Notes under the pieces: model-generated | The model's database searches: none | What the model was told of the DNA's origin: nothing | The model's input: the letters and a program-made list of their open reading frames with translations, nothing else | DNA from: a virus | Direction: 5' to 3' (one strand) | IMG/VR virus record: IMGVR_UViG_3300001282_000028 | Coordinates: 1-36,107 of that record | Length of the DNA stretch: 36,107 nucleotides | Translations under genes and position numbers: made by a program | In this document: one piece after another, positions 1 to 36,107 of the stretch | Layout of the letters: every line of letters starts with the position of its first letter | Position numbering within the stretch: the stretch's first letter is position 1

Positions 1-1
1 A

Positions 2-742
2 CTTCTTACTCTAGAATATGATACAGCGAACAATCGCCTTAAACAGATTATGAATCTTAATACACAAATACAGAACTTGGAGATGCAGAAGATCGAGTGT
101 AGAACTACTGTCAATTCGTTGACCAAGTATTCTGATAGTCTCTCTCGCGAGATAGAAAAGCTAAAAGAAGTTAATGAAAATAAATCAGAAAATAAGATTG
201 ATGAATACGAACAAGAACTAAAGCAGATAGAGAAAACATACAACGATCTTATCGAAGAAAGAAATGTTTTGACTGCTGCTGGTGTTCTTCTTAAGGATGG
301 TGGTATTAAATCCAAGATTGTAAAGCAATATATACCTGTAATCAACAAACTGATTAATAAGTATCTATCTGCTATGGACTTTTTTGTTTCTTTTGAGTTG
401 GATGAAAACTTCAATGAGACAATTAAGTCCAGGTATAGAGACGACTTTACCTATGCCTCGTTCTCCGAGGGAGAAAAGCAGAAGATCGATTTGGCTCTGC
501 TGTTTACATGGAGAGCAGTAGCCAAACTCCGTAACTCTATTAACACCAATCTATTAATTATGGACGAGGTATTTGATTCTTCTCTAGATATGAATGCTGT
601 TGATTATCTTATGAATATTATCAGAGATGTATCTAAAGATAGTAACATTATTATTATATCTCATAAAGAACATATGAACGAAAAATTCAACAACGTATTG
701 AAATTTGTCAAGAACAAAAACTTCTCGCAAATTCAGGAGTAA
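2..742 (+). CDS. 46: Recombination endonuclease large subunit, gp46/SbcC-like (C-terminal part)
   Basis: The reading frame is open to the left edge, so this is the C-terminal ~246 residues of a longer SMC/Rad50-type ATPase. Visible: a lysine/glutamate-rich coiled-coil stretch, an ABC signature (SFSEGEKQKIDLAL), a Walker B/D-loop (NLLIMDEVFDSSLD) and an H-loop (IIIISHKEH). In T4, gp46 pairs with the gp47 nuclease to resect DNA ends for recombination-dependent replication and host DNA breakdown. Its place before clamp, clamp loader and RegA fits the T4 replication region. An internal ATG at position 50 is unlikely to be the start. Family call is firm; the N-terminal Walker A lies outside the window. 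Confidence 0.92.
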   Translation, partial: LLTLEYDTANNRLKQIMNLNTQIQNLEMQKIECRTTVNSLTKYSDSLSREIEKLKEVNENKSENKIDEYEQELKQIEKTYNDLIEERNVLTAAGVLLKDGGIKSKIVKQYIPVINKLINKYLSAMDFFVSFELDENFNETIKSRYRDDFTYASFSEGEKQKIDLALLFTWRAVAKLRNSINTNLLIMDEVFDSSLDMNAVDYLMNIIRDVSKDSNIIIISHKEHMNEKFNNVLKFVKNKNFSQIQE

Positions 743-745
743 ATT

Positions 746-1213
746 ATGGAATTAAATAATACTTATTTGAGAGAGGTTTGCGAGCCTTTCGATTTTAACG
801 ATCCACCTTTCGATCCTGTAGAATTCTCTAAGAAATTAATTGCTTTACTTTATGAGAAAAATGGGTTAGGATTAGCTGCGAATCAGGTAGGCACTCCTTA
901 TCGTATCTTTGCTATGCGAGGAGCTCCTGAAAACTTTGTTTGTTTTAACCCCAAGATCGTTGGTTCTTCTAAAGATCAAGTAGTCCTAGAAGAAGGTTGC
1001 CTTTCTTATCCTGGATTGCTTGTTAAGGTCAAAAGACCCAGCATGATTCGTGTTCGTTTTACTGCTCCTAATGGAGAGATTATGACTAAACAGTTTATCG
1101 GCATGTCCGCTAGAGTGTTTCAGCACGAGAATGATCATTTAGATGGTATTCGTTTCTTTGATAGAGCGAATAAGTTTCACCGGGATCGAGCAATGAGAAA
1201 GTGGAAACAGTGA
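746..1213 (+). CDS. def: Peptide deformylase
   Basis: 155 residues with all three deformylase motifs: GLAANQVG (residues 42-49), EEGCLS (82-87, metal-ligand Cys85) and QHENDH (126-131, HExxH with two His ligands and the catalytic Glu). It removes the formyl group from the initiator methionine of new proteins in the cytoplasm. Phage deformylases are often shorter than bacterial ones, as here. It starts 3 nt after gp46 and its stop overlaps the start of a 37-codon gene, so it is translated within the operon. Together with the many tRNAs it is part of a translation-support theme. Confidence 0.95.
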   Translation: MELNNTYLREVCEPFDFNDPPFDPVEFSKKLIALLYEKNGLGLAANQVGTPYRIFAMRGAPENFVCFNPKIVGSSKDQVVLEEGCLSYPGLLVKVKRPSMIRVRFTAPNGEIMTKQFIGMSARVFQHENDHLDGIRFFDRANKFHRDRAMRKWKQ

Positions 1214-1323
1214 ATCATTATTTTAATTTCCTAGCGCTTAAAGAACGATTGATTTCCTTTGAAGAATGGGCTATACTATTATCAGTTATCTTTATTGTTC
1301 TTTATTGGTATCATAAGAAATGA
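1210..1323 (+). CDS. Small membrane protein (37 aa)
   Basis: A GTG-started 37-residue frame that overlaps the deformylase stop (GTGA) and whose TGA overlaps the next gene's ATG (ATGA). This double 4-nt overlap is typical of real, translationally coupled phage genes. The first half is polar (NHYFNFLALKERLISFEEW), the second a hydrophobic segment (AILLSVIFIVLYW) ending in HKK, so a single-pass inner-membrane protein with a positive tail is likely. It fills a gap that would otherwise be empty. No family recognised. Confidence 0.65.
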   Translation: MNHYFNFLALKERLISFEEWAILLSVIFIVLYWYHKK

Positions 1324-1883
1324 ATATCTTTTATCTTTCCGAGAATCCTGTAGAAGCAGCCGAGTGGATGGTGGATCGTCACGTCGTTAAGATGATCCTC
1401 GAGTCTGCTCAGCTGCTTTCGACTGCACATCGTATACTAGACGGTCGTGAGATACAGTTGGAAGTTCAGGTTGAACAGGAAGATGGCAAACTTAAAACCC
1501 GTAAGAAGAAATGGTGGTTGCTCAATGACGCTCGCGAAGAAATTCTATACTCAGCTACGCACATTAATCACCCATCTGCTATATGGTGTCGCAGTAGCAT
1601 CGAGAATTATAATTGGTTGGTAGATCATTTCTTCGCTTTGATGAAGGAATATACTTACCGTTATGATAAAGAACATAAATGTTTTGGTGAGTTGAGTTTT
1701 GCTTTATGCACTCCTCCCAAAAATTTAGAGACATACGATATGACTCTTATGCCTTCTGCTATGGCTGACGAATATAAAATATCAGAAGATCCTATCGTAA
1801 ACTATCGTAATTATTACAAGATGGGTAAGACTCATCTTCATAGTTGGAAAAAACGTAACCCTCCGGAGTGGATGAATGAGTAA
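1320..1883 (+). CDS. Conserved phage protein of unknown function
   Basis: 187 residues starting MNIFYLSENPVEAAEWMVDRH, followed by the HVVKMILESAQLLSTA motif that I associate with a conserved family of unknown function in T4-like and other large phages. Invariant-looking His and Glu residues in that N-terminal helix and later HxxH-like and Trp-rich positions (INHPSAIWCR, NYNWL) suggest an enzyme, but I cannot name a reaction. It is coupled to the 37-aa gene upstream (ATGA) and overlaps the MazG-like gene downstream by 8 nt, so it probably shares the nucleotide-metabolism operon. Confidence 0.8.
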   Translation: MNIFYLSENPVEAAEWMVDRHVVKMILESAQLLSTAHRILDGREIQLEVQVEQEDGKLKTRKKKWWLLNDAREEILYSATHINHPSAIWCRSSIENYNWLVDHFFALMKEYTYRYDKEHKCFGELSFALCTPPKNLETYDMTLMPSAMADEYKISEDPIVNYRNYYKMGKTHLHSWKKRNPPEWMNE

Positions 1884-2259
1884 TATGTTTCAAGATGTAA
1901 AAGAATTTCAGACAGCAGTTGGTCAGAATGTAGGAACCGAACCAAAGTTTCCTGGTGGCGGAGAACGTGTTCTGCGTATGAAGTTGTTGAAAGAAGAGTT
2001 TGATGAATACAACGAAGGCGAATACCATAATGATCTGGAGAACATTGCTAAAGAGTTGGCTGATATTATTTACATTGTTTGTGGTACTGCTGTATCTTAT
2101 GGGATTCCGCTCGACCGAGTCTTCGACGAGGTTCACCGATCAAACCTTTCTAAACTAGGAGACGATGGAAAGCCCCTCCGTAGAGAAGACGGTAAAATTC
2201 TTAAAGGACCGAATTATTCTCCGCCAAATATTAAGAAGATTCTTTACGGCGTTGAATAG
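1876..2259 (+). CDS. MazG-like nucleotide pyrophosphohydrolase
   Basis: 127 residues with the all-alpha NTP pyrophosphohydrolase signature: KLLKEEFDEYNEG (ExxE metal-binding helix, residues ~36-47) and KELADIIYIVCGTAVSYGI (ExxD-type second helix), then the DRVFDEVHRSNLSKL segment of phage MazG/PRA-PH-like proteins. Such enzymes hydrolyse (d)NTPs to monophosphates. In phages they have been linked to nucleotide pool control or to removing host or unmodified nucleotides. The latter would suit the DNA-modification genes just downstream. The last 29 nt overlap the convergent homing endonuclease. Confidence 0.85.
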   Translation: MSNMFQDVKEFQTAVGQNVGTEPKFPGGGERVLRMKLLKEEFDEYNEGEYHNDLENIAKELADIIYIVCGTAVSYGIPLDRVFDEVHRSNLSKLGDDGKPLRREDGKILKGPNYSPPNIKKILYGVE

Positions 2260-2749
2260 ATTTTAACATGCCTTCTTTAATTTTCTGGCGATGTTCTTCC
2301 GAAAGACTTTTACCGTACATTGGATTTTTGTCGCCAGTTTTTGACGCTGATAATCTTTTTCTGGCTTCTTCTGATGGAAACTTATTTTTATAACCTGTAA
2401 TGCCTTTATTCCATGGAGTGTTACCAATTTTGGAATTACTAAGTTTCGATCTTGTTTCTTCTGAAATAATCGCATTCTTTCTGGATGGCGGGCAATCTCC
2501 ACCATCTGTTCTATTTAAAAGAATACCAGATCCTATGTCTTTTCGACCATACCATCTGATATATCTTCTTTCCAGAGCAAGAGCTCCAATATTTGAAAGA
2601 TTGGTTTCTAAGAATACAATTCTGGAAGAATCAGAAGGAACAGATATTCCTTGGTGTTTTACAAAGGCACGATTTCCCTTGCCTTTTCCTATATAATAGG
2701 GTAAATTAGTTTTGCGATTGATGTAAGCGTAGACGTAATAAATAAACAT
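2231..2749 (-). CDS. GIY-YIG homing endonuclease with NUMOD3 repeats
   Basis: 172 residues on the strand opposite to its neighbours. N-terminal GIY-YIG module: YYVYAYINRKTNLPYYIGKG, then a conserved Arg (RAFVKH) and Glu (LERRYIRWYG). C-terminal half carries three NUMOD3-type DNA-binding motifs (EETRSKLSNSKIG, EEARKRLSASKTG, EEHRQKIKEG). It is a selfish DNA-cutting gene that spreads by homing. It sits between MazG and the TET-type gene, overlaps the MazG stop, and a consensus late promoter lies on its strand ~60 nt upstream. Its Shine-Dalgarno (GGAG) lies in a short CGCT/AGCG hairpin just before the ATG. Confidence 0.92.
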   Translation of the reverse strand: MFIYYVYAYINRKTNLPYYIGKGKGNRAFVKHQGISVPSDSSRIVFLETNLSNIGALALERRYIRWYGRKDIGSGILLNRTDGGDCPPSRKNAIISEETRSKLSNSKIGNTPWNKGITGYKNKFPSEEARKRLSASKTGDKNPMYGKSLSEEHRQKIKEGMLKSIQRRKESS

Positions 2750-2809
2750 AGCTGGCGCTCCGAGTTAGCGTTAGAGTAGGTGAGGGTATGCAGCCCTGTG
2801 ACCTACACT

Positions 2810-2817
2810 TATTTATA
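2810..2817 (-). promoter_or_regulatory. T4-type late promoter (TATAAATA), minus strand
   Basis: The minus strand reads TATAAATA, the exact T4 late promoter -10 element, about 60 nt upstream of the GIY-YIG start at 2749. Late promoters in front of homing endonucleases are known from T4 (I-TevI). AT-rich octamers also arise by chance, so this is moderate. Confidence 0.45.
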
Positions 2818-2835
2818 AAATGGAGAATTTTGACG

Positions 2836-4206
2836 ATGGTAAGACGTATTGTTGCTAAAACTAAAATTGATTGCGAACATTTGCTTGGGCAGTTTGTTGA
2901 CGAAAGCAATTATGATATTCTAATCGAAGAAGATACAGATTGTTATATGCCGCCGCTTTGTGATGTTGCCACCAAAGCTATGTGTGGTATGACAGATTGC
3001 GAAGATTGCGGTAAGGGTAATGATGAATTACGTATCGCATTTAAGTTCCGTAAAAATTATTTCAGCAAAGAAGAACAAGATTCAGCGTATCGTGGTTTAA
3101 GAGAAGCCGCAACAGAGAGTCAGAACCGTGGTCTTGCTGCTGGTCCTCGTGGTGATATGCTTGCTACTGAAGGTCGTGGTGGTAGAGATTGGGTTACGCC
3201 ATATCAGATGGAGATGCTTGAGTTCTTGATGGATGATGGTGCTTCTTTGTTTGATGATAATTCTGTAGCAAAGATTCGCGAGAAGTATAAGAACGGTGGA
3301 CCAAAGGGTGTTGACGAAACACGTGGTACTGTTTGGTTACGTTCTGAAGTAACAAAAGTTTATCCAGAATATCATAATTGGTTCGATAAATGGGTAGATG
3401 GTTTGTCGAACAAGCCAAAGGAGGAAGCTCGTGCAGAAGCAACCAAAGTTGCAACAGAGTGGGCATCAACCACTAACTATGCAAAGTCAGTATTCTCAGG
3501 TGTTGCTGGCTGGTATGATCGTTACCCTCGCATTCCTTATGGGCGTGCAACGTCATACACAGAAAAGCATCCAGAACTATTTAAACTTGCATACCCATTC
3601 CTCCAAACACTGAATAAAGGTTTCAAGGAATTGCTTCCTTGGCGTTGGGCTAATCAGAAAGCAGCAGCTGATAAGATTGATCCACGTTTTCTAGTTCCTG
3701 ATACAGTGTTTACTACTATTACAGTAAATAAAACATTTCGTACTGCGTGTCATCGAGACGCAGGAGACTTGGATACTGGCCTAAGTAATCTACTAGTGCT
3801 AGGCACAGGAGACTACACAGGAGGATACCTTGTTTTTCCGGAGTATCGAGTTGCTGTTAATGTGCGTCCTGGTGACCTTCTTCTTGTCAATAACCATGAA
3901 GTTATCCATGGAAATACCCCTATTGTTCTTAACAATCCTGATGATGCTACTTGTGAGCGTATTTCTGTAGTTTGTTATTTCCGTGAAAACATGCTTGAAC
4001 TCAAGTCTTATGAATATGAAGCATTACGCAAACAGTATGTAGAAGAACGTCGCATGAATAAAGCGCATCCGTTACAGCGTCCATTATGGAATGGTGTATC
4101 GCCAGGAATGTGGGAAGATAAAGAATGGTATGATTATCTTCACGCCCATGGGATGACAGATCCTTATGGCAAGGCTGAAGAAGCAACACTTGAAGGATTC
4201 TTTTAA
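2836..4206 (+). CDS. TET/JBP-type 2OG-Fe(II) dioxygenase (probable 5-methylpyrimidine hydroxylase)
   Basis: 456 residues if translation starts at the ATG preceded by GGAG (an upstream in-frame ATG at 2788 lacks a good site). The C-terminal half has the double-stranded beta-helix iron site: HRD (His306/Asp308), a glycine-rich GTGDYTGGYLVF strand, distal His358 in NNHEVIHGN, and Arg375 (ERISVVCYF) for 2-oxoglutarate. This arrangement matches the TET/JBP group that oxidises the 5-methyl group of cytosine or thymine in DNA. An N-terminal cysteine cluster (CDVATKAMCGMTDCEDCG) may bind zinc. The next gene, overlapping by 1 nt, is a TET-associated-type glycosyltransferase, as in phage hypermodification systems. 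Substrate base is not determined; no C5-methyltransferase is in the window. Confidence 0.85.
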   Translation: MVRRIVAKTKIDCEHLLGQFVDESNYDILIEEDTDCYMPPLCDVATKAMCGMTDCEDCGKGNDELRIAFKFRKNYFSKEEQDSAYRGLREAATESQNRGLAAGPRGDMLATEGRGGRDWVTPYQMEMLEFLMDDGASLFDDNSVAKIREKYKNGGPKGVDETRGTVWLRSEVTKVYPEYHNWFDKWVDGLSNKPKEEARAEATKVATEWASTTNYAKSVFSGVAGWYDRYPRIPYGRATSYTEKHPELFKLAYPFLQTLNKGFKELLPWRWANQKAAADKIDPRFLVPDTVFTTITVNKTFRTACHRDAGDLDTGLSNLLVLGTGDYTGGYLVFPEYRVAVNVRPGDLLLVNNHEVIHGNTPIVLNNPDDATCERISVVCYFRENMLELKSYEYEALRKQYVEERRMNKAHPLQRPLWNGVSPGMWEDKEWYDYLHAHGMTDPYGKAEEATLEGFF

Positions 4207-4994
4207 TGCATTATGAGATTGCTATTCCATCATACAAGCGTCCAGAAACTATTAAGAAGAAAACCTTAAAGGTTCTGGAAAGTTACAACATTGATCCGTC
4301 ACGAATTACAATCTTTGTGGCGGATGAAGAAGAACTTGCTAAGTATAAAGATTCTCTTAAGGGCACACCCTATCAGCGGTTAGTTGTTGGTGTTCATACT
4401 ATTGGTGCTCAACGTAATTTTATTGAGAAGTATTATCCTGAGAGAACTAAACTCGTCATGTTCGATGACGATGTTGAAGAAGTTCAAAAGAAAATCAGCG
4501 AACAGAAACTTGGTCGTGTTGAAGATCTAGAAAAAGAATTTATCATTCCAGGATTTGAAGAATGCGAAAAAGTAGGTGCGAAGACTTTCGGGATTTATGC
4601 AGCCTCAAATGCTTATTTCATGAAAGAAAGAGTTTATACCAAACTTTGTTACGTTATCGCTTCAATGTTTGGCGTTATCGTTGAACATGATCCATTCCTA
4701 GAGCGTGTAACAAACCATGGCGAAGATTATGAATATTCTATTCGTCAGTATGTAAAGAATGGTGCTGTTGTTCGCTTCGATTATCTTACAGTTAAATCAA
4801 ATTATTACAAAGAGGATGGCGGATTACAGACAATCCGCACTAAAGAATATGTCTATGAATCTATTAAAAAGATTGCAGACATGTTCCCAGATTTGTGCAC
4901 GATGTATATTCGCGAGTCAACTGGTAATGCTGAGTTGAGACTAAAGGATATGCGTAAAGAAGTTGGTAATACATTGGAGAGCTTTTTCGGATGA
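4206..4994 (+). CDS. GT-A glycosyltransferase, TET-associated (TAGT)-like
   Basis: 262 residues: EIAIPSYKRPETIKKKTL at the N terminus (nucleotide-sugar binding strand), IFVADEEEL, GAQRNFI, and an acidic metal site FDDDVEEV (Asp87-89), typical of GT-A enzymes. Directly coupled to the TET/JBP-type oxygenase (last base of its stop is the A of this ATG). Families of this kind glycosylate the hydroxyl placed on DNA bases by TET-like enzymes, so the pair probably makes a glycosylated pyrimidine that blocks restriction or CRISPR. Sugar donor unknown; a nucleotide-activated heptose from the operon at 22-27 kb is one possibility. Protein glycosylation is not excluded. Confidence 0.8.
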   Translation: MHYEIAIPSYKRPETIKKKTLKVLESYNIDPSRITIFVADEEELAKYKDSLKGTPYQRLVVGVHTIGAQRNFIEKYYPERTKLVMFDDDVEEVQKKISEQKLGRVEDLEKEFIIPGFEECEKVGAKTFGIYAASNAYFMKERVYTKLCYVIASMFGVIVEHDPFLERVTNHGEDYEYSIRQYVKNGAVVRFDYLTVKSNYYKEDGGLQTIRTKEYVYESIKKIADMFPDLCTMYIRESTGNAELRLKDMRKEVGNTLESFFG

Positions 4995-5362
4995 CCAATA
5001 CATATAAATTTCAGAATGGTGACTATTATGGTCAACCGCTTTCTGCGTCAGGCAATATTTCTGGCGCAACTGCTTCAACTTGGCCACCTAAATATAAGTA
5101 TAAGGAAGATCAGATTATTCGTGACTTCCACGCCTATATAGATAAGACGTATGGGCAGCATTATATGACTGAAGAAGAGAATATAGAATGTTTCGATGTG
5201 TGGCTTGCTCTTGGCGATTCTATGCCTACCTTCCGAAACACTGCTATCAAGTATCTTTGGCGCTATGGTAAAAAGCATGGCAGCAATAAAGACGACTTGC
5301 TAAAAGTTCTTCACTACGTTATAATGATGCTTTACGCAGACCATTATAAGGATAAGAAATGA
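4991..5362 (+). CDS. DUF3310-like protein
   Basis: 123 residues. The C-terminal half (FRNTAIKYLWRYGKKHGSNKDD...LLKVLHYVIMML) matches the DUF3310 family of small phage proteins, whose conserved core is a G/R-N-A-I-K-Y-L-W-R-Y-G-K-K helix. Function unknown; the family often sits among nucleotide-metabolism or replication genes. Start overlaps the glycosyltransferase stop (ATGA) and its stop overlaps the next gene's ATG, so it is part of the same coupled set. Confidence 0.75.
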   Translation: MTNTYKFQNGDYYGQPLSASGNISGATASTWPPKYKYKEDQIIRDFHAYIDKTYGQHYMTEEENIECFDVWLALGDSMPTFRNTAIKYLWRYGKKHGSNKDDLLKVLHYVIMMLYADHYKDKK

Positions 5363-5547
5363 AGACTCTCGAAGAGTACGAAGAAGAAAAGAGAACGATA
5401 AGAGAAAAGTTTGGCACAGGTATTCAGTGTCCAGCTTGTGGCGACGAATTAGTTTTATCTGAACCAGGTTCCATTTTACTTACGTATCCTCCTCGAAAGA
5501 AAGTTCATTGTAACACTTGCAAATATCATAATACTATTACATCATAA
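5359..5547 (+). CDS. Small zinc-ribbon protein
   Basis: 62 residues with two CxxC-type pairs, CPACGDEL and CNTCKYH, separated by ~28 residues: a classic zinc ribbon. N-terminal charged helix (LEEYEEEKRTIREKFG). Overlaps the preceding gene by 4 nt. Likely binds nucleic acid or a protein partner; no specific function can be given. Confidence 0.7.
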   Translation: MKTLEEYEEEKRTIREKFGTGIQCPACGDELVLSEPGSILLTYPPRKKVHCNTCKYHNTITS

Positions 5548-5559
5548 GAAAGGTATATT

Positions 5560-6432
5560 ATGGAAATAAAGATCCCGATTGAGAAACTAAGAGAGCGTGG
5601 CTTATTCGTTGCCACTCCAATGTATGGCGGGCAATGTGCTGGTATGTTTGCTAAATCTTGCGCAGACTTATCCGCTATTTGCACCCAGTATGGTATTCCT
5701 CTTCAATATTATTATCTGTTTAATGAATCGTTAGTTACACGTGCACGTAATTATTGCTGCGATGAGTTCATGCGTTCTACTTCAGAACATATGATGTTTA
5801 TTGATTCGGACATTGGATTTAATCCTCAAGATGTTATCGCTCTTATGGCTCTTCAGGCTCAGGACGAAGATCTATATGACATTATCGGTGGTCCATATCC
5901 TAAGAAGTGTATCTCTTGGGAAAAGATTAAGCATGCCGTAGATAAGGGTGTTGCTGATGATGATGCCAGTGTTCTAGAAAAGTTCGTTGGCGATTATGTG
6001 TTCAATCCAAAGGGCGGGCAGCAGTCTATTCCTCTTAGTGAACCAGTCGAAGTTCTTGAAATTGGTACTGGCTTTATGATGGTTTCTAAGAAGGCCATGA
6101 AGAAGTTTGAAGATGCGTATAAGGATCAGTATTCTTATAAGCCAGATCATGTTCGTACTGAACATTTTGATGGTAGTCGTGAGATCCTACAGTATTTCCA
6201 GGCAGAAATTGATCCTGTTTCTAAGCGTTACCTTTCAGAAGATTATTGGTTCTGTCAGAAGGCACAGGCAATTGGTCTACGTACATGGTTCTGCCCATGG
6301 ATGAAGATGCAGCATGTTGGAACCTATATCTTTGGTGGTTCTCTTGCTGATCTTGCAAGTATTGGCGCTTCAGCTACTGCCGATCCAGGCCAGTTGAAGA
6401 GCAAGAAAATGATGAAGTCTCAAAACAAGTGA
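5560..6432 (+). CDS. GT-A fold glycosyltransferase (second copy type)
   Basis: 290 residues. RGLFVATPMYGGQCAG... at the N terminus, SLVTRARNYCCDEF, and the metal-binding IDSDIGF (Asp82-x-Asp84), followed by IGGPYPKKCISW, EVLEIGTGFMMVSKKA and a late EDYWFCQKAQAIG acidic helix: the layout of GT-A family 2-like glycosyltransferases common in T4-like and marine phages. Good ribosome binding site (AGAAAGG). Acceptor unknown: DNA base, capsid or tail protein, or host glycan. Its position between the TET/TAGT pair and the clamp makes a role in DNA modification plausible. It is a different subfamily from the gene at 4206. Confidence 0.8.
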   Translation: MEIKIPIEKLRERGLFVATPMYGGQCAGMFAKSCADLSAICTQYGIPLQYYYLFNESLVTRARNYCCDEFMRSTSEHMMFIDSDIGFNPQDVIALMALQAQDEDLYDIIGGPYPKKCISWEKIKHAVDKGVADDDASVLEKFVGDYVFNPKGGQQSIPLSEPVEVLEIGTGFMMVSKKAMKKFEDAYKDQYSYKPDHVRTEHFDGSREILQYFQAEIDPVSKRYLSEDYWFCQKAQAIGLRTWFCPWMKMQHVGTYIFGGSLADLASIGASATADPGQLKSKKMMKSQNK

Positions 6433-6447
6433 TAGGAGAAATATATA

Positions 6448-7101
6448 ATGAAGATTGATACTAATACAGTTAATGTTTTAAAGAATTTTGCTAAGATCAA
6501 TCCATCTATTGTTGTTCAGGAAGGTAATGTCCTCAAGACTATTTCTCCTTCTAAGACAATCATGGCAAAGGCTAAAGTCCCAACAGAGTTCACTCAGCGT
6601 TTTGCTATCTATAAGCTAGATGAGTTTATTGCTCTTCTATCAACGTTCACTGATCCAAACCTACGTTTCGAAGACAAGCTAGTTTATATTTCGGAAGATC
6701 GTCGTACCAGCCATTATACCTATGCTGATGAAAGCACAGTTACTAAGGCTCCTGATCGTGAAATTAACTTGCCTTCTGTTGACGTTACCTTTACACTAAA
6801 GGAAACTGATCTTCGTGAAGTTGAGAAGGCTGCTGGTATTCTTTCTCTTCCTGAAATCGCTGTTGTTGGCGATGGTAGCAAGGTTTATCTTGTTGCAACT
6901 GACAGCAAGAATACTTCTTCAAAGGATTTCACTGTAGAGATCGGTGAGACTAATAAGGCATTCAAGGCTATCTTTAAGGCTGAGAACATCAAGATTATTC
7001 CAGGCGATTATGAGGTAAGCATTTCCTCAAAGGGTATTTCCCTATTCTCTGGTAATGATATTGAATACTTTATTGCTGTTGAGCAGAACTCAACTTTCTA
7101 A
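6448..7101 (+). CDS. 45: DNA polymerase sliding clamp (gp45)
   Basis: 217 residues, close to T4 gp45 (228). N-terminal TVNVLKNFAKINPSIVVQEGNVLKTIS and a C-terminal ISLFSGNDIEYFIAVEQ strand resemble the T4-group clamp, a trimeric ring that tethers the polymerase and, in T4, also activates late transcription. Followed by a rho-independent terminator and then clamp-loader genes, exactly the T4 order. Strong site AGGAG upstream. Many GCT/GTT codons and a clean frame suggest high expression. Confidence 0.9.
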   Translation: MKIDTNTVNVLKNFAKINPSIVVQEGNVLKTISPSKTIMAKAKVPTEFTQRFAIYKLDEFIALLSTFTDPNLRFEDKLVYISEDRRTSHYTYADESTVTKAPDREINLPSVDVTFTLKETDLREVEKAAGILSLPEIAVVGDGSKVYLVATDSKNTSSKDFTVEIGETNKAFKAIFKAENIKIIPGDYEVSISSKGISLFSGNDIEYFIAVEQNSTF

Positions 7102-7104
7102 TAG

Positions 7105-7134
7105 TTGGGGACTTCGGTCCCCTTCTTTTTCTTT
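7105..7134 (+). terminator. Intrinsic terminator after gp45
   Basis: Perfect GGGGAC / GTCCCC stem closed by a TTCG tetraloop and followed by TTCTTTTTCTTT. It directly follows the clamp stop codon, so part of the transcripts end here and clamp is made in excess over the clamp loader. Confidence 0.85.
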
Positions 7135-7148
7135 ATATTATGAGGTGA

Positions 7149-8090
7149 ATGATGAACGAAGAATTTTTGTGGGTAGAGAAGTATCGTCCAAAAACAATCG
7201 AAGATACTATTCTTCCTTGTGATCTGAAGGCAACATTCCAACAGTTTGTTGATCAAAAGAATATTCCCAATCTTATTTTATCTGGAACAGCAGGTGTCGG
7301 CAAGACGACCGTAGCACGTGCTATGCTTGAGCAACTTGGTTGCGATTATATCGTCATTAATGGATCTATGAATGGTAACATTGACACTCTCCGCAACCAA
7401 ATATTGGACTTCGCCAGCAGCGTATCTCTTTCAGGTGGAAGGAAATATGTCATCCTTGATGAAGCGGACTATCTTAATGCCAATTCTACTCAGCCCGCTC
7501 TTCGCAACTTCATGGAAGAGTTCTCAAAAAACTGCGGCTTCATCCTTACATGCAACTTCAAGAACCGTATCATTGAACCCCTACATTCAAGATGTTCGGT
7601 AATTGATTTTAAGATCAGCAAGAAGGCTATGGCCAAACTTGCTACGCAGTTCTTCAAGAGACTAACTTTTATTCTTCAATCAGAAGGAGTTGAGTACGAT
7701 CAGGCGGTTGTTGCTGAAGTAATTAACAAACACTTCCCAGATTGGCGTCGTGTTCTTAATGAGATTCAGCGTTATTCTGCAACAGGTAAGATTGACTCTG
7801 GTATTCTAGCCAATATGTCAGAGGCATCTATTAAGGATCTTGTTAATCTTATGAAAGACAAGAACTTTACTGAGATCCGTAAGTGGGTTAAGAACAATCT
7901 AGATACAGATGTTAATGCTTTGTTTACTCAGTTCTATGAGTATTGCGCAGAGTTAGTTACCAAGTCAACTATTCCAGATTTGGTTCTTATCCTAGCTAAG
8001 TATCAATATCAGAATGCTTTCGCTGCTAATACAGAGATTAACTTTGCTGCATTTTGTGCAGAAGTCATGGTAACTTGCGAGTTCCTATGA
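7149..8090 (+). CDS. 44: Clamp loader large subunit (gp44)
   Basis: 313 residues, AAA+ ATPase. N terminus FLWVEKYRPKTIEDTILP is the usual gp44/RFC start; Walker A GTAGVGKT (Lys52), Walker B VILDEAD (Asp104), sensor FILTCNFK and the SRC arginine-finger motif (Arg148). With gp62 it opens the gp45 ring at primer-template junctions. Two ATGs are adjacent (7149 and 7152); the second has slightly better spacing to GAGGTGA. Stop overlaps gp62 start. Confidence 0.95.
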   Translation: MMNEEFLWVEKYRPKTIEDTILPCDLKATFQQFVDQKNIPNLILSGTAGVGKTTVARAMLEQLGCDYIVINGSMNGNIDTLRNQILDFASSVSLSGGRKYVILDEADYLNANSTQPALRNFMEEFSKNCGFILTCNFKNRIIEPLHSRCSVIDFKISKKAMAKLATQFFKRLTFILQSEGVEYDQAVVAEVINKHFPDWRRVLNEIQRYSATGKIDSGILANMSEASIKDLVNLMKDKNFTEIRKWVKNNLDTDVNALFTQFYEYCAELVTKSTIPDLVLILAKYQYQNAFAANTEINFAAFCAEVMVTCEFL

Positions 8091-8584
8091 GTAAGTTCGT
8101 CAACGTATTAGGGGAAGTCAGAGACTTCGAGAAAGAAGCAGTAGGTTTCTTTGGGAATTGGGCTAAACATGCTTTGGAGAACAAGACAGCTAAACCAAAA
8201 TACGACTGGCGGTATGAGAATAGTATTACGAATGGGAAAAAACCAGTCGAAATTGATGGCGATTATTCTCAGTGGAGAACCAATAATATATTATCGAATT
8301 ACCGACAGACTATTCTATACGCGAATGAGATGAATATCAATTATGACGTAACTGATCAGATGCATTATGATAGGTTATATTATGGTATTCGTAAACAAAA
8401 AATGTATAGTAAACCAGAAACTAAAGAAGAAAAGAAAGCTAGAGAGAAGCAAGAAGAACTCCACGACTTAATTTCAAACTACTATAAATATAATGCAGTT
8501 CGCACAAAAGAAGCGTTAAAGGTTCTTACGGCGGAGCAAATCGAAATTATAAGAAATAAGAACAATAAAGGTGGAGTCAAATGA
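8087..8584 (+). CDS. 62: Clamp loader small subunit (gp62)
   Basis: 165 residues from the ATGA overlapping the gp44 stop; an upstream in-frame ATG inside gp44 is not needed. Sequence is divergent, but position (gp44-gp62-regA), size (T4: 187) and the conserved feel of DWRYENS...QWRTNNILSN fit. It is the single non-ATPase subunit of the 4:1 gp44/62 complex. Its stop overlaps the RegA start. A TATAAATA octamer occurs inside the gene (8483-8490), coding YKY. Confidence 0.85.
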   Translation: MSKFVNVLGEVRDFEKEAVGFFGNWAKHALENKTAKPKYDWRYENSITNGKKPVEIDGDYSQWRTNNILSNYRQTILYANEMNINYDVTDQMHYDRLYYGIRKQKMYSKPETKEEKKAREKQEELHDLISNYYKYNAVRTKEALKVLTAEQIEIIRNKNNKGGVK

Positions 8585-8982
8585 ATGAACTTCTAGATTC
8601 TTTAGTTGAGGTGAGAATAGCCGAAGAAGAAGATTTCCTAAAGATCAAGGAAACACTAACTCGTATTGGCGTTGCTTCCCGTAAAGAGAAAAAACTTTAT
8701 CAATCTTGTCATATTTTTCATAAGCAGGGCAAGTATTATATCGTCCATTTCAAGGAAATGTTTTTGATTGATGGTAAGCCATCAAACTTTTCCGAAGAAG
8801 ATATGGGCAGACGTAATAAGATCATCGATCTATTGCAGGAATGGGGATTGTTAAAGGTTGTAGAACCTGAAAAGATTTCCGAACCAGTAGCTTCTATGAG
8901 CCAGATTAAGATTATCAATCACAAAGAAAAGAATGATTGGATCTTGGAGGCTAAGTATAATATGGGTCGTAAGAAAAAGTAA
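8581..8982 (+). CDS. regA: Translational repressor RegA
   Basis: 133 residues. EEDFLKIKETLTRIGVASRKEKKLYQSCHIFHKQGKYYIVHFKEMF is strikingly close to T4 RegA (122 aa). RegA binds AU-rich ribosome binding sites of early mRNAs, including clamp and clamp-loader genes, and blocks initiation. The C terminus (YNMGRKKK) is a short basic extension. ATGA overlap with gp62. In T4 the next gene is the polymerase (gene 43); here small unknown genes follow instead. Confidence 0.96.
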   Translation: MNELLDSLVEVRIAEEEDFLKIKETLTRIGVASRKEKKLYQSCHIFHKQGKYYIVHFKEMFLIDGKPSNFSEEDMGRRNKIIDLLQEWGLLKVVEPEKISEPVASMSQIKIINHKEKNDWILEAKYNMGRKKK

Positions 8983-8998
8983 CTGAAGGGATTATATT

Positions 8999-9349
8999 AT
9001 GTGGCCATTTAAGATTGAGAAAAAGAATAATACACCAGCCGATGAAAAGCTAGAACAGATTAGAAATATTCTGTTCCCTCCTTGTAAATTAAATGAGGAG
9101 ATGGATAAAGACGGCAGTATATACAAATGGCAAGTTGATTATTCTGTTGACATGAATCTAGATGCAGCTTTGACAGACCTGGAAGAAGGGCATAACGACC
9201 AAGCTGTTCATAATACCATAAGGGATATTTCTAAAAGACTATATAGTATCAGACATATACTTGATGCATATATGGAACTCGATCCTGAAGCCAAGTATAT
9301 TATGGTAGAGAGCAGTAAGGATACTATGGATGACAGAGAAATCGATTGA
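8999..9349 (+). CDS. Hypothetical phage protein
   Basis: 116 residues, starts MWPFKIEKK after GGGATTATATT. Acidic, with a helical C-terminal half (AVHNTIRDISKRLYSIRHILDAYMELDPEAKYIMVE). No known motif. Overlaps the next gene by 20 nt. Probably an accessory replication-region gene; no function assigned. Confidence 0.65.
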   Translation: MWPFKIEKKNNTPADEKLEQIRNILFPPCKLNEEMDKDGSIYKWQVDYSVDMNLDAALTDLEEGHNDQAVHNTIRDISKRLYSIRHILDAYMELDPEAKYIMVESSKDTMDDREID

Positions 9350-9533
9350 AGAAATACATTTCGTTAAGTATTCAGAACTATTGCCTATAGTATTAGAAGC
9401 AGTTATAGATTCTAGATACAAGTATTTAAAAGAAATGGACTATGAAAATCATAGTTATGCTAGACAAATACTCGAGAACGAATACAAACCTTCAGTAAAA
9501 AAGCTCAAAGAGATACTAGATATTATTGCTTGA
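9330..9533 (+). CDS. Hypothetical small phage protein
   Basis: 67 residues, all-helical and charged (EEIHFVKYSELLPIVLEAVID...EYKPSVKKLKEILDIIA). It shares 20 nt with the preceding gene in another frame and ends where the next promoter begins. No motif seen. Confidence 0.55.
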   Translation: MTEKSIEEIHFVKYSELLPIVLEAVIDSRYKYLKEMDYENHSYARQILENEYKPSVKKLKEILDIIA

Positions 9534-9557
9534 CTTTTTCCAGGAATAGGGTATAAT
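9530..9557 (+). promoter_or_regulatory. Sigma70-type promoter
   Basis: TTGACT - 16 nt - TATAAT, 22 nt before the start at 9579. It overlaps the stop of the gene before it. Likely a strong early promoter for the small genes and perhaps the tRNA array. Confidence 0.75.
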
Positions 9558-9578
9558 GAGCATAGTTAGGAGAAACCT

Positions 9579-10007
9579 ATGTCTATGCATATCCTTCCCG
9601 CTTACTACACAACGACTGTTAGTAAACGTAAGCTCAGCCGTAAGAGTAAGGCTAAGTCCAAGGTAATATCAGACCACGATAAGTGGTTGATAAACAAAGG
9701 ATTGCATCCCGATCAGATCCGTCTGAAAAAAGATAAAAAAGTGCTTGACAAAATGTTCCGTTCGGGGTATAATGATTCTATGATGGTTGATCGTTCCACC
9801 CGTTCCTATGACAATAAACAGCTAGTCGCTGGGGATTGTCCGAAACGGGATATTATGACCAATCTTCACAAAGAACCAGATCACGTTCAGAAGGAGATCC
9901 TGAGGAAAGCGAGTCTGGTGATGCCGCTCTATAATAAAGGCGGACTACAATATGCTGGTCCCGATGTCGATTTGACGACCGTAGGGACGAAATCCAGGAG
10001 AGGTTAG
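9579..10007 (+). CDS. Hypothetical basic phage protein
   Basis: 142 residues with a Lys/Arg/Ser-rich N terminus (SKRKLSRKSKAKSK), then DHDKWLINKGLHPDQIRLKK and a mid-region with DRSTRSYDNKQ. Site AGGAGAA upstream of the ATG. I recognise it only as a type seen in T4-like phages; function unknown. Its coding DNA holds a second, perfect promoter (9745-9773). Confidence 0.65.
   Translation: MSMHILPAYYTTTVSKRKLSRKSKAKSKVISDHDKWLINKGLHPDQIRLKKDKKVLDKMFRSGYNDSMMVDRSTRSYDNKQLVAGDCPKRDIMTNLHKEPDHVQKEILRKASLVMPLYNKGGLQYAGPDVDLTTVGTKSRRG
9745..9773 (+). promoter_or_regulatory. Consensus sigma70 promoter inside a CDS
   Basis: Perfect TTGACA - 17 nt - TATAAT. Both hexamers match consensus and the GGGG before the -10 is shared with the promoter at 9530. 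It lies within a coding region and would transcribe 10009 onward and the tRNAs. Confidence 0.75.
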
Positions 10008-10008
10008 T

Positions 10009-10206
10009 ATGGCTCAGGTTAAGCTAAGTGATGTCTTTATGAATGTCTCAGAGAGCGTTACTTTGAATCGTTACGAGAATGGTTGGATGGTCGAGGTCTC
10101 TGGCAACGATCATGATGACTCTTGGCAGAATAAAAAGTTTATCTTCCCCGACCTAAAAAATGTCTTGACTTTTGTGGAAGAATATAGTAAGATTAAGTTA
10201 AGCTAG
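10009..10206 (+). CDS. Hypothetical small phage protein
   Basis: 65 residues, MAQVKLSDVFMNVSESVTLNRYENGWMVEVSG..., beta-rich with a DHDDSW segment and a helical tail (NVLTFVEEYSKI). GGAGAGG site inside the end of the previous gene. Function unknown; resembles small single-domain early proteins. Confidence 0.65.
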   Translation: MAQVKLSDVFMNVSESVTLNRYENGWMVEVSGNDHDDSWQNKKFIFPDLKNVLTFVEEYSKIKLS

Positions 10207-10223
10207 GAAAAGGAGTTACGGAT

Positions 10224-10397
10224 ATGGACATGGTTCAAGTTCAGCTTCAAGACGAGACTGGTAACTGGCGTACTTATTCGTGCACTCAGAATATCCCGCA
10301 GCTTTATCGGGATAATATGCGACAGTTGCAGTGGCAGTTTCCTAATGCCCGTATCCGCACTGTCGATTCGAATGGTCGTGTAATCGACATCTTTTAA
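10224..10397 (+). CDS. Hypothetical small phage protein (57 aa)
   Basis: 57-residue frame MDMVQVQLQDETGNWRTYSC...RTVDSNGRVIDIF with a strong AAAAGGAG site 9 nt upstream. Fits tightly between neighbours in a run of small genes with the same spacing and codon style. Predicted beta-strand/turn pattern with GNWRTY and SNGRVID ends. Function unknown. Confidence 0.75.
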   Translation: MDMVQVQLQDETGNWRTYSCTQNIPQLYRDNMRQLQWQFPNARIRTVDSNGRVIDIF

Positions 10398-10413
10398 TAG
10401 GAGATAATATATA

Positions 10414-10677
10414 ATGGTTCAGAATGCAACTCAGTTTGATAAGGTGTTTGAGGCTCTAGTTAATCGTGGCGAGGAACTGTCTGCTGCTCAGATTAAGTCT
10501 CGTTATGGTGCAGGTAATCCGCACGATCTTATTTACAAGATTCGTCAGATGGGTTACGCAGTTTACCTAAATAATCGCACCGATTCTAAGGGTCGTGTCA
10601 CTCAGAAGTATCGCGTAGGTAAACCAAGTCGCAAGCTAGTCGCTGCTGGTTACCGAGCATTGGCCGCTGGTCTCTAA
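10414..10677 (+). CDS. Small phage protein, winged-helix-like
   Basis: 87 residues after AGGAGATAATATATA. EALVNRGEELSAAQIKSRYGAGNPHDLIYKIRQMGYAVYLNNRTDSKGRVTQKYRVG has the helix-helix-beta-wing pattern of small winged-helix DNA-binding domains (recognition helix around PHDLIYKIRQMG). Likely a regulator, based on fold pattern only. Last gene before a hairpin and the tRNA array. Confidence 0.7.
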   Translation: MVQNATQFDKVFEALVNRGEELSAAQIKSRYGAGNPHDLIYKIRQMGYAVYLNNRTDSKGRVTQKYRVGKPSRKLVAAGYRALAAGL

Positions 10678-10682
10678 TTAAA

Positions 10683-10711
10683 GAGGGCGGTCCTAGTGGC
10701 CGCCTTTTTTC
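10683..10711 (+). terminator. Hairpin/terminator before tRNA array
   Basis: GGGCGG / CCGCC stem with TTTTTT directly after it. It ends 1-2 nt before the first tRNA, so the array either depends on readthrough or the hairpin acts partly as a processing signal. I see no promoter between it and tRNA-Cys. Confidence 0.75.
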
Positions 10712-10712
10712 T

Positions 10713-10792
10713 GGGAGTGTGTGTCCGGAATTGGTTACGGCAAGGTCTGCAAAACCTAAAATATGTGGGTTCGAGTCCCATCACTCCCTCCA
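10713..10792 (+). tRNA. tRNA-Cys(GCA)
   Basis: Acceptor GGGAGTG/CACTCCC, T loop TTCGAGT, anticodon loop CTGCAAA, encoded CCA. First gene of the array; slightly long D/variable region. Confidence 0.85.
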
Positions 10793-10933
10793 ATAACACT
10801 TAGATAGGTACAGGCTCGTGCGAGCAAGGCGCCAGTAAATACTGATGCTCAAACCTTGTATCTTTATCCGTGGGCTCTGGTTGCAACCATCTCCGTCCGA
10901 GATATAGTAAACCTGTATCTTTCTAAGTGTTAT
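10793..10933 (+). ncRNA. Structured RNA element A (141 nt, long closing stem)
   Basis: A perfect 12-bp inverted repeat (ATAACACTTAGA / TCTAAGTGTTAT) encloses the whole spacer between tRNA-Cys and tRNA-Ile, extended by TACAGG/CCTGTA after a small internal loop. Inside are a GCTCGTGCGAGC palindrome, CAAGG/CCTTG enclosing CAGT-AAAT-ACTG, and ATCTC-CGTCC-GAGAT. No ORF of note. Looks like a discrete folded RNA released by tRNA processing. Function unknown. Confidence 0.6.
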
Positions 10934-10935
10934 AT

Positions 10936-11010
10936 TGTTCCATAGCACAACGGTTAGTGCAAACGACTGATAATCGTTAGATCTAAGTTCGATTCTTAGT
11001 GGAACAACCA
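10936..11010 (+). tRNA. tRNA-Ile(GAT)
   Basis: Acceptor TGTTCCA/TGGAACA, anticodon stem AACGA/TCGTT with loop CTGATAA, T loop TTCGATT, CCA encoded. Confidence 0.9.
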
Positions 11011-11031
11011 AGAATACTCCCATATGCCGAC

Positions 11032-11074
11032 CTACCACATGCGGTTTTGGGGAAGGGCTGTGTGGTAGCAGCCC
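11032..11074 (+). ncRNA. Pseudoknot-like RNA element between tRNA-Ile and tRNA-Glu
   Basis: CTACCACA pairs with TGTGGTAG (8 bp) and GGGCTG with CAGCCC (6 bp), in interleaved order. The last three strands are contiguous, so the two helices may compete rather than form fully together: a switch or partial H-type pseudoknot. Confidence 0.5.
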
Positions 11075-11084
11075 GAGAGTTTAT

Positions 11085-11159
11085 GGTCCCTTCGTCTATC
11101 GGTTAGGACATCAGACTTTCAATCTGAGAAGAGGAGTTCGATTCTCCTAGGGATCACCA
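11085..11159 (+). tRNA. tRNA-Glu(TTC)
   Basis: Acceptor GGTCCCT/AGGGATC, anticodon loop CTTTCAA in a TCAGA/TCTGA stem, T loop TTCGATT, CCA encoded. Confidence 0.93.
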
Positions 11160-11165
11160 GTTTAT

Positions 11166-11241
11166 GGACGAGTAGCTCAGTTGGTAGAGCAGCCGACTCT
11201 TAATCGGCTTGTCGTGGGTTCGATCCCCTCCTCGTCTACCA
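11166..11241 (+). tRNA. tRNA-Lys(CTT)
   Basis: Acceptor GGACGAG/CTCGTCT, D arm AGCTCAGTTGGTAGAGC, anticodon stem GCCGA/TCGGC with loop CTCTTAA, CCA encoded. Confidence 0.93.
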
Positions 11242-11244
11242 TTT

Positions 11245-11325
11245 GGAACATAACAACAGGACGCTGGCTCTGTGAAGTAAGATATCGGGTTGATCTCCGA
11301 GAAGGTATGGAGAGTGTTATGTTCC
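11245..11325 (+). ncRNA. Structured RNA element B (81 nt)
   Basis: Perfect 10-bp closing stem GGAACATAAC / GTTATGTTCC fills the spacer between two lysine tRNAs. Inside, ACAG/CTGT and two competing or knotted pairs: TCGG/CCGA and TCTCC/GGAGA share the CC. It contains CTCTGTGAAGT, which also occurs in the pseudoknot at 13,687-13,734. No coding potential. Confidence 0.6.
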
Positions 11326-11336
11326 TACTTTATTTT

Positions 11337-11409
11337 GGACCCATAGCTCAATAGGTAGAGCAGTTGACTTTTAATCAATAGGTTCCCAGTTCAAATCTGG
11401 GTGGGTCTA
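11337..11409 (+). tRNA. tRNA-Lys(TTT), CCA not encoded
   Basis: Acceptor GGACCCA/TGGGTCT, loop CTTTTAA, T loop TTCAAAT. After the discriminator A the DNA reads CATAAG instead of CCA. It is the only tRNA here without an encoded CCA, and a homing-endonuclease cassette begins at this point. Confidence 0.9.
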
Positions 11410-11417
11410 CATAAGCA

Positions 11418-11466
11418 CTCCGAATCACTAAATAGCAATGACAATAAGACTATTAGTGATTCGGAG
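11418..11466 (+). promoter_or_regulatory. RBS-sequestering hairpin of GIY-YIG gene
   Basis: CTCCGAATCACTAAATAG pairs with CTATTAGTGATTCGGAG (17 bp, one bulge). The 3' strand contains most of the GGAGG Shine-Dalgarno at 11463-11467, 8 nt before the ATG. Read-through transcripts from the tRNA array would be translationally silent. T4 I-TevI is controlled in the same way. Confidence 0.75.
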
Positions 11467-11475
11467 GTTAGCGCA

Positions 11476-12135
11476 ATGCACTTTATTATTTATAAAGTTA
11501 CAAACAAATTAAACGGTAAAGAATATACTGGAAAGCATCAAACAGAAAACCTTAATGATGGTTATATGGGTTCCGGTAAATTAGTTAGATCTTCTATTAA
11601 TAAATATGGAATTCAATTTTTTTCGAAAGAAATCTTGCATATTTTCGATAATGAAGAAGAAATGAACGCTAAAGAAAAAGAATTGGTCACAGAAGAATAT
11701 TGTGATAGAACAGATACATATAATATATGTCCTGGTGGTAATGGTGGGTTTGGGTATATCAACAGAACAATAGATAGAACTTCTCTGAATAGAGAAATAT
11801 CTTCTAAAAGAGACTATAAAGACGAGCAGTATAGATCTAAACTCTCTAGAAGAACTAAAGAGGGTATGAATACGCCAGAATTAAAAAAATATATTTCTGA
11901 CAAATTGAAAAAACATTGGAAAGAAAATGGCCATAATTGGGTTGGTAAATCACACAAACCAGAATCAATTGCTTTGATGAAAGAATCATCTAAGGGTAAA
12001 CATGATGGTTCTAAGAACAGCCAGTATGGCACTTGTTGGATAACTAACGGTTCTATTAATAAGAAAATCAAGAAAGAAGAACTTGACTTATGGGTAGAAC
12101 AAGGATATTATAAAGGTAGAAAATTGGGGGCGTAG
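11476..12135 (+). CDS. GIY-YIG homing endonuclease (Seg-like) in tRNA array
   Basis: 219 residues from the ATG after GGAGG. HFIIYKVTNKLNGKEYTGKHQT is the GIY-YIG core, then GSGKLVRSSINKYG, FSKEIL and the catalytic Glu region (EEEMNAKEKELV). Middle NUMOD3-like basic helices (KYISDKLKKHWKENG, PESIALMKESSKG) and a C-terminal WITNGSINKKIKKEELDLWVEQGY module typical of phage Seg/Mob proteins. Inserted exactly after tRNA-Lys(TTT); its stop TAG is T8-A9-G10 of the following tRNA-Asp, so the last seven coding nt and the stop are tRNA sequence. Expression is likely held down by the upstream hairpin. Confidence 0.93.
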   Translation: MHFIIYKVTNKLNGKEYTGKHQTENLNDGYMGSGKLVRSSINKYGIQFFSKEILHIFDNEEEMNAKEKELVTEEYCDRTDTYNICPGGNGGFGYINRTIDRTSLNREISSKRDYKDEQYRSKLSRRTKEGMNTPELKKYISDKLKKHWKENGHNWVGKSHKPESIALMKESSKGKHDGSKNSQYGTCWITNGSINKKIKKEELDLWVEQGYYKGRKLGA

Positions 12136-12201
12136 CTCAATTGGGAGAGCGCAGCACTGTCACTGCTGAGGTAGCGAGATCGAAACTCGTCGCTCCCGCC
12201 A
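12126..12201 (+). tRNA. tRNA-Asp(GTC)
   Basis: Acceptor GGGGGCG/CGCTCCC, anticodon stem CAGCA/TGCTG, loop CTGTCAC, CCA encoded. Its first ten bases also encode the end of the GIY-YIG protein. Confidence 0.92.
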
Positions 12202-12210
12202 CTTATATAT

Positions 12211-12302
12211 GGGGGATGGTGTTGGTACACAGGGAGACCTTATAAGTCTTTCAGCGCCCGATTAGCGTTCTCGACTCGGTTCGAATCCGGGATCCCCTAC
12301 CA
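12211..12302 (+). tRNA. Atypical class II tRNA (loop CTTATAA; apparent TAT anticodon)
   Basis: Acceptor GGGGGAT/ATCCCCT, T arm CTCGG-TTCGAAT-CCGGG and encoded CCA are clear. A long variable arm (GCGC/GCGT hairpin) looks like a leucine or serine tRNA. The anticodon stem GAGAC/GTCTT closes loop CTTATAA, reading TAT (Ile, AUA) rather than Leu TAA. Position 8 is G and the D loop is very short. Identity uncertain: Leu-like body or Ile(TAT). Confidence 0.6.
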
Positions 12303-12305
12303 AAT

Positions 12306-12395
12306 GGAGAGTTGGCTGAGTGGCCTAAAGCACTCGTTTGCTAAATGAGCGTAGGAGAAATTCTACCGTGGGTTCGAATCCCACACTCTCCGCCA
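12306..12395 (+). tRNA. tRNA-Ser(GCT)
   Basis: Class II with long variable arm (TAGGAGAAATTCTA). Acceptor GGAGAGT/ACTCTCC, loop TTGCTAA, discriminator G and CCA. Confidence 0.95.
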
Positions 12396-12404
12396 AAAAA
12401 GTTA

Positions 12405-12433
12405 TTGACTTGTTGATAAATTTTTAGTAAGAT
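12405..12433 (+). promoter_or_regulatory. Sigma70-type promoter within tRNA array
   Basis: TTGACT - 17 nt - TAAGAT, just after tRNA-Ser. It would restart transcription for structured element C and the downstream tRNAs. Confidence 0.6.
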
Positions 12434-12449
12434 AACTAAATAGAATACT

Positions 12450-12610
12450 TGATAATACGCCAACGGATTAGATTGCGGTTCGAAACGTGGACAGTAATAC
12501 GGTTGCAGTCAATCCCGACTAACCTGCGATGGTTAGCGCCTTGATCGGTGTAGTAGGAAACGGTGCGAGGAGAGCCTATAGGTTATTTCTAGTCCGTTGG
12601 CGTATTATCA
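12450..12610 (+). ncRNA. Structured RNA element C (161 nt, 18-bp perfect closing stem)
   Basis: TGATAATACGCCAACGGA pairs perfectly with its complement 125 nt later, extended by TTAG/CTAG to about 22 bp. Inside, GGTT-gc-AGTC-aatccc-GACTAACC competes with CTAACC-tgcgat-GGTTAG, and a T-loop-like GGTTCGAAAC occurs. It starts right after its own promoter. It is the strongest stand-alone small-RNA candidate in the window. No protein reading frame is convincing here. Confidence 0.7.
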
Positions 12611-12612
12611 AT

Positions 12613-12688
12613 GGGGGTGTAGCTCAACTGGGAGAGCAGCTGCCTTGCACGCAGCAGGTTGCAGGTTCGATGCCTGTCACTTCCACCA
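12613..12688 (+). tRNA. tRNA-Ala(TGC)
   Basis: Acceptor GGGGGTG/CACTTCC, stem GCTGC/GCAGC with loop CTTGCAC, T loop TTCGATG, CCA encoded. Confidence 0.92.
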
Positions 12689-12691
12689 TTT

Positions 12692-12775
12692 GGAGGATGG
12701 CGTGCCTGGGGCACACACTGTCTTGAAAACAGCGCCACCGAAAGGTTGATGGTTCGATTCCTTCATCCTCCGCCA
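12692..12775 (+). tRNA. tRNA-Ser(TGA)
   Basis: Acceptor GGAGGAT/ATCCTCC, stem CTGT/ACAG with loop CTTGAAA, short class II variable arm, discriminator G, CCA. Confidence 0.92.
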
Positions 12776-12777
12776 TT

Positions 12778-12851
12778 ATCAGTGAAGTGTTACGGTAGCA
12801 CGGGACTCTCCAAAAGTCTAGGCGTGGGTTCGACTCCTACCACTGGTGCCA
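12778..12851 (+). tRNA. tRNA-Trp(CCA)
   Basis: Acceptor ATCAGTG/CACTGGT, stem GGACT/AGTCT with loop CTCCAAA, T stem GTGGG/CCTAC. Position 8 is A instead of U. CCA encoded. Confidence 0.85.
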
Positions 12852-12864
12852 GAGAAGTCAGAAA

Positions 12865-12907
12865 GGTGTCAACACAAACTCTTTAAAAGTCGTTTGTTGT
12901 CCGTGCC
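12865..12907 (+). ncRNA. Imperfect hairpin in tRNA spacer
   Basis: CAAAC/GTTTG with flanking ACA/TGT and GGTGT/GTGCC wobble pairs makes a ~13-bp interrupted stem between tRNA-Trp and a CAT tRNA. A second hairpin ATCGAA-acgta-TTCGGT follows before the tRNA. Weaker than the other elements. Confidence 0.35.
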
Positions 12908-12938
12908 CTAAGAAGGTATATCGAAACGTATTCGGTTC

Positions 12939-13013
12939 GCTGGTAGGTCGGCAAGATGTCGAGGAGTCCTCATAAGGCTTTAAAGGTTGGTTTGATTCCA
13001 ACTATCAGCACCA
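12939..13013 (+). tRNA. tRNA (CAT anticodon: Met or Ile2), divergent
   Basis: Acceptor GCTGGTA/TATCAGC, T arm GTTGG-TTTGATT-CCAAC, loop CTCATAA in a wobble-rich GAGTC/GGCTT stem. The D arm lacks the usual GG pair. Which of Met, fMet or lysidine-modified Ile it is cannot be told from the anticodon. Confidence 0.7.
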
Positions 13014-13018
13014 GAGGT

Positions 13019-13122
13019 GGTTGTCTAAGTTGTATAGACATGCGAACGAGGCTACCTTGCCTCAACCGCTATCGGTTGTCTAAGTTGTATAGACATGTGA
13101 ATGAGGCTACCTTGCCTCAACC
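13019..13122 (+). repeat. Tandem 49-nt structured RNA repeat (two copies)
   Basis: Copies at 13,019-13,067 and 13,074-13,122, 6-nt spacer. Each folds as GGTT/AACC closing a GTCTA-agttgta-TAGAC hairpin, an 8-nt linker and a GAGGC-tacctt-GCCTC hairpin, i.e. a three-way junction. Copies differ only by two C-to-T changes in the linker (ATGCGAAC vs ATGTGAAT); all paired bases are identical. No ORF needed to explain them. Confidence 0.8.
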
Positions 13123-13134
13123 GTTTCTGTTTAT

Positions 13135-13210
13135 TGCGGGCGGGAGGTATAGTATCTCGCTGGTCTCATAAACCAGTAGAAGTTGGTGCAATTCCAACGC
13201 ATCGCATCCA
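13135..13210 (+). tRNA. tRNA-like gene, CAT anticodon (degenerate)
   Basis: Excellent anticodon arm CTGGT-CTCATAA-ACCAG, T arm GTTGG-TGCAATT-CCAAC and terminal CCA. The acceptor pairs only at its outer part (TGCG/CGCA). T loop TGCAATT replaces the usual TTCRANN. Met-type by anticodon; possibly decaying or specialised. Confidence 0.6.
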
Positions 13211-13217
13211 GTTTTAT

Positions 13218-13294
<77 letters not shown>

Positions 13295-13295
13295 A

Positions 13296-13414
13296 TTCGC
13301 CCGCTTCGGCGTAGAAAAATAGAGCGCATGTAGGACCGAGTGCAGACAGCGTATAAATTGAGCCAAACTGTGAAAAGTGCACAAGTAGCAGAAAGGCGAA
13401 CGAGTCTTCGGTCC
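13296..13414 (+). ncRNA. H-type pseudoknot RNA element D
   Basis: Stem 1 TTCGCC (13,296) with GGCGAA (13,395); stem 2 GGACCGA (13,333) with TCGGTCC (13,408); the strands interleave as 1-2-1'-2'. The first loop holds a CGC-TTCG-GCG tetraloop hairpin; the inner loop holds GTGC/GCAC and ACAG/CTGT. It lies between tRNA-Pro and tRNA-Val. Confidence 0.6.
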
Positions 13415-13425
13415 AGGGAATTTAT

Positions 13426-13501
13426 GGGGGATTAGCTCAGCTGGGAGAGCAACTCTTTTACACGGAGAAGGTCGGCAGTTCAATCCTGTCATCCCCTACC
13501 A
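13426..13501 (+). tRNA. tRNA-Val(TAC)
   Basis: Acceptor GGGGGAT/ATCCCCT, D arm AGCTCAGCTGGGAGAGC, loop TTTACAC, T loop TTCAATC, CCA encoded. Confidence 0.9.
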
Positions 13502-13517
13502 CTATTCCAGTGAATCG

Positions 13518-13592
13518 CTATGGACGCATAGAGGGGTTGCTGGCAGGGTAACGATTAGCAGAGAGGCGTGTGCAAACCTGCTACCACGTGCC
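13518..13592 (+). ncRNA. H-type pseudoknot RNA element E
   Basis: A CTATG-GACG-CATAG hairpin is followed by TGGCAGG (13,541) pairing with CCTGCTA (13,577) and GGCGTGTG (13,565) pairing with CACGTGCC (13,585), in interleaved order. It fills the spacer between tRNA-Val and tRNA-Leu(TAG). Confidence 0.55.
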
Positions 13593-13603
13593 CGTAAGTT
13601 TAT

Positions 13604-19982: not shown

Positions 19983-20225
19983 TTAGAATGTGTTAATGGT
20001 CGACCTACTTATACCTTTTTGGTTTCCCTTCTTGATATGTTTCAACAGATCACGGAACGAAGCGTCAGGTTTCGCCATGCCTCTGCCAGAATGGATCATA
20101 GGAGCGCCATTTACGAGTTGAGTTACATGTGGGTTTTCTTCAAGATAAACTTCAAGAGCAGAGATGCTCATGAAGTCTTCATACTCTTCGCCAGTTTCAT
20201 TGTTTAAGAACTTATACGTTGGCAT
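19983..20225 (-). CDS. Small FmdB-like phage protein, copy 2
   Basis: 80 residues from MPTYKFLNNETGEEYEDFMSI; the longer upstream frame is the neighbour's DNA. Similar over its whole first half to the next gene upstream (TGEEYEDFMSIS...NPHV..LVNGAPMI). The FmdB-type zinc Cys residues are absent, so only the beta-hairpin part of that fold remains. Function unknown. Confidence 0.75.
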   Translation of the reverse strand: MPTYKFLNNETGEEYEDFMSISALEVYLEENPHVTQLVNGAPMIHSGRGMAKPDASFRDLLKHIKKGNQKGISRSTINTF

Positions 20226-20400
20226 CTTTGCTCTTTCCCATGTAGGAATTCTTGCCCATGGTGCCAGTGACCATGGGCGCTCCGTTAATAAGTAGCTCAA
20301 CGTGTGGATGTTCCTCGATCTTCTGTTCCATCTCGGAGATAGACATTAGTTCTTCCCACTCTTCGCCAGTCTGTGTATTACGTAGCTTATAGATAGGCAT
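20212..20400 (-). CDS. Small FmdB-like phage protein, copy 1
   Basis: 62 residues from MPIYKLRNTQTGEEWEELMSI, TAATG-coupled to the gene before it. Tandem paralogue of the 80-aa gene downstream; shares TGEE-(Y/W)-E, MSIS, HPHV/NPHV and NGAPM. Ends 14 nt inside the paralogue. Function unknown. Confidence 0.75.
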   Translation of the reverse strand: MPIYKLRNTQTGEEWEELMSISEMEQKIEEHPHVELLINGAPMVTGTMGKNSYMGKSKDANV

Positions 20401-20603
20401 TAATATTTCCAATTGTTATCAATAATATCATCAGAAATATCTTGCTCTTCATCTTCTAATAGAGCAGAGATATCCTTTGTACGCAAGGCACGTTCAACCC
20501 GTTTAGCCTTACGCTTGTTCTCACGTTCACGAGGATCATCGTGAAATTCTTCATGATCTGAATAATCGTTCTTCTTAAACTTCTTTAGTGCTGACTTGCT
20601 CAT
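20400..20603 (-). CDS. Hypothetical charged phage protein
   Basis: 67 residues, strongly charged: SKSALKKFKKNDYSDHEEF, ERENKRKAKRVERALRTKDIS, then an acidic tail DEEQDISDDIIDNN. Likely disordered or helical. Overlaps neighbours by 4 nt (start) and by TAATG (end). Confidence 0.65.
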   Translation of the reverse strand: MSKSALKKFKKNDYSDHEEFHDDPRERENKRKAKRVERALRTKDISALLEDEEQDISDDIIDNNWKY

Positions 20604-21019
20604 TCTGCGATTAACCCTGGTAGTGCTTCTTTAACATGTTGAACTGTGATGCCTGGAAACGGCATCTTCTTATCCTTCATAGCTAGGACAAGTTTTGCAT
20701 CGTCTGGATCTAGTCTCTCTAGAAACTCAACAAACATTGCTTCACGCTTTGCCTGATTGAGAGTAGGATAGAATCCTTCGACGAAATATCTGATCTTATC
20801 AGCTTCCTTATGGAACACATGCTGTTGATCTACAATTTCATTTGGTCTGTAAGGAGGTTCGCCTTCGGGCAATAGAAACTTGACAGTGGGATCAAACACA
20901 GCCTGTAGAACAATGCGCAGAGCCATGGTATCATTACCAGCTAGATTGTCTACTTTTTCCTGCGTCTTTTTTAGTTTAGAAACCTTGTGTAAAAATTCAT
21001 ACATTCCAAGGACAGCCAT
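20600..21019 (-). CDS. Conserved phage protein (DUF6433-like)
   Basis: 139 residues: MYEFLHKVSKLKKTQEKVDNLAGNDTMALRIVLQAVFDPTVKFLLPEGEPPY resembles a helical family of unknown function in T4-like phages that I know as DUF6433. AGGAGATAATA site. Position next to RNase H is common for such genes. Family name is from memory and should be confirmed. Confidence 0.7.
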   Translation of the reverse strand: MAVLGMYEFLHKVSKLKKTQEKVDNLAGNDTMALRIVLQAVFDPTVKFLLPEGEPPYRPNEIVDQQHVFHKEADKIRYFVEGFYPTLNQAKREAMFVEFLERLDPDDAKLVLAMKDKKMPFPGITVQHVKEALPGLIAE

Positions 21020-21028
21020 TATTATCTC

Positions 21029-21886
21029 CTAAAATTCACTCAAATGATCAGTAAGGTTTTTGAGTTTGTTTGCTATAAAGTAATTTAGTAGTTTGCTACG
21101 ATCGCGATTTGACTGTGCTTCGTATTGAAGCATAACCTTTTCGCGAATTTCATCTGGGGTAAAACTCAGATCAATCAATCGAGCGTTACGAGAATAGTTA
21201 CGGGCAGTAACTGTATCCATTTCTTCTAGATCAGTGCCCATAATCTTTTCCATTTTCTTTGCTGTCAGGGGTCGCTGCCGATCACCCACAACAAAAACAT
21301 TATCAGGAGAAAGAACATTAGGAACGCCATCGCCTGCATCTCCCTTTAGAATATGTTCGTGAAGATATCTCTCAGGATCGTCATGGGATACCCACTTCTT
21401 GCGAGTAGGATCATATTGTTTTACGTTAGAATATACGTGCAACTGAATAAAATCTTTATCGCCTGATAGAATTAGGATTTTCTCACCCGTATTTAGTTCT
21501 GATCCGAACTTAGAGACGAGCGTAGAGATGACATCGTCAGCCTCTGCGGACTCAACGTCAATAACACGGTAGGGAAAATACTCTTTCAGTTCTGCACGAA
21601 TCTTATTAAGGCATTCGAACAGCGCCTTCCAATCCAGTTCTGAAGACTCAATGTTCTTCTTTCGGTTGGCCTTATAGTAAGGGAAGATTTGCTTACGCCA
21701 GTAGTTTGTATTATCGCAAGCAATAATCATTTCGCCATACTCATCACCAAACTTTACCTTATAAGAACGTAAAGAGTTTAGGATCATATGGCGAACCATA
21801 TTTTCTTCTAGTTGTGCATTGGTATGGTTACCAAGCTGCATTAGAAGATTAGACAACATCACCTGATTCAAATCAACAATAATCAC
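21029..21886 (-). CDS. rnh: RNase H / 5'-3' exonuclease (T4 Rnh type)
   Basis: 285 residues with FEN-1-family acidic sites: IIVDLNQVML, IIACDNTNYWRK, SAEADDVIS, LILSGDKDFIQL and LKGDAGDGVPN (helix-hairpin-helix start). T4 RNase H (305 aa) removes RNA primers and adjacent DNA during lagging-strand synthesis. Agrees with the replication role of the left-hand genes although it lies on the other strand. Confidence 0.93.
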   Translation of the reverse strand: MIIVDLNQVMLSNLLMQLGNHTNAQLEENMVRHMILNSLRSYKVKFGDEYGEMIIACDNTNYWRKQIFPYYKANRKKNIESSELDWKALFECLNKIRAELKEYFPYRVIDVESAEADDVISTLVSKFGSELNTGEKILILSGDKDFIQLHVYSNVKQYDPTRKKWVSHDDPERYLHEHILKGDAGDGVPNVLSPDNVFVVGDRQRPLTAKKMEKIMGTDLEEMDTVTARNYSRNARLIDLSFTPDEIREKVMLQYEAQSNRDRSKLLNYFIANKLKNLTDHLSEF

Positions 21887-21893
21887 AATTCAC

Positions 21894-22289
21894 CTATTCG
21901 GTTTCTTCAGTTTCACCAATTGGTTTCAGTTCTAGTTCTAACTTATTTACAATCTTAAACGCTCCTTCTTCTTTAGGATGCGGGATAAAGATTGCTTCGG
22001 CTACCTGCTGAAAAGGATGATGCATGTCATAGTGCTTTAGCATTAGCGAACGTAATGCTTCGACTATGAGAGCGCCATCCTTAACATCTAGATCTACGTC
22101 GTCTTCGATTAATCCAAACCCAGCGATATCTAATTGATTAAAAATCATAGGAACTAGGTTTTGGATTGTTTCCTGGATATGATAATGTCTCATCATATCC
22201 ATGTTGTGTTGGATATCCTCAAGAGTAATATCTTTATTAGCGTTCTTGCCTTTGGGGAAACTCACAACATTATTAGAAGTCATAGTCAT
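21894..22289 (-). CDS. Hypothetical phage protein
   Basis: 131 residues, helical: DITLEDIQHNMDMMRHYHIQETIQNLVPMIFNQLDIAGF, acidic DDVDLDVKD, then VEALRSLMLKHYDMHHPFQQVAEAIF. No motif recognised. First gene behind a clear minus-strand promoter and immediately upstream of RNase H. Confidence 0.65.
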   Translation of the reverse strand: MTMTSNNVVSFPKGKNANKDITLEDIQHNMDMMRHYHIQETIQNLVPMIFNQLDIAGFGLIEDDVDLDVKDGALIVEALRSLMLKHYDMHHPFQQVAEAIFIPHPKEEGAFKIVNKLELELKPIGETEETE

Positions 22290-22318
22290 ATAATACCTTA
22301 CTTAGACTGAATTGTCAA
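22290..22318 (-). promoter_or_regulatory. Sigma70-type promoter, minus strand
   Basis: Reads TTGACA - 17 nt - TATTAT on the minus strand, with the -10 directly before the start codon of the gene at 22289, so the leader would be almost absent for that gene but normal for downstream rnh. It separates the heptose operon from the next unit. Confidence 0.7.
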
Positions 22319-22327
22319 GCATATTTA

Positions 22328-23317
22328 TTAATTAGAATAGACCATGTGAGATCCTGAACCATAGAACTCGAAATCATAGATCCTACAATCTTTATGTTTA
22401 CTAGAGATCGCTCCCTCAACTTTGGTTCTATCCTTTTCAGGAATGTAGAAGATAAAGAATCCGCCGCCGCCAGCACCTAGTAGTTTGCCACCAAGAGCTC
22501 CAGCTTTTATCGCTGTTTCATAGATTTCGTCGAAATAGTCTTGCGTAATTTCTTCACAAACACCTTTTTTGTCAAGCCAAGACTCATGTAGTAGTCTGCC
22601 GAAGTCGTCGACTTTACCTTTGTGAAGAAGATCCACTGCTTCGAACGCTTTATTCTTTGATCTCCGCACTTTATTGAACTTATCTGCATCTAACATTGCC
22701 TTCTGTTGTTTCTGTAGAATGTTGTTAGCATTTCTACTTCTACCAGAGTAAACAAGCATTAGATTTTTTTCAAGAGTCATGATATGAGGATTAGTCAAAC
22801 GTAACTCATCAACAGTTACTTCGCCATTCCTTTTGAACTTAAACAGATTGAACCCACCAAAGGCAGCGGCGTACTGGTCCTGCTTACCAACAGGATACCC
22901 ACACTTATCCATCTCGATCTGACAAGCAATGTCCGCTACATATTTGCGAGTACTGTTGTCATACTTGGTAGTAGAGAGAGCTTTGACAAGACCCACAGTA
23001 AAAGCAGAAGAACTGCCGAGCCCAGAACCCTTAGTAACAATATCTGATATGGATGCAACTGTAATCTCCTTTGTAATATCATAGTATTTCAAAGTCTCAC
23101 GAGTAATCGCATGCTGCATTTGTTCAATATCATGTTGCTCTTCGACATCATCATACATACAACGCACACCCATATGTGGAACTTTGTGTGCAAATACATA
23201 AATGAATTTGTTAATTGTTACGGAGAGAGCGGCGCCATCCTCCTGCTGATAGAAGGATGGCATATCACTTCCTCCACTAAAGAACGAAATACGTAGCGGA
23301 GTCTTTGTTACAATCAT
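22328..23317 (-). CDS. hddA: GHMP kinase, HddA-like (D-glycero-alpha-D-manno-heptose-7-phosphate kinase)
   Basis: 329 residues. MIVTKTPLRISFFSGGSDMPSFY (GHMP motif 1), KGSGLGSSSAFTVGLVKAL (motif 2, ATP loop, residues ~92-110), VGKQDQYAAAFGGFN, and GGKLLGAGGGGFFIFY (motif 3). This is the kinase group of GDP-heptose-type synthesis: it phosphorylates heptose 7-phosphate at C1 to give the 1,7-bisphosphate. Neighbours supply isomerase, phosphatase and nucleotidyltransferase. Last gene of the operon, 3 nt after the glycosyltransferase. Confidence 0.88.
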   Translation of the reverse strand: MIVTKTPLRISFFSGGSDMPSFYQQEDGAALSVTINKFIYVFAHKVPHMGVRCMYDDVEEQHDIEQMQHAITRETLKYYDITKEITVASISDIVTKGSGLGSSSAFTVGLVKALSTTKYDNSTRKYVADIACQIEMDKCGYPVGKQDQYAAAFGGFNLFKFKRNGEVTVDELRLTNPHIMTLEKNLMLVYSGRSRNANNILQKQQKAMLDADKFNKVRRSKNKAFEAVDLLHKGKVDDFGRLLHESWLDKKGVCEEITQDYFDEIYETAIKAGALGGKLLGAGGGGFFIFYIPEKDRTKVEGAISSKHKDCRIYDFEFYGSGSHMVYSN

Positions 23318-23320
23318 ATC

Positions 23321-24316
23321 TTACGCCTTATAAACAAACATTTGTTCTGGGAATTTTCTCGACTCAACAGTTGGATATTGTTGAACAAGATCTCTGAGAA
23401 CTAAGTTCCATTTGTTCTTGATAAACTCTATGTTATATCTGGCATCAACATATACTTTGTTGAAAGCAGTCATATTCTTTTCATTGTTATCTCTAACAAG
23501 TTGAATTGCTGCATTTAAATTGCCAGCAAACACAGAAGCATGCATGCTCTTGTCTTGCATATCTCCATGATACATAACATTCAACGAACCTGAAGTTTCT
23601 GGTAGAGCTCCAAGGTTAGGATGAACGCATACCAATCCAGCAGACATTGCCTCTAACATAGCACGACATGAAGTCTCAATCCAAATAGATGGATAAGCAA
23701 AGATATGAGCAGAGTTTAGATGTTCTTTCAACTTATCATTAGAAACGAAACCATGGTATGTCATTTGTGGATGGTTACGAACCTTATCATACAAAGGTTC
23801 GAACTGCTTATCGTAATCGTCCCAACCATAAATTTTAAAAGATGAAAACACATCTAGATGAATATCTGGTTGAGTCTCTGCTAGCTTCTCGAATACAGGC
23901 ACTAAAAGTTCTAGACCACGCTGAGGAGTTGAGGTATAAACCAAACGAATCTTATCCTTTGGTTTCTCGACTTCCTTAGCAGGTTCAATACCAGATTCTA
24001 AGATAACACACTTATTATCCATAGGTAAACCATGGATTAGATTGTATCTCTGATACTGCCAGTTAGAAATGAATACGAACTTATGATATTTGTTTCGCCA
24101 TTCTTCATTACGGAACTTAGCAGACTCTGGATCTTCAGGTAGATCATGACACCAGAAGATACGAATCTTATCTTCTTCTAGTTCTCTTTCACGAGAACAA
24201 ATGATCTGACATTGTTCAAGCAAATCTTGATCTAGAATTTCTGCCAGCTTACGCTTGGCAATCTCAGTACCACCCTGAGCCTTAGCAGAAATTTCGTTTT
24301 CTTCAAACCCCTTCAT
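23321..24316 (-). CDS. GT-B glycosyltransferase (family 4-like)
   Basis: 331 residues. IRLVYTSTPQRGLELLVPVFEKL, MTYHGFVSNDKLKEHLNSAHIFAYPSIWIETSCRAMLEAMSAGLVCVHPNLGALPE is the C-terminal nucleotide-sugar domain of family-4 GT-B enzymes (E-x7-E motif region ETSCRAMLE). Probably transfers the sugar made by this operon. Acceptor unknown: virion protein, DNA, or host LPS. Shares its first base with the end of the transaldolase gene. Confidence 0.85.
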   Translation of the reverse strand: MKGFEENEISAKAQGGTEIAKRKLAEILDQDLLEQCQIICSRERELEEDKIRIFWCHDLPEDPESAKFRNEEWRNKYHKFVFISNWQYQRYNLIHGLPMDNKCVILESGIEPAKEVEKPKDKIRLVYTSTPQRGLELLVPVFEKLAETQPDIHLDVFSSFKIYGWDDYDKQFEPLYDKVRNHPQMTYHGFVSNDKLKEHLNSAHIFAYPSIWIETSCRAMLEAMSAGLVCVHPNLGALPETSGSLNVMYHGDMQDKSMHASVFAGNLNAAIQLVRDNNEKNMTAFNKVYVDARYNIEFIKNKWNLVLRDLVQQYPTVESRKFPEQMFVYKA

Positions 24317-25056
24317 TATACTTCAATCCTATATCCAGATGCCTTAGCATCATTATAAAACATTTGAACAGTTTCCTTAGAGAATACGTCTAGATCTTTG
24401 TTAGCTAGATTTAACTTCTTAATCTGATCATGAAGCATAGTAATAATATCACAACCAGCAGACTCTGCCATATGAAGATGATAGATCTCACGACAAGAAG
24501 CCCAAAGGAACTTGATCTTATCAAACTCTGCTGGTTTACTGTTTGCTTCACCAATACACTGCTTTGTCCATACAACTGGATTACGTAGAGTGTCAGCAAT
24601 ACGACCAGAGAAAATAGAAATAATAACAGGAACATCTGGATTAGTGATGTTCTCTAGAATATTCTGTGTCTGCTTGGGAGTAAAGACAGCCGTAACATTT
24701 ACCTTTACGCCTTCTTCGTTAAGCAAACGAATCAAACCGTAATTGCCTTCGCCCTTTGTATTTGTGACTGGAATCTTTACGAATACATCGTAGTTACATT
24801 CTTCTCCCCATGAAGCAATCTTCGTTGCCTGGTAATACATGTTATCTGTATCATCAGCAAATACTTCTAGAGAGATATTAGTTCCTGGACGTTTCTCGGC
24901 AAGAGAACGAATCGTGTTTTTAGCGAACAGTTCGTAGTTATCAATACCAGCTTGTCTCATTAGGGTTGGATTAGTAGTGAACCCAGTAACTCTTGGATTC
25001 TCTGCAGCCTTCATAATACCGTCAAAGTCTGCGCCATCTGCATATACTTCAATCAT
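24316..25056 (-). CDS. talC: Transaldolase-like (TalC/FSA group)
   Basis: 246 residues. VTGFTTNPTLMRQAG, ISLEVFADD, YDVFVKIPVTNTKGEG (Schiff-base Lys), KVNVTAVFTPKQ and VPVIISIFSGRIAD are all class-I transaldolase landmarks. In cyanophages talC drives the pentose phosphate route. Here, sitting with GmhA/GmhB/HddA-type genes, it may instead supply sedoheptulose 7-phosphate, the first heptose precursor. Coupled by 4-nt overlap with the phosphatase. Confidence 0.92.
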   Translation of the reverse strand: MIEVYADGADFDGIMKAAENPRVTGFTTNPTLMRQAGIDNYELFAKNTIRSLAEKRPGTNISLEVFADDTDNMYYQATKIASWGEECNYDVFVKIPVTNTKGEGNYGLIRLLNEEGVKVNVTAVFTPKQTQNILENITNPDVPVIISIFSGRIADTLRNPVVWTKQCIGEANSKPAEFDKIKFLWASCREIYHLHMAESAGCDIITMLHDQIKKLNLANKDLDVFSKETVQMFYNDAKASGYRIEV

Positions 25057-25595
25057 TCGCCACCTACATTCTGTTGAATAATGTTAACTGCTTCCAAAAG
25101 ATTTTTTGCATAAAAGTCTGGCTTAACATGCAACCATTCCGAAGGAGCAGAATATATATCACCAAGGTATATAGTCTTGACACCCGCACGGTTGCCAGCA
25201 ACAACGTCACGCCATGTATCACCAATCATCCAGCTACGTTCTTCAGTAACATGCCATTCTTTGATGATCTTATTCAACATACCAGGATTAGGTTTATACT
25301 CTTCAGTTCCACGTGTTCTTGCTGCCTGGATTGTATCAACTTTAAGTTCTTTCTTGATACACTCATGAATAACATCCATGGTTTCTTCAGTCGTATATCC
25401 ATCATCAACATCTGGTTGGTTGGTTACAACATGTAGAGAAAACCCAAGAGCTCTTAATCCCTTAATAGCTTCCTCTACACCATTAATATAATTGAACTCC
25501 GAGAAATACCAAGGACAAACGTGCTTAGGATTATCTCTGCCGTGAACTAGTTCGTTCAACGTGCCATCGCGATCTAGGAAAACTGCTTTTACCAT
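25053..25595 (-). CDS. gmhB: HAD phosphatase, GmhB-like (heptose bisphosphate phosphatase)
   Basis: 180 residues: DRDGTLNEL (nucleophile DxDGT), VVTNQPDV, YKPNPGMLNKI and MIGDTWRDVVAGNRAGVKTIYLG. This is the HisB-N/GmhB group, which removes the C7 phosphate from heptose 1,7-bisphosphate. The zinc-binding Cys/His loop of E. coli GmhB is replaced by a short Cys-free loop (RTRGTEEY), so a GmhB variant or relative is meant. Overlaps both neighbours by a few nt. Confidence 0.82.
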   Translation of the reverse strand: MVKAVFLDRDGTLNELVHGRDNPKHVCPWYFSEFNYINGVEEAIKGLRALGFSLHVVTNQPDVDDGYTTEETMDVIHECIKKELKVDTIQAARTRGTEEYKPNPGMLNKIIKEWHVTEERSWMIGDTWRDVVAGNRAGVKTIYLGDIYSAPSEWLHVKPDFYAKNLLEAVNIIQQNVGGE

Positions 25596-26173
25596 TTGGT
25601 CTTGTTCTTCTGTAGGGCAGGATTAGAAACTAAGCAATGCCAGACTACGCCCTGGAATGCTTCTGAATGGGGAGTAACTCTGTTGGGAGATAGAGGCGGA
25701 ACAACTACAACAACGTCACCATTCTTTGCAGTATAACCATCTGGCTTTCCAACAATACCAAAGATCTTAGCGCCATATTCTTTTGCTAGATCAACAGCGT
25801 TAACGATACCAACTGATACGTTCTTCTCTTTGTTGCCACCACCAACTGACAGAACAAAGATAGCATCACGTCCAGAGAAATGACTTACTTTAAGGTATTC
25901 CGTAAAAACGGTTTCAAATCCTTCGTCGTTTGTTCTAGCTGTAAGTTCCGGAACGTTGTCTGTTGGGCAATACGCTTCGATTCCACATAGCTTTCGTAGA
26001 TCGTTAACCATATGGGAAGCGTTACCAGCAGAACCACCAACGCCAAGCACGAATACACGGCCAGCGTGTGCAGTAACTTTCGCGAGAGCTTTAGCCAGCT
26101 CTTCAATTTTGTTTTTATCAATACCATTTGCAATATCTATTACTTCGTTGAAATATAAATCAGCGTGACTCAT
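25589..26173 (-). CDS. gmhA: SIS-domain isomerase, GmhA-like (sedoheptulose-7-phosphate isomerase)
   Basis: 194 residues. VFVLGVGGSAGNASHMVNDLRKL is the GmhA phosphate-binding loop with following helix; VPELTARTNDEGFETVF, DAIFVLSVGGGNKEKNVS and C-terminal TPHSEAFQGVVWHCLVS follow the GmhA order. Converts sedoheptulose 7-phosphate to D-glycero-D-manno-heptose 7-phosphate. Overlaps its neighbours by 14 and 7 nt. Confidence 0.88.
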   Translation of the reverse strand: MSHADLYFNEVIDIANGIDKNKIEELAKALAKVTAHAGRVFVLGVGGSAGNASHMVNDLRKLCGIEAYCPTDNVPELTARTNDEGFETVFTEYLKVSHFSGRDAIFVLSVGGGNKEKNVSVGIVNAVDLAKEYGAKIFGIVGKPDGYTAKNGDVVVVVPPLSPNRVTPHSEAFQGVVWHCLVSNPALQKNKTKW

Positions 26174-26660
26174 TATATGAAACCCTCTGTCTCAATTCGC
26201 TAGATGAATAAAAGTGTTTACGTTCGATAAAAACGATTTCTATATTTCTTGACTTACATATATCTTCGCCGTGGATATACTCGCCTCTATATTCCTCACC
26301 GATAAACCGTTTCCTGAACTCACCAATACTTAGTATGTTGAGTAAGTCATCTTCAGTGTCATAAGGAATGATAGCATCAACCCAACGGCACGCATCGAGT
26401 TGCGCATACCTTTCAAACAATGATTGAATTGGTTTGTTCTTTGAATCTGGACGATCAATTGTAGGGTCTGATTGTAACCCTACGATCAGCTGATCGCACT
26501 GTGCCTTACAATGCTGAAGCATAGTCGTATGTCCAGCATGAAATAGATCAAACGTGCCGAACGTAATACCAATGTTTGGTCTCCACTTTTCAGTAGAGTT
26601 AGCAGTATAACATTGTTCTGGTACTGCGTAACCTGTAAACTTACTCGCTCCGTACAACAT
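26160..26660 (-). CDS. HxGH nucleotidyltransferase (cytidylyltransferase/HldE-C-like)
   Basis: 166 residues. GITFGTFDLFHAGHTTMLQHC (HxGH, nucleotide site), LIVGLQSDPTID, GEEYRGEY, and FYSSSELRQRV (ISSSxLR-like). This fold joins a nucleotide to a sugar or glycerol phosphate: HldE C-domain makes ADP-heptose, TagD makes CDP-glycerol. Beside GmhA/B and HddA it most likely makes an NDP-heptose; the nucleotide (ADP, CDP or GDP) is not readable. A true HddC would have a different (GT-A-like) fold, so this pathway is a hybrid. Confidence 0.85.
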   Translation of the reverse strand: MLYGASKFTGYAVPEQCYTANSTEKWRPNIGITFGTFDLFHAGHTTMLQHCKAQCDQLIVGLQSDPTIDRPDSKNKPIQSLFERYAQLDACRWVDAIIPYDTEDDLLNILSIGEFRKRFIGEEYRGEYIHGEDICKSRNIEIVFIERKHFYSSSELRQRVSYNESR

Positions 26661-27471
26661 AATACATATTCCCTCCGTCCCACTTGTTTAGACCATCACT
26701 AACAAGAGGAATCTTCTCTACATTCTTATCCATGAAAAAGTTATTGAAGTAATCATCATTGACTTCTAGTCCGAACACAGCTGACTGTGCTAGTATAAGC
26801 CAATTTTTGGATTTGTCAATCTTTGGCATCAAAACATTACGATATTCGACTGGTGTTTCTGACAATGACCATGTAGCAATAACAAGATCAGCATGAGTTA
26901 CATTGTCATCTTCGAATGACCACTCCGGAGTGATACCCTGCTTACCAAGATAGTGTGCCTGAATTGGTTGAGTCTCTGGAATATCTACAATGGTATACTT
27001 ACCTTTGAAACCTAGAGCATGAACAACCGAACACATGTCTCCATAACCAGCACCAATCTCAACGATTGATTCCATATTCTTTAGCTTATCAGCGAAACCA
27101 GTAATGCATAGATGAGCAATATCTTGGATACGCTGCATCGATGTATCAAAATCTGAAGTTACTCGAAGTTCTGGTCGGATATGTTCAGGAGCTCCAATCC
27201 AGTTTTCCTGAAGAGCCTCTGCGATTTCTTCGTTTCGTGCAGCATGATAGAATGCTTCGCCAACGAAACGGGATGTTCTATACTGTGTAATGAAAGGAAC
27301 GTTGTGGCAAGAAGCCCACAACCTAAAACGATTGAGCGGGAGCGTAGCACAATCATGCTTAAACACTTCCCGCATCGTTGGCCAATACTCTGGCCCATTT
27401 ACCTGTTTAGCTTCACGTGCTTTAATAGCAACTGCTGACATCGGATCGAAGTCAGACCAAATAAATTCCAT
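26641..27471 (-). CDS. Putative sugar O-methyltransferase
   Basis: 276 residues. SAM-binding VEIGAGYGDMCSVVHALGFKGKYTIVDIPETQ (motif I GxGxGD, acidic IVDIP), then ADLVIATWSLSETP. The N-terminal helical part (FRLWASCHNVPFITQY) and overall shape match the putative sugar O-methyltransferase family found in surface-polysaccharide clusters. It is the first gene of the heptose operon by direction, so the product may be an O-methylated heptose. Overlaps the nucleotidyltransferase by 20 nt. Confidence 0.78.
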   Translation of the reverse strand: MEFIWSDFDPMSAVAIKAREAKQVNGPEYWPTMREVFKHDCATLPLNRFRLWASCHNVPFITQYRTSRFVGEAFYHAARNEEIAEALQENWIGAPEHIRPELRVTSDFDTSMQRIQDIAHLCITGFADKLKNMESIVEIGAGYGDMCSVVHALGFKGKYTIVDIPETQPIQAHYLGKQGITPEWSFEDDNVTHADLVIATWSLSETPVEYRNVLMPKIDKSKNWLILAQSAVFGLEVNDDYFNNFFMDKNVEKIPLVSDGLNKWDGGNMYYVVRSE

Positions 27472-27488
27472 AACAAACTCCTAATGTG

Positions 27489-27851
27489 TTATGCTTGCCT
27501 ATCAATAAACAATGTATCAAACTTCTTTGCTTCAAAGAAAGTCTTTACTAGATTGATGACAACCTTTTCGTCGAATGGCTTACATGAAAAGACATCAATG
27601 TAGGCATCGTTTGTTTCATCAACAAAGTGTGCACAGATGTTACTTGTTTCAATAAGTTGAACAAGAGTATATCCCTGCTTGTCTCCGTGACCAAACTTAA
27701 CAATCTGTGGTTCGCCATAAGCAACCATGTCAATCTGCTTCACTAACTGTTTAGCGAACTGATGGATTGTGTTGTAATCTGTGATAGTGGAATGGTTACA
27801 ATCACCTGCATTAATTATAAGATGATGCCCCCAATAAGTCTTTTCGTTCAT
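27489..27851 (-). CDS. speD: S-adenosylmethionine decarboxylase proenzyme
   Basis: 120 residues. GHHLIINAGDCN near the N terminus; IETSNICAHFVDETNDAYIDVFSC carries Ser70 (self-cleavage to the pyruvoyl group), His75 and Cys90 with exactly the 5- and 15-residue spacing of bacterial class 1B SpeD. It makes decarboxylated SAM for spermidine. Polyamines neutralise packed DNA; speD is a known auxiliary gene in marine phages. Glu before the serine is replaced by Thr, which might change cleavage. Confidence 0.85.
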   Translation of the reverse strand: MNEKTYWGHHLIINAGDCNHSTITDYNTIHQFAKQLVKQIDMVAYGEPQIVKFGHGDKQGYTLVQLIETSNICAHFVDETNDAYIDVFSCKPFDEKVVINLVKTFFEAKKFDTLFIDRQA

Positions 27852-27860
27852 TTACATCTC

Positions 27861-28139
27861 CTAAGTGTATTGATAAGGATCTAAAATTTCAACATACTCT
27901 ACGGAGTCGATGCGAAATGAACGCCATCCACCCTTCATCACATCCCAAACAGCAAGAACTTCTTGGTTCTTGTCGTGGAAATCTTTTTCTTCTGCCTGTT
28001 CATTAACGTAGTTAGGCGGCAGAAGTTCTGGCATCAATGTGCAACGCATCTCACGCTTGTCGCCATTGACCTTTGTAAAGAAAACATTCATTACATTCTT
28101 ACGTAGGTCTTGTAGTAGCACGTCACGCTCGTAGGCCAT
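27861..28139 (-). CDS. DUF2693-like SH3-barrel phage protein
   Basis: 92 residues. LLQDLRKNVMNVFFTKVNGDKREMRCTLMPELLPPNY...VLAVWDVMKGGWRSFRIDSVEYVEIL matches a small T4-like-phage family with an SH3-type barrel: N-terminal helix, TFTK.NG..R.M.CTL, and WD...GWRSF.ID core. Function unknown. Ends against the speD gene; 1-nt overlap with glutaredoxin. Confidence 0.75.
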   Translation of the reverse strand: MAYERDVLLQDLRKNVMNVFFTKVNGDKREMRCTLMPELLPPNYVNEQAEEKDFHDKNQEVLAVWDVMKGGWRSFRIDSVEYVEILDPYQYT

Positions 28140-28402
28140 TAGTTGTTCTCCAATAGAATCTTTCGATGATCTGAAGTTTCTTCAGTAAGATGACGCTTTA
28201 GCTGTTCGAACCCACCGATATTGAAACCGTCGAGAACGATGATAGGAAACGTCTTAGCTTCTGGAAACTTTGTTAGTAGAACTTCCCGAGTAAAATCTTC
28301 ATCCAACTTGTACTCAACGAAATCTTTACCATGAATCTTTAACATCTGCTTTGCTTGATCGCAGAACGAACAGTTATTTTTTGAATAAATTTCAATTGCC
28401 AT
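28139..28402 (-). CDS. grx: Glutaredoxin
   Basis: 87 residues from MAIEIYSKNNCSFC (site GGAGG 8 nt upstream; the longer frame is not needed). Active-site CSFC (Cys11/Cys14), FPIIVLDGFNIGGFEQLKRHL is the cis-Pro glutathione-binding part. Reduces disulfides, typically ribonucleotide reductase, whose gene is also in the window. Confidence 0.93.
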   Translation of the reverse strand: MAIEIYSKNNCSFCDQAKQMLKIHGKDFVEYKLDEDFTREVLLTKFPEAKTFPIIVLDGFNIGGFEQLKRHLTEETSDHRKILLENN

Positions 28403-28512
28403 CGAAGTATTCCTCCCAATATAAATTAACATCGGCAGGATTGTAAGGATTATATCCGTGCTCGATCATGTCTGTCTCTACCATAAATTCTAGATCACTA
28501 CTCATGTTCATA
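28392..28512 (-). pseudogene. Small ORF interrupted by a one-base shift
   Basis: On the minus strand GGAGG is followed by ATGAACATGAGT then TAG, a 4-codon frame. Removing one base at AGTTAGTGA would open a 39-codon frame (MNMSSDLEFMVETDMIEHGYNPYN and so on, ending WEEYFDGN) that stops inside the glutaredoxin start. The downstream part alone can start at 28,484 (30 aa, poor site). Frameshifted gene, sequencing error or programmed shift. Confidence 0.4.
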
Positions 28513-28534
28513 ACAACCTCCACATTTAGACAGA

Positions 28535-28545
28535 TTATATTATAC
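28535..28545 (-). promoter_or_regulatory. Possible minus-strand promoter (-10 TATAAT)
   Basis: Two overlapping TATAAT hexamers on the minus strand 20-30 nt before the GGAGG-preceded start. The -35 region is poor, so an activator may be required, or this is only AT-rich leader. Confidence 0.4.
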
Positions 28546-28570
28546 TAAATTCTAGGGTAAAAGTAAACTC

Positions 28571-29296
28571 TTATTTTAAGGAGAGCTCTTTATCTTTTAA
28601 TGAAGCCTCGTATTTATTCATCTTGTCAATGTAGCCACGATTACGTAGCTCTTTAAATACAAGATTCTCTCTACCAAATTCTCCATACTGTTGTAGAGAT
28701 GCAGTTCGCATGTTTTTGAATCTAACTTTCATATTGTTGAATGATTCTTCGCCCATGTGATGCTTAATCATATGGTCAATAGCATGCATATAATGTGAGA
28801 CTTTTTGTTTAAGTAGATGATCGTTTTGAAAATCATAATCTACTTTGTGTGGTTTGGCAACCCACTTGTCATTCTGTAATGAATATACGCCTTGGTTCTT
28901 TGGATATTTAATATCGTCATCCTGAGCGTAAGGTTCTAGAGGATAACCATATACATCTACATTGTGAGTAAGAGTCCATAGAGACTTCTTATCCTGTAGA
29001 TATTCTTCTACAAACTTTGGGTCGCTGAATAATTTGCTACGATCTACGATTAGATGAACGTCAATGTCAGACTTGCCAGTGTAATTGTAGTTGGCATTGC
29101 CACCTGTCATAACGATATCTTGGATCATTGACTTTGGAATTTTAGCGAACTCTGCCCAAGCATGACCAAACTTAATAAGAGCCTGTCTTACTTCTGGTTT
29201 GATCTTATCTTCGTCTTTCCATATCTTAGAGTTTAACTCATCGTGATATTGAAGAGTGAGTTTTATCTCAGTCAGATAATCGCTAAAATTCAGCAT
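28571..29296 (-). CDS. Nucleotidyltransferase-fold (pol-beta-like) protein
   Basis: 241 residues. VMTGGNANYNYTGKSDIDVHLIVD is a pol-beta nucleotidyltransferase core (GG/GS...DxD) with a likely third acid around ENVDVYGYPLEPY region (VDVYG). The family in phages is of unknown target; tRNA, protein or antibiotic-like small molecules are possible. C-terminal helical half: HAIDHMIKHHMG, FKNMRTASLQQYGEFG. Strong GGAGG site and late promoter upstream. Confidence 0.7.
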   Translation of the reverse strand: MLNFSDYLTEIKLTLQYHDELNSKIWKDEDKIKPEVRQALIKFGHAWAEFAKIPKSMIQDIVMTGGNANYNYTGKSDIDVHLIVDRSKLFSDPKFVEEYLQDKKSLWTLTHNVDVYGYPLEPYAQDDDIKYPKNQGVYSLQNDKWVAKPHKVDYDFQNDHLLKQKVSHYMHAIDHMIKHHMGEESFNNMKVRFKNMRTASLQQYGEFGRENLVFKELRNRGYIDKMNKYEASLKDKELSLK

Positions 29297-29319
29297 GTTT
29301 CCTCCGGAATGTTATGTAT

Positions 29320-29327
29320 TATTTATA
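29320..29327 (-). promoter_or_regulatory. T4-type late promoter (TATAAATA), minus strand
   Basis: Exact late octamer on the minus strand, 24 nt before the start at 29296, in the short gap between two genes, with CCGGAGG in between. Good position for a late transcript. Confidence 0.65.
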
Positions 29328-29343
29328 ATTCCAGAGAGTTATA

Positions 29344-30048
29344 TCACTTGGTCTTGATGTAAGACGCCTTGATCTTACTCTTCTCAAGAACCTCAAACCC
29401 ATTAGGGAATAGATACTTCTGTTCTACGATCTCATCATGATCGTACATCCAGATGTCATCGAATACATACACAGCACCAGCTGGTGCTCGCTGGACAAAG
29501 AAGTCTACTTCTAGATGTAGAGCGCTGTTATCATGTGGACCATCAAAAAATACGAAAGCATATTCATTCTCATACTTCTTGACGTTATCATATACTGGAA
29601 CGCCATCGCCATAACGATTGAAGAACTCATGATCTTCTAGACAGAAGAACGAGAAGTTTAGACCAGCATTATAGGCATAGAAATATAGAGAAGGAATGAT
29701 ACGATTACGCATTGTGTTATCATAATCAAAACGCTGAGGAGAAGTCAATTCCTTAGACATCTTATCGCCTTCGATCGCACGATCTGGATTATGAATGGTC
29801 ATGTTGAGATTGGTGCATTCAATCTCGATGTTACCATAAGGATCAATGCAGAACATAGAACGGTTGCTGTTACCAGTATGAACTAGAGTGTCAATAATCA
29901 TCTTAGCGGATCCGCCACGACGAGTACCAATTTCAACAACAGCACCAGGAACATCTGGCTTTACTGCAGCTACTGCATTAACTAGAATCTCATATTCCTG
30001 AGAGTCTGTACCGAATACTTCTTCATCACTAAAACGAATGATCGCCAT
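29344..30048 (-). CDS. Class I SAM methyltransferase-like protein
   Basis: 234 residues. GAVVEIGTRRGGSAKMIIDTL (motif I), MFCIDPYGN (acidic motif II), YAFVFFDGPHDNSALHLEVDFFVQRAPAGAVYVFDDIWMYDHDE as the metal-assisted MTase_24-type active site. Such enzymes methylate sugars or small molecules (TylF/CmcI-like). May modify the same sugar as the heptose operon. TAATG-coupled to the small gene before it. Confidence 0.75.
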   Translation of the reverse strand: MAIIRFSDEEVFGTDSQEYEILVNAVAAVKPDVPGAVVEIGTRRGGSAKMIIDTLVHTGNSNRSMFCIDPYGNIEIECTNLNMTIHNPDRAIEGDKMSKELTSPQRFDYDNTMRNRIIPSLYFYAYNAGLNFSFFCLEDHEFFNRYGDGVPVYDNVKKYENEYAFVFFDGPHDNSALHLEVDFFVQRAPAGAVYVFDDIWMYDHDEIVEQKYLFPNGFEVLEKSKIKASYIKTK

Positions 30049-30152
30049 TACTTTACTCCATTATATCCAATACCACAATGCTTCTGCTTTGCAGACTTTT
30101 TGCCTTCAATTGCTTCTAGAATTCGAGAAAGCAATACGATTACCATTGACAT
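30048..30152 (-). CDS. Small phage protein (34 aa)
   Basis: 34 residues: MSMVIVLLSRILEAIEGKKSAKQKHCGIGYNGVK. GGGAG site 8 nt before the ATG and TAATG overlap with the methyltransferase start support translation. Amphipathic N-terminal helix, basic tail. Function unknown. Confidence 0.6.
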   Translation of the reverse strand: MSMVIVLLSRILEAIEGKKSAKQKHCGIGYNGVK

Positions 30153-30153
30153 A

Positions 30154-30393
30154 TTATACTCCCATAAAAACTTTAACTACGCCAGCAGCGTATATTAAAA
30201 GAATAAAAACTTGAATTGTGATTAGTGACCACTTCTTCCAGTGCAAAGCCATAAGCAACCAAAGAAAGTTACCTAATGCACTCATATATATGTTAGCTGG
30301 ATATACGTTCCATGATGTAAGAGCAACACCAATAATCAAAGTTATGGTTGCTGCCCACTCAATAAAAGTCCACAATCTGGTCTGCGATGCCAT
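30154..30393 (-). CDS. Small integral membrane protein
   Basis: 79 residues with three hydrophobic stretches: FIEWAATITLIIGVALTSW, IYMSALGNFLWLLMALHW and LITIQVFILLIYAAGVVKVF. Three transmembrane helices by eye. Starts 35 nt inside the end of the ClpP-like gene. Could be holin-like given the lysis genes nearby, but that is only position-based. Confidence 0.7.
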   Translation of the reverse strand: MASQTRLWTFIEWAATITLIIGVALTSWNVYPANIYMSALGNFLWLLMALHWKKWSLITIQVFILLIYAAGVVKVFMGV

Positions 30394-30937
30394 ACTTCAC
30401 TGCCTCCTTGGGCGTCAACCAAACATCTTCTGGTGGTAGCAAATACTTTTTAATAACTGCTTCTGTTTGGCCAGTGCATTTTCTATAATGATCAACAAGA
30501 CGTTGACTTGTATTGTTAAATTCTTTTACTGATGCCATCAATTCATGTTCTTTGCCCATAGATCCCCATGAAAACTGGTGGGAAAGAATAGCGGTGTTTC
30601 TAGTAATGTAGCGATGTCCTTTCGTTCCCGACATGAACGTAAGTAGACCACAAGAAGCAATTTCACCAAGTCCATATGTATATACCGGAATCTTTGAGCC
30701 TTTCATCGTGTCAATTAATGCAAAGGCTGAGGGAACTTCGCCGCCAGGAGAGTTGATAATCATCTTCATAAACTTTGGGCGGTCTTTCTTCATTAGATTG
30801 CGAGCAAGAATAAATTTCATTGCTTCGCCTGTCGAACCTGCATCAAAAGTTGAATTAAAAAGATAATAATGATGATCTTCTATGTTGGGAATATCTATGT
30901 TCTTATCCTCTTTTTCTATGTTCAAGTTTGCCTCCAT
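30359..30937 (-). CDS. clpP: ClpP-like serine protease
   Basis: 192 residues. MIINSPGGEVPSAFALIDTM, GEIASCGLLTFMSG (nucleophile Ser95), ILSHQFSWG (His120) and a final WLTPKEAVKYGIADQIVD (usual ClpP ending). Phage ClpP-type proteases may process prohead or regulatory proteins, alone or with host ClpX. The ATG at 30937 has no ribosome site and lies right after a terminator; GGAGG falls inside codons 2-3, so TTG at 30925 (codon 5) is a better start. Confidence 0.9.
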   Translation of the reverse strand: MEANLNIEKEDKNIDIPNIEDHHYYLFNSTFDAGSTGEAMKFILARNLMKKDRPKFMKMIINSPGGEVPSAFALIDTMKGSKIPVYTYGLGEIASCGLLTFMSGTKGHRYITRNTAILSHQFSWGSMGKEHELMASVKEFNNTSQRLVDHYRKCTGQTEAVIKKYLLPPEDVWLTPKEAVKYGIADQIVDFY

Positions 30938-30942
30938 GATAA

Positions 30943-30970
30943 AAAGGGAGGCACGGACATTGCCTCCCTT
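30943..30970 (-). terminator. Intrinsic terminator of the endolysin unit
   Basis: On the minus strand GGGAGGC / GCCTCCC is followed by TTTTTA. It lies between the exported M15 gene and ClpP. Confidence 0.85.
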
Positions 30971-30979
30971 ATACTTATA

Positions 30980-31525
30980 TTATCTCTGTACGTGCATATG
31001 GTTGTAATGACCAGCAGTTCGCCATAGAACAGTATAACCTTCTGCTCTTAGGTTGGATGCTAAGCGATCAAAACGACCTGCATATCCTGAGCGAGCTTCA
31101 TATACACCACGTCCTACGTTAATGTCAATAGCATTACCAGAGTAATGCGCAGAATGATGAGCGTGAACGTGATGAACGCCCCCGAATGCTGGGTGTTCAG
31201 AAACACGGAATCCAGCATGCTGCAACTCACGACCAAGTGCTACAATTGAACCACCTGTATATGATTCGTCTGCTTGATCGAAACGATAAGTTGCCTCTCT
31301 TTGTTTATAGTATGATTGAGCATGCTTTCTGCTTTTAAATTTAAAAACAGGCGACACGCCCCAGTTGTCGTCAGTTCCACCTAGAATTGCATCTAGAGGA
31401 TTCGTTTCTTCAACTTCGTAGTTTGCTGAATACTGACTATGTTTGCCGTGAGGACGGGCAGATGCTACGTTGCTGAATGCAAGCATAGCTGCTGCTGTCA
31501 TCGCAGCTAGAATAATCTTCTTCAT
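30980..31525 (-). CDS. Exported M15-type peptidase (endolysin)
   Basis: 181 residues with signal peptide MKKIILAAMTAAAMLAFSNVASA. The C-terminal domain has HYSGNAIDIN (H-x6-D zinc ligands) and HYNHMHV (third His) of the M15 D-Ala-D-Ala carboxypeptidase/L-Ala-D-Glu endopeptidase family. Cleaves peptidoglycan stem peptides in the periplasm, probably for lysis. A His-rich stretch (HHVHAHHSAHYS) lies before the site. Confidence 0.85.
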   Translation of the reverse strand: MKKIILAAMTAAAMLAFSNVASARPHGKHSQYSANYEVEETNPLDAILGGTDDNWGVSPVFKFKSRKHAQSYYKQREATYRFDQADESYTGGSIVALGRELQHAGFRVSEHPAFGGVHHVHAHHSAHYSGNAIDINVGRGVYEARSGYAGRFDRLASNLRAEGYTVLWRTAGHYNHMHVQR

Positions 31526-31561
31526 TTTGGGATTTACCTTTCTGTTATGTGCAACCGACTC

Positions 31562-31969
31562 TTAACACGGATGGTAATTTAAATGTGCGGTTCCAGAGAA
31601 ACCTAGAGCACGAGCCACGTTTTGATTAACGTCAATTGTTCTTCCTCTGACGAATGGCCCTCTATCGGTTACAACGGCTTCTACTTGCCTACCATTTGAC
31701 GGATTGTGGATACAAACCGTGGTTCCAAATGGTAAGGTTCTATGCGCCACACCGTAATGATGACGCATACCGGATGCTGTCCGTCCGCTCCGGTCGTTAT
31801 ACCACGAGGCGTTATGTCCGCCACCAGTGGAATAATTATTTATATGCTTTCCGTGCTTGCCATATGCGACCTGCTGGGGTTGATTCCAACCACCAAACAA
31901 GTCATCTAAAAAACCAGCATGTGCAGGGAGAGTTACTAGCGCAAAGGCTAGTGCTATAATAAAACGCAT
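31562..31969 (-). CDS. Exported RlpA-like (double-psi barrel) protein
   Basis: 135 residues from MRFIIALAFALVTLPAHA (signal peptide; AAGGATAT site). ASWYNDRSGRTASG, LPFGTTVCIHNPSNGRQVEAVVTDRGPFVRGRTIDVNQNVARALGF is the RlpA/DPBB core with the conserved Asp. RlpA homologues are lytic transglycosylases acting on denuded glycan. Next to the M15 endolysin it suggests a two-enzyme envelope attack. A long G/H-rich linker precedes the barrel. Confidence 0.9.
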   Translation of the reverse strand: MRFIIALAFALVTLPAHAGFLDDLFGGWNQPQQVAYGKHGKHINNYSTGGGHNASWYNDRSGRTASGMRHHYGVAHRTLPFGTTVCIHNPSNGRQVEAVVTDRGPFVRGRTIDVNQNVARALGFSGTAHLNYHPC

Positions 31970-31987
31970 AATATATCCTTTCAAAAA

Positions 31988-32064
31988 TGGTGTCTCAGGT
32001 AGGACTCGAACCTACAACCACGCTGTTATGAGCAGCGGGAACTAACCAATTGTTCTACTGAGAC
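31988..32064 (-). tRNA. tRNA (CAT anticodon: Met or Ile2), minus strand
   Basis: Perfect acceptor GTCTCAG/CTGAGAC, stem CGCTG/CAGCG with loop CTCATAA, T loop TTCGAGT, CCA encoded. Only tRNA outside the main array. Its T8-A9-G10 is the stop codon of the small gene before it. Confidence 0.93.
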
Positions 32065-32216
32065 AATTTCTTTTTAAGCCAAGCCTCACGTAATGCTTTC
32101 TTATGGGCTTCGCTTTTTGGTCTACCTTTAAGAGCAAGACCGCCTTTTCTACCATTCTCAGATAACTGATCTGTGGTAAACTTCTTTACATTTTTCTTGC
32201 CATTCTCAGATAGCAT
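32055..32216 (-). CDS. Small NUMOD3-like basic protein (53 aa)
   Basis: MLSENGKKNVKKFTTDQLSEN... to KKKLSQ; LSENGRKGGLALKGRPKSEAHKKALREAW is one NUMOD3-type DNA-binding repeat of homing endonucleases, here without any nuclease domain. Start is 1-2 nt after the oxygenase stop; stop is inside the tRNA. A remnant of a mobile gene or a stand-alone DNA-binding protein. Confidence 0.7.
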   Translation of the reverse strand: MLSENGKKNVKKFTTDQLSENGRKGGLALKGRPKSEAHKKALREAWLKKKLSQ

Positions 32217-32217
32217 T

Positions 32218-32763
32218 TCACTTATATTGAATCACAAACGATAATCTGTTTTCTTTTGCGTACATATTTGGCGGAAGGATCATATGAGGAATAGATCCAT
32301 CGAATACAATAACCCTTCCTGGTTTAAAGAAAGAACAGTACTCTACTTCTTGTAAGTCTTCAGAAGAAAATAGAGTACACCCAGCCCACTCATTATCCCA
32401 AACCATATTTGAATAATATAAAAACGTCAACCCGTTTTTACAATCAGTATGGAAAGAACAATCCTCAGCAGCGTTAGAACAATTTACTCGTATCTGATGA
32501 ATTTCTCTAGAAGGCAAATCATACTTCTTAGAAATAAATTTGAAACCTTCTGTTTCTAGCATTCCTGACGTTTCCAAGTCAACGTAAGAATATCTAGAAA
32601 AGATTTGTTTACGATACGACGAAGAAGCACTATCATTACCAGTTATATTGAATAAAGAATTCGAATAGAAAAGATAAAAATTGTACCTTTCGGCGTAACC
32701 AAACAAGTCATCATATACATGAATTATTCTGTTACTGGATGTCTCTATTTCTTTACAGTTCAT
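32218..32763 (-). CDS. 2OG-Fe(II) oxygenase-like protein (P4H type)
   Basis: 181 residues. FHTDCKNGLTFLYYSN (HxD), WAGCTLFSSED, PGRVIVFDGSIPHMILPP (distal His) and NRLSFVIQYK (Arg) form the prolyl-hydroxylase-like iron site. Hydroxylates an unknown protein or small molecule. Third enzyme of this superfamily here, not closely similar to the others. 1-nt overlap with the YkuK-like gene upstream. Confidence 0.82.
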   Translation of the reverse strand: MNCKEIETSSNRIIHVYDDLFGYAERYNFYLFYSNSLFNITGNDSASSSYRKQIFSRYSYVDLETSGMLETEGFKFISKKYDLPSREIHQIRVNCSNAAEDCSFHTDCKNGLTFLYYSNMVWDNEWAGCTLFSSEDLQEVEYCSFFKPGRVIVFDGSIPHMILPPNMYAKENRLSFVIQYK

Positions 32764-33221
32764 TATGCCAACAGCCTATCAGCTGCGATAGATGCTGCGA
32801 AAGCGTTGGGCTTTACGAAAGGTACTACGTTACAAAATCCCTTAATATAGCCAACTGCTTCAGAGATTACGCATGAAGAACCATGCTTCTCGTCAGGGTT
32901 GATGTCCAGATGGATTTGAACATCTCGGTAGCCGATAACTTCCTCAAGATCCAAATACATCTGTGCTGTGCGCATAACTTCATTCATCAAGCGCATACGT
33001 GGCTTATCCTTCTTCTGATCATAATCTCTTTCAGATTCTAGTTGACCAAAAACTTTACAACCACGATTACCATCATAGTGAACAACCACAACAGTACAGT
33101 ATTCAGCATGCCAGACATCACCCTTACGATAACGTGCTGAATCTGAACCGATGTAGATTTTTGTTGACAATGATGTGTTGACAATGAACTCTCTAACTTC
33201 GTCCAGATCCAGCTTACGCAT
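32763..33221 (-). CDS. YkuK-like RNase H-fold protein (DUF458)
   Basis: 152 residues. IYIGSDSARY (acidic strand 1), VQIHLDINPDEKHGSSCVISEAVGYIKGF and VPFVKPNAFAASIAADRLL match the YkuK/DUF458 family with RNase H-like fold. Exact activity unknown; RNA or DNA cleavage possible. Confidence 0.8.
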   Translation of the reverse strand: MRKLDLDEVREFIVNTSLSTKIYIGSDSARYRKGDVWHAEYCTVVVVHYDGNRGCKVFGQLESERDYDQKKDKPRMRLMNEVMRTAQMYLDLEEVIGYRDVQIHLDINPDEKHGSSCVISEAVGYIKGFCNVVPFVKPNAFAASIAADRLLA

Positions 33222-33224
33222 TTC

Positions 33225-33512
33225 TTATAGTCCTAGAACACCAAGGCCAAGAAGACCCTGCTTACCCTTTGGGGTAATATCAATAGAAATATCGCTACCG
33301 TCGTTATCAACATCAACGTCAGCGCCTGGAGGAGCAGTCACAACTAGACCGTGTGGGGTATACTGTGCGGCTGGTGCATAAACGCCATTGCTCTTGGTAG
33401 CACCAGGAACAGCAACAGTCTTACCGTTGTGAGTCTCGTCTAGAGTTGTTAGTGCGGATGCAGAAACTGTTAGACCGAGAACGATTGCTGCTGATAGAAA
33501 AAACTTATTCAT
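33225..33512 (-). CDS. Small exported protein
   Basis: 95 residues. Signal peptide MNKFFLSAAIVLGLTVSASA; mature part GKTVAVPGATKSNGVYAPAAQYTPHGLVVTAPPG, an acidic DVDVDNDGSD segment and a glycine-rich end (GLLGLGVLGL). Site GAAAGGTG. One of five signal-peptide proteins in the window. Function unknown. Confidence 0.75.
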   Translation of the reverse strand: MNKFFLSAAIVLGLTVSASALTTLDETHNGKTVAVPGATKSNGVYAPAAQYTPHGLVVTAPPGADVDVDNDGSDISIDITPKGKQGLLGLGVLGL

Positions 33513-33536
33513 TATTATTCACCTTTCTTGATTAAA

Positions 33537-33635
33537 TTACTTACGCTTGCGACCCTTCAAACGACGAGCCTTGCGCTTCTGACTGCCGACTTTACGGCGA
33601 CCCTTACGTGGTCGATTCTTACTTGGCCATGGCAT
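33537..33635 (-). CDS. Very basic 32-aa peptide
   Basis: MPWPSKNRPRKGRRKVGSQK then RKARRLKGRKRK: 17 of 32 residues are Lys or Arg. TGGAGGTG site and a perfect promoter just upstream. Likely a nucleic-acid-binding or DNA-packing peptide, or a host-ribosome/RNA interactor; unknown. Confidence 0.7.
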   Translation of the reverse strand: MPWPSKNRPRKGRRKVGSQKRKARRLKGRKRK

Positions 33636-33661
33636 TATGCACCTCCATTGTTAATAGGTTT

Positions 33662-33689
33662 ATTATACCTTCTTTTTCAAAAATGTCAA
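33662..33689 (-). promoter_or_regulatory. Consensus sigma70 promoter, minus strand
   Basis: TTGACA - 16 nt - TATAAT on the minus strand, within the 3' end of the GIY-YIG-like gene and 27 nt before the basic peptide start. Drives the basic peptide, the exported protein and beyond. Confidence 0.8.
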
Positions 33690-34070
33690 GTGTTTCTTGT
33701 GTATCTTACACGAGATCCACGAGTTATACCATTGATCGGACTCGAGAACATCGTTCTGAAACTGATACTTGGATTCAAAGTATGACATCTCGCCTTTCGA
33801 AGAACAGAATCTAAGAATCTCTCTTCTGAATTGATCTTGGCCGAATATGTTTACGTGATGATTTAGCTCTTCATTAGATCCAAAGTAGTCTTTCCAATCA
33901 GACTCTACTTTGTATTTCTTTTTCTTACCCTTGAGCTGTTTTGTTTTTGAGAAATAAAAATTCTTCTTACCGATATATTTTCTTTCGGTGCGAAGATTGG
34001 TAATTATATAGACGAATCCAATATAATTACCAATATCTTCTACAATCTCACCTTTATAAATCCATGACAT
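33663..34070 (-). CDS. GIY-YIG-like endonuclease (Seg-like)
   Basis: 135 residues. GFVYIITNLRTERKYIGKKNF is the GIY-YIG core, then SDWKDYFGSNEELNHHVNIFGQDQFRREILRFCSSKGEMSYFESKYQ with the Arg and Glu. No C-terminal DNA-binding module, like small Seg/Hef-type phage enzymes. Its start codon and ribosome site are held in a hairpin. Confidence 0.8.
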   Translation of the reverse strand: MSWIYKGEIVEDIGNYIGFVYIITNLRTERKYIGKKNFYFSKTKQLKGKKKKYKVESDWKDYFGSNEELNHHVNIFGQDQFRREILRFCSSKGEMSYFESKYQFQNDVLESDQWYNSWISCKIHKKHLTFLKKKV

Positions 34071-34091
34071 CCCGAATCTCCTTCGGGATAT
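34068..34091 (-). promoter_or_regulatory. RBS hairpin of GIY-YIG-like gene
   Basis: On the minus strand ATCCCGAA-ggaga-TTCGGGAT: 8 bp, GGAG in the loop, and the ATG overlapping the 3' strand. May limit translation from read-through mRNA. Confidence 0.65.
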
Positions 34092-34280
34092 TTAGTCCTC
34101 TTCGTATTCTTCTTCGTCTTCATCTTCTTCGTGATAACCAATCAATTCACAGATAGCTTCAATAAATTCTAAAGAATTTTCAACTATTCTATCTGTTTGA
34201 TAGATAGTCTCCGAACAATCAATTTTGTTTTCTTTAATAAATTCTCTACAAAGATCGAATAATTCTGCATCAACCTTCAT
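34092..34280 (-). CDS. Small acidic phage protein
   Basis: 62 residues, helical with a poly-acidic end (EEDEDEEEYEED). Net charge strongly negative, DNA-mimic-like composition, but no motif. AAGGAATAATAA before ATG. Function unknown. Confidence 0.65.
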   Translation of the reverse strand: MKVDAELFDLCREFIKENKIDCSETIYQTDRIVENSLEFIEAICELIGYHEEDEDEEEYEED

Positions 34281-34283
34281 TTA

Positions 34284-34709
34284 TTATTCCTTCTTTTTGT
34301 TTTGTTGATAAACCACAGAGCCATAAATCTCTTCATAAGATAAACCGTCCGGCACAGCCGAAGATGCATTAACTGAATACCATGGGTCAAATACTGCAGT
34401 ATTAGAAGAATTTATACATGCATTACTAGAAGCAACAGCCGTTACGCTAGAAGTAGTCGAGCAATATGTTTTAGACGGACAATTATGATATCCACAAACA
34501 TATCCATACGCTTTACCAGCCTCGAAAAATCTACCACAAACAAAACAAGTATGTCCAAAACTCGGCTTCTTATTTAAGTAATCATCTTGCAGATTTGGTT
34601 TGTAAGGGTTTGAAGGAGGGAGACCTTCGGTCTTACCTCTATTGTAACCAGCTTCCCAGCCATTTTGATATCCGGCAGTATAACCGTTTTGCCAATCATT
34701 AGTATTCAT
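34284..34709 (-). CDS. Putative zinc-binding phage protein
   Basis: 141 residues from MNTNDWQNGYTAGYQNGWEAGYNRG (aromatic Gly/Tyr repeat), in ATGA overlap with the gene before. CFVCGRFF and CGYHNCPSKTYC give a probable zinc site; the rest is Ser/Thr/Ala-rich and likely flexible. Function unknown. Confidence 0.65.
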   Translation of the reverse strand: MNTNDWQNGYTAGYQNGWEAGYNRGKTEGLPPSNPYKPNLQDDYLNKKPSFGHTCFVCGRFFEAGKAYGYVCGYHNCPSKTYCSTTSSVTAVASSNACINSSNTAVFDPWYSVNASSAVPDGLSYEEIYGSVVYQQNKKKE

Positions 34710-34918
34710 ACTGGACCCCATTTACCCATTGGGCAACTTGAATTATTAATGTGAGTTTTGAGAGGCATATAACACCAACATAATTTACAATATTTCCATC
34801 GATGTAGATGTTCGCACGCTTCGCAAATTTCTATTCTTTTATTTCTATCTTCTTGGGAAGCTAAGAATTGTTTTTCAATTAACCCAACATTCTTAGCTTC
34901 CCACTTTTCGTCTATCAT
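34706..34918 (-). CDS. Small Cys-rich phage protein
   Basis: 70 residues from MIDEKWEAKN. ICEACEHL...YCKLCWCYMPLKTH...SSCPMGKW: a compact zinc-type Cys set of a family common in T4-like phages, often near RNR genes. Start overlaps the RNR stop by 4 nt. Confidence 0.75.
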   Translation of the reverse strand: MIDEKWEAKNVGLIEKQFLASQEDRNKRIEICEACEHLHRWKYCKLCWCYMPLKTHINNSSCPMGKWGPV

Positions 34919-36107
34919 ATTTCGCAATTACCCGAAGTACATGCTAGTGTCTGAACGCCCTCGACATTGTCATCCATCTCAATAAGAGCATCCCAATCGA
35001 CTGTAGTTGGAATATTTTTATTTAGATCTTCGTAATCAGCTTGGGTAATTGTCTCGTATGGAGCCTGACGATAAGTTCCGCCATCATGCGGTAGGAATGA
35101 TACGCCAGACATTTCATCAAAGTGATCATAAACCCATGCACCAACACGTGGCCATTCTTCTTCCTTTACGTTAATAGTAACGGATGGCTTATGCTCGCAC
35201 CAATGACGCTGATACTTCAACCAAAGTTCTAGATGATCAATAGCTGATACATTCTCTCTGGTAATTGAAGTATCTGGTAGTCTCATTGGAAACGAAAAGA
35301 CAGTAGTAGCGTGAGGCTTAGTAACGTCAGGTTCATGAGGCACACCAGCATCAATAAGATGCTTTGTAAGCGGGTCTTTGTTATCGCTACGCACACGACG
35401 GATATAATAGCGGTCATGACCGGGATGAATACCACTAGGGGAAAGAACCAACTGCGAAACTGTCCCTGAAGGTTTAACGCAAGTAATTGCAACTGACTGA
35501 TTAATTCCAAGTTTCTCGCTCCATTCTTTATTTGTATCAATAGCAACCTGACGAAGACGTTCTAGACGAGCAGGTAACTCTGGATCATTATAATCATTCA
35601 TCAACGGGCAATCATAAATGCCAGTAAATGAAACACCAAGTAGTCTTTCTTCTTCTGTATTCTTCTGCCAAATCTTACGTAGATATGGGAAGTATGTCAT
35701 TGTTGACTGGAAAGTACCAAGTATACTTGCAACTTTAATCTTTCTAGCAAGTGTTTTCTCAGTATCAGACTCTCGTATAACGACTTCTGTAAGGTTACAG
35801 AATTGATAAGGTCGCAGGATAATCTCAGAGCAGGGATTAGTGCCGAATTCAAAAGATGGGTCTCTTCTACCGTTTTTGCGTGCCACTCTCTGAGATGCGT
35901 CTCGACTAAAGATACCTCTTTCGCCCGACTTCGATTCGTAAATTGCGAGCCATTCTGCCATGAACTGACCGACGTCTGGCTTTTCGGTATATACTGCTGA
36001 ATTGTTTGATAGAGCTCTTTGAACATTTGCTTCCCACCACTGTCCTGCTTTAGCATGACGCATACGGTCGTCTGATAAGTTAGATAGGGAGATCATTGCT
36101 GAACGTC
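34915..36107 (-). CDS. nrdJ: Class II-type ribonucleotide reductase (C-terminal part)
   Basis: Frame open at the right edge, so ~397 C-terminal residues are present. FGTNPCSEIILRPYQFCNLTEVVIR has the active-site Asn-Cys-Glu trio; LLGVSFTG, CVKPSGTVSQLV (phosphate/dNMP loop) and a C-terminal ACTSGNCEI (shuttle Cys) follow. Best match is the monomeric adenosylcobalamin-dependent NTP reductase. It makes dNTPs, with reduction by the glutaredoxin or thioredoxin. Confidence 0.88.
   Translation of the reverse strand, partial: RSAMISLSNLSDDRMRHAKAGQWWEANVQRALSNNSAVYTEKPDVGQFMAEWLAIYESKSGERGIFSRDASQRVARKNGRRDPSFEFGTNPCSEIILRPYQFCNLTEVVIRESDTEKTLARKIKVASILGTFQSTMTYFPYLRKIWQKNTEEERLLGVSFTGIYDCPLMNDYNDPELPARLERLRQVAIDTNKEWSEKLGINQSVAITCVKPSGTVSQLVLSPSGIHPGHDRYYIRRVRSDNKDPLTKHLIDAGVPHEPDVTKPHATTVFSFPMRLPDTSITRENVSAIDHLELWLKYQRHWCEHKPSVTINVKEEEWPRVGAWVYDHFDEMSGVSFLPHDGGTYRQAPYETITQADYEDLNKNIPTTVDWDALIEMDDNVEGVQTLACTSGNCEI

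What the first reader, a model, noticed from the sequence alone, without database searches (positions are those of the whole stretch)
12450..12610. Element C: 161-nt RNA with an 18-bp perfect closing stem and its own promoter
TGATAATACGCCAACGGA is exactly complementary to the end of the element, which begins 17 nt after a TTGACT-N17-TAAGAT promoter. Mutually exclusive inner hairpins share CTAACC, hinting at two states. It looks like a free-standing small RNA.
Basis: partly seen in the sequence, partly recalled or inferred. Interest (0 to 1): 0.7.

Follow-up and report, generated by a model that had tools for sequence, protein, structure and literature searches.

The report
Conserved structured RNA in phage tRNA array
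Between two tRNA genes of an uncultured T4-like phage lies a roughly 160-letter RNA gene whose two ends pair over 24 letters; the same RNA, with its pairing preserved through many matched changes, recurs in the tRNA clusters of related phages but matched no annotated phage genome or RNA family searched here, so it is a real, new non-coding RNA of unknown job.

Summary
The perfect stem is 19 bp and grows to 24 bp with one G-U (12449-12472 with 12588-12611); 40 shuffles of the array never exceeded 13 perfect pairs. The element lies in a 25-tRNA array of a T4-like phage from metagenomes. About ten distinct homologues were found, all between tRNA genes. Eleven of 24 closing-stem pairs carry compensatory double changes; sliding the partner by one to three columns gives 0-2. 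A second helix and the core CGGUUCGAAACGUKGACA are conserved.

The upstream promoter is real by conservation: hexamers and 17-nt spacing persist while the spacer drifts, and three relatives keep the promoter but lack the RNA. It is not needed everywhere: one homologue sits between tRNA-Met and tRNA-Lys without it. The proposed two-state switch is not conserved.

No match in Rfam, its YrlA model, or 50,697 phage records. At least two further RNA families (A, B) in the array show the same plan. Best reading: a structured RNA cut out of the tRNA transcript, comparable in kind to T4 stable RNAs C and D but unrelated in sequence. Its function in trans is unknown; protein-bound or decoy roles are inference.

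The parts
12405..12433 (+). sigma70-type promoter TTGACT-N17-TAAGAT
   Evidence: 9 of 12. Conserved as TTGACT/TTGAAT-N17-TAAGAT/TATTAT/TAATAT in L170, L096, L101 and L118; consensus match alone is at chance level.
12435..12448 (+). invariant stretch ACTAAATAGAATAC between the -10 and the RNA; likely start site about 12440
   Evidence: Identical in L096, L101, L118, L170; start site inferred from distance to the -10.
12449..12611 (+). element C, the structured RNA (163 nt)
12449..12472 (+). 5' strand of closing stem P1 (24 bp)
   Evidence: 11 of 24 pairs with compensatory double changes, 99.1% of cells paired
12588..12611 (+). 3' strand of closing stem P1
12476..12493 (+). invariant core CGGTTCGAAACGTGGACA (family: CGGUUCGAAACGUKGACA); small hairpin RCG/CGU (12475-12477 with 12486-12488) with loop GUUCGAAA
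   Evidence: The core was the search key for many members, but it was already invariant in the five sequences found by other means.
12493..12498 (+). 5' strand of inner helix P2 (AGUAAU)
   Evidence: 97.6% of cells paired, one pair with double change (A-U/G-C), three with one-sided change
12582..12587 (+). 3' strand of inner helix P2 (GUUAUU)
12519..12536 (+). variable hairpin P3 (CUAACC/GGUUAG); in L193 a T-arm-like GCAAG-UUCGAUU-CUUGC
   Evidence: partial covariation, 77.5% of cells paired
12537..12550 (+). variable hairpin P4 (CGCC/GGUG), different in sequence in relatives, absent in L193
   Evidence: By eye from the sequences
12306..12395 (+). tRNA-Ser(GCU), upstream neighbour
12613..12688 (+). 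tRNA-Ala(UGC), downstream neighbour; its 5' end fixes the likely 3' cut
10793..10933 (+). element A, a second structured RNA of the same plan between tRNA-Cys and tRNA-Ile
   Evidence: 21 closing pairs, 5 with double changes, 100% paired; homologues
11245..11325 (+). element B, a third RNA of the same plan between tRNA-Lys(CUU) and tRNA-Lys(UUU)
   Evidence: Outer stem replaced but still paired in L097 and L132

Best explanation
Element C is a structured non-coding RNA gene carried as a cassette in the tRNA array of a group of uncultured T4-like phages. It is made from the internal promoter before it or as part of a longer tRNA transcript. It is cut free when the flanking tRNAs are processed: RNase P at the 5' end of tRNA-Ala would set its 3' end, and its 5' end is the transcript start or the 3' end of the preceding tRNA. 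The 22-25 bp closing stem, about two helical turns with a drifting outer half, serves pairing as such: it shields both ends and may itself be cut by RNase III. The invariant core and inner helix P2 form a scaffold that most likely binds a protein and acts in trans during infection. Shown: the structure, its conservation, the context, the absence from known libraries. Inferred: expression, processing, stability and protein binding.
For: Homologues lie in three array contexts: promoter-C-tRNA-Ala; tRNA-Cys-C-(tRNA-Asn or further array); tRNA-Met-C-tRNA-Lys. Closing stem: 11 of 24 pairs with double changes, 27 compensated cells, against 0-2 pairs when slid. P2 conserved. Core invariant while inner hairpins vary in number and length, 155-183 nt overall. 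The stem ends a few nt before the next tRNA in most contexts, and it starts at the CCA end in the Cys and Met contexts. Empty site with intact promoter in L118/L119/L121 shows that C is a removable cassette. Elements A and B follow the same plan. T4 has annotated 'small, stable' RNAs C and D in its tRNA cluster.
Against: No transcript data: nothing here shows that the RNA is made or is stable. All members are phage contigs from metagenomes, several nearly identical, so the effective number of independent sequences is small (2.1 in the model). No partner protein was identified. The RNase III step rests only on stem length.
Confidence: 0.65

Rival explanations
1. It is only a transcribed spacer: a processing signal or insulator whose long stem keeps neighbouring tRNAs apart and guides RNase III or RNase P, with no role after excision.
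For: Flush with tRNA ends; the outer stem drifts freely but stays paired; other arrays lack it altogether.
Against: A pure spacer would not need an invariant 18-nt core and an inner helix kept across phages; most gaps in these arrays have no such element, and three relatives place tRNA-Ala directly behind the promoter.
Confidence: 0.2
2. It is a decoy or inhibitor RNA against a host defence, for example a tRNA-cleaving nuclease, taken up with the tRNAs that serve the same purpose. This is a special case of the trans-acting role in the best explanation.
For: Accessory presence and absence like the tRNAs around it; T-arm-like hairpin in L193 and the TTCGA-containing core. [quoted passage not shown]
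Against: No tRNA-like fold overall: the only tRNA match in the permissive Rfam scan is the neighbouring tRNA. The T-arm-like hairpin is not conserved across members.
Confidence: 0.2
3. It is a phage Y RNA that binds a Ro60/TROVE protein.
For: A phage contig with a TROVE gene (G004) carries the core motif behind a tRNA and a promoter, though its model score is marginal (16 bits, E 0.03-0.09). L171, which carries C, has Y-RNA-like units beside a DUF2828 gene.
Against: Rfam YrlA does not match C in the window. Long contigs with C (G002 136 kb, G003 174 kb) have neither TROVE nor the DUF2828 protein. The Y-like units of L171 carry a different motif (AGGAUNNNUUCAGCAA).
Confidence: 0.07
4. It is a small mobile DNA element with terminal inverted repeats.
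For: Perfect inverted ends, different neighbours in different phages, and an empty site.
Against: Transposon ends are conserved at their tips; here the tips differ between members but stay complementary, while the inner half is conserved. One copy per phage record, and no target duplication seen.
Confidence: 0.04

Closest known systems
T4 stable RNAs C and D (rnaC, 'species 1 RNA', 139 nt; rnaD, 'species 2 RNA', 119 nt)
   Same: Non-coding RNAs of 119-163 nt inside the tRNA cluster of a T4-type phage, annotated as small stable RNAs; a GIY-YIG homing endonuclease gene lies in the same cluster in both.
   Different: No shared core and no long closing stem: rnaC ends in a tRNA-like T arm (CCGGGTTCGAATCCCGG) and rnaD has a different fold; the model does not match the T4 region. 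The T4 RNAs lie together behind the last tRNA, C lies between tRNAs.
Bacterial Y RNA-like RNA, YrlA (RF02553)
   Same: Small structured RNA with tRNA-related parts; a YrlA-like unit occurs near the tRNA array of a related phage.
   Different: C is not matched by the model, lacks the permuted tRNA domain, and has no TROVE gene in most carriers.
GOLLD and other large ornate RNAs of phages
   Same: Non-coding RNA in phages, some reported near tRNA genes (own knowledge; a paper with these terms was found but not read).
   Different: GOLLD is several times longer (own knowledge), and Rfam gave no match in the window other than tRNA.

Membership tests
T4 rnaC/rnaD-type tRNA-cluster RNAs | Non-coding RNA encoded within a T4-type tRNA cluster | tested here: met
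T4 rnaC/rnaD-type tRNA-cluster RNAs | Sequence or structural homology to rnaC or rnaD | tested here: not met
   Fold comparison; covariance model R1 gives no hit in the T4 region L226
T4 rnaC/rnaD-type tRNA-cluster RNAs | Accumulates as a discrete stable RNA in infected cells | not testable with these tools
   No transcript data available
YrlA / bacterial Y RNA (RF02553) | Match to the Rfam covariance model at its gathering score | tested here: not met
   ten weak matches in the window, none at element C, best 16.9 bits against a cut-off of 69
YrlA / bacterial Y RNA (RF02553) | Genetic association with a Ro60/TROVE gene | tested here: not met
   1 of 17 records, and that one has only a marginal C-like match; for DUF2828. 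The records may be incomplete and a host protein is not excluded.
tRNA | Cloverleaf recognised by ARAGORN or RF00005 | tested here: not met
Any Rfam family | Match at the gathering score | tested here: not met
   permissive scan gives only the neighbouring tRNA and a chance-level snoRNA
Transposon-like element with terminal inverted repeats | Conserved terminal sequences and more than one insertion | tested here: not met
   Tips vary but covary; one copy per record

The most novel reading that the evidence does not exclude
T4-like phage tRNA arrays are nurseries of several unrelated RNA families (C, A, B and more), each with a two-turn, freely drifting but always paired closing stem that lets the tRNA-processing machinery excise it, and each with a conserved inner core that binds a distinct host or phage target during takeover or counter-defence.
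Probability: 0.3. Interest if true: 0.8.

Novelty: new variant of a known kind. Interest (0 to 1): 0.55.

Why it matters
T4 RNAs C and D have been known for decades, to my knowledge without an assigned role. Finding unrelated families of the same kind, conserved by covariation and moving in and out of tRNA arrays as cassettes, suggests that these arrays deliver more than tRNAs. It also gives a compact core (CGGUUCGAAACGUKGACA plus P2) that can be used as bait to find a partner.

Tried and rejected
Direct BLAST of the element and of two homologues against 50,697 phage records: nothing beyond chance. Exact-pattern scan of bacterial genomes with the core: six hits, none near tRNAs and none with a comparable closing stem, three sharing one sequence in Litoricola single-cell genomes; judged chance. 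Model R1 in 369 bacterial genomes of one class: no match, but that class may not hold the host. Complementarity of the core to 16S and 23S rRNA of E. coli: no better than shuffled cores. Antisense targets within the window: longest match 10 nt, not convincing. Two-state switch on CTAACC: not conserved. Y RNA identity: see rivals. Coding potential: the 65-aa ORF at 12529-12726 runs into tRNA-Ala, and homologues differ by lengths not divisible by three. The L202 look-alike (core behind tRNA-Gly and a TTGACA-N17-TAGTAT promoter, closing stem CCAAGUC/GACUUGG seen by eye) was left out of the family because its score is marginal. Four further hits of the relaxed core pattern (L229-L232) did not score as members.

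Full report
What is there. The window holds T4-type replication genes (clamp, clamp loader, RegA-like repressor, SbcC-like subunit, ribonucleotide reductase) and an array of 25 tRNA genes at 10.7-17.5 kb; a further tRNA-Met lies at 32.0 kb. Its clamp loader is nearest to Stenotrophomonas phage DLP6 (63%) and the Methylophilales phages Melnitz (60%), so it is a T4-like phage of an unknown host. Element C fills the stretch between tRNA-Ser(GCU) and tRNA-Ala(UGC).

The stem. The perfect stem is 19 bp, and with one U-G it is 24 bp (12449-12472 with 12588-12611). Shuffles of the array gave at most 13 Watson-Crick pairs and 18 with G-U. The whole folds at z -6.3.

Relatives. Three other contigs carry it without change. 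Diverged relatives were reached in two ways. The first was through neighbouring genes, which gave L170, L096, L101 and L097. The second was through the core sequence, which added L193, L194, L205, L217 and L218. Every member lies in a tRNA array. The family model finds all of them with scores of 122-170 bits and nothing else above noise, apart from the reverse strand of the same sites, a truncated end in L120 and the marginal L202.

Selection on the structure. On nine distinct sequences 99.2% of the closing-stem and core-hairpin cells pair. Eleven pairs show changes on both sides, in 27 cells; sliding the partner by 1-3 columns leaves 0-2 such pairs. The outer half of the stem takes four different forms (UUGAUAAU/AUUAUCAA, AUUACUAU/AUAGUAAU, AAUGUUACUG/CAGUAACAUU, AAUACUUUU/AAAAGUAUU) and stays paired in all, while the inner half (ACGCCAACGGA/UCCGUUGGCGU) is nearly fixed. 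Inside, P2 pairs in 97.6% of cells with one double and three single changes. The core CGGUUCGAAACGUKGACA is invariant. Part of that is by construction, because it was used as a search key, but it was already invariant in the five sequences found without it, and a relaxed pattern added no member with a changed core. The hairpins inside P2 vary in number and sequence; L197 and L198 form a second subfamily inside P2.

Promoter and context. In the tRNA-Ser/tRNA-Ala context the hexamers and 17-nt spacing persist in the window, L170, L096 and L101, with an invariant ACTAAATAGAATAC just before the RNA. L118, L119 and L121 have tRNA-Ala close behind tRNA-Ser; the sequence read in L118 and L119 keeps the promoter and has tRNA-Ala where C would be, an empty site. 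In L193, L194, L205, L217 and L218 the RNA instead begins at the CCA end of a tRNA-Cys that has its own promoter in most of them (TTGACA-N17-TAATAT; the -10 is not evident in L218). In L197 it sits flush between tRNA-Met and tRNA-Lys without a promoter. So C is a cassette of the tRNA transcript rather than an independent unit. The statistic that speaks against the promoter (14 consensus matches, 15.5 expected) is outweighed by its conservation.

Likely working. The stem ends a few nt before the next tRNA in most contexts, so RNase P, which makes tRNA 5' ends, would free the 3' end (established tRNA biology; not tested here). In L194, L195 and L217 the next tRNA that ARAGORN reports starts 84 nt away; the stretch between may hold a tRNA-Asn-like sequence that it missed (by eye). 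A stem of 22-25 bp is long enough for RNase III (own knowledge) and would also protect the ends. Such an RNA with a fixed core most likely binds a protein; which one is unknown. The decoy reading is kept as a serious rival.

Company. Element A (10793-10933) and element B (11245-11325) follow the same plan. Their outer stems change but stay paired: A has 5 double-changed pairs of 21; B shows three different but complementary stems. Neither has a BLAST match among cultured phages. A gap survey of these arrays found closing stems of 9 or more Watson-Crick pairs in 13 of 131 distinct gaps and in none of the shuffled gaps; several of the 13 are near-copies. Some 7-8 bp cases are tRNAs that ARAGORN missed.

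What it is not. Not in Rfam. Not YrlA, with no consistent TROVE or DUF2828 neighbour. Not T4 rnaC or rnaD by sequence or fold. Not a coding region, and not a terminal-repeat transposon.

Limits. No expression data, few independent sequences, hosts unknown, no partner. The literature library held no paper on the T4 RNAs that I could find, so statements on their unknown role rest on my own knowledge; their annotation as small stable RNAs is from the record.

Noticed in passing
L171 10435-11210 (contig IMGVR_UViG_3300035188_000277, which also carries element C): About seven tandem Y-RNA-like units, most with UUUUAGGAUNNNUUCAGCAA ... AUCCUGUU closing ends, one holding a permuted tRNA-like domain (YrlA, 42 bits, below the cut-off), directly upstream of a DUF2828/DUF7788 gene that resembles Ro60 by my reading. 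This looks like a phage Ro-type gene with a battery of partner RNAs and deserves its own study.
   Followed up: partly
L227 1006-2412 (-) and L202 6552-6687 (-), contig IMGVR_UViG_3300025030_001854: A phage contig with a TROVE (Ro60) gene also carries the element C core motif behind a tRNA-Gly and a promoter; family membership is marginal.
   Followed up: partly
10793-10933 and 11245-11325: Elements A and B: two further structured RNA families with covarying closing stems between tRNAs, conserved in relatives and absent from Rfam and from cultured phages.
   Followed up: partly
13020-13125: Two tandem copies of a unit of about 55 nt (GGTTGTCTAAGTTGTATAGACATG..GAGGCTACCTTGCCTCAACC), each folding into two hairpins, between tRNA genes.
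   Followed up: no
12940-13014: A tRNA-Met-like gene (anticodon CAU) with an unusual D arm that ARAGORN and Rfam miss; its relative in L197 directly precedes element C there.
   Followed up: no
11464-12135, 14091-14591, 15308-15898: Three protein genes in the array (GIY-YIG endonuclease, phosphoesterase, oxygenase-like by my reading) stop inside the next tRNA gene, using a TAG within its first 25 bases.
   Followed up: no
13295-13425, 13502-13603, 13681-13744: Further unexplained gaps of the array; the last shares GAGAGCCTATA with element C.
   Followed up: no
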